Part shown: positions 1-64,000 of the stretch, one piece after another
Position numbering within the stretch: the first letter of the stretch is position 1
Layout: each line of letters starts with the position of its first letter
NCBI GenBank assembly: GCA_030625815.1
Contig: DAOUQF010000005.1
Location: 1-64,000 of the forward strand
DNA from: Eubacteriales bacterium
GTDB taxonomy: Bacteria > Bacillota > Clostridia > Tissierellales > GPF-1
Direction: 5' to 3'
Length of the DNA: 64,000 nucleotides
Notes under the pieces: model-generated
What the model was told of the DNA's origin: nothing
Seen by the model: only the letters and a program-made list of their open reading frames with translations
Database searches by the model: none
Position numbers and translations under genes: made by a program

Positions 1-28
1 GCAGTGCCAATCAATTGATTGGCACTGC
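1..28. terminator. Perfect 28-bp palindrome, possible terminator
   Basis: GCAGTGCCAATCAA is followed directly by its exact reverse complement. It lies 86 bases past the stop of the minus-strand activase gene. No clear T-run is visible inside the window, so it may be a hairpin belonging to a gene to the left, or a binding site. Confidence 0.4.
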
Positions 29-114
29 TATAAATTTGTTGTTTCCCCGATCTGATAGACCATCCATCCTCCGGCAGATGCATGCGTAAAAAGACAGCTT
101 TTTATTGTAACGCA

Positions 115-954
115 TTATCCGCCAATTTGCACTCTGAATCCCCGCTCTTCAAAAATCGATTTAAATCTCTCCGCCTCTTCCTCCGTCATGGGGCTTGCCC
201 CTTCCAGGGCGTATTCCCGACCCAAAGATTGATATTTCCCTTCTCCGTATTGATGGAAGGGCAAAAGATGAATATCCTCAATCTGCAAGGCGCGTACACA
301 GTCCGCAATCCGAATCAGATTCGCTTCCTTTGCCGTAAATCCGGGAATCAACGGAATCCGAACAACCACCTTCGCTTGGCATTCCCGCAAAAGGCGCAAT
401 CGACTGAACAAGGTCTCAAAGGATGCGCCAATCATCGATTTGGATTCCCGCTCGTCGGCAATCTTCAGATCAAAAAGCCAGAGATCCACGCTATTCGCCA
501 GGGCGCGATATCCCTCCATTGGACCGGCACCGCAGGTTTCCACCGCCACATGCAATCCCTCTTCTTTCAGCTTAGGCACGGTTTCCTTCAAAAAAGCAGA
601 CCATTCCATGGGTTCTCCCCCCGAAAAGGTAACCCCTCCGCCAGTCGCGTCGTAAAAGATAGAATCCCGCCGCGCGATGGAGACCACTTGATCGACATCC
701 ATCCATTCCCCAATCTCCGCCATAGCGCCTGTCGGGCAAAAGACAGGTGTCTGGGTACAGGCCTGACAGCTTTCCGCGCTGCATTTGATGCAAAGGTTCG
801 GCTTGCGCATTACCTCGATCTCTCGATTCTGGCTCTCGGGATTGGCGCACCATGGACAATGCAAAGCGCACCCCTTTAAAAAAATCAGGGTGCGAATGCC
901 GCCGCCGTCATGGAGACTGAATTTTTGTGTATTCATTACAATCGCTTTTTCCAT
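115..954 (-). CDS. Glycyl radical enzyme activating protein (radical SAM)
   Basis: A 279-residue radical SAM activase that would install the glycyl radical on the enzyme encoded just upstream, using SAM and a 4Fe-4S cluster. The SAM motif CALHCPWC is near residue 30. A ferredoxin-like insert follows (CIKC, then CQAC and CP), shorter than the usual two-cluster insert, and then GGGVTFSGGEP. The start was chosen at MEKAIV because AAGGA lies 6-7 bases before it; this places it 10 bases after the stop of the glycyl radical enzyme, so the two are one operon. E. coli PflC is a family relative. The activase role is well supported; the partner is inferred from adjacency. Confidence 0.92.
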   Translation of the reverse strand: MEKAIVMNTQKFSLHDGGGIRTLIFLKGCALHCPWCANPESQNREIEVMRKPNLCIKCSAESCQACTQTPVFCPTGAMAEIGEWMDVDQVVSIARRDSIFYDATGGGVTFSGGEPMEWSAFLKETVPKLKEEGLHVAVETCGAGPMEGYRALANSVDLWLFDLKIADERESKSMIGASFETLFSRLRLLRECQAKVVVRIPLIPGFTAKEANLIRIADCVRALQIEDIHLLPFHQYGEGKYQSLGREYALEGASPMTEEEAERFKSIFEERGFRVQIGG

Positions 955-964
955 TGATCCGTCC

Positions 965-3241
965 TTATAGTTGATGTTCCGTCCGCGCAATAATATCCTC
1001 TTGAATCCGTTTGTTTAACTCGACGAAGATCGCCGAGTAACCCGCAACCCGAATCACCAAATCGGAATACCGCTCTGGATGCGCCTGGGCGTCCCGCAGG
1101 GTCTCCGCCGAAACGATATTAAACTGGATATGCTGAATCTTCAAACGCATATACGCCTTCAAGTACCCAACCATCCGCTGAATGCCTGCTTCTCCCTCCA
1201 ATGTTGCCGGATGGAATTTCACATTCAACAGCGAGCCATTGGTCAAAAGAACGTGATCCAATCGCGACACGGATTTCAAAACGGCTGTCGGGCCCTCCAT
1301 GTCTCGTCCAAGCATTGGAGACAATCCTCCGTCCGCCAACTGCTCCCTCGCTTTTCGGCCGTCCGGTGTCGCGCCCACCGCTTCCCCCAATGGAACATGG
1401 GCAGATACGGTATAACTGCCCGGCATAAAATGACCGCCACGACTATTTTCATATTTTACTACCTCTTCACAATAGAATCCCAGAAGCTCCGCCCCAATGG
1501 CATCCACTTCCTCTTCATCATTGCCAAACTTCTTATAGCGGTGAATCAATCGCTGGCGAAGAATCTCTTCCCCCTGATAATCCTTGGTTAAAATCCGCCG
1601 CAGTTCTTCCAGACTCATCTGCTTTTCCTCAAAGACCAGGTGCTTGATCGCATACAATGCATCGCTCAAGTTTGCCGTTCCGATCCCCTGAACTCCCGAA
1701 AAATTATATTTCATTCCTCCCGCAGTCACATCTCGGCTGGTTTCGACACATTCTTCCATCAGGGAAGAAAGTAGTGGAATCGGCGCGAATTTCGCGTGGG
1801 CTCCGTCCACTACATTCGATCCCTCCACCATTCGTTTCACATAGGTTTGAATGGTAGATTTGATGGTATCAACCAAGACCCGATAGGAGGTTATCTTGGA
1901 TGATTGCTCTTGTAAGACCACTTCCAATACCTTTACTAGGTTGAAAAGCGCAATATCGTGAAGCCCGTAAAGCTTCCCCGGCAGGCTGAGTTCCACACAA
2001 CCGACCACGGCATAATCCCGCGCATCGGATAGCGAAACCCCGCGATTCAAAAATCCAGGAATAATCACTTCATCATTGAAGACCTGGGGAATTCCAGTAC
2101 CCAGCCTAATGGTTTCTGCCGTTTTTCTGAAGAACCGCTCCGGTGTTCGTTCATTCACCCGCACCCCTAAATTGGGCTGCGGCAATCGAATATCCGCATA
2201 GGTGTCAAGAATCCACTCCGACAGCAAATTGACCGCATCGCAGCCTTCCTTGTCGATTCCGCCGAGAATGATTGTGTACCCCGTTGGGAAACCGGCAAAG
2301 TATTTCGCGCTCTCCTGGCTGCGAAGCAAGACCACGTCATTCATCTTGATCCACAGCATCTTGAGCAGATCCTTCAAAGTCGATTCCGGCACGCCGCGTT
2401 CCAAGTCTCGTTTCAAAAAGGGAAACATATACTGATCAAATCGTCCGCAAGAAATGCTGGAAGCATTGGACTCGTATTGGAGGGCGAGATTGACAAACCA
2501 AAATAACTGTATCGCTTCATAAAAGGTTTGAGGCGCTTCTGTGGCCACCCGTACGACGATATGGCGAAGCTCTTCCAATTCTTCCGCCCGCTTTTGATCC
2601 GTTTCTTTCATCTTCTCCACTTCAATCCATTCTCCATATCGAAGAACATGACGGGATATGGCGCGCAGCGTAATCGACATGGCCTGATGGGTTTCCGTTT
2701 GAGGCGACTGCCCCTCCACCTCTTCCAGCAATCCAACCAGCCCCAACGTCACGGCTCGTTCAAAATCCGGAATAATATGGCCTTGTCCTTTATCGGTCTG
2801 ATTCAATTTCACAATTTTCGTATCCCGTGCCGCCTGCACGTCCTCTGGAATCAGACCTTCAATTTCATCCTTTAAACTGCGTCCTTTCCAATAGGGATAT
2901 AGGCTCTCTTCAAATTCTTCCCGGTCCGCTTCTAAAAAAACAAAGGGGTCTTGAGGCCGAGTCCCTACAGTTTCTCGTTCTTCATAGATCCAATAGGGAC
3001 TCATTTCTGGAGACATAATCCCGCTTCGCGGTTTCACAGTTCGGTTCCCCGCTAGAATTTCTCCTTCCCGCAAGGATATTTCAACAGAATCCAGTATATG
3101 CGCCGTTGCCTTGGCTCGGCGAATAATCGCGGATTCTCCCACCGTTAAACGATAGCTTTCCGTATAATACCTTGCCCGCTCAATGGAAATTTCCCTTTGA
3201 AAGCCAAGAAGCGATTGTTTCATTTTTTGAAATCGATTCAT
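965..3241 (-). CDS. Glycyl radical enzyme, PFL/diol-dehydratase-like, substrate unknown
   Basis: A 758-residue enzyme of the pyruvate formate-lyase superfamily. The catalytic Cys and base Glu are in VVGCVELSLPGK (Cys about 415, Glu about 417), the dehydratase/lyase signature GCVE, not the Cys-Cys of true pyruvate formate-lyase. The C-terminal radical loop is RVAGYSAIF with the radical Gly near 734. It is slightly shorter than glycerol or propanediol dehydratases (about 780-850). ATG 3241 was chosen over an upstream GTG because AAGGA is 8 bases before it. No aldehyde dehydrogenase or microcompartment gene is nearby. The neighbouring fructose-type PTS and sugar enzymes recall the E. coli pflD-frw neighbourhood, so a sugar-derived substrate is more likely than glycerol. 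Substrate is inference only. Confidence 0.9.
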   Translation of the reverse strand: MNRFQKMKQSLLGFQREISIERARYYTESYRLTVGESAIIRRAKATAHILDSVEISLREGEILAGNRTVKPRSGIMSPEMSPYWIYEERETVGTRPQDPFVFLEADREEFEESLYPYWKGRSLKDEIEGLIPEDVQAARDTKIVKLNQTDKGQGHIIPDFERAVTLGLVGLLEEVEGQSPQTETHQAMSITLRAISRHVLRYGEWIEVEKMKETDQKRAEELEELRHIVVRVATEAPQTFYEAIQLFWFVNLALQYESNASSISCGRFDQYMFPFLKRDLERGVPESTLKDLLKMLWIKMNDVVLLRSQESAKYFAGFPTGYTIILGGIDKEGCDAVNLLSEWILDTYADIRLPQPNLGVRVNERTPERFFRKTAETIRLGTGIPQVFNDEVIIPGFLNRGVSLSDARDYAVVGCVELSLPGKLYGLHDIALFNLVKVLEVVLQEQSSKITSYRVLVDTIKSTIQTYVKRMVEGSNVVDGAHAKFAPIPLLSSLMEECVETSRDVTAGGMKYNFSGVQGIGTANLSDALYAIKHLVFEEKQMSLEELRRILTKDYQGEEILRQRLIHRYKKFGNDEEEVDAIGAELLGFYCEEVVKYENSRGGHFMPGSYTVSAHVPLGEAVGATPDGRKAREQLADGGLSPMLGRDMEGPTAVLKSVSRLDHVLLTNGSLLNVKFHPATLEGEAGIQRMVGYLKAYMRLKIQHIQFNIVSAETLRDAQAHPERYSDLVIRVAGYSAIFVELNKRIQEDIIARTEHQL

Positions 3242-3445
3242 CTCCACGATCCTTTCATTATTGTTTTCTATTATTTCCTCGCATTCATTATAGTTGATTC
3301 CATCTTCACCTGCAATTTCTTCATTTTTTTCCTGATTAATGCGTCCATAATCTTACTATATATCGAGAAAATCGCCTTGTAACTCTCTTTCAGCTTTTAT
3401 ATAATGAAATTACAAATCAATAAAAAACAATAAAAGAGGTGGAAA
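3242..3445. promoter_or_regulatory. Divergent promoter region of the radical-enzyme and DeoR operons
   Basis: AT-rich 204-base gap between two divergent operons. It presumably holds both promoters and the DeoR operator. TATATAATG near 3397 is a possible -10 for the rightward operon. I found no convincing operator dyad. Confidence 0.4.
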
Positions 3446-4204
3446 ATGTTTCCTCAAGAACGCATGTCTCAAATCATTCAAATTCTAAAACAAGAAGGCC
3501 GTGTTCGCGTCAAGGACCTAAGCCAGCAATTCGGCATGTCGGAAGACGCCATTCGAAAAGACCTTCAAGCCCTTGAAAAAGAAGGAATTCTAGAACGAAC
3601 CTATGGCGGCGGCATTCTGAAAACCCTGCCTGTCGAAATTCAGCCCATCGACGATCGGCGTTCAACCCTGTCCCCGGAACAGCATCTGATTGCAAAGAAG
3701 GCGATGGCGTTGATTGAACCCAAGGATGTAATCTTTATCGACATCTCATCCACCACCCTCGCCTTGGCGGAAGAATTAGTCAGCTACAAGTATCCCCTTA
3801 CGGTCGTCACCAACGATTTGGAGATCCTCTATCGGCTCTGCCGCAATCACCATCTTCGCATGGTGTGTCCGGGGGGCGTTTACAATCAAGACGAAGGCGG
3901 CTTCACCGGTACGGAAACCATGGAAAATCTAACCCGAATTCGGGTGAACAAGATCTTTATGAGCACCTGCGGCATTCCATCCGACCTTGGAATCATGACC
4001 TACAACATCGATGATGGAAACACCAAGCGCGTTTTAATGTCCATCGCTCATCAAAAAATTCTCTTGGTCGAAACAAAGAAATTCCACTCATCCGGATTGT
4101 ATCAATTTGCACACCTAAAGGATTTTGATTGCATCGTCAGCGAAAAGCCCTTGGACCAGGAGGTTCAAGCCCGGATCGCAGAATATCCAATTCATCTACT
4201 ATAA
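3446..4204 (+). CDS. DeoR/GlpR family transcriptional regulator
   Basis: A 252-residue DeoR-type sugar-phosphate-responsive repressor. An N-terminal winged HTH (VRVKDLSQQFGMSEDAIRKD, residues about 19-55) is followed by the family linker YGG and a C-terminal sensor domain with the usual DISSTT and VVTND motifs. AGAGGTGG precedes the ATG. It is the first gene of a rightward sugar operon and divergent from the radical enzyme, so it probably controls both; the inducer would be a phosphorylated sugar made in the pathway. The family is certain, the target promoters are inferred. Confidence 0.9.
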   Translation: MFPQERMSQIIQILKQEGRVRVKDLSQQFGMSEDAIRKDLQALEKEGILERTYGGGILKTLPVEIQPIDDRRSTLSPEQHLIAKKAMALIEPKDVIFIDISSTTLALAEELVSYKYPLTVVTNDLEILYRLCRNHHLRMVCPGGVYNQDEGGFTGTETMENLTRIRVNKIFMSTCGIPSDLGIMTYNIDDGNTKRVLMSIAHQKILLVETKKFHSSGLYQFAHLKDFDCIVSEKPLDQEVQARIAEYPIHLL

Positions 4205-4214
4205 AGGAGGCACT

Positions 4215-5084
4215 ATGAAACGAGTATTGATTACTGGCGGGAAAGGATTTTTAATGTCCCGCACCACAAAGACCTATCAAGGGAAATGGGAAATCTTAAG
4301 CCTCGACCGCGCGCAACTCGATATTACGGATCACAAGGCTGTCAGTCAAACCTTCGAATCCTTTCAGCCGACCCATGTCATCCATGCGGCAGCCATTGCC
4401 ATGACTCAAGTCTGTGAAGACCATCCAGACATGGCCTATCGCGTGAATACGGAAGCCGCTGAACATATCGCAAAAGAATGCAAAAAGCATCAGGCGAAGC
4501 TCTTGTTTTTCAGCACCGAGCAAGTTTTCAACGGGAATCCAGAGCCGGGTCCATATTCCGTAGACACCACGCCGGTCCCAGATACCGTCTACGGACAAAA
4601 CAAATACGCCGCAGAACAAAAAATCCAGGCTCTCGATGTCGACGCTGTCATCCTGCGGCTCAGCTGGTTGTTTGGTCTGCCGGAGCGAAACCTGCCCAAT
4701 GGCTATACCCTCTTTTGGGATGTTTTCTCCGCCGCGTTGCGCCATCAGCCCACCTCCGCCTCTCCCCATGAATTCCGAGGAGTTACTTGCGCCTATGACT
4801 TAATCGATCAATTCGATTCTATCTTTGCGCTTCCAGCGGGCATCTATCACTTTGGAAGCGAGAACACCATGAGCCGCTATGAAACCGCTCGTCTAATTCT
4901 CAAAGAAATCAACCTAAGCGACGAGGTCATCGATGCGACCATCCTTTGCGCGAAAGAGAAATTCAAGGATCATCCACGTGATCTTCGACTCGACTACACC
5001 CAAACAATAGCAGCCGGCATTCGCATTCTTCCCACGGAAGAAAGCATCCGCAAGGAACTTGCCGCTTTTCACTATTCCCTATAA
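4215..5084 (+). CDS. RmlD-like NAD(P)-dependent sugar reductase
   Basis: A 289-residue extended short-chain dehydrogenase resembling dTDP-4-dehydrorhamnose reductase. The Rossmann start ITGGKGFLM has lost the third glycine of GxxGxxG (Met instead). The catalytic YGQNK (YxxxK) is intact, and HAAAIA and STEQVFNG match the RmlD subgroup. The start follows AAAGGAGG. It lies 10 bases after deoR and 12 before manA. No rhamnose biosynthesis genes (rmlA, rmlB, rmlC) are present, so a catabolic sugar oxidoreductase role inside this operon is more plausible than dTDP-rhamnose synthesis. Substrate unknown. Confidence 0.75.
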   Translation: MKRVLITGGKGFLMSRTTKTYQGKWEILSLDRAQLDITDHKAVSQTFESFQPTHVIHAAAIAMTQVCEDHPDMAYRVNTEAAEHIAKECKKHQAKLLFFSTEQVFNGNPEPGPYSVDTTPVPDTVYGQNKYAAEQKIQALDVDAVILRLSWLFGLPERNLPNGYTLFWDVFSAALRHQPTSASPHEFRGVTCAYDLIDQFDSIFALPAGIYHFGSENTMSRYETARLILKEINLSDEVIDATILCAKEKFKDHPRDLRLDYTQTIAAGIRILPTEESIRKELAAFHYSL

Positions 5085-5096
5085 GGAGGAAAGATC

Positions 5097-6092
5097 ATGT
5101 ATTATCCCTTAACTTTTAAACCCGTTTACAAAGAAAAACCATGGGGTTGCACCCATTATTCCGACTTTCGTTCCGATGTGCCCGAAGGGCTGATCGGTGA
5201 ATCTTGGGATGTGTGCAACCATGCCAATGGCATGAGTGTCGTCTCCAATGGACATTTCGCAGGCAAAAGCCTGCAGGAACTGATCGACATGGACGCCAAA
5301 GGAATTCTCGGCACTGAAATCCCTCCCGAGTGGTTCCCGCTGCTTTACAAGCAGATTGCCACCAGTCAATCCCTCTCCGTGCAGGTGCATCCCGATGATG
5401 CCTACGCCATGGAGCACGAAGGCGAAATGGGAAAAACGGAAGCCTGGTATGTCGTTGATACCTATTCCGATAAAGCCTGCCTGTACGTCGGATTAAACGA
5501 CTGCAATGAAGCGCAATTCCGTCAAGCCATTGAAGAAAATCGATTCGATGAATACTTGCATACGATTCCCGTTCAAAAAGGCGACGTTGCCTATGTAAGC
5601 ACAGGAACCATTCATGCCATTGGTCCAGATGTCTTGGTTGCCGAGATCAATCAAAACTCCGATACCACCTATCGCGTCTACGATTACGGCCGCGGCCGGG
5701 AACTCCATATCGAAAAAGCCCTGGACGTAACAAACCTTGAAATGGAAGGCGCTCTAATCAAGGGATTGAAAAATGAGCAAGAAACCTATACCCATACCTA
5801 TTATTGCTATGACCGCAACTTCTCTTTGGAACATTTGGGTGTGCACCCCTACTATGAAGCGAACAGCGACCAGGAGCGGTTCCATATCCTCTCATGCGTC
5901 GCCGGAGAAGGCGCCATCACAGCAGGCGATATGACGGTTTCCTTCCAATTGGGCGACAGCATTCTGATTCCGGCAGCCTTGGGCGCCTACGAAATCAGCG
6001 GCGATTGCCAATTGCTGAAAACCTACCAGCCCAATGTGGCAACTCTTGACAAAGAAGTTCTATCTTTAGTCAATCAGGAGAATGGTCAATGA
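5097..6092 (+). CDS. manA: Class I mannose-6-phosphate isomerase
   Basis: A 331-residue cupin-type isomerase interconverting mannose-6-phosphate and fructose-6-phosphate. QVHPDDAYAMEHEGEMGKTEAWY carries zinc-binding residues and the EMGKTE signature; TIHAIG and the EINQNSDTTYRVYDYGR region complete the active site. Length fits the short Gram-positive ManA group. AAGGAGG precedes the start, and the last bases overlap the kinase gene by 4 (ATGA), so the two are translationally coupled. In this operon it may act on a related hexose phosphate produced by the PTS rather than on mannose itself. Confidence 0.88.
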   Translation: MYYPLTFKPVYKEKPWGCTHYSDFRSDVPEGLIGESWDVCNHANGMSVVSNGHFAGKSLQELIDMDAKGILGTEIPPEWFPLLYKQIATSQSLSVQVHPDDAYAMEHEGEMGKTEAWYVVDTYSDKACLYVGLNDCNEAQFRQAIEENRFDEYLHTIPVQKGDVAYVSTGTIHAIGPDVLVAEINQNSDTTYRVYDYGRGRELHIEKALDVTNLEMEGALIKGLKNEQETYTHTYYCYDRNFSLEHLGVHPYYEANSDQERFHILSCVAGEGAITAGDMTVSFQLGDSILIPAALGAYEISGDCQLLKTYQPNVATLDKEVLSLVNQENGQ

Positions 6093-7021
6093 TTCTAACC
6101 GTCACCTTAAATCCTGCCATTGATCGAACCATCTACATGGCGAGTTTTCGCCCCGGCGAAGTCAATGTTGTTGAAAACCAGGTGCAAGATCCCGGCGGCA
6201 AAGGGATTAACGTCTCCCGCTTTATGCAGATCAACGGGCAAGCAACCCTGGCAATGGGATTTCTGGCCGGCAATGCGGGGAGATGGATCGAAACGCAATG
6301 CAAAGAAAAAGGGATCACGCCTCACTTTGTATTTGTTGATGGAGAAACCAGAACCAATCAAAAACTGGTTTCCCTTGATACGGGAGCAACAACCGACCTG
6401 AATGAAAAGGGCCCTACCCTTTCAGAAAATGAATTGAACCGCTTTCTTTCGGCCTATACTGATCGCTTAAAAGAAGGAATGTGGGTGGTGATTGCCGGTT
6501 CCCTCCCCAAAGGCGTGCCAGTGGATTTTTATACGACCCTTGTGGAACAAGCAAAATCCCTGGGCGCCAAGGTTGCCTTGGATATCAATGGGGAATTGCT
6601 GAAGGCAAACCCAAAAGCGGTTCCCAACTTTATCAAGCCAAATCTGGAAGAACTTGAATCCTTGGTCGGACGACCGTTATCCACCCATCAAGAAATTCAA
6701 GAAGCGGTAGCCCCTATGCTGAGAAAAGGGATTGAACGGATCTGCGTTTCCCTCGGATCGGAGGGTTCCCTTTTTATCGACAGTCAGCAGATGATTCAAG
6801 TCAAGGTGCCTCGCGTGACGGTATTAAGCACCGTTGGCGCAGGCGACTCACTCGTTGCCGGTTATGTCTACGGACAAGAAAAAGGATTGCCCCTGACAGA
6901 ATGTATTCAGATCGCCTCTGCGGCTTCGGTGATTGCCGTCACTAAAGAGGGCACGAACTTCGCAACAAATGCGGAAATTGAAAAAGTATTGCCACATTTG
7001 CAAATTATCAAACTAAAATGA
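6089..7021 (+). CDS. 1-phosphofructokinase / tagatose-6-P kinase family (PfkB)
   Basis: A 310-residue ribokinase-fold sugar-phosphate kinase. It has the N-terminal family motif DPGGKGINVSRFM and the C-terminal catalytic GAGDSLVAGY with the proton-accepting Asp. The LacC/FruK branch phosphorylates fructose-1-P or tagatose-6-P to a bisphosphate. It overlaps manA by 4 bases and is the last gene before a terminator. With the fructose-type PTS and the GatZ-like protein downstream, it could supply the bisphosphate cleaved by an aldolase. Sequence alone does not separate FruK from LacC. Confidence 0.87.
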   Translation: MILTVTLNPAIDRTIYMASFRPGEVNVVENQVQDPGGKGINVSRFMQINGQATLAMGFLAGNAGRWIETQCKEKGITPHFVFVDGETRTNQKLVSLDTGATTDLNEKGPTLSENELNRFLSAYTDRLKEGMWVVIAGSLPKGVPVDFYTTLVEQAKSLGAKVALDINGELLKANPKAVPNFIKPNLEELESLVGRPLSTHQEIQEAVAPMLRKGIERICVSLGSEGSLFIDSQQMIQVKVPRVTVLSTVGAGDSLVAGYVYGQEKGLPLTECIQIASAASVIAVTKEGTNFATNAEIEKVLPHLQIIKLK

Positions 7022-7034
7022 TATACTTTCATCA

Positions 7035-7064
7035 ATCCACCTTACGTCAAAGGTGGATTTTTTC
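7035..7064 (+). terminator. Intrinsic terminator after the kinase gene
   Basis: ATCCACCTT, loop acgtca, AAGGTGGAT, then TTTTTT. It ends the deoR operon before the PTS regulator. Confidence 0.85.
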
Positions 7065-7205
7065 TGCCTTTGACGCATTAATATAATTTTGCCGCATTAT
7101 TTCGGTATGAAGTATGAATTTTAAAAGAATAAATCCATGATAATATGAGGTCGAAGAAACATATAGTATGTTTTTGCCTCATTGGCCAAACAGAAAGGAT
7201 GTTTC

Positions 7206-9242
7206 ATGAAAAACTTAAAAAATAAACGAAGTCGTGAAATTTTAAAGATCCTCGCTAAAGAGAGCAAGTCGTTAACGATTAATGCAATCGCCATGCGCTT
7301 GGATGTTTCAAATCGATCCATTCGAAATGATCTCAATGATTTAGATGAGTTTCTTCAATCGAAATATCCCGGCATTCAATTATTTAAAAAACCGAGAATT
7401 GGCGTTTGGCTGGAAACCGATGAAAAGAGTCAAAACCTCCTCAATCGACTGATGGAAGAATCCTCTTCTTATGCTTCTCCCTTCAGCGCAGAGGATCGCA
7501 GATTTTTCTTAATTAAGAAACTGCTCTTGTCGCAAATCCCTCTGACCATGCAACAACTGGCCGATGAATTGTTTGTCAGCCGCGTAACCGTATACAACGA
7601 TTTGGAAGATGTAGAAAAATGGCTGTCCCACTACGACATTTCCCTCAAGCGAAAGCAAAAAGAGGGCGTTAGCCTTCATGGGAATGAGCAACAGATTCGA
7701 AACGCCATGGCCGACCTTCTGGATATTCTGAAAACCGATCAAGATCTGGAAGACATTTTGCAGATCAATGACGGGATGATGGAAAGCCGCATCGACTATG
7801 TGAATTATCTCCAATTAAAAGAATTGTTTCCTGATACCGACCTCAATGGCATTGAAACCATTTTAAAGAAAGCGGAACAGGACACGGAATTTCCTTTGGC
7901 CGAAGACGCCTTCACTTGCCTTTTGATTCATATCGCCATCAGCATGGAGAGAATCAAACAGAACAAAGACATAAAGATGGAAAGTGATCAACTGCTGGCA
8001 ATCCAGCAAAAGAAGGAATATGAAATCGCACGTAAAATCGCAAAAGACATTGAAGAAATTTACCACCTCAAGATTCCTGAAGCCGAGGTTGGATATATTT
8101 CTCTCCATATATTGGGTTCTAAAATGCAACAAGGCTTTACCATTGACAAACCCGACGACATCATCGAAAAATCCGATGACTTTGTTCGAAATTTGGCTGA
8201 AGAAATCATCAAATTGGTTGGGATCGTGCTTTCTGTCGATCTTCAATCCGATCAACAACTGCTAACCGGGTTAATTCTTCATTTGCGCCCGACCATCAAT
8301 CGCTTAAAATACGGATTGCGCTTAAAGAATCCTTTATTGGATGAGATCAAGCGAAAGTATCCTTCCATTTTCGGAGCGGCATGGTCCAGCAGCGTATTGT
8401 TTGAAAAGTATTACGGGATTAAGGTGACAGAAGAAGAAGTGGCCTACCTGGCCATGCATTTCGGCGCCGCCTTGGAACGAAAGAAAACCCTGACCCGCGC
8501 GGTCATCGTTTGCTCCAGTGGAATCGGCACCGCTCAACTTGCTGCGGTTCGCCTGGAACAGTCGATCTCCGACCTGAAAATCATCGAGATCACCTCGGTA
8601 AACGATGTCAGCAAAATTCGAAGTTTGAATTACGATATTATCATTTCAACGATTCCGCTCCGGGGATACGACAAACCCATCGTATTAATCAATCCCCTTG
8701 TAAGCGATCGAGATATTCAAAAGATTCGAAAATATATCAACAATGTGGCGGAAACAAAAACCTTCCACAGTGAATCATTGGAAGGACCACACCCGACACT
8801 TTATACCAAAGAATTGATTTTCCCTCAGATCTCCTTGTCTGATTCAGAAACAGCCATTCGATTTCTGGGAAATGCCTTGGAAACTCACGGCGCTGTAATA
8901 AAAGGATTCACCCAAAGCTGTTTGGAACGAGAAAAGATTACCAACACCTCCATCGGATTCGGAATTGCCATTCCGCACGGGGAACAACCCTTTGTGACGC
9001 GGCCTTCCGTTGCTGTCCTCACATTAGACAAACCCATTGTCTGGGGCGATGAATCTGTTGATATCCTCTTTATGCTCGCCTTTAAGTTTGATGACAGCCG
9101 CTATGTTCGGAAGTTTTTCAAACGATTTTATGCCATGATCCGAGACAAGGCTCTTGTCAGTGCGATCCGATCGGCAAAAGATGCCGAATCCATTTATCAA
9201 ATTGTTGCAGGAAAGGAAGTAAACCATGAAACCAATCATTAA
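7206..9242 (+). CDS. PRD-containing transcriptional activator with EIIB and EIIA domains (MtlR/LicR type)
   Basis: A 678-residue activator controlled by PTS phosphorylation. Order: HTH_11 (about 5-60), Mga-like HTH (about 80-165), two PRD domains (about 170-400), an EIIB-like domain with Cys in AVIVCSSGIGTAQ (about 430), and a C-terminal EIIA-2 domain with GIAIPHGEQP (His about 585). The chosen ATG follows AAAGGA; an ATG 24 bases earlier has no good site. It overlaps the downstream EIIA gene by 17 bases. It probably activates the PTS operon when its substrate is available and global PTS flux allows. Family is very clear; target is inferred from position. Confidence 0.92.
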   Translation: MKNLKNKRSREILKILAKESKSLTINAIAMRLDVSNRSIRNDLNDLDEFLQSKYPGIQLFKKPRIGVWLETDEKSQNLLNRLMEESSSYASPFSAEDRRFFLIKKLLLSQIPLTMQQLADELFVSRVTVYNDLEDVEKWLSHYDISLKRKQKEGVSLHGNEQQIRNAMADLLDILKTDQDLEDILQINDGMMESRIDYVNYLQLKELFPDTDLNGIETILKKAEQDTEFPLAEDAFTCLLIHIAISMERIKQNKDIKMESDQLLAIQQKKEYEIARKIAKDIEEIYHLKIPEAEVGYISLHILGSKMQQGFTIDKPDDIIEKSDDFVRNLAEEIIKLVGIVLSVDLQSDQQLLTGLILHLRPTINRLKYGLRLKNPLLDEIKRKYPSIFGAAWSSSVLFEKYYGIKVTEEEVAYLAMHFGAALERKKTLTRAVIVCSSGIGTAQLAAVRLEQSISDLKIIEITSVNDVSKIRSLNYDIIISTIPLRGYDKPIVLINPLVSDRDIQKIRKYINNVAETKTFHSESLEGPHPTLYTKELIFPQISLSDSETAIRFLGNALETHGAVIKGFTQSCLEREKITNTSIGFGIAIPHGEQPFVTRPSVAVLTLDKPIVWGDESVDILFMLAFKFDDSRYVRKFFKRFYAMIRDKALVSAIRSAKDAESIYQIVAGKEVNHETNH

Positions 9243-9693
9243 TGAAACACTGATCGATCTATCGCTTATGGCGACTGATAAAAAAACAGCGATTCAAGAT
9301 CTTGCGAAACAAATTCAATCTGACGATCGCCTCAACGACTACGACTCGTATATCGAGGAAGTTTTCCGTCGTGAGGACCTTTCAACCACTGGAATCGGAT
9401 TTGGCGTTGGCATTCCCCATGGAAAAACAGACGCAGTGAAAATTCCAACCGTAGCTTTTGGTCGCAGCGTTGAAGGAATCGAATGGGAATCTCTTGATGA
9501 TGAACCCGTACATATGGTATTTTTGATCGCCGTTCCTGAAGCAGCCGCTTCCAACGCGCATTTGAAGATTCTTGCGGCACTTTCCCGCCGCTTAATGAAA
9601 GAAGATTTCCGCCAAGAATTGATGCAATCAAAAGACGAAGCATCCCTTTTGAGTCAACTCAACGAAATTTTCGAAGTCGCACTGCAGAATTAA
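9226..9693 (+). CDS. PTS fructose/mannitol-type IIA component
   Basis: A 155-residue EIIA-2 domain protein. The phosphorylated His is in GVGIPHGK (His65). It takes phosphate from HPr and passes it to the IIB encoded further down. It overlaps the regulator gene by 17 bases, and GGAAG lies before its ATG. A strong hairpin separates it from the IIC gene, so its expression can be uncoupled from IIC and IIB. Confidence 0.93.
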   Translation: MKPIINETLIDLSLMATDKKTAIQDLAKQIQSDDRLNDYDSYIEEVFRREDLSTTGIGFGVGIPHGKTDAVKIPTVAFGRSVEGIEWESLDDEPVHMVFLIAVPEAAASNAHLKILAALSRRLMKEDFRQELMQSKDEASLLSQLNEIFEVALQN

Positions 9694-9707
9694 TTCTTTG
9701 TTAGTTA

Positions 9708-9776
9708 CAGCTGCATGCCAGATGGGAGTCATCAGATTCCCCCTTTCTCTGGTGTGCCGCTGAACAATTTTTTTTC
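9708..9776 (+). terminator. Strong internal terminator or attenuator between IIA and IIC
   Basis: A long arm starting CAGCTGCATGCCAGA pairs with TCTGGTGTGCCGCTG (one mismatch, two wobbles). The loop can form a further GGGA/TCCC pair, and the 3' arm is followed by AACAATTTTTTTT. It lies inside an otherwise co-directional PTS cluster. Confidence 0.75.
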
Positions 9777-9800
9777 TCGAATCACCGGGCCCGATTTGAA

Positions 9801-9814
9801 AGAAAACGTTATTA
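9801..9814. promoter_or_regulatory. cre-like site before the IIC gene
   Basis: agaaaacgttatta resembles the CcpA cre consensus TGWAANCGNTNWCA with two mismatches. It lies between the terminator and the IIC ribosome site. Weak on its own. Confidence 0.3.
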
Positions 9815-9845
9815 TTTTAAAAAACCGATAGGAGGTTTCTCAAAA

Positions 9846-10898
9846 ATGAAAGAAATGATGAAAAACACACGACAGCATCTGATGACAGGTGTATCGTACA
9901 TGATCCCATTCGTCGTAGCTGGTGGCGTGCTACTCGCACTTGCCGTAATGATCTCCGGTAAAGCTGCCGTTCCAGACACTGGAATCTTGAAAGCAATGTC
10001 CGATATTGGTATTGCCGGTTTAACCTTATTTGTTCCTGTACTTGGTGGATTTATTGCATTTTCTATGGTTGACCGTCCCGGTATCGCACCTGGTATGATT
10101 GGCGCGTACTTGGCAAACTCTGTTGGCGCTGGTTTCTTGGGCGGAATCGCCGCTGGTATCCTTGCAGGTATCGTTGTCTTCTACTTGAAGAAAATCAAAG
10201 TTCCATCCGTTATGCGATCTGTAATGCCAATCTTTGTTATTCCTCTAGTGGGCACTTTGACTGTCGGCCTATTGATTACATACGTAATCGGTCAACCGAT
10301 TGCAAACGTCATGGTCGGCTTAAACGGCTGGTTGGGCTCTATGCAGGGATCTTCCAAGATTGTATTGGGCATTATCCTAGGCTCTATGATGGCATTTGAC
10401 ATGGGTGGTCCTGTCAATAAAACAGCGTACTTCTTCGCTTCAGGCTTGATCTTGACTCATCCAGAATTGATGGGCGCTGTAGGTGTTGCGATCTGTACAC
10501 CTCCACTAGGCATGGCTCTTGCAACATTTATCGCACCGAAGAAATACCGTACAGAAGAACGAGAAGCTGGCAAAGCAGCTTTGATCATGGGCTTCATCGG
10601 AATCACAGAAGGCGCGATTCCTTTCGCCGCTTCCGATCCGCTTCGCGTAATTCCAGCCATTGTTCTAGGTGGTGCTGCCGGTTCTGTTACAGCATTCTTA
10701 GTTGGTGCTGCAAACCATGCTCCTTGGGGTGGTTGGATTGTATTGCCAGTCGTTGAAAACCGTTTGGGTTATATCTTCGCGACGCTTGTCGGTGTTGCCG
10801 TAACAGCCTTCGTTGTTAACTTCTTGAAAAAAGAAGTATCTGATGAAGTTACTGAAACAGGCGGAAATATGGACGAATTGGATATCTCATTCGAATAA
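9846..10898 (+). CDS. PTS fructose-family IIC permease
   Basis: A 350-residue membrane permease of the fructose/mannosylglycerate EIIC family. Several hydrophobic helices begin around residue 15 (TGVSYMIPFVVAGGVLLALA). Conserved motifs include FDMGGPVNKTAY and GITEGAIPFAASDPLR. It is a stand-alone IIC; IIA and IIB are separate polypeptides, as in E. coli FrwC/FrwB. GGAGG precedes the ATG. It imports and phosphorylates one sugar or sugar alcohol that cannot be named from sequence. Confidence 0.93.
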   Translation: MKEMMKNTRQHLMTGVSYMIPFVVAGGVLLALAVMISGKAAVPDTGILKAMSDIGIAGLTLFVPVLGGFIAFSMVDRPGIAPGMIGAYLANSVGAGFLGGIAAGILAGIVVFYLKKIKVPSVMRSVMPIFVIPLVGTLTVGLLITYVIGQPIANVMVGLNGWLGSMQGSSKIVLGIILGSMMAFDMGGPVNKTAYFFASGLILTHPELMGAVGVAICTPPLGMALATFIAPKKYRTEEREAGKAALIMGFIGITEGAIPFAASDPLRVIPAIVLGGAAGSVTAFLVGAANHAPWGGWIVLPVVENRLGYIFATLVGVAVTAFVVNFLKKEVSDEVTETGGNMDELDISFE

Positions 10899-10926
10899 GT
10901 TAAAATCAGAGAAAGGAAGTGTCTGA

Positions 10927-11247
10927 ATGAAAGTTATAGCTGTAACTGCATGTCCTTCCGGCGTTGCGCATACCTATATGGCTGCTGAAGCCATTGAAAT
11001 GGCCGCAAAAGAAGCAGGATTTGATGTAAAAGTTGAAACACAAGGATCTATCGGAATCGAAAACGCTTTGACAAAAGAGGACATTACATCTGCGGATTAT
11101 GTTGTCTTGACCAAAGATATGCAAATCAAAAACGAAACTCGTTTTTCAGGGAAAACGGTTGTCCGTGTTTCTGTAGGCGATGCAATCAAGAAATCAAATG
11201 CGTTGATGAAAAAATTGCAACAACATTACGATTCTAAAAACAAGTAA
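10927..11247 (+). CDS. PTS fructose-type IIB component
   Basis: A 106-residue EIIB-fructose domain. The phosphorylated Cys9 is in TACPSGVAHTYMAAEAIE, the classic signature. It transfers phosphate from the IIA to the substrate held by the IIC just upstream, 28 bases away. GAAAGGAAG precedes the ATG. Length matches single-domain FrwB/FrvB-like proteins. Confidence 0.94.
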   Translation: MKVIAVTACPSGVAHTYMAAEAIEMAAKEAGFDVKVETQGSIGIENALTKEDITSADYVVLTKDMQIKNETRFSGKTVVRVSVGDAIKKSNALMKKLQQHYDSKNK

Positions 11248-11254
11248 ATGACTG

Positions 11255-11283
11255 AAGGCCGGCGCATATGCTTCGGCCTTTGT
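11255..11283 (+). terminator. Weak hairpin between IIB and aldolase-like gene
   Basis: AAGGCCG, 12-base loop, CGGCCTT, then a short T stretch (TTTGT). Probably a partial terminator or mRNA stabiliser, since the next gene follows closely. Confidence 0.5.
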
Positions 11284-11308
11284 CATGGCCAAAAGAGGAG
11301 AAATCATC

Positions 11309-12565
11309 ATGAATCAAAACAATCTAGCAACTTATGTCTCTTATTTACTTGAAAACCCGGAAGATCGAGCCACTATGCTGGGCATCGGACCGATGTCAGA
11401 CACCTTGATCACTGCCTGCTTTGAACTGGCTGAAGAGAAACGATTCCCTTTGATGTTTATCGCCAGCCGAAACCAAGTCGATTGCGACGACCTCGGTGGT
11501 GGATATGTATGTGGCTGGGACCAAGCTCGATTCGCCTCTGATCTAAAAACCATTGCAAAAGAAGTTGGCTTTACGGGTGATTACTTCCTTTGCCGCGATC
11601 ACGGTGGTCCTTGGCAGCGGGATAAAGAACGAAACGATCACCTTCCAGAAGCAGAAGCGATGAAATTGGCACACCATTCTTACGAAGAAGACATGTTGAA
11701 CGGATTCGATCTTCTACACATCGACCCGACCAAAGATCCGTATATCACAGGGAAAGTGATTCCCCTTGATATTGTTCTTGATCGCACCATCGAACTAATC
11801 CGATATTGCGAAACCTTTAGAAAAGAAAACAATCTGCCCGAGGTAGCCTATGAAGTCGGCACCGAAGAAACCAATGGCGGACTAACTTCTTCGGAAGTAT
11901 ATGAAGGCTTTATTAGAACCTTAACAGAACGTCTGGATGCGGAAGGTCTTCCCCGCCCAGCCTTTATCGTTGGACAAACTGGAACCCTTACCCGCTTAAC
12001 AGAAAACGTAGGGAATTTCTCAGCAGAGAATGCAAAAGTCCTTTCTGCTTTGGCGAAAAAATATGGTGTTGGCTTGAAGGAACACAATGGCGATTACCTT
12101 CCGGATACCATCTTGCTTCAACATCCTGCCGTAGGCATTACCGCCATGAACGTTGCTCCCGCATATGGAACTGCCGAAACAAGAGCATACCTGAATTTGA
12201 TGGAAGTCGAACGACGTGAGTTTGAAGCCGATCGACTGGAAAAGCGTTCCACTCTGCATGCCACGCTTCAGGATGAAATTTTGGCTGGCGGACGATTCAA
12301 AAAATGGTTGGTGGGTGATCAACTTCAGATGAACAACGAAGAACTAAAAGCAGATTCAGACTTGATGTTTACCATCACGGAGATGGCGGGACACTACACA
12401 TACAACAACGAAACCATTAAAAACGGCTTAGATGAGCTTTTTGAGAATCTATCCAATCTAGGCATTGATGGACGACGTTATGCAATCAACCAGATTAAAA
12501 AGGTGATTCGAAACGAAGCGGAATGCTTCAATCTAGTCGGATTAACCGATCGTGTCAATCGCTAA
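11309..12565 (+). CDS. GatZ/KbaZ-like class II aldolase family protein
   Basis: A 418-residue protein resembling the GatZ/KbaZ subunit of class II tagatose-bisphosphate aldolase: FIASRNQVDCDDLGGGYVCGWD, then a loop starting at FLCRDHGGPWQRDKE and LLHIDPTKD. In GatZ systems this subunit stabilises the catalytic GatY/KbaY, but no GatY-like gene is present in the window. The RDHGGPW loop could be a metal/substrate site, so it may be an active aldolase or epimerase; the related UxaE family shows that this fold can be catalytic. ATG 11309 was chosen because GAGGAG is 8 bases before it. It is the last gene of the PTS operon. Exact reaction unknown. Confidence 0.78.
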   Translation: MNQNNLATYVSYLLENPEDRATMLGIGPMSDTLITACFELAEEKRFPLMFIASRNQVDCDDLGGGYVCGWDQARFASDLKTIAKEVGFTGDYFLCRDHGGPWQRDKERNDHLPEAEAMKLAHHSYEEDMLNGFDLLHIDPTKDPYITGKVIPLDIVLDRTIELIRYCETFRKENNLPEVAYEVGTEETNGGLTSSEVYEGFIRTLTERLDAEGLPRPAFIVGQTGTLTRLTENVGNFSAENAKVLSALAKKYGVGLKEHNGDYLPDTILLQHPAVGITAMNVAPAYGTAETRAYLNLMEVERREFEADRLEKRSTLHATLQDEILAGGRFKKWLVGDQLQMNNEELKADSDLMFTITEMAGHYTYNNETIKNGLDELFENLSNLGIDGRRYAINQIKKVIRNEAECFNLVGLTDRVNR

Positions 12566-12664
12566 AAAACCCAGCACTGAAAAGCATCAAACCCTAAGAG
12601 GATTTGATGCAAGATAAAGGATTTATTCAAAGTTTTCCTTTGAATAAAAAGCGCAGCCCCGAGA
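12501..12664 (+). repeat. Degenerate direct repeat, copy A
   Basis: Covers the aldolase-like gene's last codons, the gap after it and an abortive ATG with ribosome site (12606). It aligns over about 165 bases with copy B at 12903-13070: shared blocks include TTCGAAACGAAG, CCGATCGTGTCAATC, CATCAAACCC, AGAGGAT/GGAGGAT before ATG, and AAAGCGCAGCC. Confidence 0.65.
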
Positions 12665-12687
12665 AATATACGGGGCTGCGCTTTTTT
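12649..12687 (+). terminator. Strong intrinsic terminator of the PTS operon
   Basis: AAGCGCAGCCCCG, short loop, CGGGGCTGCGCTT and a T-run. The left arm coincides with a block shared with the start of the downstream PHP gene. Confidence 0.9.
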
Positions 12688-12692
12688 CCAAG

Positions 12693-12830
12693 CTAGACAC
12701 CTCACAAGATGTCATCTTGGATCATAAAGATTATTATATGGCTATCATGTCTGGCATTTCTATCAATACTCTTATTCAATGGATCAATACCGGCAAAATA
12801 TCCCGCCGGTTGAATAAGCCGACCTATTGA
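12693..12830 (+). other. Possible decayed coding remnant in the 12566-13010 gap
   Basis: An open frame without a proper start reads like protein around DHKDYYMAIMSGISINTL and stops at 12828. In another frame 12843-12965 reads YGEYQSIQEVLRNEEE and ends just before the PHP promoter. Together they suggest an eroded gene of unknown family. No homology can be claimed. Confidence 0.25.
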
Positions 12831-12902
12831 AAGCGCAAGTGAAACAAGCCGCAAATTTCAACCTGTTCCTGTACCCCCTATGGAGAATACCAGTCGATAC
12901 AA

Positions 12903-13070
12903 GAGGTGCTTCGAAACGAAGAAGAAGGTTCAAGTGAGTTGAGTGAGCCGATCGTGTCAATCCCTTGAAACTCTGGTACAATAAAAACATCAAACCCACA
13001 GGAGGATCTGATGCTGGATTATCATATTCATTCAAACTTTTCATTTGATTCCAAAGCGCAGCCTCGAGAG
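12903..13070 (+). repeat. Degenerate direct repeat, copy B
   Basis: Partner of the repeat at 12501-12664, about 402 bases downstream. This copy contains the working ribosome site and first ~20 codons of the PHP gene, so copy A is probably the decayed one. Confidence 0.65.
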
Positions 13071-13802
13071 ATTTGCAAAGCCGCGCTTTCTTTGGGAATC
13101 GAGGAAATTGGGATCACCGATCACTTTTCATTTGCACCCTATAGCCCCAACTATCGATATTTCGATCCGGATGTCTATTTTCGCGTCTGGACCAAACTTC
13201 AGGAAGAATTTGCACCGAATTTAACGATACGAATTGGTATTGAATTGGATGAGTTTGCAAACTTTCCAATGGAATCCAATGAACTCGTGCGAAACTATCC
13301 TTGGGATCTTGTCATCGGAAGCACCCATGATTTAGAAGGTGGCACCCTCAGGACCTACCTGCGAAAATATCAGAATCAAGAGCAGACCATTCGCGCCTAT
13401 TATAAAGCGCTGACTTCTGCAATTGAAGTCGGAGCTTTCGACGTCTTGGCGCATTTTGACTTGATCAAGCGCTATATCACCGATGAAGGGGAACCCTTGA
13501 TGAAAATGAATCCCTTTGACTCTCAAATCGATTCCCTCTTCTGCTTGCTCATTGAAAAGGAAATTGCCTTGGAAGTCAACACCTCCGGTCTTCAGCAAGC
13601 GTGCCGCTCCCCTTTTCCTTCCTACGCGCTACTGGAACGCTTCTACAGCCTCGGCGGAAAACTGATCACCATCGGAAGCGATGCCCATAAGCCCGCTGAT
13701 CTATCCCGAGAATTCGACCTGGTTCTCCCCCGTTTACAAGCAATCGGATTCCCCGGCCTTGTCCGGTTTCATCAGCGAAAAAAAAGAATCCAAACATGGT
13801 GA
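13011..13802 (+). CDS. PHP-domain phosphatase, histidinol-phosphatase (HisK) family
   Basis: A 263-residue PHP metallophosphoesterase. Metal-binding motifs appear in order: DYHIHSNFSFDS (residues 3-14), EIGITDHFSF (about 35-44), IGSTHD, HFDLIKR and GSDAHKP. The length and order match HisK, which removes phosphate from histidinol phosphate, but no other his gene is in the window, so a different phosphoester is possible. GGAGG precedes the ATG. It stands alone between a repeat region and a shared terminator. Confidence 0.82.
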   Translation: MLDYHIHSNFSFDSKAQPREICKAALSLGIEEIGITDHFSFAPYSPNYRYFDPDVYFRVWTKLQEEFAPNLTIRIGIELDEFANFPMESNELVRNYPWDLVIGSTHDLEGGTLRTYLRKYQNQEQTIRAYYKALTSAIEVGAFDVLAHFDLIKRYITDEGEPLMKMNPFDSQIDSLFCLLIEKEIALEVNTSGLQQACRSPFPSYALLERFYSLGGKLITIGSDAHKPADLSREFDLVLPRLQAIGFPGLVRFHQRKKRIQTW

Positions 13803-13833
13803 AAAGCACGCCTTGTCCAAGGGCGTGCTTTTC
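13802..13833. terminator. Bidirectional terminator
   Basis: AAAAGCACGCC pairs with GGCGTGCTTTT. It serves the rightward PHP gene and the leftward ATPase operon that ends at 13845. Confidence 0.85.
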
Positions 13834-13844
13834 GAGGAGAACAT

Positions 13845-14702
13845 TTATGTGTGCTTTGTCAGCAACCTTTCCCATATCGCGCGAATGGCGCGATTTGCTG
13901 GAGAATCTTTCATCTCCACCACAGGCTTTGCTTCACGCAATGCCTGAAAAACAATTGGATCGAAGGGAATAATTCCTGCAACCAGGATTCCTTCCGACTC
14001 CGCTCGCTTTGCGATTTCTCGCTCAATCTTTTCATTCAAATTCCATTTATTGATTATGATACAAACTGGAACATCCAGTTTTTTTGCTAATTCAATGGAT
14101 CGAAAGCCATCCGAGACGCCTGACAAACTCGGTTCCATCACAACGATCGCCAAGTGGCAACCCGCTAAGGATGCAATCACAGGACATCCAATTCCCGGCG
14201 GCCCATCGATTAATAAATTCAATGCTTTCGGTTCTGCAATCTGCCGCAATTGATGCACCAATTTTCCGCTTCCGGCTTCTCCCGGGAATAAGCGCGCATG
14301 CACCAAGGGTCCCTGTTGAATTCGATCCTCGTAGATCTGGCCCGTTTGAACCGTTTCCATTTGAATCGCCGCATGCTCGCAATATAAGCTGCAGAGTCCG
14401 CAACCTTCGCAAAATATCGGTTCCACAACCAGCCGTCCATTTTGAATGCCAATGGCCGATTGTGGACAAACGGTTTGACATGCCCCGCATCGGACACATC
14501 GATTTTGCTTAATAACCGCCTTTTCTCCACCAATAAATTCTTGTTTCTTAATTCTCTTTCCCTGCGGAAACAACAGGGCTAAGTTGGCTGCATCGGTATC
14601 CGCATCCATCATGCACCATGTTTCATCACTTAAGGCGGCAAAAGAAGAAGTAACCATGGTTTTTCCGGTACCGCCTTTTCCGCTTATCACAACCCATTTC
14701 AT
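13845..14702 (-). CDS. MinD-superfamily P-loop ATPase with inserted ferredoxin domain
   Basis: A 285-residue Mrp/MinD-like ATPase. The deviant Walker A GKGGTGKT is at residues 8-15. Two 4Fe-4S motifs, CVRCGACQTVCP and CEGCGLCSLYC, interrupt the ATPase fold near residues 60-115, and DGPPGIGCPVIAS follows. The start ATG overlaps the stop of the upstream paralogue (ATGA), so the pair is coupled. Such ferredoxin-ATPase pairs next to NifX-like proteins occur in anaerobes and may assemble or carry Fe-S or metal clusters; the role is not established. Confidence 0.88.
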   Translation of the reverse strand: MKWVVISGKGGTGKTMVTSSFAALSDETWCMMDADTDAANLALLFPQGKRIKKQEFIGGEKAVIKQNRCVRCGACQTVCPQSAIGIQNGRLVVEPIFCEGCGLCSLYCEHAAIQMETVQTGQIYEDRIQQGPLVHARLFPGEAGSGKLVHQLRQIAEPKALNLLIDGPPGIGCPVIASLAGCHLAIVVMEPSLSGVSDGFRSIELAKKLDVPVCIIINKWNLNEKIEREIAKRAESEGILVAGIIPFDPIVFQALREAKPVVEMKDSPANRAIRAIWERLLTKHT

Positions 14703-15541
14703 TGCTTGCCGCACTCCCTTCTGCCTAAAATCTGGCTGCCCCATTGTTTCAGAGGCGATTGAAGTTCATCCAACAATGCCTGCAAATCCCCTTGCCCATA
14801 GGCTCGGGCTATAGATTCAGAGAAAGGAATCGTTCCCAGAAGCGTAATATTCCTCCTGGCAATATACGATTGCAACTCTTCCTCGTAACCAAAGGAACGA
14901 TTGATTACGACCCCAGCCGGAATCCCCAACCGCTGCAACACCTCAACTGTCGCTTTAAAATCATGAATCCCAAACCGTGTAGGTTCAGCGACCAGCAACG
15001 CATAATCAATCCCCTTGAGTGTTTCAATGCAATTGCAAGAAACACCTGGCGGGCCATCTAAAATCCGGATTTCATTCCTTCGACTCAAGGCTTTCACTTC
15101 ATGAATCAATGGCGGTACAATGGACTCTTGAATATCAAGCCGACCCTCCCAGACAATTTGTTCCCCTGATTTTCCCTGCTTCGCGATCCCGATCTTTCTT
15201 GTAGATCGCGTGATGGCTTTGGTCTCACAGACCAATTCACATCCCATGCAACTATGACACAGCTCTGGAAAAAACAGTAATCCAGACTTTGTAAGCGCTA
15301 GCGCATTGTATCGACAAAAACCAACGCAAGCACCGCAATGCGTGCATTTATTATAACTGATTTCTGGAACCGCCACCGATACCTCATATGACCTTTCCCA
15401 AATTGGTTTTAGTAGTAAGGCACCATTGGGCACCTCGACATCACAGTCTATATAATCCCACCCAAAATATGCGGAAAGTGCTGTTGCCACTAAGGTTTTC
15501 CCCGTCCCTCCCTTTCCGCTGATCACTGCAATATCATACAA
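14699..15541 (-). CDS. MinD-superfamily P-loop ATPase with inserted ferredoxin domain (paralogue)
   Basis: A 280-residue relative of the neighbouring ATPase, with GKGGTGKT at residues 9-16 and two clusters (CTHCGACVGFC, CHSCMGCELVC) in the same place. LDGPPGVSCNCIETL is the Walker B region. The two probably form a heterodimer, as MinD/Mrp proteins act as dimers. It overlaps the NifX-like gene by 8 bases, so all three are one operon. Substrate cluster and partner are unknown. Confidence 0.88.
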   Translation of the reverse strand: MYDIAVISGKGGTGKTLVATALSAYFGWDYIDCDVEVPNGALLLKPIWERSYEVSVAVPEISYNKCTHCGACVGFCRYNALALTKSGLLFFPELCHSCMGCELVCETKAITRSTRKIGIAKQGKSGEQIVWEGRLDIQESIVPPLIHEVKALSRRNEIRILDGPPGVSCNCIETLKGIDYALLVAEPTRFGIHDFKATVEVLQRLGIPAGVVINRSFGYEEELQSYIARRNITLLGTIPFSESIARAYGQGDLQALLDELQSPLKQWGSQILGRRECGKQ

Positions 15542-15866
15542 GACGAGTTAAAATTCCTTTCTTAAAGGCATCTACGACCTCCTCCAAGGTACCGGCTGGA
15601 GATTCATAGACGGGAATTTGACTCTCTTGAATAATTCGCAAGGCTTTTGGTCCCAGCTTCTTGCAAATAATTGCGCCGACCTTTTCATCCGCTGCCAATT
15701 GAGCGATGGAAATTCCAGCGCCATGCTCATGGTTGATTGACGAGTTTTTCAAAAAATCATAATGATTCTGGATTTCTGAGTAAAATGCAAAATACGGACT
15801 TCTTCCAAAATTTTCGGACACCATTGCGTCTGTTTTCTTGTCAGATACACTAATCATAATTCTCAT
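15534..15866 (-). CDS. NifX/NifB-like dinitrogenase iron-molybdenum cofactor domain protein
   Basis: A 110-residue single-domain protein of the family that binds FeMo-cofactor precursors in nitrogen fixers. Typical features are the ISVSDKKTDAMVSENFGRSPYF start, the conserved HGAGIS loop, and GPKALRIIQESQIPVYE. No nif genes are present, so a general iron-sulfur or metal-cluster carrier role is more likely. The start follows GGAGG and comes 17 bases after a perfect CATATG-centred palindrome. It is the first gene of the operon with the two ferredoxin ATPases. Confidence 0.87.
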   Translation of the reverse strand: MRIMISVSDKKTDAMVSENFGRSPYFAFYSEIQNHYDFLKNSSINHEHGAGISIAQLAADEKVGAIICKKLGPKALRIIQESQIPVYESPAGTLEEVVDAFKKGILTRLV

Positions 15867-15882
15867 TTCATCGACCTCCTTT

Positions 15883-15902
15883 ATTGGCATATGCCAATTA
15901 TA
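15883..15902 (-). promoter_or_regulatory. Operator palindrome and -10 of the NifX/ATPase operon
   Basis: ATTGGCATATGCCAAT is a perfect 16-base palindrome just downstream of a TATAAT -10 (minus strand, 15897-15902). A related GGGCATATGCCC lies before the DUF5320 gene. Confidence 0.7.
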
Positions 15903-15931
15903 GTGTACGTCATTTCTAAAAAAAGAACAAG

Positions 15932-15962
15932 AAAAAACCCGATTTATCTTCGGGCTTTTTTT
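15932..15962 (-). terminator. Terminator of the PadR/DUF2812 operon
   Basis: On the minus strand, GCCCGAAGATAAATCGGG is followed by TTTTTT. Confidence 0.75.
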
Positions 15963-15974
15963 GAGAGTTCTAAA

Positions 15975-16511
15975 CTATAAGATTGAATCTTTCAATTCGT
16001 TCATTCTTTGCTGGATACGATAGGCTCCATATCCCAATAGGCCTGTCACAACTGCGATTAAAATCCGTATCATTACAGTCGGCACTGACGTTGATCTGGA
16101 CAATCCTTCATTCAAGAGGGTGATATTTATAAAGTTAAACAGGTTCATTAAGCCCAATATCAGCGTAATATTTCTCCATCTCTTCAATGCATCCCATTTC
16201 GATTGATTATCGGATAATATTTCATCCTGTTCCCCCTCTTTATGCGGCTTTCGAAAATACTGCCACGAAAAGAGCCTATCTACCCATTCCCACCCTAAGT
16301 CTTCAAATAGCCTGACACATGACTGCAGGTCCATTTCTTTGCCAGAGTAAGAGTACAATCGATACGTAATGTCTTCCGGTTCTCCTTTGATAAAGTCATA
16401 TACGCACCATCCTACTTTTCTTAAATGCCATCCTTGGGCTGCCATACTCTTCAGCCATTTTTCTTCTTCCAGTTCCTGCCAAGCAAAAAACACCCTTCTT
16501 ATTCTCTTCAT
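15975..16511 (-). CDS. DUF2812 membrane protein
   Basis: A 178-residue protein. The N-terminal soluble half has the DUF2812 pattern (EEEKWLKSMAAQGWHLRKVGWCVYDFIKGEP, then YRLYSY). Two hydrophobic segments follow near residues 115-135 and 145-165. Genes of this family usually sit beside a PadR regulator, as here; their function is unknown. A GTG at 16520 overlapping the padR stop is an alternative start with a better-spaced GGAGG; ATG 16511 has AGGAG 10 bases away. Confidence 0.75.
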   Translation of the reverse strand: MKRIRRVFFAWQELEEEKWLKSMAAQGWHLRKVGWCVYDFIKGEPEDITYRLYSYSGKEMDLQSCVRLFEDLGWEWVDRLFSWQYFRKPHKEGEQDEILSDNQSKWDALKRWRNITLILGLMNLFNFINITLLNEGLSRSTSVPTVMIRILIAVVTGLLGYGAYRIQQRMNELKDSIL

Positions 16512-16516
16512 CTCTT

Positions 16517-16843
16517 TCACGCTCCTGCCTCCTTCACCCATTCCTCCGAGTTTGCAACCACCCGTTTCATGCGATAGTATTCATCCAATAGCAGTTGCTG
16601 CCCTTCCTCGGTCAACACGTAACATTTTCTTCGATCATCGGATGAATCCGGACAAACCGTAGCCTGAATCGCCCCCTGCTTTTCCAATTTCCCCAAGGCT
16701 CCATACAAGGTTCCAGGTCCAATCTCCACCTGTCCCTCTGTGATTCGTTCAATCATCTGCATCATGCCATACCCATGATTGGGCTCTTGCAATGCCAGTA
16801 AAATATAATAGGTCGCTTCCGTTAACGGTCCTCTCTTTTTCAT
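16517..16843 (-). CDS. PadR family transcriptional regulator
   Basis: A 108-residue winged-helix repressor. RGPLTEATYYILLALQEPNHGYGMMQ is the classic PadR N-terminus, followed by GPGTLYGALGKLEKQG (recognition region) and DDRRKCYVLTEEG. It is co-transcribed with the DUF2812 membrane protein, whose synthesis it probably controls along with its own. Upstream (16895-16925) lie overlapping TATCG/CGATA repeats that could be its operator. Confidence 0.9.
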   Translation of the reverse strand: MKKRGPLTEATYYILLALQEPNHGYGMMQMIERITEGQVEIGPGTLYGALGKLEKQGAIQATVCPDSSDDRRKCYVLTEEGQQLLLDEYYRMKRVVANSEEWVKEAGA

Positions 16844-16971
16844 GTCTCCATCCTTCCATTTTCACATCTTCAATTCACTCGTCATTCGCTCTATCGAGTC
16901 GCGATGTATCGTGTATCGATATATTACCCCGTGCCTCATCCAAAGTCAATAAATATTTCAGAATTTTATTA

Positions 16972-17023
16972 TTGACATATGCCCATAATGGAGTTATGAT
17001 GGTCTTGTAAAGGGCATATGCCC
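16972..17023 (+). promoter_or_regulatory. Promoter with two CATATGCCC operators
   Basis: TTGACA (16972), 17-base spacer, TATGAT (16995-17000). CATATGCCCATAAT overlaps the spacer, and GGGCATATGCCCATTAT lies near +12, about 40 bases further on. The core matches the palindrome before the NifX-like gene. Confidence 0.75.
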
Positions 17024-17043
17024 ATTATAAAGGAGGTGACAAT

Positions 17044-17352
17044 ATGAGATTGCATCGAAATTGTCGTTACTGGGAACGCGCAGGATATGGTATGATGAGA
17101 GCACAGAGAGGTGCTGGTATGAGAGCTGGTCGAGGCTATGGTATGAACGCTGGCATGGGTGCTGGCCAAGGCTATGATCGAGGAATTGGCGTTCGCGAAT
17201 ATGTCGAACTGCCTGATGAAACGAGACCTTGCTACGGACGTTACGCCAACGCGCAACAACGCGCTCATGTAGAAGAAGCCATTGCTTTCCACGAAGAACG
17301 ATTGGAAGAACTTAACGCACGCCTCTCAAGTATCCCTGCAAAGGATGAGTAA
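17044..17352 (+). CDS. DUF5320 family protein, Gly/Arg/Met-rich
   Basis: A 102-residue protein. Residues 1-60 are rich in Gly, Arg, Met and Tyr (repeats such as GYGMNAGMGAGQGYD). The C-terminus is a charged helix (AHVEEAIAFHEERLEELNARL). This matches the DUF5320 proteins often found next to DUF134 and NifX-like genes in anaerobes. GGAGG precedes the ATG; the next gene starts 2 bases after its stop. No function is known; the disordered Met/Gly-rich part could bind metal or nucleic acid, which is speculation. Confidence 0.8.
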   Translation: MRLHRNCRYWERAGYGMMRAQRGAGMRAGRGYGMNAGMGAGQGYDRGIGVREYVELPDETRPCYGRYANAQQRAHVEEAIAFHEERLEELNARLSSIPAKDE

Positions 17353-17354
17353 AC

Positions 17355-17675
17355 GTGCCAAGACCAAGAAAACACCGTAGAATCGGACAACGACCGCGTT
17401 TCGGCGCCTTTGGCCCCGATGGCCATCCCAATGTAGAAAACGTCATTCTTCAATTGGAAGAAATGGAAAGTCTGCGCCTAATGGATCTGGAACACCTGGA
17501 TCAAAAGGCATGCGCCGAACTCATGGGCATTAGCCGGACAACCTTTCAGCGCATCTACAAGATGGCGCGACAAAAAGTAGCAGAAAGCATTGTCGAGGGA
17601 AAACGACTCTTGATTGAAGAGGAGTGTTCTTGTCCTCAATGCCAAGAACATCAAAACAAATCCACCCGTCCCTAA
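17355..17675 (+). CDS. DUF134 putative DNA-binding protein
   Basis: A 106-residue protein starting with GTG: PRPRKHRRIGQRPRF, then a sigma-70 region 4-like HTH (QKACAELMGISRTTFQRIYKMARQKVAESI, about 48-80) and a C-terminal Cys pair (CSCPQC) that could bind metal. Coupled to the DUF5320 gene. It is a good candidate for the regulator that binds the CATATGCC palindromes upstream of this operon and of the NifX/ATPase operon, perhaps in response to Fe-S or redox state; that link is inference. Confidence 0.82.
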   Translation: MPRPRKHRRIGQRPRFGAFGPDGHPNVENVILQLEEMESLRLMDLEHLDQKACAELMGISRTTFQRIYKMARQKVAESIVEGKRLLIEEECSCPQCQEHQNKSTRP

Positions 17676-17688
17676 GGCGGGTCTTTTT
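17664..17688 (+). terminator. Terminator after DUF134
   Basis: ACCCG and CGGGT flank the stop codon; CTTTTTG follows. Confidence 0.7.
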
Positions 17689-18048
17689 GTGCCTTTTTTA
17701 GCATACTGCATTTCACGATTCAAACAATGTTTTATGCACAACTCTTTACGAGTTCCTTTAATCCATCCACAATTCATTGACATCACCTTTGCCATGCTCC
17801 TTTAATGATTCATGCAACACATATTCAAGTAAATTGATCCCTATCACATAATAATCACTATACTGCAACTACAAAAAAGCGCGTCAACCAGTTCATCCAG
17901 GTTGACGCGCTTTTCATATTTTGCCCCCGTCCGACCGCAATCTCTGATTGATTAGTTTTTAACTTTCAAAATTGAGCGCATTCTGTCACAATTCTGCCAC
18001 AAACCAGGGCTATGATATAGACAACGAAGGAAACGAGAGGAGAAAAAA
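17689..18048. other. Gene-free gap
   Basis: Contains the hairpin at 17876-17914 and the promoter region of the DUF2202 gene (TATGAT at about 18011; two TGYCACAA direct repeats at 17985-18002). I see no coding evidence elsewhere in it. Confidence 0.5.
17876..17914. terminator. Strong hairpin, bidirectional terminator
   Basis: AGCGCGTCAACC pairs with GGTTGACGCGCT, with A-run and T-run on either side. No gene ends directly at it, so it may back up the DUF134 terminator or mark a lost gene or small RNA. Confidence 0.75.
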
Positions 18049-18597
18049 ATGAAAAAAATATTTGCAATAAGTGTATTGATTTTGATGATTGGCACCACCG
18101 GATTTGCCGCTGAAGCACCAGGTGCAGCAGGCGCTTTGGCACAGGAAACCTACACAATCGAAGAGATGTTGCATTATGCCATTCAAGACGAATGGCTGGC
18201 AGAAGCTGAATATACGGCATTAATGGAAGAATTCGATGTAACTCGTCCTTTCTCCAATATTCAACGCGCCGAACTCACCCACATCGATTTGTTGCTTCCG
18301 CTATTTGAATCCTATGGGATTGAATTGCCGGCGAAACCAGATCTGGCTGTGATTCCAGAAACCTTGGAAGAGACATACCAAATCGGCGTTGACGCGGAAA
18401 TCGCCAATATCGCCATGTATGAAAAATTCTTGGAGGATGAAACGCTTCCCGATGACATCGCGTCCGTATTTACCCGTTTGATGAACGCCTCCAAAAACCA
18501 TCTCAATGCCTTTCAACGTCAAGTTGACCGCGGCATTGACGGTTTTTCACAAGATGGAAATCGCTTTGGTCGCGGAAGACAAAACCGTCGCGGTTAA
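18049..18597 (+). CDS. Exported DUF2202 (ferritin-like) protein
   Basis: A 182-residue protein with a signal peptide (MKKIFAISVLILMIGTTGFA, cleavage near residue 20) and a four-helix DUF2202 domain. ExxxAEY (EWLAEAEYTAL), RAELTHIDLL, DAEIANIAMYEKF and ASKNHLNAF give the repeated Glu/His positions expected of a ferritin-like diiron fold. The tail is Gly/Arg-rich. GAGAGGAG precedes the ATG. Function of the family is not known; metal binding outside the cell is plausible. Confidence 0.83.
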   Translation: MKKIFAISVLILMIGTTGFAAEAPGAAGALAQETYTIEEMLHYAIQDEWLAEAEYTALMEEFDVTRPFSNIQRAELTHIDLLLPLFESYGIELPAKPDLAVIPETLEETYQIGVDAEIANIAMYEKFLEDETLPDDIASVFTRLMNASKNHLNAFQRQVDRGIDGFSQDGNRFGRGRQNRRG

Positions 18598-18677
18598 CTT
18601 CAAGCAACTCAAGCGAAATTCTTCTTTTCCCATCCCTCTTTTGATACAATAAAGGAAACCAAATTAGGAGGGAAAAA

Positions 18678-19319
18678 ATGGATCAAAACACAGAATTTGT
18701 AACACAACATCATATTAAAAGAACCTTGGAACACCTGAAAAGGAACCGAATGAACGGCCACTATGCCAAGGATCAAAAGGATTTGATGGAAATCCTTGAT
18801 GAACTATGTGAAAGAAAAAGCACCGTTGCCGTAGGCGGATCCATGACCCTGAAAGAAACCGGCGTACTGGATTGGCTTCGGGAAGAGGATTTTGAATTCT
18901 ACGATCGTTACGCAGAAGGATTGGATGCGGCTGCTATTACCGCGATCTACCGAAAGAGCTTTGGCGCAAACTACTTCTTTACCAGCACCAACGCTCTGAC
19001 AGAAGCGGGAGAATTGGTGAATATCGATGGAAACGGCAATCGCGTGGCAGCCATGATCTACGGTCCCGACAAGGTAATTGTCATCGCCGGCATCAACAAA
19101 TTGGTAAAGGACGAGGCTGCCGCATACGAGCGACTTCGCAATTTCGCAGCCCCTTCCAATAGCGTGCGCTTAAACCGGAAAACGCCTTGCGCCATAACCG
19201 GACAATGCAGCAATTGCAACAGCCCAGACCGCATCTGCGCGTCCTATGCCACCATTCGCTGGCAAACGCGTCCGGATCGCATCCATGTGATTCTGGTCAA
19301 TGAAATTTTGGGATACTAA
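18678..19319 (+). CDS. LUD domain protein
   Basis: A 213-residue single LUD domain (LutC/YkgG-like). It shows AVGGSMTLKETGVLDWLR, ANYFFTSTNALTEAGELVNIDGNGNRVAAMIYGPDKVIVIAGINK, and C-terminal Cys residues (CAITGQCSNCNSPDRIC) that might bind a metal. LutC takes part in lactate oxidation with LutA and LutB, but neither is near, so the substrate is open. AGGAGG precedes the ATG. Single gene with its own terminator. Confidence 0.88.
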   Translation: MDQNTEFVTQHHIKRTLEHLKRNRMNGHYAKDQKDLMEILDELCERKSTVAVGGSMTLKETGVLDWLREEDFEFYDRYAEGLDAAAITAIYRKSFGANYFFTSTNALTEAGELVNIDGNGNRVAAMIYGPDKVIVIAGINKLVKDEAAAYERLRNFAAPSNSVRLNRKTPCAITGQCSNCNSPDRICASYATIRWQTRPDRIHVILVNEILGY

Positions 19320-19346
19320 AAAAAGCAGCTAAGCTGCTTTTTTTTA
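19320..19346 (+). terminator. Terminator after the LUD gene
   Basis: AAAGCAGCTAAGCTGCTTT followed by T8. Confidence 0.85.
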
Positions 19347-19361
19347 TTGGCTGAAATATTC

Positions 19362-21461
19362 TTATTGAATCCCCACTTCATCCAACTTTTCCAAATCATA
19401 TTTTTTGATAATATTAATTAGTTTCATCGGATACTTCGGATCTGTTGCATACCCCGCTCGTCTGATTGCCCATGCGCCTTGGGTGCTGTCGTACATCACA
19501 TCCCGGAAGGGTTCGTATCGCGAGAGTTCAAGCAAGATCCGCTTATGGTCCGCCCAGCTCTCATCAATATTGTTGTATGCCCGAAAATCCGCATCAACGT
19601 GATAGGTCATGCCATTGTAGACTTCCCAGGTGCTGCAAGTCACAGAACCATTGTCTGCGGATCCCTTGATTCCAAATAGGTTGTATGAGAATTTGCCGCT
19701 ATATCGATCAACAGGCAGCCGCTGTCCCGAAGCCGTTTCCAAGATTGCCTGTGCCGTCTGCAAAGCAGCGGACATCCCGGTTTTCTGAAAAGATCCCAGC
19801 GCCAGATTGGAGGCAAATCCCAAAAACTGATCCTTTTCAATGATCGCTTTCGCACCATAGAGCGTATCCCGATAAATCACAAATGCAATCTTTTCACTCT
19901 CATACTTTTTCCCATTTCCCATGGCTTCCGCATGGATCGTCATATTTCCCGCATCAGAATCAACAGCATCATATTTAAAGGCTTCATCCGGATTCCGCCC
20001 TTCAGCAAGAACCCGGCGCTCACCCGTTATCCGATTGGTCATGATATAGGTCACACTCTCCAGATCGACATTGCTGCTAACGGAAAGTTCCGCCCATTTC
20101 GTAATGACTTCCTTTGGACCGACGCCATGGAGATAAACCCGCGGACTTCCGGCTATATTGACGCGAATCGGCTCACTCACATGATCGACACCATCAACAT
20201 CCGTCACGCGTACAAACAATTCCTTTTCTCCTGAATATTCAGCACCCGGAAACCATTGATATTCTCCATAAGGAACAGTCGCAATTTCGCTTGCCATACC
20301 GCTTTGAAGATCCCGCACCATATACGTCGTTTCTTTTACATCAAAATTTCTGGATGCAAGCAATGTCACCGGCTTGTTGATGGTTTTTCCCGAAGAAACA
20401 CCCTTCAGCGCCAGTTTCCGCTCCACTGCAAAGGTCACAGGAACCCCCTCGCTTTCATAAGGGCTCCCATTGCCGTCATAGGCAATCGCCTTAATCAGAT
20501 AAGATCCATTCTTCTCCATCGTCGGGATCCAGGTATAGGTTCCTTGAGGATCTCGTTCAGAGATGGTTGTCACTTTTCCCGTTCCCAGATTGGTCAGTTC
20601 ATAGTTCACATATTCCGGAAGAAAATTAAATGTCTGATCCATGGTAACCGAATCGACTACGGCACCCGCTTCAACTCCCAATAATGTCACCTGAGGATTC
20701 ACACCAATCCGCACAGGGATTGCATCGCCACCGATAAATTTCCGGTTCTTGTCATACAAAGCCAGCACCAAAACCTTCTCGCCCTGATCCTCGGTCTTCG
20801 GCAAATATGTAATCAAATCTTCCGCACCGGCTTCCCGGGCTACGACAAAACCTTTTGCCGTCTCCGGATCTATAAAAATCAGCTGTGTTTCTCTTACTTG
20901 ATCGCGAACTTTTGCCGGAATCAAAACAGCAATCTGAGTTTCCTCTGTAATCAATTCTTTTGCTCGAAGAGAAATGATCTTCACCTCGTAAAAAGACTCC
21001 TTCACCGATGTTTCACTCGAATTGACAGTGACTGTTCTTTCCTCTCCATCCCAAGCAATACCGACTCCCAGCGCATTGCTGACCAGCCGTAAAGGCACAT
21101 AGGTGCGCTCGTTGATAATTTTCGGTGCAACGTCACTTAGCTGATATTCCTCTCCATTGTTATAGGCAACCAGCCTGCTGTCAATCCACAGCAACAGGGT
21201 TCGATCATCTTTTTCCACACTTACCGTGCGTTTCCCGCTATCCCAGATAATCTCCGCCCCAATTTCTTCCGTAATAAACCGCAGGGGAACCAATACCCGA
21301 TCATTTTCTATAATCGGATTGGATAATGCCGTGATATCATTCCCATCAACGATTAATTGGATGGGTTCAACCGCATAAGCCCCTCCGTGACCAGTGAAAG
21401 CCATCAAAGAAAACACCCCTATTGTACAAAACAGCGTTCGTATCCATCTCATTTTTTTCAT
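19362..21461 (-). CDS. Secreted cell-wall hydrolase: copper-amine-oxidase-like N-domain, Ig-like repeats, glucosaminidase
   Basis: A 699-residue exported protein. Signal peptide (about 1-30), copper-amine-oxidase N-terminal-like domain with twin DRVLVPLRFITEEIG and RTYVPLRLVSNALG repeats (about 35-140), then about four Ig-like segments. The C-terminal glucosaminidase domain (about 545-699) has AQAILETASGQ with the likely catalytic Glu, then YNLFGIKGS and YATDPKYPMKLI, typical of GH73/LytG-type peptidoglycan N-acetylglucosaminidases. Start at MKKMRW follows GAGGTGG. Single gene, probably for wall turnover or cell separation. Confidence 0.85.
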   Translation of the reverse strand: MKKMRWIRTLFCTIGVFSLMAFTGHGGAYAVEPIQLIVDGNDITALSNPIIENDRVLVPLRFITEEIGAEIIWDSGKRTVSVEKDDRTLLLWIDSRLVAYNNGEEYQLSDVAPKIINERTYVPLRLVSNALGVGIAWDGEERTVTVNSSETSVKESFYEVKIISLRAKELITEETQIAVLIPAKVRDQVRETQLIFIDPETAKGFVVAREAGAEDLITYLPKTEDQGEKVLVLALYDKNRKFIGGDAIPVRIGVNPQVTLLGVEAGAVVDSVTMDQTFNFLPEYVNYELTNLGTGKVTTISERDPQGTYTWIPTMEKNGSYLIKAIAYDGNGSPYESEGVPVTFAVERKLALKGVSSGKTINKPVTLLASRNFDVKETTYMVRDLQSGMASEIATVPYGEYQWFPGAEYSGEKELFVRVTDVDGVDHVSEPIRVNIAGSPRVYLHGVGPKEVITKWAELSVSSNVDLESVTYIMTNRITGERRVLAEGRNPDEAFKYDAVDSDAGNMTIHAEAMGNGKKYESEKIAFVIYRDTLYGAKAIIEKDQFLGFASNLALGSFQKTGMSAALQTAQAILETASGQRLPVDRYSGKFSYNLFGIKGSADNGSVTCSTWEVYNGMTYHVDADFRAYNNIDESWADHKRILLELSRYEPFRDVMYDSTQGAWAIRRAGYATDPKYPMKLINIIKKYDLEKLDEVGIQ

Positions 21462-21635
21462 CCGATATCCACCTCTTTCATGGTCTTTATGATCTTTCCG
21501 CACGTTCTCTTTTCTACCATTATATCAATTAAAGGATCCTTCAACTGTCAATCTTTCATGAACTTTGACTTTCAATCAAAACGCCGCAGTTTTCCAGCCT
21601 CAGGATTCCATCACCAGGATCCTGACTTTCCGGCA

Positions 21636-21661
21636 TTAAAAAAAGCAGCCTCAGCTGCTTA
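21636..21661 (-). terminator. Terminator after the thioredoxin-like gene
   Basis: On the minus strand AAGCAGCTGAGGCTGCTTTTTTT, beginning at the stop codon itself. Confidence 0.85.
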
Positions 21662-21964
21662 TTTCATACCCGAAAGGAGTCCTTCTTCAATCTCTTGATC
21701 CGTCGGAAAATGACTATGCAAGACCAACCGCCCATTCACCGCCAGGGCAGGCAGGAACTTCCCTTCCATCTCTCCATGGAAATTACATCCGGGGCAATAT
21801 CCCATCATGCATCGACTGTCAAGACCATAGGCTTTCCAAAGATCCGGATCCTGTGATTCTTTGATATCGGCCTGCAAATCCAACCTTTCAATACTACTTT
21901 TCACCTCGTCCAAATACGCCTCATTGACCGCGCAGGCGGAGCGCAACAATAGAATTCGATTCAT
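21659..21964 (-). CDS. Small thioredoxin-fold-like protein
   Basis: A 101-residue protein beginning NRILLLRSACAVNEAYLDEVKSSIERL, with CMMGYCPGC near residues 52-60 and LPALAVNGRLVLHSHFPTDQEIEEGL at the end. The VNG...H...P..EI pattern resembles small redox-active thioredoxin-like proteins, but the Cys arrangement is unusual. AGGAGGGG precedes the ATG. It lies just downstream of the dha kinase operon (61-base gap) and may be read through from it. Family assignment is tentative. Confidence 0.6.
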   Translation of the reverse strand: MNRILLLRSACAVNEAYLDEVKSSIERLDLQADIKESQDPDLWKAYGLDSRCMMGYCPGCNFHGEMEGKFLPALAVNGRLVLHSHFPTDQEIEEGLLSGMK

Positions 21965-22024
21965 AATCCCCTCCTGCCCGTAGCATATCAAATTCTCAGC
22001 AAAAAAATAAGAGCCAGTCGGCCC

Positions 22025-22288
22025 CTATTCTCCAAATCCATCTAAAAACAAGGCTTCAATCTTTTGAAGCAGCGTTGTTTCATCTTGTCCATCAACGCGA
22101 ATTTCCACTTCTTCTCCCTGCCGCACAGCTGTCGTCATTAGCGTGATGATGCTTCTGCAATCGACAAGCTTTTCTTTGACCTGCATATGCACCTGGCTTT
22201 CAGAAGCCTTAACGACTTTTGCCAGCAATCCTGCTGGACGGGCATGAAATCCCTTTTCATTGAGTATTGTAAACTGCTTCGTAACCAT
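22025..22288 (-). CDS. HPr-family phosphocarrier of the dha operon
   Basis: An 87-residue HPr. The phosphorylated His15 is in GFHARPAG; the Ser46-equivalent region CRSIITLM keeps a Ser. As the last gene of the dhaKLM operon it would pass phosphate from enzyme I to DhaM, giving the kinase a dedicated carrier. E. coli DhaM has HPr fused in one protein; here it is separate. AAGGATAACG precedes the ATG. Confidence 0.9.
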   Translation of the reverse strand: MVTKQFTILNEKGFHARPAGLLAKVVKASESQVHMQVKEKLVDCRSIITLMTTAVRQGEEVEIRVDGQDETTLLQKIEALFLDGFGE

Positions 22289-22299
22289 CGTTATCCTTC

Positions 22300-22692
22300 C
22301 TAAAACTTACTGGCGCCGCGGCTTTCTTCCGCCGCCGCCTTTACTTCTTCCAAGTTGCCGCCAATGGATGCTGCAACGGAACATGAAATCGCCCCTTCGA
22401 CAATTGGCGCATCCGCAAGCACAACACGGTTCTTCAATTCTTCATCCAAGAAATCAAGCGCCACTTCCGTACTCATAATCGCGCTTCCCAAATCAACCAA
22501 AACAACAACGCCATCTCCCTGATCCGCTTCTTGAATTGCATCAAGAATTCGCTGAAAATCCGTTCCGATTTCTCCACCGGGCAATCCGCCCGCAGCCAAA
22601 ATCTTTGTTTCCGGCGATGCCATTTGCATGCTGAGGTCTCGGATTCCCTGCGCGATCTTTTCACTGTGTGATACCAATACAATCCCTACCAT
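22300..22692 (-). CDS. dhaM: PTS-dependent dihydroxyacetone kinase phosphotransferase subunit
   Basis: A 130-residue EIIA-mannose-like domain. The phosphorylated His9 is in VLVSHSEKIAQG; VVVLVDLGSAIMSTE and NRVVLADAPIVEGAI are typical of DhaM. It moves phosphate from HPr to the ADP bound on DhaL. GGAGGAGACG precedes the ATG. It lies 9 bases after dhaL. Confidence 0.94.
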   Translation of the reverse strand: MVGIVLVSHSEKIAQGIRDLSMQMASPETKILAAGGLPGGEIGTDFQRILDAIQEADQGDGVVVLVDLGSAIMSTEVALDFLDEELKNRVVLADAPIVEGAISCSVAASIGGNLEEVKAAAEESRGASKF

Positions 22693-22701
22693 CGTCTCCT
22701 C

Positions 22702-23325
22702 CTACCCAACACTGTCCATTACGGTTTTAATCAAAAAATAACTGGATGTCGCACCTGGATCCTGATGACCGATGCTTCGATCTCCAAGATAACTGGCACG
22801 TCCCTTCGTTGCCCGAATGGTTTTTGTGAATGCGATACTCTCGTCCATAACCGTCAAAATTGTCTGCTTTGTTTCCTCCAATGTTAATCCCTGAGCAAGG
22901 GCATCCGCATAGGCTTCCTTTACCGGAATCAGCAAGTCGAGCATGGTCTTTTCCCCGCGTTCCGCTTTTCCTCGGAACTGAACGCCTTCAATCGCCGCGG
23001 TCAATAACGCCAAAGCATCCTCTTTTGTCAGTTCCGTTTTCCCATTCGCTGCTTGTGCCGCCTTCAAAAATGCGGTTCCATACAAGGGGCCTGACGCACC
23101 GCCTACCGTTGAAATCAAAGTCATCGCAACTGTTTTTAATACAGCTCCGCAATCCTCAGTAGATTCTGCTTCCAACTTCAATGAGACAGCCGCAAATCCT
23201 CGCTTCATATTAATGCCATGATCTCCATCACCGATCGCAGCATCAAGATCAGTGAGATATTGCGCCTCTCGATCGATAACCTGATTCATTGCCTGAAGCA
23301 CTTGAATAACTTGTTCTGCATTCAT
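22702..23325 (-). CDS. dhaL: Dihydroxyacetone kinase ADP-binding subunit
   Basis: A 207-residue all-helical DhaL. DAAIGDGDHGINMKRGF holds the Mg-ADP-binding Asp residues, and SGPLYGTAFLKAA plus DPGATSSYFLI complete the nucleotide site. It carries tightly bound ADP that is rephosphorylated by DhaM and then phosphorylates dihydroxyacetone bound to DhaK. GAAAGGAAG precedes the ATG. Confidence 0.95.
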   Translation of the reverse strand: MNAEQVIQVLQAMNQVIDREAQYLTDLDAAIGDGDHGINMKRGFAAVSLKLEAESTEDCGAVLKTVAMTLISTVGGASGPLYGTAFLKAAQAANGKTELTKEDALALLTAAIEGVQFRGKAERGEKTMLDLLIPVKEAYADALAQGLTLEETKQTILTVMDESIAFTKTIRATKGRASYLGDRSIGHQDPGATSSYFLIKTVMDSVG

Positions 23326-23372
23326 ATTTTTCTTCCTTTCTTCAAGAGGGATTTACGGCAATCCCGAATCCC

Positions 23373-24368
23373 CTATAGTTGTGTAAATGCTGGTGTTTCT
23401 GCCGGTGCGTCCAATAACGCTTTCAATTCATCATCCAATTTCAACAACGAGATAGATGCTCCCGCCATTTCGATCGATGTCATGTAACTGCCCACCATCG
23501 TCTTGTACACTTTGATTCCCTTGGCTTCCAACGCTTCATGAACACGACGGTTCATCAAGTACAATTCCATTAACGGAGTGCCGCCCAAACCATTTACCAA
23601 AACGGCAACCTCTGAATCGGAGTAATCGATATCTTCCAAAATCTTCGCTAGCAAATCATCTACCAATTCGTCAGCCGGCTTAATTTCTGCACGATGCGTG
23701 CCTGGCTCGCCATGAATGCCAAGACCCATTTCGATCTCCGTCTCCGCCAATTCAAATCCAGGTTTGCCCGCTGCAGGTACGGTACAAGCTGTCAATGCAA
23801 CTCCCATGGAACGCACATTGGCAATAACTTTTTTTGCTACCGCTTGGACTTGATCCAAATCCGCTCCTTGTTCCGCTAAAGCACCTGCAATCTTATGCAC
23901 AAAAATCGTTCCTGCAATACCGCGGCGACCCGTCGTATACAAGCTGTTCTCTACGGCAACGTCATCATCCACAACAACATGTTTCACTGTGATATTATCC
24001 ATCCCAGCCATTTCAGCCGCCATTTCGAAGTTCAATACGTCACCTGTGTAGTTTTTAATGACCAACAAAACACCTTTGCCGCCATCAACCGCTTTTACAG
24101 CTTCATATACTTGATCAGGGGTTGGGGACGTAAATACCGCTCCCGCTACCGCGCCATCAAGCATGCCCGTTCCTACAAATCCGCCATGAGAAGGTTCATG
24201 TCCGCTTCCGCCACCGGAAACCAAAGCCACTTTGCCTGATACCGGCGCATTCGCACGAACCAATACCTCAAAGCCTTCAACACGCTTCACTGCCTTTGGA
24301 TGCGCCTTCACGATCCCGTCGAGCATTTCATTTACGATGTTTTCTGGTTGATTAATAATTTTCTTCAT
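23373..24368 (-). CDS. dhaK: Dihydroxyacetone kinase substrate-binding subunit
   Basis: A 331-residue DhaK. VSGGGSGHEPSHGGFVG is the N-terminal signature, and LGIHGEPGTHR contains the His that binds dihydroxyacetone covalently as a hemiaminal. ATG 24368 follows AAGGAGGAAGC; the longer frame would start inside a sigma-54 promoter. First gene of dhaKLM-HPr, transcribed from the -24/-12 element about 50 bases upstream. Product is dihydroxyacetone phosphate. Confidence 0.95.
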   Translation of the reverse strand: MKKIINQPENIVNEMLDGIVKAHPKAVKRVEGFEVLVRANAPVSGKVALVSGGGSGHEPSHGGFVGTGMLDGAVAGAVFTSPTPDQVYEAVKAVDGGKGVLLVIKNYTGDVLNFEMAAEMAGMDNITVKHVVVDDDVAVENSLYTTGRRGIAGTIFVHKIAGALAEQGADLDQVQAVAKKVIANVRSMGVALTACTVPAAGKPGFELAETEIEMGLGIHGEPGTHRAEIKPADELVDDLLAKILEDIDYSDSEVAVLVNGLGGTPLMELYLMNRRVHEALEAKGIKVYKTMVGSYMTSIEMAGASISLLKLDDELKALLDAPAETPAFTQL

Positions 24369-24416
24369 TGCTTCCTCCTTCAATTTTGGATTTTCGGATG
24401 GGTCACTATTTATTAA

Positions 24417-24432
24417 TGCAAGAACCATGCCA
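24417..24432 (-). promoter_or_regulatory. Sigma-54 (-24/-12) promoter of the dha operon
   Basis: TGGCATGGTTCTTGCA fits TGGCACN5TTGCW with one mismatch. The invariant GG and GC have the required 10-base spacing. Predicted start near 24406. Confidence 0.88.
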
Positions 24433-24464
24433 AAGTGAAGAAAGCCCAGAAATTCAAGCCTTTG

Positions 24465-24498
24465 AAAAAACCCTGTGCTAAAAATTCACACAGGGCTG
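24465..24498 (-). terminator. Terminator of the sigma-54 activator gene
   Basis: On the minus strand CCCTGTG, loop, CACAGGG, then TTTTTT. It lies between the activator gene and the dha promoter. Confidence 0.8.
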
Positions 24499-24505
24499 CT
24501 TATTG

Positions 24506-24522
24506 TTGATAAAAATTATCAA
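24506..24522. promoter_or_regulatory. Candidate enhancer site for the dha sigma-54 promoter
   Basis: TTGATAAAAATTATCAA, a perfect 7+3+7 dyad centred about 108 bases upstream of the predicted dha start, the distance typical for enhancer-binding activators. It lies right after the activator's stop codon. Confidence 0.5.
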
Positions 24523-24523
24523 T

Positions 24524-26560
24524 CTATTTTTTCTCTTTTACAAATCCATACTTCTTCGCCTTCAAGGCAACCGTACGATGGGTGATCCCCAAAGCCTTCG
24601 CCGCTTGATTATAGGAAGGATACATTTCCAAGGCTTTTTGAATAATCGCCCGGTCGTATTCTTCCATGGTTGCCAAGCCGCTTGGTGTCAGCTGAATCAA
24701 GCCTTCTCCCATCTCTTGGGATGGATGCAAGAATCCCGGAAGGTCTTCCAAGTCGATCAAATCCCCTTCCGACATGGCAATGGCACGCGTGATAATGTTC
24801 TCCAATTCTCGAATGTTCCCCGGCCAGCCATAGCGTTCCAAGACCTGCAGCGCACGCAGACTCATCGTTTTCAATTCTACGTCTTCCGCTTCGCATATCT
24901 TCTCTAGAAAATGTTCGACAAGAAGCGGAATATCCCCCTGTCGCTTTCGAAGAGGCGGCATGATGATGGGAATCACATTCAATCGATAATATAAATCCTC
25001 CCGAAATTCTCCTGTTTTCATCATTTCTTCCAAATTCCGGTTAGTCGCAGCCATCACACGTACCTTTACCCGGATCGTATCATTCCCGCCAACCCGTTCA
25101 AATTCCATCTCCTGCAGAACCCGCAAGAGTTTGACCTGCATATCTCGGCTTAGATCTCCAATTTCATCGAGAAAAATCGTTCCCTTATTTGCCAATTCAA
25201 ACTTCCCAATCTTTCGTTGAATCGCGCCTGTAAAGGAACCCTTTTCATGACCGAATAATTCGCTTTCGATCAAGGTTTCTGGAATCGCCGCGCAATTCAC
25301 CCCCACAAAAGGACCCGTACTCTTTTGGCTCGCCGCATGAATCGCACGAGCCAGCACCTCTTTCCCCGTTCCGCTTTCGCCTCGAATGAAAACGGTCGCC
25401 GAGGATTTAGCCGCCTTCCCCGCCATACGCAAAGAAGATTCAATTGCACGGCTATGGCCGATCACCTGCATAAAGGATTGATGTCGTCCCCACTCCTTCT
25501 CCATCTCCTCCTCATAATACGCCAATTTATCTTCTGCCATTTGCAGCCGTTCCAGCATAATTTTCAGGTCTGTGACTTCCAAATATGTGGAAATAACGCC
25601 TCGTACCTTTCCATCCAATACGATGGGTGCCGCATTCACAATCATCTTCGTCTTTTCTTCCGATTCAACCGTTACACCCAGTTGATTCTGTCCGGTTCTC
25701 AGCACTTCTTTATCCACTTGATGATGCGAAAACGCATGGATCACTTTGCCGACAATTTCATCACGTGTCACCTTCCACATGCGTTCATAGGCTGAATTGA
25801 CATAAATCAAGACGCCTCTTTCGTCCACCATGGCAACCCCGTCATGGACATTCTGCAAAATCAGTTCCAAACGCTCTTTTAGCACCTTTGTCGTTTCCAG
25901 TTCATTCGACAGGGCTTCAAATCGTGAAATATCTTGAAAGACTGCAACCGCTCCGCGAATCTGCTTATCAACAATGATGGGATTGCGATTGCTGATTACG
26001 GTTGTCTGTCCAATCACTTGCTTCACATTTTCCTGAGATACGCCTGTTCTCAGCACTCGCTCCAGTTGAGAGTTCTCCAGCACATCGTTAGCGTTCTTGC
26101 CTACAACCGCATCCCGGTTTCTCTTCAAAATCCGCTCGGCGGCTTGATTGAAATATGAAATCCGATTCTCCTCGTCCACGACAATCAATCCGCTGTTCAA
26201 GCTCTCAAAAACCCGTTCCGTTGTCAATGCCGACTCATTGATGATTTTATCAACAGCTTCATCAGTTTCCAAGACAGAGTTCACGCCTTCAGCAAGATAG
26301 GCAATCATCGCTTCCACCGCATTCTCCGCTTTTTGCCCGGTTGCAAAAACGATTGCCGTATCCCCCGAGCGAATCCCCAAGGCGGTTAAGCTAAGCATAC
26401 TGGTGATGGGAATCTCAGCCTGCAGACCCAGTTTGTTGATATATAGGGTTACCCCATATGTGCGATTGATCTTGCTGGCCTGATGCACAACAGCCGCCGC
26501 CAAACGAGCATGCAACCCTTTTGTTGTTCGAATCACCAAATGCTTTTCATAACGCATCAT
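24524..26560 (-). CDS. Sigma-54-dependent activator with N-terminal HPr domain, PAS domains, AAA+ and Fis HTH
   Basis: A 678-residue enhancer-binding protein. Residues about 1-95 form an HPr-like domain with [11 protein letters not shown] (His17 at the HPr phosphorylation position). Two PAS domains follow (about 115-215, 230-330), then the AAA+ domain with Walker A GESGTGKE, a GSFTGA loop (Ser for Ala in GAFTGA) and [11 protein letters not shown]. The C-terminal Fis-type HTH is [32 protein letters not shown] precedes the ATG. It most likely drives the two sigma-54 promoters flanking it (dhaK and the transporter pair), with PTS phosphorylation sensed through the HPr domain. Confidence 0.92.
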
Positions 26561-26613
26561 TCATCCCTCGAATCCTCTTTTTTATTATTGTATCATGTTG
26601 GGTTTTTTCTGCA

Positions 26614-26651
26614 AATAAAGACACTGAAGATCAATGCGATCTTCAGTGTCC
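26614..26651 (-). terminator. Terminator after the transporter pair
   Basis: GACACTGAAGATC pairs with GATCTTCAGTGTC, followed on the minus strand by TTTATTTGC. Confidence 0.8.
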
Positions 26652-26664
26652 TCATAAATTAAAA

Positions 26665-26994
26665 TTATAGGCAAGACAGGATAAAGCCGCCCAAGATTCC
26701 GCCAATAATCGAGAATCCATAGTTTACAGCGCCTTTCGAGAAACTGTCGCCGTCCAATACGCCTGCAACAAACAAGCCGATGCCCGCTGCCCATGCCATA
26801 TCAATCCAAGCGCCCTGCTGAATAATGAGTCCTACACCATGATTGAGTGTCCATGCGGTTCCAACAATAAATCCAGCTGCCATCCAGCCGCCTATTGCAC
26901 CCCAAGCATCAACCATTTTTCCCCACATCATGTAAATCATAAATGGAAATATAAATCCGCCCGCCATAGTAGTAATGATATTTTCAATTGTCAT
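26665..26994 (-). CDS. Small membrane protein, Lin0368-type putative glycerol transporter subunit
   Basis: A 109-residue membrane protein with about four hydrophobic stretches. GAIGGWMAAGFIVGTAWTLNHGVGLIIQQGAWIDMAWAAGIG closely parallels its neighbour (GLVGGWFAAFIIIGVMWFMNHFVGLINNDGAWVDMAVGIG). In Listeria such paired proteins sit in the dihydroxyacetone kinase locus and are named as putative glycerol transporter subunits; this locus also contains dhaKLM. GGGGGGA precedes the ATG. Substrate, glycerol or dihydroxyacetone, is inferred. Confidence 0.72.
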   Translation of the reverse strand: MTIENIITTMAGGFIFPFMIYMMWGKMVDAWGAIGGWMAAGFIVGTAWTLNHGVGLIIQQGAWIDMAWAAGIGLFVAGVLDGDSFSKGAVNYGFSIIGGILGGFILSCL

Positions 26995-27009
26995 CGTAGT
27001 CCCCCCAAT

Positions 27010-27366
27010 CTATTCTGCAGAGTTTTGTTTCAATGCCTTAGTCAACAAGTGCGCGCAAACACCGCCAGCAATCCCGCCAATTAAGACAAATGTCAAAGTT
27101 GGCAATGCCGCAACAACCGTGCTGAAACCAGCGTCAAATCCGCCTCGTGCCGTGCCCGCAACGCCAATGCCGACAGCCATATCGACCCAAGCGCCATCAT
27201 TGTTGATCAATCCAACAAAATGATTCATAAACCACATCACACCGATGATAATAAATGCTGCAAACCATCCACCGACCAAGCCATACGCGCCTGCCAATTC
27301 GCCCCAAACGCTCATAACGAACATGCCTGCAAGTGCCGCTCCTACAATCGTACCCAAATGTTTCAT
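27010..27366 (-). CDS. Small membrane protein, Lin0368-type paralogue
   Basis: A 118-residue paralogue of the next gene, with the same GGW...NH.VGLI...GAW.DMA core and four predicted helices. The two probably form a hetero-oligomeric channel or carrier. ATG 27366 follows GGAGG; the longer frame start has none. It is transcribed from a consensus sigma-54 promoter 93-108 bases upstream, so it should be co-regulated with dhaK. Confidence 0.72.
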   Translation of the reverse strand: MKHLGTIVGAALAGMFVMSVWGELAGAYGLVGGWFAAFIIIGVMWFMNHFVGLINNDGAWVDMAVGIGVAGTARGGFDAGFSTVVAALPTLTFVLIGGIAGGVCAHLLTKALKQNSAE

Positions 27367-27427
27367 TGCACGTACCTCCATATTATTCTCATTTTCCTGG
27401 TTTCCCATCCGAAGGAATCCGTTCGTT

Positions 27428-27444
27428 CCGGAAACGATTTCCGG
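27428..27444. promoter_or_regulatory. CCGGAAA dyad in the transporter leader
   Basis: CCGGAAACGATTTCCGG is a perfect 7+3+7 dyad at about +4 to +20 from the predicted sigma-54 start. It may be a second operator or a 5' hairpin. Confidence 0.45.
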
Positions 27445-27458
27445 TTGCTTACTATTAT

Positions 27459-27474
27459 TGCAATTTTTGTGCCA
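27459..27474 (-). promoter_or_regulatory. Sigma-54 (-24/-12) promoter of the transporter pair
   Basis: TGGCACAAAAATTGCA matches TGGCACN5TTGCW exactly. Predicted start near 27448. Confidence 0.9.
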
Positions 27475-27527
27475 AAAATGGGAACCGCTAAATCACAGTA
27501 CGTTTCCATCGTTTTATCTTTCCGTAC

Positions 27528-27572
27528 TGCTAAAAAACATCAAGAAAATCACGTTCTTGATAATTTTTAGCA
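27528..27572. promoter_or_regulatory. 45-bp dyad, candidate enhancer site
   Basis: Symmetric blocks TGCTAAAAA ... ATCAAGAA, 7-base centre, TTCTTGAT ... TTTTTAGCA, centred at 27550, about 102 bases upstream of the predicted transporter start. The rest of the 27575-27693 gap holds only the promoter region of the peptidase gene. Confidence 0.55.
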
Positions 27573-27693
27573 ATTACCTTTCCGTCATATTCTCTTGATG
27601 CATCGTTGCAATTTTCTCACAATTTAGAAACATCCCTCGTTCTCTCCCTTTTCCCTTTATAATGGAAGTAGAACAAGTGAAAGGAGCTGCGAT

Positions 27694-29088
27694 ATGAATC
27701 GAAAAAAACTTGGATTCATCATCATTCTCTTCGCAATTCTTGGATTGATTTGGATCACTTGGTTGTCTCCGCAATCAACCCCGGCTCCAGACCCATCAGC
27801 GATATCTTCAGAAACAGAGTCGGATCCCATCATTCTGAATAACAGAGAGAATGATTTTAATGAAGATGCCGCCTTCACCCTTTTGACAACCCTTGCGAAT
27901 GACTATGAAGGGCGAATGGCAGGAACCAAAAAGAATCAAGAAGCCGTTGAACTGATCAGCAAAGAATTTAAAGCGATCGGTCTAGAAGCGCCAAAAGGCG
28001 GATATCAACAAGGCTTTCAAGCCATGGTTCCCGTTTTTGGTGAGACCTTTGTCCTCGAAGTAAAAGATCCCCACGGCGAGAGCGTCAAAGCTTACCAATT
28101 GCGGAAAGACTATGCCTTTGGCACCGCCTATTACGCAGGCGGCGGGGATATAGAATCAACCTTCCGGGAAATCAACAAACCTTCTGATGCGGAAAATGAT
28201 CTGATTATTCTTCATCCCGAAGGCGTCCGTCTCCCTCATTTGCAGCAAGATTTGTTGGAAAAGGGCGTCAAGGCCGTAATTGCACCGACAAGCAATCCGC
28301 TTCGCGGCGACGAATTTGAATATGTCATCAAAGCAGCCAGCATTCGGGAACCCGCCAATAAAAGAGGCGAAACACTAATTCTGAGCTATGTAACGCCAGA
28401 AATTTATGAAGAGCTTGTAGATTTCTCCGAACAGGGATACCGACTGCATGTATCCAATGATCTTACATTTGAGACCGTTACCTTGCACAATGTCATCGGT
28501 ATGATTCCGGGTACCGATTCATCGCTTCCTCCGCTTGTCATTGGCGGTCACCTAGACCATGTCGGCTCCGACCCAAATGGCGTCATCTTCCCAGGTGCCC
28601 TGGATAATGCGTCGGGAACAAGCATGGTTGTGCAATTGGCACGCAGCATGGCAGCAAAAGAAATGCAGCCAAAAAGAACCCTGGTCTTTGCCGCCTTTAA
28701 CGGCGAAGAAGTCGGGCTATTGGGCTCCATTGATTTTCTGCGAAATCCACCGATCCAATCCCCATACGAGGTCATCAACTTCGATATGGTGGGCACCGAT
28801 CCTTCCTATCCCCTTTCCATGGACGGAGTCGCGCGCAATAGCGATCTGCTGAATGAATTGCTGGATGCCGCAAAGGATTGGGACATTCCAACAGATGCAT
28901 CCACTCAAGGAGAATACGCCAGCGATCATCTGCCTTTCTTGCAATCAGGAATCAATGCTTTCACCTTGATTCAGCTGGACATGCAAAGGATTCATACGCC
29001 GGACGATGATCCATCGGATATTCACCTGGAGCAATTTGATCGAATCGGCGAAATGATGGAAGACTTTATCACGGAATATGCCTACTAA
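27694..29088 (+). CDS. Membrane-anchored or secreted M28 family zinc aminopeptidase
   Basis: A 464-residue M28 metallopeptidase. An uncleaved anchor or signal segment (FIIILFAILGLIWITWL, residues 8-24) precedes a PA-like insert (about 120-230) and the catalytic domain with the five zinc ligands in order: GGHLDH, GALDNASG, FNGEEVG, NFDMVG, SDHLPF. The Glu pair NGEE includes the general base. AAAGGAG precedes the ATG. Acts outside the cell on peptides. Confidence 0.9.
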   Translation: MNRKKLGFIIILFAILGLIWITWLSPQSTPAPDPSAISSETESDPIILNNRENDFNEDAAFTLLTTLANDYEGRMAGTKKNQEAVELISKEFKAIGLEAPKGGYQQGFQAMVPVFGETFVLEVKDPHGESVKAYQLRKDYAFGTAYYAGGGDIESTFREINKPSDAENDLIILHPEGVRLPHLQQDLLEKGVKAVIAPTSNPLRGDEFEYVIKAASIREPANKRGETLILSYVTPEIYEELVDFSEQGYRLHVSNDLTFETVTLHNVIGMIPGTDSSLPPLVIGGHLDHVGSDPNGVIFPGALDNASGTSMVVQLARSMAAKEMQPKRTLVFAAFNGEEVGLLGSIDFLRNPPIQSPYEVINFDMVGTDPSYPLSMDGVARNSDLLNELLDAAKDWDIPTDASTQGEYASDHLPFLQSGINAFTLIQLDMQRIHTPDDDPSDIHLEQFDRIGEMMEDFITEYAY

Positions 29089-29122
29089 AAAAATGGGTAG
29101 CCGCAATTGGCTACCCATTCGT
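29088..29122. terminator. Bidirectional terminator
   Basis: ATGGGTAGCC pairs with GGCTACCCAT; an A-run lies on the left. It serves the peptidase and the convergent EamA gene, whose stop lies in the stem. Confidence 0.85.
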
Positions 29123-30046
29123 TATTTCTCCGATTTTTTTCCTTCCATTTGACTTTCGATTCAACCACTCCGATAAGAAGACGGCTAAAATAATACACGC
29201 GGCTCCGCTGATCTTTTCCACAGACAGCCTTTCCCCCAGTAAAGTTGTCCCCAGAATCAAGGTGACCAAGGGGATTATGTTGATATACAACGAAGACTCC
29301 GCCGCGCCAATGATTCGAAAGCTATAGATATACAAGTAATACGCGATAACCGTCGATCCAATTGCCAAAAAAATCAAATGCCCCATCACCATGGGCACTT
29401 GCGGATCCGTCCGAAACCAGCCGATCAGATCAACGGGCTCCAGCAACATGCCGGGAATCAAAAGAATGCTCCCCAGGGTTGTCTGATAGGTCAGCACCTG
29501 CAGCGAACTCATGCGATCATCCACCTGCGCAGTTAAAACTGTATATAGCACCCAGCCGATACTGGCAATAAACAAAAAGAAAATGCCTAGAAACGTCTCC
29601 ATGCTCTGCTGAAATTGCCATTCCGCCATCACGGTAAAATAAATGCCAACAGTGGATAGAGAAAATAAAGCCCATTCCTTTAGAAGAATCGGCTGCCTTT
29701 GTCTTTTCCTTTCAATCAAAAGCGTCATCAGGGGAATGACGCCCATAATCAATGCAGAAGAGGAGGCATCCAATCGATCCAGACCAAGCCCCTCAAAAGC
29801 ATAATAAATCGTCACACCGAAGAATCCCGTCCAAACCATGGATTTCAGCCAATGCGCCTCGAATTTCGCTTGCGGTTCCTTTATCTTCAGTAAAATCCAC
29901 AAGACCAAACTCCCCATGGAAAACCGAATAACATTGGCTGTAATGGGCGGCAATTCCGATAAAATGATTTTCATATTGATAAATGTAACACCCCAGATCA
30001 CCACACTCGTAAGCAAGGCGATTTGCGCTTTTACTCGTTCCGACAT
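29111..30046 (-). CDS. EamA/DMT family transporter
   Basis: A 311-residue drug/metabolite transporter with about ten hydrophobic helices in two EamA repeats (start VIWGVTFINMKIILSELPP; second repeat near IASIGWVLYTVLT). Proteins of this family export or import small metabolites or amino acids; the substrate cannot be told. GGAGAGATGGAGCT precedes the ATG. Single-gene unit. Confidence 0.88.
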   Translation of the reverse strand: MSERVKAQIALLTSVVIWGVTFINMKIILSELPPITANVIRFSMGSLVLWILLKIKEPQAKFEAHWLKSMVWTGFFGVTIYYAFEGLGLDRLDASSSALIMGVIPLMTLLIERKRQRQPILLKEWALFSLSTVGIYFTVMAEWQFQQSMETFLGIFFLFIASIGWVLYTVLTAQVDDRMSSLQVLTYQTTLGSILLIPGMLLEPVDLIGWFRTDPQVPMVMGHLIFLAIGSTVIAYYLYIYSFRIIGAAESSLYINIIPLVTLILGTTLLGERLSVEKISGAACIILAVFLSEWLNRKSNGRKKIGEITNG

Positions 30047-30115
30047 AGCTCCATCTCTCCTTGTCTTCCCAGTATAGAAGATGGATTCCTATACGGCAAG
30101 CATGAAAATGCAAAA

Positions 30116-30153
30116 GACCGGCAGCCTGCAAATACTTTGCAGAAGCCGCCGGT
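30116..30153 (-). terminator. Terminator after sulfatase 1
   Basis: ACCGGC...TGCAAA pairs with TTTGCA...GCCGGT; a modest T-rich tail (CTTTTGC) follows on the minus strand. Confidence 0.65.
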
Positions 30154-30156
30154 TAT

Positions 30157-31722
30157 TTATCGCTCTCTAAATGCTATTTTACCCTTGCTATAAACACCTG
30201 GAAGAGTAAGTTGACCATCTCCCGTAACCGGAAGTACCGCCCCGTCAACAGCCGGATCTACATACTTGGCAAACCAGTCTGTCAATTTGCCCCGCATCTT
30301 CACCACAATGGACTCATACGTTTCATCATCAATCAAATTCAATTTTTCATCAGGATCGTTTTTCATATGATATAACTCATGCGGTCCAAAAGGATATCGG
30401 TGCACATACTTCCATTCGCCATTTCGAATCATCCGCACAGGACCGTATTCGTCATAGACTACCACGTCTTCCGCTTGGCTGTATACCTCACCCTTCAAAA
30501 GCGGTGTAAAGCTGTGGCCTGGCAGCCCATCCGTCCATTTTCCATAATCCAATCCCACATAATCCAAGAGGGTTGGCATCACATCATAATGGCTGAACAA
30601 CCCATCTTCTGTCTGCTTTGCCGCAATTACCCCAGGCTGGCTGACAATCATGGGCACCTTAACAGATGTGTCAAACATATTCTGCGGGAAGGTACCGTTT
30701 CCCTTGCCCCAGATCCCGTGCTGCCCCATATTCATACCGTTGTCCGAGGTGAAAACGATCAGGGTATTCTCTCTGATTCCCAATTCTTCAAGTCGGTCCG
30801 TCACCTGACCAATAGCCTTGTCCATGGCCGTTACCGCCGTGTAATAGCCTTGCAGCATGTATCGTCTGCCTTCTGCCGTCTTAAATCCCGGATGCCGCTT
30901 TTCAACCTGCCAAGGATGAACCCCTTCAAAAGGAACGGACTCAAATGAGCATGCATCATAGGATTGCCAGATCTCATCCGGCTGATCCTCCTTGATCCAC
31001 GGAGAATGCGGCGCCGTATAGTGAAGTCCCAAATAGAAGGGCTCATCCCGCTCCACGCACCCTTCCACAAATTCCAGACCTTCCTCGGTAATCACATCGG
31101 TGATATATCGGTCCTCAACGACCAGTTCACCCTTCCGATAAAAGTCCGGCAGATGATAGAGACAACCGCCTTTACCGATTACCGACCAATGAGAAAAACT
31201 CTTTTGGGGTATTTTACTGTCCCCCAAGTGCCATTTGCCAATCAACCCACAAGTGTACCCGCTCTCCGCCAAAATATCTGTATACCCCAAATGAGCTTTC
31301 AAGTATTCGATGTTCGCTCCCGTTTCATGTTGGACAAACCGATACTGGGCAGTCATCGACATTGGCACCTTGTCTGTTTCGGGTATCTTTTTATAATCTT
31401 CTTCCGTACGGTTCCCCAGAGATGCGACATACCGTTTATTACTGACTTCAAGGTTCTCATAATCTTTCTTCTGAACACTTCCGCTCGCTATCCAGTCATG
31501 GACACCATGCTGTGACGGAATCTTTCCCGTTAGGATCGACGCCCTGGCCGGCGAACACACCGGCGAGGTGCAAAAATAATTGGTGAACATCATGCCTTCC
31601 GCGGCAAGCCTGTCGATACTCGGCGTTTTTACTTCACCGTTGCCATAACAACCATTAGCCCAAACCCCATGGTCATCTGACAGGATAAAAACGATATTGG
31701 GACGTTTCATAACACTGCTCAT
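30157..31722 (-). CDS. Type I sulfatase 1 (Cys-type), cytoplasmic
   Basis: A 521-residue sulfatase. The core motif SPVCSPARASILTG carries Cys56, converted to formylglycine, in CxPxR. The metal-binding FILSDDHG lies at residues 12-19, GKWHLG follows, and the second metal site is VFTSDNGMNMGQHG. No signal peptide, so it acts on imported sulfate esters or on N-sulfo groups. Start at MSSVMK was chosen for a GTGAGG site. Single gene behind a Crp-like promoter, next to the Crp/Fnr gene at 31830. The substrate is unknown; the closest known fold relatives act on sulfated sugars. Confidence 0.9.
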   Translation of the reverse strand: MSSVMKRPNIVFILSDDHGVWANGCYGNGEVKTPSIDRLAAEGMMFTNYFCTSPVCSPARASILTGKIPSQHGVHDWIASGSVQKKDYENLEVSNKRYVASLGNRTEEDYKKIPETDKVPMSMTAQYRFVQHETGANIEYLKAHLGYTDILAESGYTCGLIGKWHLGDSKIPQKSFSHWSVIGKGGCLYHLPDFYRKGELVVEDRYITDVITEEGLEFVEGCVERDEPFYLGLHYTAPHSPWIKEDQPDEIWQSYDACSFESVPFEGVHPWQVEKRHPGFKTAEGRRYMLQGYYTAVTAMDKAIGQVTDRLEELGIRENTLIVFTSDNGMNMGQHGIWGKGNGTFPQNMFDTSVKVPMIVSQPGVIAAKQTEDGLFSHYDVMPTLLDYVGLDYGKWTDGLPGHSFTPLLKGEVYSQAEDVVVYDEYGPVRMIRNGEWKYVHRYPFGPHELYHMKNDPDEKLNLIDDETYESIVVKMRGKLTDWFAKYVDPAVDGAVLPVTGDGQLTLPGVYSKGKIAFRER

Positions 31723-31769
31723 AGCCTCACTCCATTCTGCTGGAATCAATTTTCTGGTATCTTTGTTTC

Positions 31770-31813
31770 AGCATATCATGGTAGCGTATCTTCCAATATG
31801 CCAGGTGGCACAT
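31770..31813 (-). promoter_or_regulatory. Crp-type promoter of sulfatase 1
   Basis: Dyad TGCCACCTGGCA, then TTGGAA (-35), 15-base spacer and TATGCT (-10). Same layout as the tctC, deoD, anSME and bmp promoters. Confidence 0.65.
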
Positions 31814-31829
31814 CTCAAAATTTTTCATG

Positions 31830-32507
31830 TCAATCCTCAATCATTTCCACCAAACGATGATACTGTTCCTCGTTGATGTACGCTTTGCGCTTTCTAACCG
31901 TAATCAATTCCTTCTCCTTCAATTGAGAAATCCCCCGCTCCACGCTGCGCAGGCTAACGCCGAGCTTGTCAGCGATGGTCTGCCGGGTCTCCGCAACCCG
32001 CACCTCTTCTTCAGCTGTTTTTTCGTAGCGCTTCACCAAATACTTCTCCAAAAGATAGCTACAAGACTGATAAGAACGGTCTCCATGTTTCAACGACACA
32101 CCGTATTGACGAATCGCCAATCGCCTAAGGAGTAGCTTGGTCAACCCATGATCCCTGTCAATCCATTCCAGGAAGGCGTCAATAGGAATGCGAATCATGG
32201 TGCAATCTGTTACTGCTTCCACTGTAACGGACGCTTTCTTCTCCCCAGCCAAGATCGCTTGCTCACCGATGAATGTGATATGGTTCATCTCACTAACTAA
32301 ATAGACATTTCCTTTGCTGAAGATATTCATTACCTTAGTGGTTCCTTCGCAAAGAAGAAATATTCCTTCCAGTAAGTCCCCCTTATAAAAGAGAATGGTC
32401 CCTGCCTGGAAATGCACCAGCGCACAGCGCCTTTTGACCCTATCGGGGATTCCCGCCATAATGGTCCGCAACTCCTCATTTTGATTGATATAGGCATTCA
32501 AATCCAT
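31830..32507 (-). CDS. Crp/Fnr family regulator of the sulfatase island
   Basis: A 225-residue regulator: cyclic-nucleotide-binding-like beta roll (about 20-130) and a winged HTH (RQTIADKLGVSLRSVERGISQLKEKELI, about 172-200). No Cys-rich Fe-S N-terminus is seen. GGGAGGCG precedes the chosen ATG. It is very similar in length and HTH to the regulator at 60167. Its own promoter (TTCTTA-17-TATAAT) lacks the TGCCA dyad. Flanked by sulfatases on both sides, it is the best candidate to bind the TGCCAnnTGGCA dyads. Confidence 0.88.
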   Translation of the reverse strand: MDLNAYINQNEELRTIMAGIPDRVKRRCALVHFQAGTILFYKGDLLEGIFLLCEGTTKVMNIFSKGNVYLVSEMNHITFIGEQAILAGEKKASVTVEAVTDCTMIRIPIDAFLEWIDRDHGLTKLLLRRLAIRQYGVSLKHGDRSYQSCSYLLEKYLVKRYEKTAEEEVRVAETRQTIADKLGVSLRSVERGISQLKEKELITVRKRKAYINEEQYHRLVEMIED

Positions 32508-32559
32508 GGTTTGTCGCCTCCCTTCCATATCCCAATTATAGCATAGTCCTTTTTCCATA

Positions 32560-32584
32560 AGAAAAGAGCAGCCTTCGCTGCCCT
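32560..32584 (-). terminator. Terminator of the tct-sulfatase 2 operon
   Basis: GCAGC, tetraloop, GCTGC followed by TCTTTTCTT on the minus strand. Confidence 0.7.
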
Positions 32585-32599
32585 TTCGAAATAAGAGAA

Positions 32600-34108
32600 T
32601 TATACAGCCTGTGGCTGTTGTAAAACGTAAGGATCGTTGAATCGCCGTTGCTCTTTTTCAAGACCACGAATCATCTGCGACTTGATCTCCGCAAACTGTT
32701 CCTTGTTTGCAAGATTCTCCATTTCATACGGATCCAGCTTCAGATTGTACAGTTCGTCCATTTGCCCTTCAAAGCTAACATACTTGTACTCGTCTTTTAC
32801 ATACATGCGGCCGAGAATCCGTTCCGCGTAGCCATGACCGTAGGTTTCGCAGAAAAGCCCATCTCTCAGACTTAGCTTTTCACCTTTCAGCATCGGCAAC
32901 AGGTCTAATCCATGAACAGGGGTAGAAAATTCCAAGCCGGCTGCCGCCAGCATGGTCACCGGCATGTCGATATTGCTTACCAACTCTTTGCATACTTGCT
33001 CTGGCTCAATGATACCAGGCCAACTGATGGCCATGGGAATGCGCATCACTTCCTCGGACATATAAGAACACTTATCGAAATGCCCACCATGGCTAGCAAT
33101 TGCATCGCCATGGTCCGTGGTCCAGATCACAATGGTATTCTCATCCAAGCCCAATTCCTTCAGCTTGTCCAAAACCATTCCGCCTGCCGCATCAATCATG
33201 GTTTGATGCGCGTAAGCACGTGCAAGAATCTGCTGCCAGTCTGACCAATCCAACACACTTGGCAAAATCAACTCATCATTGATGGACAATTGGGCATTCA
33301 CATCCTTTCTATGAACCTCCGGCTTGTCCCTCAGGGTATCAAAATGATTGCCGTACACCTGAATCTCCTCTAGATTATACATGTCGAGGAATTCCTGGGT
33401 TGGGAAAAACGGCTGATGCGGCCCCCAAAAATCCAGTCTCAGATGGAAAGGCTGGTCACTGTCGTTACCAGCCAATTCCTCCAGCTGATCACAAACAAGA
33501 TTCGCCAGGAAGAAAGACTCATGGGTTTCCTTCGGTGTCACCGTTACACCAACTGCATGTTCCCCGCACCATGCCGACTCGCAGGCATACTCCTTGCCCT
33601 GCTCCATATGAGCAAAAAACATATCGTGAGATGGAGGCGAGAAGTTGTAGTCGATGCGATGCCGCGCCTTTTCAAGACCTCGATTTTCAAGATATTCCTT
33701 ATATCTATCGGTAATATAGGGATTCCCATAATGCTCACAACTAAATCCGCCGCAATTGTGGTCGCTTTGCGGTGTGCCTGGACCAGCATGCCACTTACCG
33801 TAGTAATAGTTCTTGTAGCCTTCTCCGTTCAAAATTCGCAAATAACTCTCCTCATCGTAAGGCTTAAAGGAGTCGTTATAAAAATTCTCATGGGCATGGG
33901 CATACAATCCATTCAAGATTGTTCGACGCACCGGTCCGCAAAGCGGCGTCGCGCTATAGGCTTTTTCCATGCGCACCCCATCTCCCGCCAACCTATCAAA
34001 GTTGGGCGTCATGGGACCCGCACCCCCGTCCCAACCATGACGGTAATAGGCCTGATGGTCGTTCATAATATATACAATGTTCGGTTGCTTTTTATTTGTT
34101 TTATTCAT
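32600..34108 (-). CDS. Type I sulfatase 2 (Cys-type), cytoplasmic
   Basis: A 502-residue sulfatase with core TPLCGPVRRTILNG (Cys57, CxPxR), metal motif YIMNDHQ at 13-19, GKWHAG, and the second metal site WTTDHGDAIASHGG. The longest reading frame runs upstream with a TTG and no family similarity; ATG 34108 gives the normal N-terminus (KQPNIVYI). No signal peptide. It is the last gene of the tctC-tctB-tctA operon, 38 bases after tctA, so the TTT importer probably delivers its substrate. Confidence 0.9.
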   Translation of the reverse strand: MNKTNKKQPNIVYIMNDHQAYYRHGWDGGAGPMTPNFDRLAGDGVRMEKAYSATPLCGPVRRTILNGLYAHAHENFYNDSFKPYDEESYLRILNGEGYKNYYYGKWHAGPGTPQSDHNCGGFSCEHYGNPYITDRYKEYLENRGLEKARHRIDYNFSPPSHDMFFAHMEQGKEYACESAWCGEHAVGVTVTPKETHESFFLANLVCDQLEELAGNDSDQPFHLRLDFWGPHQPFFPTQEFLDMYNLEEIQVYGNHFDTLRDKPEVHRKDVNAQLSINDELILPSVLDWSDWQQILARAYAHQTMIDAAGGMVLDKLKELGLDENTIVIWTTDHGDAIASHGGHFDKCSYMSEEVMRIPMAISWPGIIEPEQVCKELVSNIDMPVTMLAAAGLEFSTPVHGLDLLPMLKGEKLSLRDGLFCETYGHGYAERILGRMYVKDEYKYVSFEGQMDELYNLKLDPYEMENLANKEQFAEIKSQMIRGLEKEQRRFNDPYVLQQPQAV

Positions 34109-34146
34109 GCTTCTAATCCCCCAACTTCTGCCATCACTCTTCTTAA

Positions 34147-35655
34147 TCAACTTTTGGCCAACTTCTTTTTTTGATTTTGCCTGATTACACCGAATACAAC
34201 AATGGCTGATAGAAGAATAAACACAATACAAATCGGTCTTGTAAAAAAGATCCTCCAAGATCCATTGGAAATCACCAGTGCTCTTCTCAAATTATCTTCA
34301 GCCACCGATCCTAAAATCAAACCCAGTACAATTGGCATGGTCGGAAAACCAAAACGTGAAAGTAGATAGAACACTATTCCCGCACCTACCAAGACATAAA
34401 TATTGAAAATATTTCTTCCTACAGAATATGTCCCTGCCGCGCAGAGGAAAACCAGCGAGGCAATGATAAACTCTTTCGGGATCTTTGCCACTTTGGCAAA
34501 GTATTTCATCAGCAACCGACCCTCGAAATACATCATCACGTTGATAACAAGAAGGCCAACCATGATCGCATACATTTCAAAAGCATAGTCCCGAAACAGC
34601 AAAGGACCCGGCGCCAGCCCCTGAATAGTCAAAGCGCCCATCAGCGCTGCCGCACCGCCGCTGCCTGGAATACCGACCGTCAACATGGGAATCAAAGCTG
34701 AACCCGTTACTGCATTGTTTGCCGCTTCCGCAGCCGCCACGCCATCCAGGTTTCCTTTTCCATAGCTGTCAGGATCCTTCGACGTCCGTTTTGCTTCGTT
34801 GTAACTCATAAATGCCGCAATCTCAGCTCCAGCCGCTGGTATTGCACCAACCAAGACTCCAATCGCCGAGCCTTTCAAAATAGTTTTTAGGCTTCGACGA
34901 ATTTCTTTTCCTTCTAGTACATCATCCGATTCAATGGCTATAAAATCTTCGCTGTCGATTCCCTGCACCTTTTTGGGATTATATATTTGTTCATAGACCT
35001 CATTAAGCACCTTGCTCATGGCAAAGACACCCATCATAATGCTGATAAAAGAAAATCCATTGTACAGATAGACCGAGTCAAAGGTGAATCGAAAGACTCC
35101 AGAAAGGTTATCTATGCCCACCATGGCCAGCAAGAAACCCAAACTACCCATAAACAAGCCCTTTGCAATGCTATTAGAACTGATTGCTGCAATAATTGTT
35201 AATCCGAACAACGCCATAACAAAATACTCAGGCGGTCCAAACTGCATGGCAAACCTTGCAATCACTGGTGCAAAAATCAGTAAGCTGATTGCGCTGATAA
35301 ATCCACCAATACTTGAAGAAGTTAACGCCATCATCAAAACCTTGTACGCCTTGCCACGTTTGGCTAATGGATGTCCATCCAACAAAGTCGCTGCCGCCTG
35401 GGCTGTGCCCGGTGTTCCGATCAGAATCGCAGTAATCGAACCGCCAAAACCACCACCGCAGTAAATCCCCAACAAAAACACCATTGCTGCGATCGGCGCC
35501 ATGGAAAAGGAAAGTGGCAGACATAGGGTCATTCCCAGCACAGGTGTCAACCCAGGAATCGCACCAAATATCATCCCGAGTAAAATGCCGATTGCCATCA
35601 ACACCAGATGTTCAATTGTCATAACGGCTAAAAAGCCTTCAAAAATATGCTCCAT
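34147..35655 (-). CDS. Tripartite tricarboxylate transporter, large permease TctA
   Basis: A 502-residue membrane protein with about twelve helices. It has the TctA signature GAIPGLTPVLGMTLCLPLSF near the N-terminus, GGSITAILIGTPGTAQAAATLLDG, and the repeat GAIPAAGAEIAAFMSYNEAKRTSK. It forms the channel of a TTT uptake system with the TctB and TctC encoded upstream. Known TTT substrates are mostly carboxylates; here the sulfatase at the end of the operon hints at an organosulfate. AAAGGAGAG precedes the ATG. Confidence 0.94.
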   Translation of the reverse strand: MEHIFEGFLAVMTIEHLVLMAIGILLGMIFGAIPGLTPVLGMTLCLPLSFSMAPIAAMVFLLGIYCGGGFGGSITAILIGTPGTAQAAATLLDGHPLAKRGKAYKVLMMALTSSSIGGFISAISLLIFAPVIARFAMQFGPPEYFVMALFGLTIIAAISSNSIAKGLFMGSLGFLLAMVGIDNLSGVFRFTFDSVYLYNGFSFISIMMGVFAMSKVLNEVYEQIYNPKKVQGIDSEDFIAIESDDVLEGKEIRRSLKTILKGSAIGVLVGAIPAAGAEIAAFMSYNEAKRTSKDPDSYGKGNLDGVAAAEAANNAVTGSALIPMLTVGIPGSGGAAALMGALTIQGLAPGPLLFRDYAFEMYAIMVGLLVINVMMYFEGRLLMKYFAKVAKIPKEFIIASLVFLCAAGTYSVGRNIFNIYVLVGAGIVFYLLSRFGFPTMPIVLGLILGSVAEDNLRRALVISNGSWRIFFTRPICIVFILLSAIVVFGVIRQNQKKKLAKS

Positions 35656-35693
35656 CTACAACTCTCCTTTGTTGCCAGTTGCTCTTGTATCTA

Positions 35694-36143
35694 TCATGGA
35701 AGCGGCACCCCCAGAGCGAGTGTAAATAAAAAGTACACAATCACAATAAACACCGCCATAGCCAGATAAACATTCCGCTTCGTTCGATAAACCATTAAGG
35801 TTACAGCGCTGATGAAAAATGTTGCGGCCATATATCCCAATTTTTCAATCAGAAATACATACAAGATCAACGCCACTACATACAGCAGAATTTTCCCCTC
35901 TTTTCTCAAGTCAAACTCCAGCACTTCATCCTTCTTGGTCACAATGGATTTCACTGCAATATATATGGATATCACAAACATAAATCCTACGACCAGTCTT
36001 GGAAACATCTGCGCATCACTGTTGGACTCACTTACGACGATATGATAAGGAATCATCATCCACAAAATCACTGTGATGATGCTTAGCGTAATACCACTCG
36101 TCAAATCTCTTCGCATTCTTACTTTCATGACACCAAACCCCAT
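35694..36143 (-). CDS. Tripartite tricarboxylate transporter, small permease TctB
   Basis: A 149-residue protein with four hydrophobic helices (about 18-36, 48-64, 84-105, 112-145), the normal shape of TctB. It lies between the receptor and the large permease genes. The start is uncertain: an internal ATG at 36128 (MKVRMRRD) is possible and neither has a strong ribosome site. Confidence 0.87.
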   Translation of the reverse strand: MGFGVMKVRMRRDLTSGITLSIITVILWMMIPYHIVVSESNSDAQMFPRLVVGFMFVISIYIAVKSIVTKKDEVLEFDLRKEGKILLYVVALILYVFLIEKLGYMAATFFISAVTLMVYRTKRNVYLAMAVFIVIVYFLFTLALGVPLP

Positions 36144-36164
36144 TTACTCATTCATTAATTATCC

Positions 36165-37166
36165 TTATTCCGCCAACAACTGATCAGATACAAGATCCAT
36201 ATTATCCAAGAATACATTGATTCCATCGCGATCCATCACTTTGTACTCCAGATCCGATGCTTTTTCCATCTCTGCCAGATAGTCCTCATTTTGTGTTACT
36301 TTCAACAAAGCATCATGAAGCAGATCTACAATGACATCCTCAGTACCGCTTCTCGTGACAAACATGGTCAGCATGTCATTGGACATCTCATATCCATATT
36401 TATACACACTATCTAACTTTCCATAAGGACCGTTATAGTCTTCCGCCGATAGAATCGCCAAAGGTACAATGGATCCCTCTTGAACAAATTGATCTGCCAC
36501 ACTCAAACCAGTCGCAATAATTTGCGTATCGTTAGCCAGTAGATTCACAATACCCTGATTGCCATGCTCATAAGTCAGTGTTTCATTGTCTGCTCCCATC
36601 GCAGTATAGATCTTCACTTGCGATCCATGCAATGGTTTGCCAACGCCAGGGCTCCCAAAGACAATGCGATTATCTTTCGCATACGCTTCAAGATCCGCCA
36701 TCGTTTCTATGCCTGTATTTTCCGGACTTATGTACAAGCCAAACTGAATAATTTGCATACTGATAATCGGCTCAAAGTCATTCCTTGCATATGCTGTTTT
36801 CTGTGATTTTGGAATATACGACATTAATGAACTGTTTGTATAAAGAAGTGTATTAGAATTGGCTTCTTCTGTTAAATATTCCGTTGAGGCTACAACTCCG
36901 CCAGCCCCAGGTTTATTATCAATAACCACATCAGTACCTAATTCCTCAGTCAAATACTTAGCTGTAACTCTAACAAAGATGTCTGCGCCTCCACCGGCAG
37001 CATATGGTACGATAATATGTACAGGTTCACTTAAAAACTCTTCAACCAGTTTTTCTCCTCCACCCGCAACAGGCTGTGTCGCTTCCGTTGCAGACGTTCC
37101 ATTCGAACATCCTGCCAATAATGCAACAAGAATCATAACAATCAAAGTGATACTAACCTTTTTCAT
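36165..37166 (-). CDS. Tripartite tricarboxylate transporter receptor TctC (lipoprotein)
   Basis: A 333-residue Bug-family receptor. Lipoprotein signal LVALLAGCSNG with lipid Cys20; PVHIIVPYAAGGGADIFVRV and IDNKPGAGGVVASTEYL are Bug ligand-loop motifs. ATG follows GGAGGGG. First gene of the tctCBA-sulfatase operon. Its promoter combines a Crp-like dyad with TTGAAA-16-TATAAT, and a cre-like palindrome lies in the leader. Ligand unknown. Confidence 0.94.
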   Translation of the reverse strand: MKKVSITLIVMILVALLAGCSNGTSATEATQPVAGGGEKLVEEFLSEPVHIIVPYAAGGGADIFVRVTAKYLTEELGTDVVIDNKPGAGGVVASTEYLTEEANSNTLLYTNSSLMSYIPKSQKTAYARNDFEPIISMQIIQFGLYISPENTGIETMADLEAYAKDNRIVFGSPGVGKPLHGSQVKIYTAMGADNETLTYEHGNQGIVNLLANDTQIIATGLSVADQFVQEGSIVPLAILSAEDYNGPYGKLDSVYKYGYEMSNDMLTMFVTRSGTEDVIVDLLHDALLKVTQNEDYLAEMEKASDLEYKVMDRDGINVFLDNMDLVSDQLLAE

Positions 37167-37237
37167 AATTCCCCTCCAATAGTTAATATTGACCATTCCC
37201 TTTTTTGTTTCCCCGCTCTCCGGAAAGCACACCTGCC

Positions 37238-37254
37238 ATGAAAACGTTTTTCAT
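37238..37254. promoter_or_regulatory. cre/LacI-type palindrome in the tctC leader
   Basis: ATGAAAACGTTTTTCAT resembles a CcpA or LacI-family operator. It lies about 22-38 bases downstream of the predicted start, a road-block position. Confidence 0.5.
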
Positions 37255-37282
37255 AGCAGCAGAAACTCCTTTGGTTGTCCTT

Positions 37283-37328
37283 ATTATATGTGCCTTATCC
37301 TATCTTTCAATACGCCACATGGCATATT
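37283..37328 (-). promoter_or_regulatory. Crp-type promoter of the tctCBA-sulfatase 2 operon
   Basis: Dyad ATGCCATGTGGCGTAT abuts TTGAAA (-35); 16-base spacer; TATAAT (-10, 37283-37288). Confidence 0.75.
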
Positions 37329-37440
37329 CGATGAAAAAGTTTTCCTCTGGCTCTATCATACATAATTTCAACTCCTCAGTAATTGTCAGTCATAACTTCC
37401 TAGTTATTGATAAATCATACTCAGGAACGACTCATGCAAC

Positions 37441-37480
37441 CAAAGAAGCTGACGCACAATATCGCGTCAGCTTCTTTGAT
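37441..37480 (-). terminator. Terminator of the bmp-sulfatase 3 operon
   Basis: 15-base perfect stem CAAAGAAGCTGACGC / GCGTCAGCTTCTTTG with an 8-base loop. The T content is within the stem's end. Confidence 0.7.
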
Positions 37481-37542
37481 TTATCTTATAAAGATGGGTG
37501 ATGACCAAGCCATATGGCCATTCTTCTGAAAAACACAGACTC

Positions 37543-37743
37543 TTATTTGGCTTTCGGCTTGGAAGTCGCCTTCCAGTTCTTTCTCCAGTTCCATCTTGTA
37601 TCCCGCCTCCGGAATTCCTCCACTTCTTCCCGCAATTCATACAAATGAGTTTGCACAAGAATCTCTGTCACTGTCAATGTATAGGCCTTGCCCTCAACTG
37701 TAAATTTGATCTCCGCATCCAGTCCTACTTCCACTATTCCCAC
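37543..37743 (-). CDS. Small hypothetical protein after sulfatase 3
   Basis: A 66-residue frame whose GTG start shares one base with the sulfatase stop (TAGTG), implying translational re-initiation. The sequence looks like protein: DAEIKFTVEGKAYTLTVTEIL suggests a beta-hairpin, followed by a charged helix ELREEVEEFRRRD and a Lys/Arg tail. The operon terminator lies shortly after it. No family recognised. Confidence 0.5.
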   Translation of the reverse strand: MGIVEVGLDAEIKFTVEGKAYTLTVTEILVQTHLYELREEVEEFRRRDTRWNWRKNWKATSKPKAK

Positions 37744-39338
37744 TAATCTTTTAAAAGCGTTTTCACTTGCTCAGCGGAGAATCCCCCGAATCGCCTAAAA
37801 GTTTCCAAGTCAAGATCCGCAAGATCTACGACTGACTCATTTCGAATCGCCAAACGAATCTCGTCTTCCATGGCGCCTAAAACTGCTTTTTTCTCTTGCG
37901 TCAGAGAGTCAACATGCTTCGGAAAGTTCGTTTCCCGATACGGCACCGCCAAGTACGGCTCCATCACAACGAAATCATCATTTACTACATAGCCTTCCAA
38001 ACCATAGGCTTTCTCGTAACGAACTATCTTTTTGCGCAACCGCATTCTGGCTGCCTCTTGCGTGGCTGTTGGTTTTTCATGCAAAAGATTCACCGTTTCC
38101 TTCGGATCGACAATCATATCAAAGAGCTCTTCTCGACCGCCACCATAATAGTAATTGTATTTATATCGCTGATCGCGCAAGCTAACCCAGCGCTTATTTC
38201 CCTTGTTGTGCTCGACATACTGGTACTTTCGGTTTTTGAATCCATCTTGCACAAAGATGCTCTCCCCCGGTAACTTGTGGTTCGCCGGATAATCCACGCC
38301 GGCCACATCCAAGAACGTCGGCAACAGGTCATTCAAGTCAACAAACCGATCATCAACCGATCCCGGTTCCACCAGTTTTGGATACCGAACGAGAAATGGG
38401 ATTTTACTGGATCCGTCATATGGCAAAAACTTCTGATACGTCTCGAAGTCTCCCAACATCTCCCCATGATCTGAAGTGAAAATAATCAGCGTATCATCCA
38501 ACCGACCCGAGTCCTCCAGATGCGCAAGGATTCGACCGATCTGATCATCCACAAAGGAAATCGCCGAATAATACAATCGCTTGGCTCGGTCCGCCACTTC
38601 TTTCGTCGGGTAATCGGCAATATGCTTGTTTTCTTCCGCCAAAGAGGATAGCGGTGTTTTTGAAACCAGTCCCGCAGGGATCTGCACCTCGTCATAGACA
38701 TGCGCCCACTCCTCGGGTACATCAAAGGGCGGGTGTGGCTCGATAAAGCTGGACCAGATCAAGAACGGGCGGTCTCCCGTATATCCTTCCATGGCTTCAA
38801 TGGTTCGATCGGCAACCCACGTGGTACCGTGATGCTCGATTGGCAGCATGGATTGTTGCGGCAACATGTAGAGCAGATGGCGCACACCGTGAAAGCTCCT
38901 CAGGTGTCCAAAACCTTGGTTGTGCAGGTACAACGCGTAATCATCGTCCTCCAAATTATCAGGAATCTCTTCCATGGTCAGCATGCGATCAAATCCGTTG
39001 TGTCTTCTGCAAGGCTGAAAGTGCATCTTGCCAATTGCCGTCGATCCATATCCTGCATTGGTTAATAACTCCGGAAAGGTTGGCAAGTCAGAAGGCATCT
39101 GAATCGAGTTGTCAAAATAATTATCATCAAATCCATGATGTTTGGCAGACAAACCGGAAACGATATTATGCCTCGCTGGAATGCAAACCGGATTCGGTGA
39201 ATAGGCGTTTCGAAACAAACACCCCTCCCCGACCAAACGATCTAAATTCGGTGTTTTCATATGAGAATGTCCCGCAGCGCAGATTGTATCAAAGCGCTGC
39301 TGATCCGTTGTAATCAATAAAATATTCGGTCTATCCAT
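37743..39338 (-). CDS. Type I sulfatase 3 (Cys-type), cytoplasmic
   Basis: A 531-residue sulfatase. Core NPVCIPARHNIVSG (Cys52, CxPxR), metal motif LITTDQQRFD (about 8-17), GKMHFQP, and IFTSDHGEMLGD for the second metal site; EPHPPFDVPEEW is typical of arylsulfatase-A-like and choline-sulfatase-like groups. No signal peptide. Its ATG lies inside the last 8 bases of the upstream permease gene, so it is coupled to the BMP-type ABC importer, which probably brings in its substrate. Confidence 0.9.
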   Translation of the reverse strand: MDRPNILLITTDQQRFDTICAAGHSHMKTPNLDRLVGEGCLFRNAYSPNPVCIPARHNIVSGLSAKHHGFDDNYFDNSIQMPSDLPTFPELLTNAGYGSTAIGKMHFQPCRRHNGFDRMLTMEEIPDNLEDDDYALYLHNQGFGHLRSFHGVRHLLYMLPQQSMLPIEHHGTTWVADRTIEAMEGYTGDRPFLIWSSFIEPHPPFDVPEEWAHVYDEVQIPAGLVSKTPLSSLAEENKHIADYPTKEVADRAKRLYYSAISFVDDQIGRILAHLEDSGRLDDTLIIFTSDHGEMLGDFETYQKFLPYDGSSKIPFLVRYPKLVEPGSVDDRFVDLNDLLPTFLDVAGVDYPANHKLPGESIFVQDGFKNRKYQYVEHNKGNKRWVSLRDQRYKYNYYYGGGREELFDMIVDPKETVNLLHEKPTATQEAARMRLRKKIVRYEKAYGLEGYVVNDDFVVMEPYLAVPYRETNFPKHVDSLTQEKKAVLGAMEDEIRLAIRNESVVDLADLDLETFRRFGGFSAEQVKTLLKD

Positions 39339-40242
39339 GGTTGATCCCTCGCTTCATTTTTCGTTCTTTGACCATCGCCATTACAACCAAGGTCAAAACT
39401 GTAACCACATAGGGCAACATTTGAATCAGTTGCGGCGGAAAGCCATATAATTGCGCCCGCATCGTCACTGCATCCGAAAAACTGAATAAGGCTGTTCCCC
39501 AAAAGGTGCCGATTGGTGCCGCGTTCCCAAAATTTGATGCCGCCATGGCTACAAAGCCTCGGCCATTGGTCATATTGTCAGTAAACATCGTTAACTGGCC
39601 CAGCGATAAATACGCACCGCCCAAACCACAGAGCATGCCACTCACTGTTAACACCCAACATTTCAGGCGATAGACGCCCACCCCTGCTGTTTCAACCGCC
39701 ATGGGATTGGGCCCTGTCGCTCGAATGCGCAAACCAATCTTCGTGCGGTACAAAACCACGTGGGTAACAACCACTAAAAACAAAGCCAAATATACAAAAA
39801 CAGATAGATTTGAAAAGGCGGATAAAATCGGAATCTCATCCAGAAACGCCAATCGCAATTTCGGAAGTCCAACAATTTCCGGTGAAGAGAACGCGCCTCT
39901 CACACCAAAGAGAAGGTTCATAAAGTATTTCGTAATACCAAGGGCAAACATATTGATTGCAACCGAAATAACAATGTTATCCGCCTTAAATTTCAAGTGA
40001 AACACAGCAAAAGTAAAACCCATCAAACCGCAGAAGATCACAGTCACAAGCACCGCAATCATGGCTGAACCCGTATAATAGCTAACCGCAACAGCCACAA
40101 AGGCGCCAATCAGCATAAAGCCTTCAAGACCCAAGTTCACCAATTTAATTCGCTGGGTAATCAATCCGCCCAAACTCGCAAAAAGTATCGCAGGTAGCAG
40201 TCGCAGTGTTGTTTCCAATACCATTGTCATCATATCCATCAA
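39331..40242 (-). CDS. BMP-type ABC transporter permease 2
   Basis: A 303-residue permease with eight to ten helices, of the group that serves nucleoside or sugar BMP importers. KLVNLGLEGFMLIGAFVAVAVSYYTGS and RATGPNPMAVETAGVGVYR are family motifs. It overlaps the first permease gene by 4 bases and the sulfatase gene by 8. Confidence 0.92.
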   Translation of the reverse strand: MMDMMTMVLETTLRLLPAILFASLGGLITQRIKLVNLGLEGFMLIGAFVAVAVSYYTGSAMIAVLVTVIFCGLMGFTFAVFHLKFKADNIVISVAINMFALGITKYFMNLLFGVRGAFSSPEIVGLPKLRLAFLDEIPILSAFSNLSVFVYLALFLVVVTHVVLYRTKIGLRIRATGPNPMAVETAGVGVYRLKCWVLTVSGMLCGLGGAYLSLGQLTMFTDNMTNGRGFVAMAASNFGNAAPIGTFWGTALFSFSDAVTMRAQLYGFPPQLIQMLPYVVTVLTLVVMAMVKERKMKRGINHG

Positions 40243-41315
40243 GCGACTTCCTCCTTAGATTGAGAAGGCTTCTTCTCCTGCTTTTTTATTCCTTTTCTTT
40301 TCTTCCACGCAAAATCAGCGGCAATAAAGATAATCATAATTGCTTGAATAGCCGTTACAAGATCCCGCGAAATATTCGTAAAGATCTCCATCTGAATGGC
40401 ACCGTTATTCAAAGCCCCAAAGAAAATTGCCGTGATAATACACGCCAACGGATTGGTTCTCGCCAACAGCGCAACGGTAATTCCCATATAACCAAATCCC
40501 GGAGAAAAGCTGCTGATATATCGATGGCTGACACCCAACACCTGTTCCGCTCCTGCCAACCCCGCTATCGCACCGCTGATCATTACGACAACCAATGTCT
40601 TCTTTACTGCGTCAACACCCATGTACTCTGTAAAGCCCACATTGATTCCCGCGGCGCGGCTTTCATAGCCAAATTGCGTTTTGAACAACAATATGTAGAG
40701 AAAAATTGCCAACAAAATCGCAATGACGAAACCAAAATTCAGGTCGATCATCTCCCCCGCCAGTTTCGGTAAAAATACCTTTTCACTCACCTTGTAGGTT
40801 GCTCCAAAGGATAATTCTCCCTTGAAAGGATATGTCGCCAAGTAATCAGAGAACAATTGCGCGATATTGTTAAACATAATATAGGTAATAAAAACGCCAA
40901 TGTTGTATCTGATTTTCAAAATTGCCGGTAGAATGGACCAAAGCATGCCCGCCAGCATCGCTGCTCCAATACATAGAATAATATGTAAGATCCCTGGCAT
41001 TTCAGGCGCATACACCCCCACCAAAGCTGCTGCGATCGCACCAAAATACAATTGCCCTTCAAGACCAATATTAAAGACGCCAGCACGAAAGGCATATGCC
41101 GCACCCAAACCGGTGAATAATAGCGGCGTTGCATAAGCCAAACTGGTTGTAATTCCCTGCCAGGAACCAAAGGCTCCTTTGAAAAGGATCGAATAGGCTT
41201 CTATAGGAGAAGTGCCCGTTGGAATAATCAAAATTGCACCGATTAACAAGGAAACAAAGATCGCAAACAAAGGTTTTCCAATACTATTAATTGCGGTTTC
41301 AACTCTACGATTCAT
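40239..41315 (-). CDS. BMP-type ABC transporter permease 1
   Basis: A 358-residue permease with an N-terminal helix, LLFTGLGAAYAFRAGVFNIGLEGQLYFGAIAAALVG and ESRAAGINVGFTEYMGVDAVK. It pairs with permease 2 to form the channel. Start MNRRVE was chosen for GGAG 7 bases upstream; an ATG two codons earlier is also possible. Overlaps the ATPase gene by 11 bases. Confidence 0.9.
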   Translation of the reverse strand: MNRRVETAINSIGKPLFAIFVSLLIGAILIIPTGTSPIEAYSILFKGAFGSWQGITTSLAYATPLLFTGLGAAYAFRAGVFNIGLEGQLYFGAIAAALVGVYAPEMPGILHIILCIGAAMLAGMLWSILPAILKIRYNIGVFITYIMFNNIAQLFSDYLATYPFKGELSFGATYKVSEKVFLPKLAGEMIDLNFGFVIAILLAIFLYILLFKTQFGYESRAAGINVGFTEYMGVDAVKKTLVVVMISGAIAGLAGAEQVLGVSHRYISSFSPGFGYMGITVALLARTNPLACIITAIFFGALNNGAIQMEIFTNISRDLVTAIQAIMIIFIAADFAWKKRKGIKKQEKKPSQSKEEVA

Positions 41316-42846
41316 ATTCATTCTCCTGTCTCTTGGAACCCGCCATATACAGCCCCAATTCTTCCTTGCTGATCTCGCTTGCTTTAACATGACAGACAAT
41401 CTCGCCCTCGAAAAGCACCACAATGGTATCGCTTAAGGCAAAAATTTCATCCAAGTCGGAAGAAATCAACAAGCCTGCCGTGTCCTCATTTCGAAGATCC
41501 ATGATATAGTTGTGAATAAAGCTGATCGCTCCAATGTCTACGCCCCGTGTCGGCTCCGCCGCAATCAAGAGTTTTGGTTTCTGCACAAAGGTCTCTCGTG
41601 CGATCACAACCTTTTGTTGATTCCCTCCAGATAATGCGCTAACCTTGGTTCGATGACTCGGCGTTCGAATGTCAAACCGCTCAATCATCTTTATGGCATT
41701 TTCATTCATCTGACTTTCATTGATAAAATGAAGACACCCAATTTTCTTTACAAACTGATGTAAAATATGGTAGCCTGCAATGCTATTTTCAGCAACGGAC
41801 CACTCCATGCACAATCCCTCTTTTTTCCGATCTGCAGGCATATAGCTGATCCCCTTCAACAATCGTTCACGGCGTTTAACCTTTGTAAAATCCTCTCCAA
41901 AATATGTAATCTCGCCAGAATTGGATAATAGCTGTCCCGAAATGGTCTGAGCCAAAGCCTGTTGCCCATTCCCGGAGATCCCAGCTACGCCGACAATTTC
42001 TCCCTGATGAATCGAAAGATTAATATTCTTCAACAATTTACGACCCTTATGGTCGTGACAATTCACATTGGACAGACGAATTACTTTCTCGCCGTTTTTT
42101 TCTTCACGGTCTCGAATCGGCGGAATCTCTTTTCCCACCATTTGCTCTGCCAAAGCATATTTATTCGTATCTTTCGTCTTTACTTGTCCCACAACTTTTC
42201 CGCGACGCATCACAATAATAAAATCAGAAACCCGAATCACTTCGTCCAACTTATGGGTGATAAAAACAAAGGTCTTGCCCATTGCCGAAATTCGTTCAAT
42301 ATTATTAAAAAGCTCGTCCGTTTCCTGTGGCGTTAAAACCGCCGTCGGCTCGTCCAGAATCAGAATGTCCGCGCCGCGATACAACACCTTGATGATCTCC
42401 ACCTTTTGTTGCATCCCAACCGGAAGATCTCCAACCAAAGCATCCAAAGGAATCGGCATGCCGTTTTTCTCCATCAAATCTTCAATTTCTTTTCTCGCTT
42501 GCTCATAATCAATAAATTGCGACTTACCCGGTTCTCTTCCCAAAATAATATTTTCAAGCACTGAGATTTCTTCCACCAGCATAAAATGCTGATGCACCAT
42601 ACCAATCTTTTCATTCAATGCGTCCAAGCTGGAATGAAACTCAACTGTTTTTCCATTGATTCGAATTTCCCCGAAATCAGGACGAAGCAACCCATATAGA
42701 ATATTCATCAAAGTCGATTTGCCTGCACCATTTTCACCGACCAAACACATCACAGAGCCTTTTGCAACCTGGATGGAGACATGGTCGTTGGCCAACGTAC
42801 CCGGAAATTCTTTGCAAATATCAATCATTTCAATTGCTAATCCCAT
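41305..42846 (-). CDS. BMP-type ABC transporter ATPase (two ABC domains)
   Basis: A 513-residue tandem ABC ATPase. First domain: Walker A GENGAGKST (about 37), signature-like region LPVGMQQKVEI, Walker B ILILDEPTAVL. Second domain: altered GISGNGQQALAQ in place of Walker A, LSGGNQQKVVIARE, and LLIAAEPTRGVD. This layout is usual for sugar and nucleoside importers of this class. It follows the receptor gene after a GC-rich hairpin. Confidence 0.93.
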   Translation of the reverse strand: MGLAIEMIDICKEFPGTLANDHVSIQVAKGSVMCLVGENGAGKSTLMNILYGLLRPDFGEIRINGKTVEFHSSLDALNEKIGMVHQHFMLVEEISVLENIILGREPGKSQFIDYEQARKEIEDLMEKNGMPIPLDALVGDLPVGMQQKVEIIKVLYRGADILILDEPTAVLTPQETDELFNNIERISAMGKTFVFITHKLDEVIRVSDFIIVMRRGKVVGQVKTKDTNKYALAEQMVGKEIPPIRDREEKNGEKVIRLSNVNCHDHKGRKLLKNINLSIHQGEIVGVAGISGNGQQALAQTISGQLLSNSGEITYFGEDFTKVKRRERLLKGISYMPADRKKEGLCMEWSVAENSIAGYHILHQFVKKIGCLHFINESQMNENAIKMIERFDIRTPSHRTKVSALSGGNQQKVVIARETFVQKPKLLIAAEPTRGVDIGAISFIHNYIMDLRNEDTAGLLISSDLDEIFALSDTIVVLFEGEIVCHVKASEISKEELGLYMAGSKRQENEYES

Positions 42847-42896
42847 TTGGTCATTCTCCTTCTTTCCTCATTCAACCATATCGTCGTTTTATATAT

Positions 42897-42933
42897 GGGG
42901 GGGGGCGTGCGAAAGATCCCGCACGCCCCCCCG
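42897..42933. other. Very G/C-rich intercistronic hairpin
   Basis: GGGGGGGCGTGC pairs with GCACGCCCCCCC between the receptor and ATPase genes. No T-run follows on the minus strand, so it is more likely an mRNA stabiliser or partial block than a terminator. Confidence 0.6.
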
Positions 42934-42950
42934 TCTTTTCTTTCCCTTAT

Positions 42951-43973
42951 TTACTGCTCAAATACGTCTGTTACTTGGATGGTTCCATTCTCAATTTCTT
43001 GACGAATTGTTTCAATGTTTTCTAGAACTTCCGCTGGAATTATGTCTTTCGTGTAGGTCATTTCACTCAAACTAACTCCATCTTCCGCAACGCCGTATAC
43101 ATGAACGCCTGCAGTAAAAGTTTCCTCTTTGACTTGCTTGACGAAATCATAAACCGCAACATCAACGCGCTTGATCATGCTTGTCAAAATCTTGCCTTCC
43201 GCAATATAATCCTGATCCTGATCAACACCAATGGCATATACGCCTTCGTTTTCTTTCACTGCTGAGAACAGGCCTTCCCCAGTTTTTCCCGCCACATGAT
43301 AAATGACATCCGCGCCTTCATTGATCAATTGCAGTGCGAACTCTTTTCCCTTGTTTGGGTCCGAAAAAGACCCTACATAGGTAGAAATCACGGTTACATC
43401 CGAATCTGCATGTTTTGCCCCTTCTTCGAAACCAACAACAAATCGTTTGATTGCCGGAATGTCCATGCCGCCGATCACTCCAATAGTACCCGACTCCGTC
43501 ATCTGTGCTGCCAATGCGCCTGCTAGATAGCTTCCCTCATGATCACTGAATTTGGCTACTGCCAAATTATCGGCTTCCGTTTTTAGATTCACGCCACCAA
43601 ATTTCACATCTGGGTAATTCGGCATCACTGTTTCCAATGCATCCGCCCAGTCATTGCCTAAAACCATCACAAAATCATAGTCCAAACTTGCCGCTGTCTT
43701 TAAAGATTGTAAGTAATCAGCTGAGGATTGAGGCTCAATCACCTTAATCTCCGCACCCAGCTCTTCTTCCGCTCGTTTCAATCCGGCGAATCCCGCATCA
43801 TTAAATGACCGATCACCCAAACCACCTGCCGATGTCAATAAAACCACCTTCACATGGTTATCGTTTTCCTGCTTCGTAGTTTCCATCTCTGCAGCCGACT
43901 CACCTTGTGAACATCCCGCAAACATGGATACACTCAACAATACCACCAAAAGTAACGCTAATAATTTCTTCAT
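42951..43973 (-). CDS. BMP family ABC transporter substrate-binding lipoprotein
   Basis: A 340-residue receptor: lipoprotein signal MFAGCSQG (lipid Cys21), then GGLGDRSFNDAGFAGLKRAEEELG and IGGMDIPAIKRFVVGFEEGAKH, typical of BmpA/PnrA nucleoside-binding proteins. Because the operon ends in a sulfatase gene, the ligand may be a sulfated molecule instead of a plain nucleoside; this is inference. GGAGG lies right before the ATG pair. Confidence 0.92.
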   Translation of the reverse strand: MKKLLALLLVVLLSVSMFAGCSQGESAAEMETTKQENDNHVKVVLLTSAGGLGDRSFNDAGFAGLKRAEEELGAEIKVIEPQSSADYLQSLKTAASLDYDFVMVLGNDWADALETVMPNYPDVKFGGVNLKTEADNLAVAKFSDHEGSYLAGALAAQMTESGTIGVIGGMDIPAIKRFVVGFEEGAKHADSDVTVISTYVGSFSDPNKGKEFALQLINEGADVIYHVAGKTGEGLFSAVKENEGVYAIGVDQDQDYIAEGKILTSMIKRVDVAVYDFVKQVKEETFTAGVHVYGVAEDGVSLSEMTYTKDIIPAEVLENIETIRQEIENGTIQVTDVFEQ

Positions 43974-44005
43974 CATCCATCCTCCACTCTTCTTAGATTA
44001 CTGCC

Positions 44006-44047
44006 ATTGTACTGGAATCCCAGTTATCGAAATAGGAAATTTTGCAT
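44006..44047 (-). promoter_or_regulatory. Crp-type-like promoter of the bmp operon
   Basis: ATGCAAAATTTCC in the dyad position, TTTCGA, 15-base spacer, TACAAT. Shares ATGCAAAAT with the anSME promoter but the right half of the dyad is poor. Confidence 0.45.
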
Positions 44048-44063
44048 GTTGTTAAAGAAAAGC

Positions 44064-44097
44064 AAAAAGCCACGACCTATTTTGTCATGACTTTCCT
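44064..44097 (-). terminator. Terminator of the Crp/Fnr gene at 44103
   Basis: On the minus strand AAAGTCATGAC, loop, GTCGTGGCTTT then TTGCTTTT. Confidence 0.65.
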
Positions 44098-44102
44098 TCC
44101 CG

Positions 44103-44819
44103 CTATTCCATTAAAAGTTCTTCCTTATACAGTCGCAAATGCATATACTGCTCGTGATTGATATATATTTTCCCTCGTCGGATACTGATATAATCCTGTT
44201 TCTTCAGCGCTTCCAAGTTATAATTGACCGACCGGATGGACATGGAAATAAAATCCCCAATCATTTCCCTCGTTTCGTTGATCTTCACATCCCCCAGATA
44301 AAGCTTCCCATGGGTTTTTCGATAAAGCTCGTAACTATAGAGTAAGTAAGAAACAATATTCGCCATGGAAGAATATTTTTTGCATTCGATATGCTTGCGG
44401 ATGGTGCCGTGAAGCCGATTGATAATATTCTTCACCAAAAGATTGTAAAACTCAGGATATTGCACCATCCAACTACGCAAATCCTCTTTCGTGATTTTCA
44501 GCACGACTACATCGGTTAAAGTACGAATGTCCGCCTCCCGAGATACCGCTTGCTCCCCTAGCAATTCGGAAAGACCGATCACATCATACTCAGAAATCTT
44601 GTAATAACAATAATCCTCGCCATTTTCCAATATATTGAAAATTCCGCAGATCCCAGATATAATCAGATACGCATAATTGGTGGCATGCTCTTCTCGCTTG
44701 ATCATTGTTACATCCTGGGGATAATGGGATATTTGTATCTTTTTGATATCTTCATCTGAAAACTTCTGAAACAATTTCTGCAATTCTGGATGTTCCAATA
44801 GCAATTTCTGAAATTCCAT
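44103..44819 (-). CDS. Crp/Fnr family regulator, divergent from anSME
   Basis: A 238-residue regulator with an N-terminal cyclic-nucleotide-binding-like domain (about 20-135) and a C-terminal winged helix (INETREMIGDFISMSIRSVNYNLEALKKQDYI, about 183-214). It is only distantly similar to the other two Crp/Fnr proteins of the window. It lies between the bmp-sulfatase operon and the divergently read maturase gene, both of which have ATGCAAAAT at the operator position, so it may control them. GGGGGAGAC precedes the ATG. Confidence 0.87.
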   Translation of the reverse strand: MEFQKLLLEHPELQKLFQKFSDEDIKKIQISHYPQDVTMIKREEHATNYAYLIISGICGIFNILENGEDYCYYKISEYDVIGLSELLGEQAVSREADIRTLTDVVVLKITKEDLRSWMVQYPEFYNLLVKNIINRLHGTIRKHIECKKYSSMANIVSYLLYSYELYRKTHGKLYLGDVKINETREMIGDFISMSIRSVNYNLEALKKQDYISIRRGKIYINHEQYMHLRLYKEELLME

Positions 44820-44919
44820 TGTCTCCCCCTTTGCATGGAGTACCCACCCAACACGACTCTATACTAAATCCAATGTTACGATATCGTCATTATAACTGGT
44901 TTTCTCTTTTCGCACAATC

Positions 44920-44961
44920 ATGCAAAATGGCAGATACCTTTACTGAAAAATCTGGTATGAT
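44920..44961 (+). promoter_or_regulatory. Crp-type promoter of the sulfatase-maturating enzyme
   Basis: Imperfect dyad ATGCAAAATGGCAG, TACCTT (-35), 15-base spacer, TATGAT (-10, 44956-44961). Confidence 0.6.
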
Positions 44962-44992
44962 AAAATCACCAACCGTAAGAAAGGAAGTTTAT

Positions 44993-46108
44993 ATGTCCAT
45001 ATCATTCTTAATCAAGCCTGCTTCCAGCAGTTGCAATATGCGTTGCACCTATTGTTTCTACGCCGATGTATCCGAGCATCGGGAGACCCAGAATTTCGGG
45101 ATTATGAGCGAGGAAACCGCCGAGGTCGTTATTACACGTGCCTTTGAAGCTGCCAAACGGCAGATCACCTTTGCCTTCCAAGGCGGCGAACCGACCCTAG
45201 CCAGCCTCGATTTTTTTAAAAACTGGTTGCGACTTACGCAAAAACACAATACAAAGAACCTACCGGTACACTACGCCATTCAAACCAACGGCATGGTGAT
45301 CGACCAAGAGTGGGCAACGTTCTTCCATGACAATCAATTTCTGGTCGGCATCTCCCTGGACGGTCCGAAAGAGATCCACGACCACTACCGCATTTTGGTG
45401 GATGGCAAAGGCAGCTACAAGCAGGTCATGCAAGCAACGACTTGGTTGGAAAAAGAAGACGTTGAATTCAACATTCTCTCTGTGGTAAATCAGACCGTTG
45501 CCAAACATCCAACCAAGATCTACAATTTCTTTAAAAAGCAAGGATTCAAGTATCTGCAGTTTATCCCCTGCCTCGATGAATTAGGACAGGTTCAAGGCAC
45601 CAATCCTCTGTCCGTCACTTCGGAACGCTATGGCAAGTTCTTGATCCAACTCTTCGAGTTGTGGTACCGAGACTGGAAAGCGGGAAAACCGGTCAGTATC
45701 CGCATGTTCGACAATGTTCTGCAGATCCTGCTGACAGGACGCCCCGAAAGCTGCGATATGAACGGCCACTGCACGGTCAATGCCGTGGTGGAAGCTGACG
45801 GATCCGTTTACCCCTGTGATTTCTATGTAACCGATTCATGGAAACTGGGAAATCTTCACGAGTCTTCCCTGGCCGAGCTTTCACAAATTCCGTTGGCCAC
45901 CGCCTTTGTTCAGGAATCTTTGCACACAGATCCGACCTGCGAAACATGTCCCCATTACCGGGTATGCCGCGGAGGCTGCAAGCGTCACAAGGAACCGAAA
46001 AACAACGGCAGATACGAATCGAATATCTTCTGCGAGGCGTATAAAACATTCTATGACGCCACTGCATCGCGATTTATGGAAATTGTAAAAGCGGAATCAA
46101 GACGATAA
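44993..46108 (+). CDS. Anaerobic sulfatase-maturating enzyme (radical SAM, SPASM)
   Basis: A 371-residue anSME that oxidises the sulfatase active-site Cys to formylglycine without oxygen. Radical SAM CNMRCTYC (Cys14, 18, 21), FAFQGGEPTLA, and a C-terminal SPASM region with further Cys (CDMNGHC, YPCDFY, CETCPHYRVCRGGCKRH, FCEAYK) for two extra clusters. ATG 44993 follows AAAGGAAG; the longer frame runs into the promoter. All three sulfatases of the island are Cys-type and need it. Confidence 0.94.
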   Translation: MSISFLIKPASSSCNMRCTYCFYADVSEHRETQNFGIMSEETAEVVITRAFEAAKRQITFAFQGGEPTLASLDFFKNWLRLTQKHNTKNLPVHYAIQTNGMVIDQEWATFFHDNQFLVGISLDGPKEIHDHYRILVDGKGSYKQVMQATTWLEKEDVEFNILSVVNQTVAKHPTKIYNFFKKQGFKYLQFIPCLDELGQVQGTNPLSVTSERYGKFLIQLFELWYRDWKAGKPVSIRMFDNVLQILLTGRPESCDMNGHCTVNAVVEADGSVYPCDFYVTDSWKLGNLHESSLAELSQIPLATAFVQESLHTDPTCETCPHYRVCRGGCKRHKEPKNNGRYESNIFCEAYKTFYDATASRFMEIVKAESRR

Positions 46109-46148
46109 AAAAAGCGCAAGTTCGACTTTGAACCTGCGCTTCTCTTTT
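46108..46148. terminator. Bidirectional terminator
   Basis: AGCGCAAGTTC pairs with GAACCTGCGCT, with A-run left and T-rich right. Serves anSME and the convergent lipoprotein gene. Confidence 0.8.
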
Positions 46149-46964
46149 CTATTCGTCATCATCTGGCATTTGCGGCATCTCGAACTGGCCCTCCAATGGA
46201 ATCTCGATAAAAACGACATCCTCCGGCGGCATAAACAGTGAATCGTCCAAGTCGATGTTCACTTCCAGTTTTGTCACATCGGACCGCATCATCAATTCCC
46301 CATTCACAAACAGCTCATAACGAATTGGATAGGCATATTCTTCTGAATACCACATCTTTACAACAGCCTGATCCACGTTCTCATGGAGATCATTGAATTC
46401 GATGTAAATTGCTTTTTCTCCATTCAACTCCTCTTTTCTCACAACCATATGCTCATCCAGCCGATTGCGTACATCTCTCAAGTTCGGCATCTCCATCTTG
46501 CCGCCCATCGCTTGAACGCGATCCATGACAGCCTCAGCGTTTCCATGTACGATTTTCATCCCCTGCTTGGACCCAAACGCATATTGATAGGTAATCCCCT
46601 CTTCCGCCCGAAGGATCACGATCTGCTTCTGTCCGTCCGGAAGCTCTATCTCCGTTCTCGCATTTCCGCCCTTTTGATAAACGATCGACTTCGATATAAA
46701 ACCTTCTGGACCGTAGATCTCTGTTTCCACCACAAGGGTGTCAAAGATTTTGGATTGAATCGAACCCAATAAATCCAAAGGGGACGCTTCTTCCGGTTCA
46801 ACAACCTCCTCCACTGGTTCGGCTGGCTCCACCTTTGTTTCTTCCTGTTCCACCGGTTCCTCTGCCACCACAATCGGCGCCTCTTCCTCTGGCGTTCCCG
46901 ACGAGCAGCCGGAAAAACAGAGAAGAACCAATAAAATAAGCGCAAATATCCTACTCTTCTTCAT
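46149..46964 (-). CDS. Lipoprotein, LolA/LppX-like beta domain
   Basis: A 271-residue lipoprotein (signal LLVLLCFSGCSSG, lipid Cys20), followed by an acidic Glu/Pro/Val linker to about residue 60. The remainder resembles outer-membrane-lipoprotein-sorting folds found in Gram-positive lipoproteins (QSKIFDTLVVETEIYGPEG, KMWYSEEYAYPIRYE, IDLDDSLFMPPEDVVFIEI). Acidic tail. Start MKKSRI has AAAGGA 8 bases before it. Role unknown; single gene. Confidence 0.75.
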   Translation of the reverse strand: MKKSRIFALILLVLLCFSGCSSGTPEEEAPIVVAEEPVEQEETKVEPAEPVEEVVEPEEASPLDLLGSIQSKIFDTLVVETEIYGPEGFISKSIVYQKGGNARTEIELPDGQKQIVILRAEEGITYQYAFGSKQGMKIVHGNAEAVMDRVQAMGGKMEMPNLRDVRNRLDEHMVVRKEELNGEKAIYIEFNDLHENVDQAVVKMWYSEEYAYPIRYELFVNGELMMRSDVTKLEVNIDLDDSLFMPPEDVVFIEIPLEGQFEMPQMPDDDE

Positions 46965-47196
46965 TTTTCTCATCCTTTCTTTCTATACTTCTAACCGAAA
47001 ACCATTTCGCCCGCCTTCGATTGCTCTTCACCATACCTATACCCGCAAATATCAACGCCCCTAGTCCATATGATTTCTCTTTTCCCAACCCAATCCGATT
47101 TTTAAGTCAATCCGGCTTTCCAAGCTGATCCAGCCTTTTCACGTGCAAAAAAAATAGCGCAGCGATAAAAATCTTTATCGCTGCGCGTATCCGCAT
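46965..47196. other. Gap with terminator only
   Basis: Apart from the ilvE terminator and the upstream region of the lipoprotein gene, nothing recognisable is present. Confidence 0.5.
47148..47188 (-). terminator. Terminator after ilvE
   Basis: GCGCAGCGATAAA pairs with TTTATCGCTGCGC; T8 follows on the minus strand. Confidence 0.9.
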
Positions 47197-48252
47197 TTAA
47201 AAAATCGTAATCCACTCGAATGGATCTTCAATGGTGCCGTATTGAATGCCTGTAATGGTATCATACAGCTTCTTCGTGAGGGATCCAATCTTATTCCGAT
47301 TGATCGTAATGGTATCCCCTTTATAGGTTAATGACCCGATGGGAGAGATCACCGCCGCAGTGCCTGTAGCGAACACCTCTTCCAGAATCCCTTTCCGCTC
47401 CGCTTCATAGACCTCATCAATGGTCATACGTCGCTCATCCACTTCAAAGCCCCACTCCCGCATAATGCGAATCGCAGTATTTCGAGTAACGCCCGGCAAA
47501 ATGGTGCCTTCCAATGGTGCCGTAACAATGCGTCCATCAATCTTGAAGAAGGCGTTGCTGGTTCCTACTTCTTCCACATACTTTCGCTCAATTCCGTCTA
47601 GCCACAACACCTGTGAATACCCGGCTGCTCTCGCTTTTTCAAAAGGCTTGATACTCGCAGCATAATTGCCGGCCGTTTTCGCCTCTCCCGTGCCGCCGAC
47701 AACCGCCCGGATATATTCGTCTTCCACAAAGATTTTTGTTGGATTCATTCCCTCTGGATAGTACGCACCCACCGGCGACAAAATCACCATCAGCTTATAC
47801 TGAGAAGCTGCTCGTACCCCCAGAAACGGATCTGTTGCAAACACATAGGGACGCACATAAAGCGAGGTTTCCGGCAGGGTTGGAATCCATTCCCGCTCCA
47901 AATCCACCAAGGTCTTAATGGCTTCGAAAAGAAAATCCTCATCAACAGCCGGCATCCCCATACGATCATTGGATCGATTCAAGCGTGCCAGATTATCCTT
48001 CACGCGGAACATTCTCACTTCGCCAGACTCCGACTTATACGCCTTTAATCCCTCAAATGTCGCTTGTCCATAATGAAAAACCATCGCTGATGGCTCTAAA
48101 GAAATGGGTCCGTAGGGTTCAATCCGCGGATCAATCCAGCCTTTTCCCGCTTCGTAATCCATCACAAACATGTAGTCCGTAAAAATCGTACCAAATCCCA
48201 ATTTCGAAAAATCCGGTTTATCCTTCAGTACTTCCCTCTTGATGATTTTCAT
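47197..48252 (-). CDS. ilvE: Branched-chain amino acid aminotransferase
   Basis: A 351-residue fold-type IV PLP aminotransferase converting branched-chain 2-oxo acids and amino acids, with glutamate as partner. FHYGQATFEGLKAYK, RPYVFATDPFLGV, GTGEAKTAGNYAASIKP (PLP Lys in the NYA region) and EVGTSNAFFKIDGRIVTAPL are conserved. Length matches class II IlvE. Start follows GGAGGGTGAAG and lies inside the 3' end of the AI-2E gene (35-base overlap). Confidence 0.93.
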   Translation of the reverse strand: MKIIKREVLKDKPDFSKLGFGTIFTDYMFVMDYEAGKGWIDPRIEPYGPISLEPSAMVFHYGQATFEGLKAYKSESGEVRMFRVKDNLARLNRSNDRMGMPAVDEDFLFEAIKTLVDLEREWIPTLPETSLYVRPYVFATDPFLGVRAASQYKLMVILSPVGAYYPEGMNPTKIFVEDEYIRAVVGGTGEAKTAGNYAASIKPFEKARAAGYSQVLWLDGIERKYVEEVGTSNAFFKIDGRIVTAPLEGTILPGVTRNTAIRIMREWGFEVDERRMTIDEVYEAERKGILEEVFATGTAAVISPIGSLTYKGDTITINRNKIGSLTKKLYDTITGIQYGTIEDPFEWITIF

Positions 48253-49345
48253 CTTCACCCTCCATTTCATAACTTAGACGCAACGCGCGTCTGCGCTCCG
48301 CCTCCTCATCCATTAGCCATTTAAAGAATACCGCAGCAGGAACACTTAAGAAAATTCCCAATAATCCCGCTACATAACCGCCAATTGTTACAGCCGCTAA
48401 TACCCATACCGGACGAACCCCGACTCGATCGCTAAGAATCAAAGGACTTAATATCAATCCATCCACTTGCTGAGCGGCCAATATCGCGATCACGACGATG
48501 ACAACCTCGCGAAGTCCCGTAGAAAGCGTGATGGCAACCGCCACCAATCCCCCCAACAGGGAGCCAATGTATGGAATCATATTTCCTACCCCGGCGAGCA
48601 TGCCGATAACCGCTGCATAAGGCACCTTAAAGATCGCCAATACAATCCCTACCAAAAGACCCATCACCAAGGACGCCAACAGCTTTCCAACAAAATACTG
48701 AACAAAACAATCATCCGCTTTTTGGAGGGCTCTTGTCCAAAAGACTTTCCGCTCCGGCTCCATAAAGGAATCGCTCCAACGGCTGAATGTAGACAGCAAC
48801 TCGTTTTTATCCGCAAGCATATATAGCCCTAAAACCAAGGCGATCATCATGGTCGCGACACTTGATGTGAAGTCCACGAGGGTCGAAAATCCTTGACTGA
48901 TGGACTCCCCCGAAAAGAATTCGGCTTCGCTTATCAAATTTTCAATGGATGTCTGAATCGTCAATACGGCTGAATCGATAGCTGTAATCCCCAATTTCCC
49001 AATCCATTCTCGCGCTTCTGCATTGATCTCAGCCAGCCGATCCCCTGTAAATAATTCACGAAGGCTTTGAACGCTATCCGCCAATCCCGGAACCACAAAA
49101 GTAATGATCATCGTAATAACCAAAACCAAGGCTGCCAGGGTGACAACGATGCTGATTTTCCGTCCCCACTTAAGTTTTTCCACAGGAATGCGAACCAAGG
49201 TATCCAAAAGATAGGCAATAAATGCCGCCTTTAATAAAAGTCCAATTACCTTTAATCCCGTTTCCACAATTGGATATCGATAGAATAAAATCAGGGTCAC
49301 AACCGCAATCAATATCCATCGAAAAGCCACTTTTTTTGTCCTCAT
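48218..49345 (-). CDS. AI-2E/PerM family membrane protein
   Basis: A 375-residue membrane protein with about seven helices and the family motifs GMLAGVGNMIPYIGSLLGGLVA and QQVDGLILSPLILSDRVGVRPVWVL. Family members are predicted exporters or ion/AI-2 transporters; this one's substrate is unknown. AAAGGAG precedes the ATG. Its 3' end overlaps ilvE. Confidence 0.88.
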   Translation of the reverse strand: MRTKKVAFRWILIAVVTLILFYRYPIVETGLKVIGLLLKAAFIAYLLDTLVRIPVEKLKWGRKISIVVTLAALVLVITMIITFVVPGLADSVQSLRELFTGDRLAEINAEAREWIGKLGITAIDSAVLTIQTSIENLISEAEFFSGESISQGFSTLVDFTSSVATMMIALVLGLYMLADKNELLSTFSRWSDSFMEPERKVFWTRALQKADDCFVQYFVGKLLASLVMGLLVGIVLAIFKVPYAAVIGMLAGVGNMIPYIGSLLGGLVAVAITLSTGLREVVIVVIAILAAQQVDGLILSPLILSDRVGVRPVWVLAAVTIGGYVAGLLGIFLSVPAAVFFKWLMDEEAERRRALRLSYEMEGEDENHQEGSTEG

Positions 49346-49433
49346 GTCACTACTCCTTTTGTCCATTTCTCTATTTATAGTGTACCACAAGTTTCCATAC
49401 CAAAAAGAAAAAGCGGGGGAATCCCCCCGCTTC

Positions 49434-50756
49434 TTAAAATTTACTGGTTTCGTCGGATCTTACGATCCCTTTGATTAACTTTGGCGATGCCGCCGATCCC
49501 GCAATGCCGTAGGCTTCCAGCAATCGTATGGTCGCTTCCTCCACCTTCGCTTCATCGTTCACATGAAGAACCGCCAAGGCTTCGCCTGCTTGAATCGAAT
49601 CACCAATTTTTTTCTTGAGAACAATTCCCACAGCCAAATCGATTTCCGAGGCTTTCGTTTCGCGTCCCGCTCCAAGCAGCAATGCGGCAATCCCCACACT
49701 CTCTGCTTCGATGCTCGCTACAACCCCAGATTGTTTAGCCAATACCGGAATCTCCTTCGCTGCCGTCGGCAAGCGATCCGGATTTCGTACCCACTCGGGA
49801 TCTCCGCCTTGCGCTTCCACAAACTCCGCCAGCTTTTGCAGGCCTTTGCCTGATTCAATGATTTCTTCCAGAATCTTTCTTGCTACAGTGTCTGTTGCCG
49901 CCTTCTCACCCAGAACCAGCATCTGGCTCGCCAATATCAGACACAACTCTCGCAGATCCTCCGGTCCTTTGCCGTTTAATACATCAATGGCTTCCTTGAC
50001 CTCCAAGGCATTCCCGATGGCATAGCCCAAAGGCTGATCCATATCGGTGACAACCGCAATCGTATTGCGTTTGGTGTGCGTTCCGATATCCACCATTGCC
50101 CGTGCCAAGGCAAAGGAATCCTCTTCTGTTTTCATAAACGCGCCGCTACCGGTTTTCACATCCAAGACAATGGCATCCGCACCGGAAGCAATCTTCTTGC
50201 TCATAATGCTTCCCGCAATCAAGGACAAATTGTCCACCGTTGCCGTTACGTCACGCAAGGCGTACAGCTTCTTGTCCGCTGGAGCCAGATTCGCCGTTTG
50301 ACCCGCCAGAGCGATGCCAATTTCATTGACGTTGCCAATAAATTTTTCGATCGGCAGATCCACCTGGAAGCCCGCAAAGGATTCCAGCTTATCGATGGTT
50401 CCTCCCGTATGGCCCAGACCACGACCGGACATCTTAGCAACCGGCACACCCGCTGCTGCTACGATTGGACCGACGATCAAGGTCGTTGTATCGCCAACAC
50501 CACCCGTGCTGTGCTTATCAACCTTGATCCCATGAATCGACGACAAATCCATAATCTCTCCACTCTCCACCATGGCTTGCGTCAGTTCTGCGGTCTCCCG
50601 TGTGTTCATCTTTTGAAAATAAATCGCCATCATCAGCGCAGACACCTGATAATCAGGAATCTCGCCGTTGGTATATCCCTCAATAAAGAAATTGATTTCT
50701 TCGGTTGTCAGTTCTCCGCCGTTTCGTTTTTTCATGATGATATCGTACATTCTCAT
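49434..50756 (-). CDS. pdp: Pyrimidine-nucleoside phosphorylase
   Basis: A 440-residue nucleoside phosphorylase [45 protein letters not shown] is the signature, with the C-terminal lipoyl-like domain near 345-440. It splits uridine, thymidine and deoxyuridine with phosphate into base and (deoxy)ribose-1-phosphate. It ends the deoC-cdd-pdp operon, 4 bases after cdd. Confidence 0.94.
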
Positions 50757-50760
50757 GGCA

Positions 50761-51165
50761 TTACTCCCCCTTCGCTTTCGCTAAATCTTCTGGTCCAAAG
50801 CTATAAGGCAACAATTCGGATAATCGATGTTCTCGAACTTCCGTTTCTGATTTTACAACAATCACCAATAAATCCGGAGCGAATTCCCGCATCATTTGAC
50901 GGCACACCCCGCAAGGATAAGTCCAGTCCCCGTCACCGGTTACTGCGATCGCCTCAAATTCGCGTTCCCCTTCCGAAACCGCTTTGGCAATGGCTACTCG
51001 CTCGGCACAAATCGTAGGCGTATAAGATGCCGACTCAATATTGCAGCCCGTAAAGACCTTCCCTGATTTCGTCAACAACGCAGCTCCGACATGAAACTTT
51101 GAATACGGTGCATATGCTTGTTTTTGCGCTTCCAGTGCTTGTTTCGCCAATGCCTGAACGTTCAT
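50761..51165 (-). CDS. cdd: Cytidine deaminase
   Basis: A 134-residue homotetrameric-type deaminase. Zinc ligands in [21 protein letters not shown] (Cys, catalytic Glu) and PCGVCRQ. Converts (deoxy)cytidine to (deoxy)uridine, feeding Pdp. 9 bases from deoC. Confidence 0.95.
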
Positions 51166-51174
51166 AATTTCCTC

Positions 51175-51840
51175 CTAATATCCTGCAGCGTCGTTCTTTG
51201 TTCCCTCGACAATTGCAATGGAAGCACTGGCGCCAATTCTTGACGCGCCGGCTTCAATCATCTTCTCAACATCTTCTTTTGTTCGAACCCCGCCAGATGC
51301 TTTTACACCTAAATCCAGTCCAACAGTTTTTCTCATCAATGCAATATCTTCCGCAGTCGCGCCGCCTGTTGAAAAACCAGTGGATGTTTTCACAAAATCC
51401 GCACCGGCTCGCACAGCCGCTTCGCACGCCGCAATCTTTTCTTCATCTGTCAGCAAACACGTTTCAAGAATCACCTTCACCAATGCAGGCTTCGATGCTT
51501 CCACAACTGCATAAATATCAGCTTCAACCAGCTCAAGCTTGCCATCTTTCAATGCCCCTACATTAATAACCATATCCACTTCGTCGGCGCCCTTCTCTAC
51601 AGCAATTTTGGCTTCAAAAGCCTTCGCTTCCGTCATCATCGCGCCCAAAGGAAAACCAACAACCACGCAGGTTTTTACATCGCTGTCCGCCAATTGCTTG
51701 GCCACGAATTCCGCATGGCACGTATTGACGCAAACGGATGCAAAATCGTACGCCAAGGCCTCCTTGCATACGCGCTCAACCTCTGCGCGAGTGACATTCG
51801 CCTTTAAAATTGTGTGATCAATCATTTTATTCAACTTCAT
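51175..51840 (-). CDS. deoC: Deoxyribose-phosphate aldolase
   Basis: A 221-residue class I aldolase. Schiff-base Lys in [14 protein letters not shown], second Lys in [13 protein letters not shown], and [10 protein letters not shown] at the N-terminus. Cleaves deoxyribose-5-P to acetaldehyde and glyceraldehyde-3-P. Start MKLNKM follows AGGAGTAAGG. First enzyme gene after the LacI regulator. A phosphopentomutase gene is not in the window. Confidence 0.95.
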
Positions 51841-51873
51841 TTTCCTTACTCCTTTTCTCATCTGATTTCCGCT

Positions 51874-52890
51874 CTATTTTAGGTTTGCTTCCGAGCCCCT
51901 TAAGGAAAGGTCCGGTCGCAAAACCGTATGTGCCGTTTCTAGCTTTTCATTTTCCAACCTTCGAATCAATCGCTTCATGGACAACTCGCCCACTTCAACC
52001 GTGTGCGCATCCACCGTAGAACAATTCATGCCGATCAAATTCAAGGTTTCCAATTGATCGAAACCAATAAAGGCCAAATCCTGAGGAATCTTCATTCCCA
52101 ATTCACTCATGGCTCTCATCATACCCAAAACCATCTGGTTGCTGCTCACAAAAAGCGCCGATGGTCTTTTCTCTCTCAACAACATCTCTTTGGTTAAGTG
52201 ATAGGCTTTCTCATGACCGTAATCGCCGAAAAGAATATCTTCATCATAAGAAACCACTCCGCATTCCGCCATGGCGTCTTGAAATCCGCGAAGCCGTTCC
52301 ATCGCCGGTCTCGATGACAATTTGCCTGTCAGGATCCCGACTCGTTTATGTCCAGCTTTAATTAGTGCAATCGTGGCATCATGCGCGCCCTGATAATGAT
52401 CAATAAATACCCCGTCGAACTCGTCGTACTTGATATGTCCATCCAATAAAACAACGGGTATATGATGCGCCCGCATCCAGCGCAAATGCTCGAGACTCCT
52501 CTTCCCCTTCGCCGGGGTTGACACAATCAACAGACCCTCAATTCGCTGCTCCTGCAATGCCTGAAGCGCAAGCTGCTCTTTTTCATTATCCTCATCCGTA
52601 TCCACCAGCAGCAGCCGATATCCTTCCTCATCCGCCACCCGCGTTACCCCTTTGATCATTTCAGCAAAAAAAGGGTTGTTAATATCCGGTACGATCACCC
52701 CAATGGTGTTCGACCGTTTATTGGATAGGCTTCGTGCAATGGCACTCGGCGAATAATTCAGTTCCTCGATCACTGCCAATACACGCGTGCGCGTCTCTTC
52801 CTTCACATATCCCGAATCATTCAACACCCTTGATACCGTTGAGCGAGACACCTTCGCGGCTTTGGCAATATCCTTAATTGTTGCTGGCAT
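51874..52890 (-). CDS. LacI family regulator of the deo operon
   Basis: A 338-residue LacI-type repressor: HTH ATIKDIAKAAKVSRSTVSRVLNDSGYV (2-28), hinge SPSAIARSLSNKRSNTIGVIVPDI, and a periplasmic-binding-like effector domain. GGAGG is 5 bases before the chosen ATG. First gene of the deoC-cdd-pdp operon; AAACGTT half-palindromes at its ribosome site and at the promoter suggest autoregulation. The effector is probably a nucleoside or pentose phosphate. Confidence 0.92.
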   Translation of the reverse strand: MPATIKDIAKAAKVSRSTVSRVLNDSGYVKEETRTRVLAVIEELNYSPSAIARSLSNKRSNTIGVIVPDINNPFFAEMIKGVTRVADEEGYRLLLVDTDEDNEKEQLALQALQEQRIEGLLIVSTPAKGKRSLEHLRWMRAHHIPVVLLDGHIKYDEFDGVFIDHYQGAHDATIALIKAGHKRVGILTGKLSSRPAMERLRGFQDAMAECGVVSYDEDILFGDYGHEKAYHLTKEMLLREKRPSALFVSSNQMVLGMMRAMSELGMKIPQDLAFIGFDQLETLNLIGMNCSTVDAHTVEVGELSMKRLIRRLENEKLETAHTVLRPDLSLRGSEANLK

Positions 52891-52897
52891 ACTGTCC

Positions 52898-52911
52898 TCC
52901 AAACGTTTTCC
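52898..52911. promoter_or_regulatory. LacI-type operator at the ribosome site
   Basis: GAAAACGTTTGG (minus strand) directly precedes the GGAGG of the regulator gene. Confidence 0.55.
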
Positions 52912-52926
52912 TTACAAGGTTTCTAG

Positions 52927-52953
52927 GCCTCCGGGCGCCTTGCGCCCGGGGGC
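52927..52953. other. Very GC-rich leader hairpin
   Basis: CCGGGCGC / GCGCCCGG with flanking pairs, about 12 bp, in the deo operon leader. No T-run follows on the minus strand. Confidence 0.6.
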
Positions 52954-53006
52954 ATAGAAGGAGTAATGAAAATTTGAAATACCGGCGTTGTGGGACCGGT
53001 TCCATA

Positions 53007-53043
53007 ATTATATCTTACTTCCTTTTAAATTGCAAACGTTCGC
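53007..53043 (-). promoter_or_regulatory. Promoter and operator of the deo operon
   Basis: TTGCAA, 17-base spacer, TATAAT. GCGAACGTTTGCAA overlaps the -35, sharing AACGTTT with the site at 52901. Confidence 0.8.
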
Positions 53044-53153
53044 TTCTTAACAAAAAATTTAATCAAAACTTCATCTTGTTTTTATATCCCGTTCAGGTTT
53101 CTCTCCTATACTAGAGTCATAGAAAGAAAAAAACGTAATCTAGGAGGATTATC

Positions 53154-53366
53154 ATGATAGAATTATTAATCGGCGCATTGATCTTTTTTGTTGTATTGAA
53201 GGTGTTATTTTCTTTAGGCTTCGGACTGTTGCGGGCTGGAATCGCCCTGGTAGGATTTATCCTGCTCTTCTTGTTGCTTCCCATCGGATTGGGCTTATTG
53301 CTTCCCATCGTCATAGTAGGCGGGGTATTCTACCTGCTCTTTGCACTTCTGAGCGCCATTTTCTAA
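53154..53366 (+). CDS. Small hydrophobic membrane protein
   Basis: A 70-residue protein that is almost all hydrophobic, with about three membrane spans and G-L-rich stretches (GFILLFLLLPIGLGLLLP). TAGGAGG precedes the ATG, a promoter-like region and a terminator bracket it, so it is a real single-gene unit. No family recognised. Confidence 0.75.
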   Translation: MIELLIGALIFFVVLKVLFSLGFGLLRAGIALVGFILLFLLLPIGLGLLLPIVIVGGVFYLLFALLSAIF

Positions 53367-53389
53367 AACCCGAATACAGTTAAATCCCA

Positions 53390-53420
53390 ACGTCCGCTTT
53401 TCCGGTCGCTGGGATTTTTT
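53390..53420 (+). terminator. Terminator after the small membrane protein gene
   Basis: AAATCCCA...TGGGATTT followed by T-run. Confidence 0.8.
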
Positions 53421-53515
53421 CATCTTCTTTTCTCCTTGTTTTCCCTTATTGGTTTGTAACATCTGTAATTTACCAACGGGGTATGGAGGAACTTCGGTAC
53501 AATTGTGTAAATTTC

Positions 53516-53545
53516 ATAAAAAAGGGCTGATCAGATCAGCCCCTC
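53516..53545 (-). terminator. Terminator of the riboflavin operon
   Basis: GGGCTGATC / GATCAGCCC followed by TTTTTT on the minus strand. Confidence 0.85.
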
Positions 53546-53569
53546 GATTTACTTATAAGATTCCTTCAT

Positions 53570-54034
53570 TTATTGAAATGCGCGATTCAAATTCGCCATC
53601 TCAATGGCCGCAACCGCCGCTTCAAAGCCCTTGTTGCCGGATTTTAATCCCGCGCGATTCGCCGCCTGATCGATGGTATCCACCGTTAATACCCCAAAAA
53701 TCACCGGCATCTCGAATTCCAAATTCAACATCGCAACGCCCTTGGTGACTTCCCCGGATACATATTCAAAATGCGGCGTCTCGCCACGAATCACGGCACC
53801 CAATGCGATAATCGCGTCGAAACGACCCGACTTTGCCATGCGCTTTGCCATCAAGGGAATCTCAAAGGCGCCTGGCACCCGCACCAATTCAACATCATCT
53901 TCATTTCCGCCGTGGCGTTTGATGGCATCCATCGCGCCACCCAATAATCGCTCCCCAATCATATCGTTGAAACGAGCCACAACAATTCCAATCTTTACTC
54001 CCTCTGCCGTTAAATTACCTTCCCAGATTTTCAC
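53570..54034 (-). CDS. ribH: 6,7-dimethyl-8-ribityllumazine synthase
   Basis: A 154-residue lumazine synthase that condenses 3,4-dihydroxy-2-butanone-4-P with the ribityl pyrimidine. [33 protein letters not shown] (active-site His) and [17 protein letters not shown] are conserved. Overlaps ribBA by 4 bases; last gene of ribD-ribE-ribBA-ribH. Confidence 0.96.
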
Positions 54035-55239
54035 GCCATTTCCTCCTTCATGTGTAAAATGTGACCCATGCGATCACGTTTCGTTGCCAAGTATTTTTGA
54101 TTCTGCGCCTGATCGAAGCCTTCAATCTTCACGCGCTCACATACTTTCACGCCCTCGATGACCATTCCGTCGATCTTCTCTGGATTATTGGTCATCAAGC
54201 GAATCTCTGTGGCTCCCAAGTCCTTGAGAATCTGAGCGCCAACCCAATAGTCCCGCAAATCCTCATCGAATCCCAGGGCTAGGTTCGCGTCCACCGTATC
54301 CAAGCCTTGATCCTGAAGGGCATAGGCGCGCACCTTGTTTTTCAAGCCGATACCTCGCCCCTCTTGACGCAAGTAGACAAGAATTCCTTCGCCTTCCGCT
54401 TCTATCTGCGTCAGCGCGCGGGCCAATTGATCGCCGCAGTCGCAGCGCAAGGAACCAAAGGCATCTCCCGTCAGACATTCCGAATGCACCCGAACCAGCG
54501 GTGTTTTACCAGAAAAATCATTCCCCTTCACCAGGGCGACATGATCCTCCCCAGTGCGGGGATCCACGAAGCTGATCATGGTGAATGTGCCGTATTTCGT
54601 CGGCATATGGGCTTCCGAGACGCGGATAATCTTTTGCTCCGTCTTCGCCCGGTAAGCGATCAAGTCGGCAATGGTGACAAGAAGCAAATCATGCTTCTTC
54701 GCGAATTCCACCAAGTCCGGCAATCGCGCCATGGTGCCGTCATCCTTCATAATCTCGCAAATCACGCCGGCCGGCATAAGTCCCGCCAAACGAGCGAAGT
54801 CAACAGCCGCTTCCGTATGGCCGTCCCGTTCCAGTACCCCGCCGTTTTTTGCCCGCAGAGGAAATATATGTCCAGGTCGTGTGAAATCTGTGAAAACAGC
54901 TGTTGGATCTGCCAAACGCTGGAGGGTTCTCGCCCGCTCCATAGCTGAAATTCCCGTTGCCGATGTCCGATCATCTACGCTTACCGTAAAGGCCGTCTCT
55001 TTTGGATCCGTGCTATTGGTGACCATTTGTGGAATCTCCAGCTCCGCCAAGCGCTTCGCTTCCATCGGTGCACAGATCAAACCACGCCCCCAGGTTGCCA
55101 TAAAATTAATGTCTTCTGTTGTGACCTTGTCCATGGCCATCAACAAATCGCCTTCATTCTCTCGATTCTCATCGTCCACGACGACCAGCATTTTTCCTTC
55201 TGCGATTGCTTGAATCGCATCTTCAATCTTTGCAAACAT
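54031..55239 (-). CDS. ribBA: Bifunctional DHBP synthase / GTP cyclohydrolase II
   Basis: A 402-residue fusion. RibB half (1-200): [47 protein letters not shown]. RibA half (205-402): [24 protein letters not shown] with three zinc Cys, QEGRGIGL, and the NNPEKI loop. It makes both precursors of lumazine. 12 bases after ribE. Confidence 0.96.
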
Positions 55240-55251
55240 ATTTTTTCCTCC

Positions 55252-55887
55252 TTATGATTTCCGTAGAAATGTACCCCAATCCATTTTGTCTTCCGACGCA
55301 TTTTGATTCGTAAACTGAAAGATATATTTTCCAATCATATCGGTTTCCAGATTAACCTGATCTCCAATACGAATATTTCCCAAAGTGGTTTCCGATCTCG
55401 TATGCCCCACCAACGAAACCCAAAAAGACGTCAGCGTACACGATACGATGGTCAAACTGATGCCCTGGATCGTAACGGATCCCTTTTCGATCAGCATCTT
55501 GCCTGCCGACTCGTCAATGAAGACCTCCACCAGGATCGCGTTTCCTTCCGGGCGCATCGTTAAAATTATTCCAATCGAATCCACATGCCCCGATACCAGA
55601 TGACCGCCCAAACGATCAGCCAACCGAAGTGCCGGCTCCAGATTCAAAAAAGAACCAGGTTTTAAAGCTGCAAAGGCAGTTCGCCGCATGGTTTCCGGCA
55701 TCACATCGGCACAAAAACCTTGATCCGAAAAATCGGAAATGGTCAGACAAACCCCATTGGTTGCAATGCTGTCGCCCAACTGGCTGATTGCTTTCAGCTT
55801 CGGTGCTGTAATCCATAACCGAATACCGTTTTGTTTGTTTTCGATTCGGTCAAGCTTTCCAATTTCCTGAATAATTCCTGTAAACAC
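55252..55887 (-). CDS. ribE: Riboflavin synthase alpha chain
   Basis: A 211-residue two-repeat enzyme: MFTGIIQEIGKLDRIE at the N-terminus, VCLTISDF, LGGHLVSGHVDSIG, and the second repeat GSVTIQGISLTIVS. Dismutates two lumazines to riboflavin. Its ATG follows the ribD stop directly (no gap). Confidence 0.95.
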   Translation of the reverse strand: MFTGIIQEIGKLDRIENKQNGIRLWITAPKLKAISQLGDSIATNGVCLTISDFSDQGFCADVMPETMRRTAFAALKPGSFLNLEPALRLADRLGGHLVSGHVDSIGIILTMRPEGNAILVEVFIDESAGKMLIEKGSVTIQGISLTIVSCTLTSFWVSLVGHTRSETTLGNIRIGDQVNLETDMIGKYIFQFTNQNASEDKMDWGTFLRKS

Positions 55888-56973
55888 TTACCTCACCCTC
55901 CCTCGGATCATCAGATCGAGGCCGATCGGCCTGATCTCCGTAAATTCCAAGTTCAAACAGTTTGCTAATATCGAAATGCCCGGTCCCTCGACCGCCGTCT
56001 TGGCATTCTCGCCACCAACGATCTTTGGCGCCATAAAAAGTAGAACTTCCTGTACCAACCCGGCTTCCAGCATGGCTGCGTTCAATCCGCCGCCGCTTTC
56101 CAAAAGAACACTCGCAATATTTTTCCGTCCCAATTTCTCGAACAAATCCTTTAGATCCAAATGACCGTCAACTTCGTTCACAGCCAAAATCTCCACATGG
56201 GAGGCGATTGCCTCCTGCTTCAAATCAGGCATCGCCTGTTCGCCAACCGCCCATATCGTCTTTGCTTCTCCGTTTACCAGCAGATGATGGGTTCTTGGCA
56301 GCTCTCCCCGCTTGTCCAAAACGATGCGAATCGGTTGAGCGATTTCCCCCTCCAGCCGAGCTGTCAGTCTCGGATTGTCAGCAAGGGCTGTTCCCTTTCC
56401 GACGAGAATCGCATCCAACTCATGGCGCATGCGATGCACCTGCTTTCTGGATGCCTCGCCTGTAATCCATTGGGAATCGCCCGTTGCCGTGCCCGTCTTT
56501 CCATCCATGGTCACCGCCGTTTTCATGATGCAATAGGGTGTTCCATGGGTGATGAAGTGAAGAAAACTTCGATTCAACGCACTCGCTTCCTTCTCCATCA
56601 GACCGACTTCCACTTCGATGCCCGCCTCGCGAATCCGTTCGATCCCCCGGCCCGCCACCTTTGGATTTGGATCTTCCATAGCGACCACAACCCGAGCCAG
56701 CTTGTGGCAAATAATCGCATCGGCACAGGGCGGTGTCTTCCCGTAATGGGAACAGGGCTCCAGGTTTACATACAGGGTCGCTCCCTTGGCTTGCTCTCCA
56801 GCAATGGCCAAGGCGACCGCTTCCGCGTGGGGACCGCCGAACTTCTTATGCCACCCTTCCGCTATCACTTCTCCGTCTTTTACAAGTACCGCACCGACTA
56901 AGGGGTTAGGCGATACCCAACCTTTTCCCAACTCTGCCAGTTCCAATGCCCGCTTCATCCAATGCTGATCCAT
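55888..56973 (-). CDS. ribD: Bifunctional pyrimidine deaminase/reductase
   Basis: A 361-residue fusion. Deaminase (1-145): GGPHAEAVAL and EPCSHYGKTPPCADAI bind zinc. Reductase (150-361): MKTAVTMDGKTGTATGDSQWITG and SVLLESGGGLNAAML. First gene of the riboflavin operon, under FMN riboswitch control. GGGAGGAAATC precedes the ATG. Confidence 0.95.
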   Translation of the reverse strand: MDQHWMKRALELAELGKGWVSPNPLVGAVLVKDGEVIAEGWHKKFGGPHAEAVALAIAGEQAKGATLYVNLEPCSHYGKTPPCADAIICHKLARVVVAMEDPNPKVAGRGIERIREAGIEVEVGLMEKEASALNRSFLHFITHGTPYCIMKTAVTMDGKTGTATGDSQWITGEASRKQVHRMRHELDAILVGKGTALADNPRLTARLEGEIAQPIRIVLDKRGELPRTHHLLVNGEAKTIWAVGEQAMPDLKQEAIASHVEILAVNEVDGHLDLKDLFEKLGRKNIASVLLESGGGLNAAMLEAGLVQEVLLFMAPKIVGGENAKTAVEGPGISILANCLNLEFTEIRPIGLDLMIRGRVR

Positions 56974-56986
56974 GATTTCCTCCCAA

Positions 56987-57020
56987 TAAAAAAAGCCCTG
57001 AACAATAAAGTTCAGGGCAA
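56987..57020 (-). terminator. Expression-platform terminator of the FMN riboswitch
   Basis: GCCCTGAAC / GTTCAGGGC then TTTTTTT on the minus strand, just upstream of ribD. Confidence 0.9.
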
Positions 57021-57079
57021 ATCACCATAATCCTCGTCAAAATTTTGACAATTTCACGCATGCTTCGAATACAAACGTG

Positions 57080-57190
57080 ATTTCTTCTTCCATCCAGACT
57101 GTACTGTCGGTTCTGGAATTACACCAGATCAGCTTTCGCTCGCGGACTATCACCGCCGGTCGGGAATTTCACCCTGCCCTGAAGAATATT
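57080..57190 (-). promoter_or_regulatory. FMN riboswitch (RFN element)
   Basis: On the minus strand the conserved pieces appear in order: CAGGGCAGGGTGAAATTCCC, GACCGGCGGTGATAGTCC, GCGAGCGAAAGC, TTCCAGAACCGACAGT and AGTCTGGATGGAAGAAG. FMN binding should favour the terminator that follows and shut off ribDE(BA)H. Confidence 0.95.
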
Positions 57191-57239
57191 CAATTCACTA
57201 AAACCAGTATATATTGTTTGACATCAAACTGTCAACGGG

Positions 57240-57947
57240 TTATTTCAATTTCACCCAATGCACTTTCCGTTCCTCTTCAAAACCCAATTTTTTCGCCAAT
57301 CGAATAGAGGAAAAATTCTCCTCTTCGATATGCACAAAGGGAATCTTCCCTACGCGCTTCACTCGACGAATCATCTCACACGTCAGTGCAATGGCATAGC
57401 CGCGATTACGGTATTCCGGCAACACATGCAAGAATCCAATGGCTCCGTCATCATGGGTCATTACCCAGGCAACCAGGAGACCGTCTTGTCGAATGCCAAT
57501 AGCGGGTCCTTTTTGAATCATTTCACGGATATACAAGGTTGACGTATAAGTAGCATACTTGCCACTGCGAAAAATCCAATCTGCATCCTCGATGGACAAA
57601 GGAGTAATCGGCGCATCGATAATAGGAATTTTTTTGGATTCCGGATAAGAAAACTTAATGCAGGATAATTTCCAATCCAAGGCTCCTTCCGCCTCAACCA
57701 TCGGTACCATCCAGTCTTCCAGAATCGCAAAATACTTCTCATTGTTCAGCTCCCCCAAAAGACTCTGAAACTCGTCCTTTGAATTGCTGCTGATATAATT
57801 CCAATCGTGATCGCTCTTCCCGCGCACACGGATGGTATCGCCCACTTGATCCACCCGATCAACTGGGTAAGATTCAATAAAATTAATGACATTGATATTC
57901 TTTTTTTCATCTCGTTTCAGTTTTCGCACCAATTCTTTTTGATTCAT
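57240..57947 (-). CDS. GNAT family N-acetyltransferase (FR47-like)
   Basis: A 235-residue protein whose C-terminal GNAT core has VAWVMTHDDGAIGFLHVLPEYRNRGYA (acetyl-CoA loop RNRGYA) and VHIEEENFSSIRLAKKLGFEEE. The N-terminal half matches its neighbour at 58123, so they are paralogues. AAGGAGGGG precedes the ATG. Substrate unknown. Confidence 0.85.
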   Translation of the reverse strand: MNQKELVRKLKRDEKKNINVINFIESYPVDRVDQVGDTIRVRGKSDHDWNYISSNSKDEFQSLLGELNNEKYFAILEDWMVPMVEAEGALDWKLSCIKFSYPESKKIPIIDAPITPLSIEDADWIFRSGKYATYTSTLYIREMIQKGPAIGIRQDGLLVAWVMTHDDGAIGFLHVLPEYRNRGYAIALTCEMIRRVKRVGKIPFVHIEEENFSSIRLAKKLGFEEERKVHWVKLK

Positions 57948-58122
57948 AGCGACCCCTCCTTTTTTATAGTTTACCATAGTTTCTCTTCTTGTCCGCAATC
58001 AAATCCTACTCTATACTGAAAACAGATGATTATACCAATCCACAACACGATATTATTATGCAGCAATTAAAAAAGGATAATGCTCACGCCTTAGCTGCGT
58101 GTTCATTATACAAGGTGATTTG

Positions 58123-58863
58123 ATGAAAAATTTCCAATGTGAAGCGATCGATTTTACGAACCTATTTGCAGAACATCCCCTTGGGACTCTCTCCATCCAA
58201 ACTATCCTGAAAAACAAATCCAAACTCCTATGCTATGCGGATTCAGCAGAAAATCCAAAGGGTGTTTTGGTTCAAAGCGGTTATCTGCACTACGTCTTTG
58301 CTGAGAATACCGCATTTATCGATGAAATTGCAACGCATTTCCAAGCGCCGGGCGACTATGGCTTTGCAGGAATCCCACGAGAGATCGCAACGGTGCTTTG
58401 CGATCAATTCGAAGTGGAATGGTCCAACCCCTGCACCTCCTATCGGCTCAACCTTCAGGCCTATCATCCCGAAAGACAGGTCCATCCGACAAGACCCTTG
58501 AGGCTCGAGGACGCAGAATTGGTGGATCGCCATTATCCCTACACCGGGGATCACACCTTGAAGATGATCAAAGAAGATATCGAACTTCGTCCGTCTGCCG
58601 CAGTTTTTATCGATGGTAACCCCGTCACTTGGGCGCTTCAGCACCCGGACGGCACCATCGGTATGATGCATACCTTGAAAGAACATCGAAACAAAGGCTT
58701 TGCAAGAGACACCACGTTTGGAATGATCAAAACGGTCTTGGAACGGGATGAAATCCCCGTTGTGCAGATCTCTGAAACCAACGAAGCCTCCAAGGCACTC
58801 GCCAAATCCTGCGGATTTTTCCCCTTCGGAACTGCCGATTGGTTCGGAATTATCAGCAAATAG
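58123..58863 (+). CDS. GNAT family N-acetyltransferase (FR47-like) paralogue
   Basis: A 246-residue protein with VTWALQHPDGTIGMMHTLKEHRNKGFARD (CoA loop) and ISETNEASKALAKSCGFFPFG, similar in order and spacing to the divergent gene at 57240. AAGGTGA precedes the chosen ATG. The pair probably arose by duplication and inversion. Substrate unknown. Confidence 0.83.
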   Translation: MKNFQCEAIDFTNLFAEHPLGTLSIQTILKNKSKLLCYADSAENPKGVLVQSGYLHYVFAENTAFIDEIATHFQAPGDYGFAGIPREIATVLCDQFEVEWSNPCTSYRLNLQAYHPERQVHPTRPLRLEDAELVDRHYPYTGDHTLKMIKEDIELRPSAAVFIDGNPVTWALQHPDGTIGMMHTLKEHRNKGFARDTTFGMIKTVLERDEIPVVQISETNEASKALAKSCGFFPFGTADWFGIISK

Positions 58864-58969
58864 CCAAATAATCGCAGACTTAGCCAACAAATTGAATGAT
58901 CTTTTTCTACATCCCCCTTCCACTTGGGATACCATAAAGATAAGAAGATGAATCAGTCTGGAGGTTGTT

Positions 58970-60118
58970 ATGAAATTTCAGTCAAAAACAGAAATCCATT
59001 ATGGACAAAATTCCATTGATTATATGAAAACACTCAACGCAAAGTTCGCCTTTGTCGTTGCCGATCAATTGATGGTGAAACTCAAACTGGTAAAAAAGGT
59101 AACGGATCTTCTAGATCAGCAATCCATTCCCTATGAGGTTTTTGATTCCATAGAACCGAATCCATCCCTGGAAACCGTGCGGAAAGGCTTGGATCGAATT
59201 ATCAAAACCAAACCCGATTTGTTGGTTGCAGTTGGTGGCGGTTCTGTAATCGATGCAGCCAAAGCAATTATGTATTTCTGCATCAAAACCAAAGAAAAGC
59301 TGATCGAAACCGATGCCATTCGAAAACCTTGGTTTGTAGCCATCCCCACTACCAGCGGAACCGGCTCCGAAGTTACCGCGTTCTCTGTGGTGACGGATAC
59401 ACAGCGTCATATCAAAATTCCACTGGTCAATACCATGATGATTCCCGATGCCGCGATCCTGGATCCGGAATTCACCAGAACAGTACCGCCTTTTGTAACG
59501 GCGGATACGGGTATGGATGTCTTGGTTCACGCCATTGAAACCTATGTCTCCAAGGAGACCTCGGATTTTACAGACATCTACGCAAAGAAGGCAATCAAAG
59601 AGGTCTTCACCTATTTGGTTCGCGCCTATAAAAACGGAAACGATATGGAAGCCAGACAAAAGATGCAGGAAGCCTCCTGCATGGCGGGCATAGGCTTCAC
59701 CAATGCGGGCTTGGGCGTCAACCATAGCTTGGCTCATGCCGTCGGAGGACTGTTTAAGGTTTCCCACGGACGGGCCAACGCGATTCTCTTGCCGACTATC
59801 ATTGCCTATAATGCCAGACTGGGCAACACCTTGCACTCCGTCGCAAAGCGATATGCAAACCTTGCGCATGAGTTGGGCTTTCCCGCCTCCACCGATGAGG
59901 AAGGCGTGCGAAGCTTAATCGCCGCAGTCAAGTTCCTCAATCAGGAACTGGGAATTCCAAGTAGCTTTAAAGCTCATGGAATCGATCCGCAAGACTATCG
60001 CAACCAGATCGATACCATGGCAAAGAATGCGATGGCAGACACCTGCACCCCGTCGAATCCAAGAAAGCCAGCCCTCGAAGAGATAAAATCACTCTTCGAA
60101 ACTGTATATAAGCCATAA
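58970..60118 (+). CDS. Iron-containing alcohol dehydrogenase
   Basis: A 382-residue group III alcohol dehydrogenase. NAD site VGGGSVIDAAKAIMYF (about 85-100); PTTSGTGSEVTAFSVV; metal ligands in DTGMDVLVHAIETYVS and NHSLAHAVGGLFKVSHGRAN. It resembles PduQ/EutG-like primary alcohol dehydrogenases, but no microcompartment genes are near. GGAGG precedes the ATG. Likely reduces an aldehyde (for example acetaldehyde from DeoC) with NADH; that link is inference. Confidence 0.9.
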   Translation: MKFQSKTEIHYGQNSIDYMKTLNAKFAFVVADQLMVKLKLVKKVTDLLDQQSIPYEVFDSIEPNPSLETVRKGLDRIIKTKPDLLVAVGGGSVIDAAKAIMYFCIKTKEKLIETDAIRKPWFVAIPTTSGTGSEVTAFSVVTDTQRHIKIPLVNTMMIPDAAILDPEFTRTVPPFVTADTGMDVLVHAIETYVSKETSDFTDIYAKKAIKEVFTYLVRAYKNGNDMEARQKMQEASCMAGIGFTNAGLGVNHSLAHAVGGLFKVSHGRANAILLPTIIAYNARLGNTLHSVAKRYANLAHELGFPASTDEEGVRSLIAAVKFLNQELGIPSSFKAHGIDPQDYRNQIDTMAKNAMADTCTPSNPRKPALEEIKSLFETVYKP

Positions 60119-60130
60119 ACCCCTAACCAG

Positions 60131-60168
60131 AAAAATCGCTTCGACAAACTCGTCGAAGCGATTTTTTT
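60131..60168. terminator. Bidirectional terminator
   Basis: AAAAATCGCTTCGAC pairs with GTCGAAGCGATTTTT. Shared by the dehydrogenase and the convergent Crp/Fnr gene. Confidence 0.9.
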
Positions 60169-60844
60169 ACTCTTCCATCGTATCCAATACCTGTTGATAT
60201 TCAGCTCGATCAATCTCAATTTTCCCTTTTGCCACACGGATCAATTTATTCTGCTTTAAATCATCCACGCCCCGCTGCACACTTCGCAAACTAATCCCCA
60301 AGCTATCGGCAATTTGCTGCCGTGTTTGATTGATCCGCAAATTCTCCCGATCCGCTTCCGCATACTCTTTCAATAAAAACTTCTTCAAAAGATAAATGCT
60401 TGGAAAATAGATTCGCTCCCCCGCTCTCGATGAAGCGGCATGAAGACGCCTAGCCAATACTTTCAGCAGAATAATGGCTGCATGGGGATCATTCTGAATC
60501 CATTCCCAAAAATCCTCCGTCGTCACACGCAAGAACCGACACGCAGTCTTGGTTCTCACCGTCGCGGCTGACTCTGTCTCACCCGCCAACACTTCCTGTT
60601 CCCCAATCAATTGAAATCCCTTGGCTTTCCCAAAGACGTACAGGTACCCTTCCTTGAATTCCGCCAGCACATCGCATTCCCCTTCACAGAGAATATAAAC
60701 ATGCTTCATGGTTTCAGCCTTATGAAGAATATTGACATTGGGCGGAACATGCTTGATGCGGCATCGTTCCACAATCTCTTCCGGCATATCGCGAAGCAAA
60801 TCCTGCAGTTCCACCGATTCTTCTTTGATTTCATCAATCCGCAT
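60167..60844 (-). CDS. Crp/Fnr family regulator, paralogue of the one at 31830
   Basis: A 225-residue protein with the same length and layout as the sulfatase-island regulator; its HTH RQQIADSLGISLRSVQRGVDDLKQNKLI is close to RQTIADKLGVSLRSVERGISQLKEKELI, so DNA targets may overlap. Sensor domain about 25-130. GGAGGGCGG precedes the chosen ATG. It lies near deoD, whose promoter has a TGCCACGTGACA dyad. Confidence 0.88.
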   Translation of the reverse strand: MRIDEIKEESVELQDLLRDMPEEIVERCRIKHVPPNVNILHKAETMKHVYILCEGECDVLAEFKEGYLYVFGKAKGFQLIGEQEVLAGETESAATVRTKTACRFLRVTTEDFWEWIQNDPHAAIILLKVLARRLHAASSRAGERIYFPSIYLLKKFLLKEYAEADRENLRINQTRQQIADSLGISLRSVQRGVDDLKQNKLIRVAKGKIEIDRAEYQQVLDTMEE

Positions 60845-60919
60845 GTGTCCGCCCTCCATTCCATCAATCGAATAAACGCCTTGTATTTTCATTGTGGTCG
60901 AAGGGCACCGTTCTGTCAA

Positions 60920-60960
60920 TTAAAAACCCTGCTTCGCATTTGCGAAACAGGGTTTTTATT
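60920..60960. terminator. Hairpin between Crp/Fnr and YczE-like genes
   Basis: AAAAACCCTG..TTCGC pairs with GCGAA..CAGGGTTTTT. On the minus strand it ends the deoD/yczE-like unit. Confidence 0.85.
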
Positions 60961-60966
60961 CAAATA

Positions 60967-61602
60967 TTATGCACGTACTTGCAGCCTCTTCCTACTATTG
61001 AGCAGATCAAGCGTCATTCCGATGATCCTCCCCATTGTCAAAGTAACCACGATGGTACCAACATTGATAAGGCCCAATCCATTGTGGGTGAGTAGGCTGA
61101 CCGCCACGGCCACCACAAGAAAGGACATGTCTGAATACACCTTTGCTGTCGCAATGCTGGTCTTAAACAATTTTTTTATGGCAAATTGATACTCTTCCAC
61201 AGGCGAGATAATTCCACTGAATATCAACAAGCTGATGCCCATTCCCGCCGTTACGATCATAGAGAGAAATACAACCAAGCGAAGCGTAAAGGATTCATAG
61301 GTGACATCGCCTGCCAGCAGCACATAAAAGAAGTCAATAAAGCTACCGAACATAAAGGAAACTAGCAAAGCGCTCCAATTGAATTTCTTCTTTTTTGAAA
61401 CAATCATGTTGAACAAAATGAAAACAAATCCGCTGCTCCAGCTGAATATACCCATGGTCAACCCCGTTGCTTCCGAAAGATTGCCCAACAAGCCATTATA
61501 GGCATTCAAACCAAAATTGGCTTTAATCGACATCACGATTGAAAAACAAGCTACAATCACACCTAGCATGGAGATCATCCATTTTTTTGTTAATTCTTTC
61601 AT
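60967..61602 (-). CDS. YczE/YyaS-like membrane protein
   Basis: A 211-residue protein with five predicted helices (about 8-28, 46-64, 75-95, 107-128, 150-190). SIKANFGLNAYNGLLGNLSEATGLTMGIFSWSSGFVFIL resembles the YczE/YitT group. It follows deoD by 35 bases and ends at a terminator, so it is probably in the deoD transcript and may move a base or nucleoside product. Function unknown. Confidence 0.75.
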   Translation of the reverse strand: MKELTKKWMISMLGVIVACFSIVMSIKANFGLNAYNGLLGNLSEATGLTMGIFSWSSGFVFILFNMIVSKKKKFNWSALLVSFMFGSFIDFFYVLLAGDVTYESFTLRLVVFLSMIVTAGMGISLLIFSGIISPVEEYQFAIKKLFKTSIATAKVYSDMSFLVVAVAVSLLTHNGLGLINVGTIVVTLTMGRIIGMTLDLLNSRKRLQVRA

Positions 61603-61637
61603 CTTTTATCCTCACTTCATCGAAACACCGTTGTTGC

Positions 61638-62351
61638 TTACTCAGCCATCTCCAGTGCAATTTCCATCATCTTGGTGAAAGCTGTTTGTCGCTCTTCCGA
61701 AGTCGTCTCTTCTCTTGTCAACGCATGATCTGATACCGTCAACAGGCAAGCCGCTTTCTTATTCAATAATTTCGCATTGGCGCAAAGACCAAAGAACTCC
61801 ATCTCCATTGCGATAATTTCTTTTTCTTCATAAATCTTCTTGCGCGCTTCACTCGGTTGCGCATAGAATACATCGCCTGAGCTGACACAACCTTTTGTCA
61901 CTGGAATCTCCAAACAGTTCGCGATCTCTTCCAGCTTCCCAGTCAATTCCGCATCCGCCTCAAATACATCTTCCTCATATCCTGCCAATACCTGTCCATA
62001 AGTGGATGCACTGTAACAGCTGGTCGCCAAAACCACATCATACAGATCCAAATCCATCGTATTTGCGCCGCAAGAACCGATTCGGATAATATTCTCTACC
62101 CCATAAAACGCGTACAGTTCATAGGAATAGATACCAACAGACGGAATGCCCATGCCATGACCCATCACTGAAATTTCTCGACCCTTGTAGGTTCCTGTGT
62201 AACCCAGCATGCCACGCACGCCATTAAACTGCTTCACATCCTCCAAGAATGTCTCGGCAATAAATTTCGCTCTCAACGGATCCCCTGGCATTAAAACTGT
62301 TTTTGCAATCTCTCCTGCTTTCGCTTCAATATGCGGTGTAGGTATACTCAT
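61638..62351 (-). CDS. deoD: Purine-nucleoside phosphorylase (DeoD type)
   Basis: A 237-residue hexameric-type phosphorylase. STPHIEAKAGEIAKTVLMPGDPLRAK, MGHGMGIPSVGIYSYEL, RIGSCG, and MEMEFFGLCANAKLLNKKAACLLTVSDHAL with the catalytic Asp are conserved. Cleaves purine (deoxy)ribonucleosides with phosphate. Start follows a GGAGG-type site. The promoter carries a Crp-type dyad. Confidence 0.94.
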   Translation of the reverse strand: MSIPTPHIEAKAGEIAKTVLMPGDPLRAKFIAETFLEDVKQFNGVRGMLGYTGTYKGREISVMGHGMGIPSVGIYSYELYAFYGVENIIRIGSCGANTMDLDLYDVVLATSCYSASTYGQVLAGYEEDVFEADAELTGKLEEIANCLEIPVTKGCVSSGDVFYAQPSEARKKIYEEKEIIAMEMEFFGLCANAKLLNKKAACLLTVSDHALTREETTSEERQTAFTKMMEIALEMAE

Positions 62352-62413
62352 TTTGTTTCCTCCTTGATTTTAAATCGTATTCCTTTGCAACGTACTACTC
62401 TTTTGTTTCCTTA

Positions 62414-62457
62414 AGTATATCGGAAAATTCTCAAACTAAAAATGCCACGTGACACTT
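62414..62457 (-). promoter_or_regulatory. Crp-type promoter of deoD
   Basis: Dyad TGTCACGTGGCATT, TTTAGT (-35), 15-base spacer, TATACT (-10). Confidence 0.6.
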
Positions 62458-62487
62458 TTCAAAAAACAATTGAAACTTTCATGGCTG

Positions 62488-62542
62488 ATTCGGTGAAAAT
62501 ACAATATTCGGTGCAACACCGAATATGCGATTGTAGCCGAAT
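62488..62542. promoter_or_regulatory. 55-bp nested dyad upstream of deoD
   Basis: ATTCGG occurs at 62488 and 62506, and CCGAAT at 62519 and 62537, each pair 18 bases apart and symmetric about 62515. The inner part ATATTCGGTG-caa-CACCGAATAT is perfect. About 20 of 26 bases pair across the whole dyad. Confidence 0.65.
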
Positions 62543-62580
62543 ATATGATGTTTCAAACCTTAATTATTAGTACTCATTAT

Positions 62581-62612
62581 AAAAAACACTCCGACCTTTC
62601 GGCCGAAGCGTC
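62581..62612 (-). terminator. Terminator after the amidotransferase-like gene
   Basis: GCTTCGGCC, gaaa loop, GGTCGGAGT with wobble pairs, then TTTTTT on the minus strand. Confidence 0.75.
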
Positions 62613-62616
62613 TGAT

Positions 62617-63360
62617 TTACTTGCTCATCCAATTCATTAGATTCACCCAGAATGTCTTGTAATGCTCCCAATTGACAAACTCCGGCGGCGCCCAATGGGG
62701 CGAACAATCCGAGGTAAAGGCTGCCGTCTTTCCCTTGCCAACTTCCCGGATCGCCACAAATGGATCTCCATTCAAAGTCGCCAGCACTTGTCCCTCCGGA
62801 ATCGCCTGGGTCTGATTGTACCCCAAGAATGCCGGCCATTCCTTTGGAATTCCGTTAAAAATCTCATGCTCCTCTTCGATCACCGGAATCACGCCTTGCG
62901 GGTTCTCCATACGGTCGTCGCGATCAAACATGGCAACCGGCAGAATCTCCGCTACTGCAGTATGATTGTATTGCCCTTTGGCATCGATTCCCATAAAGGT
63001 CAGATAACCGCCCACCATGCAAAGGGATCCGCCCCCTTTCACATATTCCGCAATCACGTTCAAGCGGTTCGGGCGCGCTTGGCTTCTCATAAAGGTATCC
63101 GTCGGCAACAAAAGCGTGTTGGCGCCAATATCCGACAAGATGACAGCATCGTATTGGTTCAATTCTTCCACCGTGTACGGAAAGGCTTCCCCCGCCACAT
63201 GATTCGGCAGGAACGTCACTTCATAGCCGCCGCCCTCCAAGGCGTTTCTCAGCCATTTGATTCCTTCCTCATAAACGGAAGTCGTAAAGGAATCGAATCC
63301 CTTGACATGAGTCGTATGGCTCATCCATGATTCCCCTGCAATTAACACTTTTTTACTCAT
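62617..63360 (-). CDS. Glutamine amidotransferase-like protein
   Basis: A 247-residue class I glutamine amidotransferase-like fold: KKVLIAGESWMSHTTHVKGFDSF, YDAVILSDIGANTLLLP, GGGSLCMVGGYLTFMG with Cys at the nucleophile-elbow position, and AFTSDCSPHWAPPEFVNW. This family lacks a synthetase partner and has no known reaction. AAGGGGGAAA precedes the ATG, which lies within the last 8 bases of the adenine deaminase gene; the two are co-expressed. Confidence 0.75.
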   Translation of the reverse strand: MSKKVLIAGESWMSHTTHVKGFDSFTTSVYEEGIKWLRNALEGGGYEVTFLPNHVAGEAFPYTVEELNQYDAVILSDIGANTLLLPTDTFMRSQARPNRLNVIAEYVKGGGSLCMVGGYLTFMGIDAKGQYNHTAVAEILPVAMFDRDDRMENPQGVIPVIEEEHEIFNGIPKEWPAFLGYNQTQAIPEGQVLATLNGDPFVAIREVGKGKTAAFTSDCSPHWAPPEFVNWEHYKTFWVNLMNWMSK

Positions 63361-64000
63361 TTGTTTTTCCCCCTTCTTCAAACAATGGAATCCAAGACTG
63401 ATGAATCACATCCACCAATCCCATATCCGTTAATCGGATCTCCGGAATCACCGGCAAGGCAAAGGCCGCTACCTGAATAATCGGCGAAACCGCATCAATG
63501 CCGAAGCTTTGAATGGTCTCTTTCAACTTTCGCGTTTCTCCTGCCATTTCCTTCAATCCCTTTTTCGACATCAAACCTGCAATCGGCAAATCAATGCCAG
63601 CAACCCGTTTTCCATCCTTGATGCAGACGATTCCTCCGCCTGATTCAATCAAAATTTCCGCTGCGATTTTCATATCTCGCGGATCCTTTCCGACGACCAC
63701 TAAATTATGGCAGTCATGAGAAACCGTACTGGCAATCGCCCCTTCTTTCAAGCCAAATCCTTGAATCACACCAAGTGCCCGGTTTCCATTGACTCCGTGC
63801 CGTTCAAAGACAGCCAGCCGACAAAGATCCGCTTCATCCACCTGCACCTGACCAGCTTCCACGGAGAATTCCCGTATCACCCGTTTGGTCAGAATATGCG
63901 TTTCCGGCGTATAGGCAATCACATTCATTCGAACTGCATCGCCCGATGCGCGCACCTCAAAATCCGCTTCTGTAATCGGACGATCCAAATGCACAGAATT
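63353..64000 (-). CDS. Adenine deaminase, C-terminal part (cut by window edge)
   Basis: The last 215 residues of an AdeC-type amidohydrolase: RLAVFERHGVNGNRALGVIQGFGLKEGAIASTVSHDCHNLVVVG, then DLPIAGLMS and ALPVIPEIRLTDMGLVDV. The frame stays open to position 64000, so the N-terminal metal-binding part lies outside. It deaminates adenine to hypoxanthine and fits the purine salvage theme next to deoD. Confidence 0.9.
   Translation of the reverse strand, partial: NSVHLDRPITEADFEVRASGDAVRMNVIAYTPETHILTKRVIREFSVEAGQVQVDEADLCRLAVFERHGVNGNRALGVIQGFGLKEGAIASTVSHDCHNLVVVGKDPRDMKIAAEILIESGGGIVCIKDGKRVAGIDLPIAGLMSKKGLKEMAGETRKLKETIQSFGIDAVSPIIQVAAFALPVIPEIRLTDMGLVDVIHQSWIPLFEEGGKTNE

Follow-up and report, generated by a model that had tools for sequence, protein, structure and literature searches.

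Palindromes shared by two neighboring operons are probable operators of DUF134, a candidate local repressor of NifX and Fe-S-ATPase genes

The window (the whole stretch of DNA analyzed here, 64,000 nucleotides of a Eubacteriales bacterium) contains two operons on opposite strands. One encodes a DUF5320-like small protein and a DUF134 (UPF0251) protein, and the other encodes a NifX-like protein and two MinD/Mrp-type ATPases with a ferredoxin insert (Table 1). The DUF134 protein is a clear member of PF02001, which Pfam lists as "of unknown function". It possesses a sigma-region-4-like helix-turn-helix (HTH) with the recognition helix SRTTFQRIY, and a C-terminal CSCPQC. The start of the NifX-like gene was shifted from the listed 15890 to an ATG behind AGGAGG, and this start is conserved in congeners. 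The DNA between the two operons is occupied by an unrelated operon encoding a PadR-type regulator and a DUF2812 membrane protein (15975-16843), which lacks the operator described below. A rubrerythrin/DUF2202-like gene with a signal-peptide-like start (18049-18597) is located just 3' of the DUF134 operon.

Table 1. Genes, predicted operators and promoter elements of the two operons
Feature	Position	Strand	Basis and remarks
MinD/Mrp-type ATPase with ferredoxin insert (second)	13845..14702	-	PF01656, PF10609, Fer4; proposed target operon
MinD/Mrp-type ATPase with ferredoxin insert	14699..15541	-	PF01656 and Fer4; proposed target operon
NifX-like protein (dinitrogenase iron-molybdenum cofactor family)	15534..15866	-	PF02579, 74.3 bits; proposed target
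Operator O3 (predicted)	15881..15900	-	TAATTGGCATATGCCAATAA (forward strand TTATTGGCATATGCCAATTA); at -10/+1 of NifX-ATPase operon
-10 TATAAT, NifX operon promoter	15897..15902	-	Abuts/overlaps O3; kept in three congeners
Operator O1 (predicted)	16969..16988	+	TTATTGACATATGCCCATAA; -35 TTGACA (16972-16977) inside; top matrix match of the window
-10 TATGAT, DUF5320-DUF134 promoter	16995..17000	+	17 bp from -35 TTGACA; read from sequence
Operator O2 (predicted)	17008..17027	+	TAAAGGGCATATGCCCATTA; just 3' of the expected transcription start
DUF5320-like small protein, gene 1 of DUF134 operon	17044..17352	+	PF17253, E 1.2e-5, 26.8 bits (27-bit cut-off narrowly missed)
DUF134 (UPF0251)	17355..17675	+	PF02001, 85.1 bits (cut-off 27); proposed operator-binding repressor

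An earlier note on this DNA had placed three copies of a short shared sequence at these promoters, and all three were found at those places. Perfect GGCATATGCC occurs at 15886-15895 (in O3) and 17013-17022 (in O2), and GACATATGCC at 16974-16983 forms the core of O1. The common consensus of the sites is TTATTGACATATGTCAATAA and each site is a 20-bp near-palindrome; the operator length, given earlier as 8-10, was thus corrected to approximately 20 bp. The description of two sites bracketing the DUF5320-DUF134 promoter held for both sites, with a distance between centers of 39 bp, a modal spacing in relatives, rather than 40 bases. The status of O1 as an imperfect copy did not hold: once the flanks were counted, O1 was the strongest of the three sites and was fused to the -35 element. 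The -35 element of the NifX operon promoter is weak. In three congeners, 24 bp around O1 were identical, as was CGTACACTATAATTGGCATATGCCAAT at O3, and two congeners kept O1, O2 and O3 while the surrounding DNA changed.

A 20-bp matrix whose training set excluded this genus gave the three sites scores of 28.5, 26.8 and 22.9 in the window; the runner-up in the 64 kb scored 6.4, and the best score in the reversed window was 14.6. A second matrix, for which the training set was limited to same-order genomes from other genera, gave 27.2, 27.1 and 21.5; in 20 windows simulated with matching dinucleotide content, no score exceeded 13.8. Further, CATATGCC occurred eight times in the window versus 2.14 expected, a count that none of 100 shuffles reached. 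The signal of bare GGCATATGCC was weaker, its count being matched in 4 of 100 shuffles (one mismatch allowed). This mild over-representation in the window speaks for a chance likeness of AT-rich promoter DNA, but the reversed-sequence, shuffled and DUF134-less controls all failed to reproduce the signal, and we regard chance as a negligible explanation. In the whole genome, perfect GGCATATGCC was found 9 times versus 3 times for the reversed control, and the AT-flanked form WWWNNRRCATATGYYNNWWW 7 times versus once. These seven copies comprise the three window sites, one at an Mrp-DUF134 promoter and three that are unexplained.

To examine conservation, we used 170 DUF134 genes from same-order genomes, 80 named GTDB loci, and a 300-genome sample of the phylum, in which DUF134 was present in 208 genomes (approximately two thirds); it also occurs in archaea. 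The density of RR-CATATG-YY at -110 to +5 of the 170 genes was 33 times the background, whereas the runner-up among 64 palindromes reached 9 times, on two counts. CATATG site pairs within 700 bp upstream of DUF134 genes were spaced 36-40 bp apart in 30 of 43 cases. The layout of the window, in which one operator incorporates the -35 TTGACA and a second site follows 34-42 bp downstream, was repeated at DUF134 genes across Bacillota, and in its exact form at 17 of 79 named genes. Approximately 30 related promoters, including those of other families, carried TTGACATATG upstream, a TATAAT-like hexamer at the place of the window's -10, and a second site downstream. With the second matrix, at least one site was found in 44 of 79 named loci versus 6 in the reversed control (72 versus 7 matches).

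The other 35 of these 79 loci had no match to the second matrix. Some of them hold other palindromes, namely TTATGATCAAATGATCATAA in Desulfobacter, where the DUF134 helix is SRQTVG, and TTTCCGACATATGACGGAAA in Lachnospiraceae, where it is SRTTVT; no palindrome was seen in the remaining matrix-negative named loci. Three Desulfobacter relatives carry a TTATGATCAAATGATCATAA-type palindrome approximately 20-30 bp 5' of DUF134 in the same frame (L143, L149 and L151), which is possibly the operator of the DUF134 clade with helix SRQTVG.

When the 300 genomes of the phylum were searched for the strict 14-mer TTGRCATATGYCAA, a search blind to DUF134, 45 matches were obtained, compared with 5 for the reversed sequence. 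Many were located directly 5' of DUF5320, DUF134, NifX, MinD-type or Mrp-type genes, and the others that we inspected were mostly inside unrelated open reading frames (ORFs). In two genomes (L234 and L235), the strict site stood at a DUF5320-NifX-ATPase operon with no adjoining DUF134. The genome from which the window derives has a further site at an Mrp-type ATPase-DUF134 operon (C24:62785-62804), and two DUF134 paralogs lie elsewhere in it. The third DUF134 of the genome is a DUF134-NifX fusion, with TGTGCATATGCACA at the equivalent place after TTGACA-N17-TATATT; its congeners retain TGTGCATATGCACA or TGAGCATATGCACA. The idea that a shared operator joins the two operons was therefore upheld by the scan of relatives that the earlier note had proposed: the palindromes are strongly conserved, in many families, at the promoters of DUF134, NifX, MinD/Mrp and DUF5320 genes.

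Which protein binds these palindromes was indicated by the distribution and the variation of the sites. Among the 36 genomes in which the strict 14-mer site occurred, 32 had DUF134, against 208 of 300 in the sample as a whole; each of the four strict matches inspected in genomes without DUF134 lay in an ORF. At NifX loci, a site was found in 16 of 30 genomes with DUF134 versus 2 of 30 without it. In these two (L288 and L301), DUF5320/NifX genes were preceded by the operator although no DUF134 was detected; gaps in the assemblies may be the reason. Further, the operator base at ±4 varied with the DUF134 recognition helix: ARTTV was accompanied by A (46:13), ARST by G (17:2), and SRQTF by G (27:1). 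Fisher tests gave p values of 2e-7 and 1e-11 on half-sites, which share ancestry and are not independent. A tree test of helix against base yielded only one or two independent pairs with support; most of them agreed with the expected direction, but they were too few for significance. An archaeal case was also counted for DUF134. On a contig with archaeal genes (RadB, RIO-kinase), a perfect 20-bp palindrome, TTTCCGACATATGTCGGAAA, precedes a DUF134-NifX fusion, in a setting that lacks bacterial sigma and its regulators. Thus, the shared distribution of the site and DUF134 and the joint variation of operator and recognition helix strongly support, at the level of sequence comparison, the earlier proposal of DUF134 as the candidate binder.

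The same archaeal contig, from a Methanomassiliicoccus MAG (L161), has the palindrome at 3957-3976 and the fusion gene at 4088-4747, and the palindrome is close to that of Lachnospiraceae. This likeness suggests that the fusion and its operator moved together between domains.

A Crp/Fnr-type regulator could be the binder instead, as TTGAC-N4-GTCAA is arranged like an FNR-type box. The outer letters of FNR-type boxes are like those of the palindrome, and their central four bases are free; here, however, the central CATATG is the most conserved part. The Crp HTH family is matched 25 times in the genome of the window, and in one same-order relative a Crp/Fnr-type gene (L215, 552-1256) lies directly 5' of a DUF5320-DUF134-NifX-ATPase operon. 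Nevertheless, the presence of the site does not follow Crp/Fnr genes: a Crp HTH occurs in all 30 DUF134-less genomes searched, yet 28 of the 30 NifX loci there lack the site. As base ±4 also tracks the DUF134 helix, we consider a Crp/Fnr regulator improbable. The PadR-type regulator (16517-16843) is a still weaker candidate. Its gene sits in the 1 kb that separates the sites, but the start of its own operon with DUF2812 has no matrix match, and the sites recur beside DUF134 in many families, with no PadR seen in the neighborhoods inspected; binding by this protein is very improbable.

The predicted structure of DUF134 is consistent with a DNA-binding role. The AlphaFold2 model had a mean pLDDT of 80, and above 90 in the HTH. 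Foldseek superposed it on sigma region 4 and the DeoR-DNA complex at approximately 0.6-1.0 Å over 40-50 residues, with a probability near 1 and no E-value below 0.001. The fold, as modeled, contains an HTH of the sigma-region-4/DeoR type, in agreement with the reading first made from the letters. A single-sequence search of solved structures with DUF134 gave no match. By profile, the best solved relative was DeoR of Bacillus subtilis (SorC family; 7bhy, E 2.6e-6), which has the helix SRPTVSRLL and for which an operator-bound structure is available. The similarity is limited to residues 39-76, and DUF134 is without the large C-terminal sugar-binding domain of DeoR/SorC proteins. DUF134 likewise did not class as a sigma factor: only the DUF134 profile scored above its cut-off, and sigma region 4 reached 20.7 bits versus a cut-off of 25.7.

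The likeness to sigma-70 region 4 extends from the protein to the DNA. The DUF134 HTH superposes on region 4, including that of E. coli sigma-E on -35 DNA (2h27), and the operator half-site TTGACA is identical to the -35 consensus. In contrast, DUF134 has 106 residues, without a core-binding or -10-binding region, and is predicted to read an inverted pair of hexamers where sigma reads one. On the sigma-70 alignment, Arg61 of DUF134 corresponds to R584, an arginine that is (near-)invariant in DUF134, and residue 62 corresponds to E585. The TTGACA bases on which R584 and E585 act in sigma-70 are -31 (C) and -33 (G) (PMC2613000). The base equivalent to -31 (C at ±3) was fixed by the CATATG core used for site collection; residue 62 of DUF134 covaries with the neighboring base, ±4. 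The register of the helix on the operator, as placed by the HTH alignment and not by a complex, would then be that of sigma. We tentatively suggest, at somewhat under an even chance, that DUF134 is a sigma-region-4 look-alike repressor. Its half-sites would be -35 hexamers read in sigma's register, it would compete with sigma for the same bases, the residue equivalent to E585 would set the fourth hexamer base, and its control of NifX/Fe-S-carrier ATPase genes would extend across bacteria and to some archaea. A half-site that has the form of a -35 hexamer and is read by a sigma-4-like helix would be a simple case of a repressor and sigma sharing one recognition sequence.

The conservation of the sites, the identity of the target genes and the link to DUF134 are backed by comparative data, and we consider it likely that the palindromes are operators of DUF134, which would act locally to repress both its own gene and a NifX/Fe-S-ATPase regulon, with repression deduced from position. 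A DUF134 dimer would read the two TTGRCAT halves of the 20-bp palindrome. At the DUF5320-DUF134 promoter, one dimer would occupy the operator that includes the -35 hexamer and another the start region; polymerase would thereby be shut out and DUF134 would keep its own amount in check. A single dimer would lie over the -10/start of the NifX-ATPase operon. Both operons would form one local regulon, to which the distant Mrp-type ATPase-DUF134 operon may also belong, and the DUF134-NifX fusion paralog may keep TGTGCATATGCACA as its own operator variant.

The earlier mention of a cysteine pair also fits the family: 166 of 170 members have cysteine residues after the HTH, a pair or more is common, and CxxC is present in 104 of 170. 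A metal, Fe-S or redox signal acting through these cysteines to release DUF134 is therefore plausible, as a guess. Such a two-state sensor might also activate its targets, or both activate and repress them, for example by switching on NifX in some metal or redox state, and position by itself does not prove repression. However, the places where the sites are found (the -35, the -10/start and the DNA 3' of the start) are typical for a repressor, and the -35 and -10 elements of several promoters are so close to consensus that no activator should be needed. Activation by DUF134 is accordingly unlikely, although less so than binding by a Crp/Fnr regulator.

The operator, the target set and the helix-to-base rule would provide DUF134 with a testable function, and the poorly understood NifX/MinD/Mrp gene groups gain a candidate regulator. 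The open-access literature that we searched contained no report of an operator, targets or role for DUF134, nor a functional report on DUF5320 or the operator sequence; subscription papers were outside the search, and a prior description is possible. One article retrieved for DUF134 (PMC10434189) contains DUF1349 instead. OrpR of Desulfovibrio is a sigma-54 activator of orange protein (ORP) genes, which include a NifX-like protein and a MinD-type ATPase. Its targets thus resemble those proposed here, whereas OrpR itself is unrelated to DUF134; the open-access search on OrpR found nothing. Xtr of C. difficile, a 47-kDa XRE protein, has the EMSA motif GCATATGCACCACC (PMC13260099). We set this motif aside as a relative of the operator: Xtr is not a DUF134 protein, the probe reads as coding sequence, and the two are probably unrelated.

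The 10-bp GGCATATGCC was too narrow as a definition of the motif, because DUF134 subfamilies differ in the base beside CATATG (A or G). Several of its perfect copies were rejected: a fourth copy in the window (41091) has the wrong flanks and lies inside a permease-like ORF, those on contigs C10, C18 and C49 are within ORFs, and those at C34:83236 and C1:11823 lack the flanks. Three further RR-CATATG-YY sites with AT flanks were located in the same genome at C12:96208, C17:41369 and C34:64836. The perfect copy at C1:11823-11832, whose flanks do not fit the 20-bp operator, is located between rpsL and rpsG, shortly 3' of a TTGACA.
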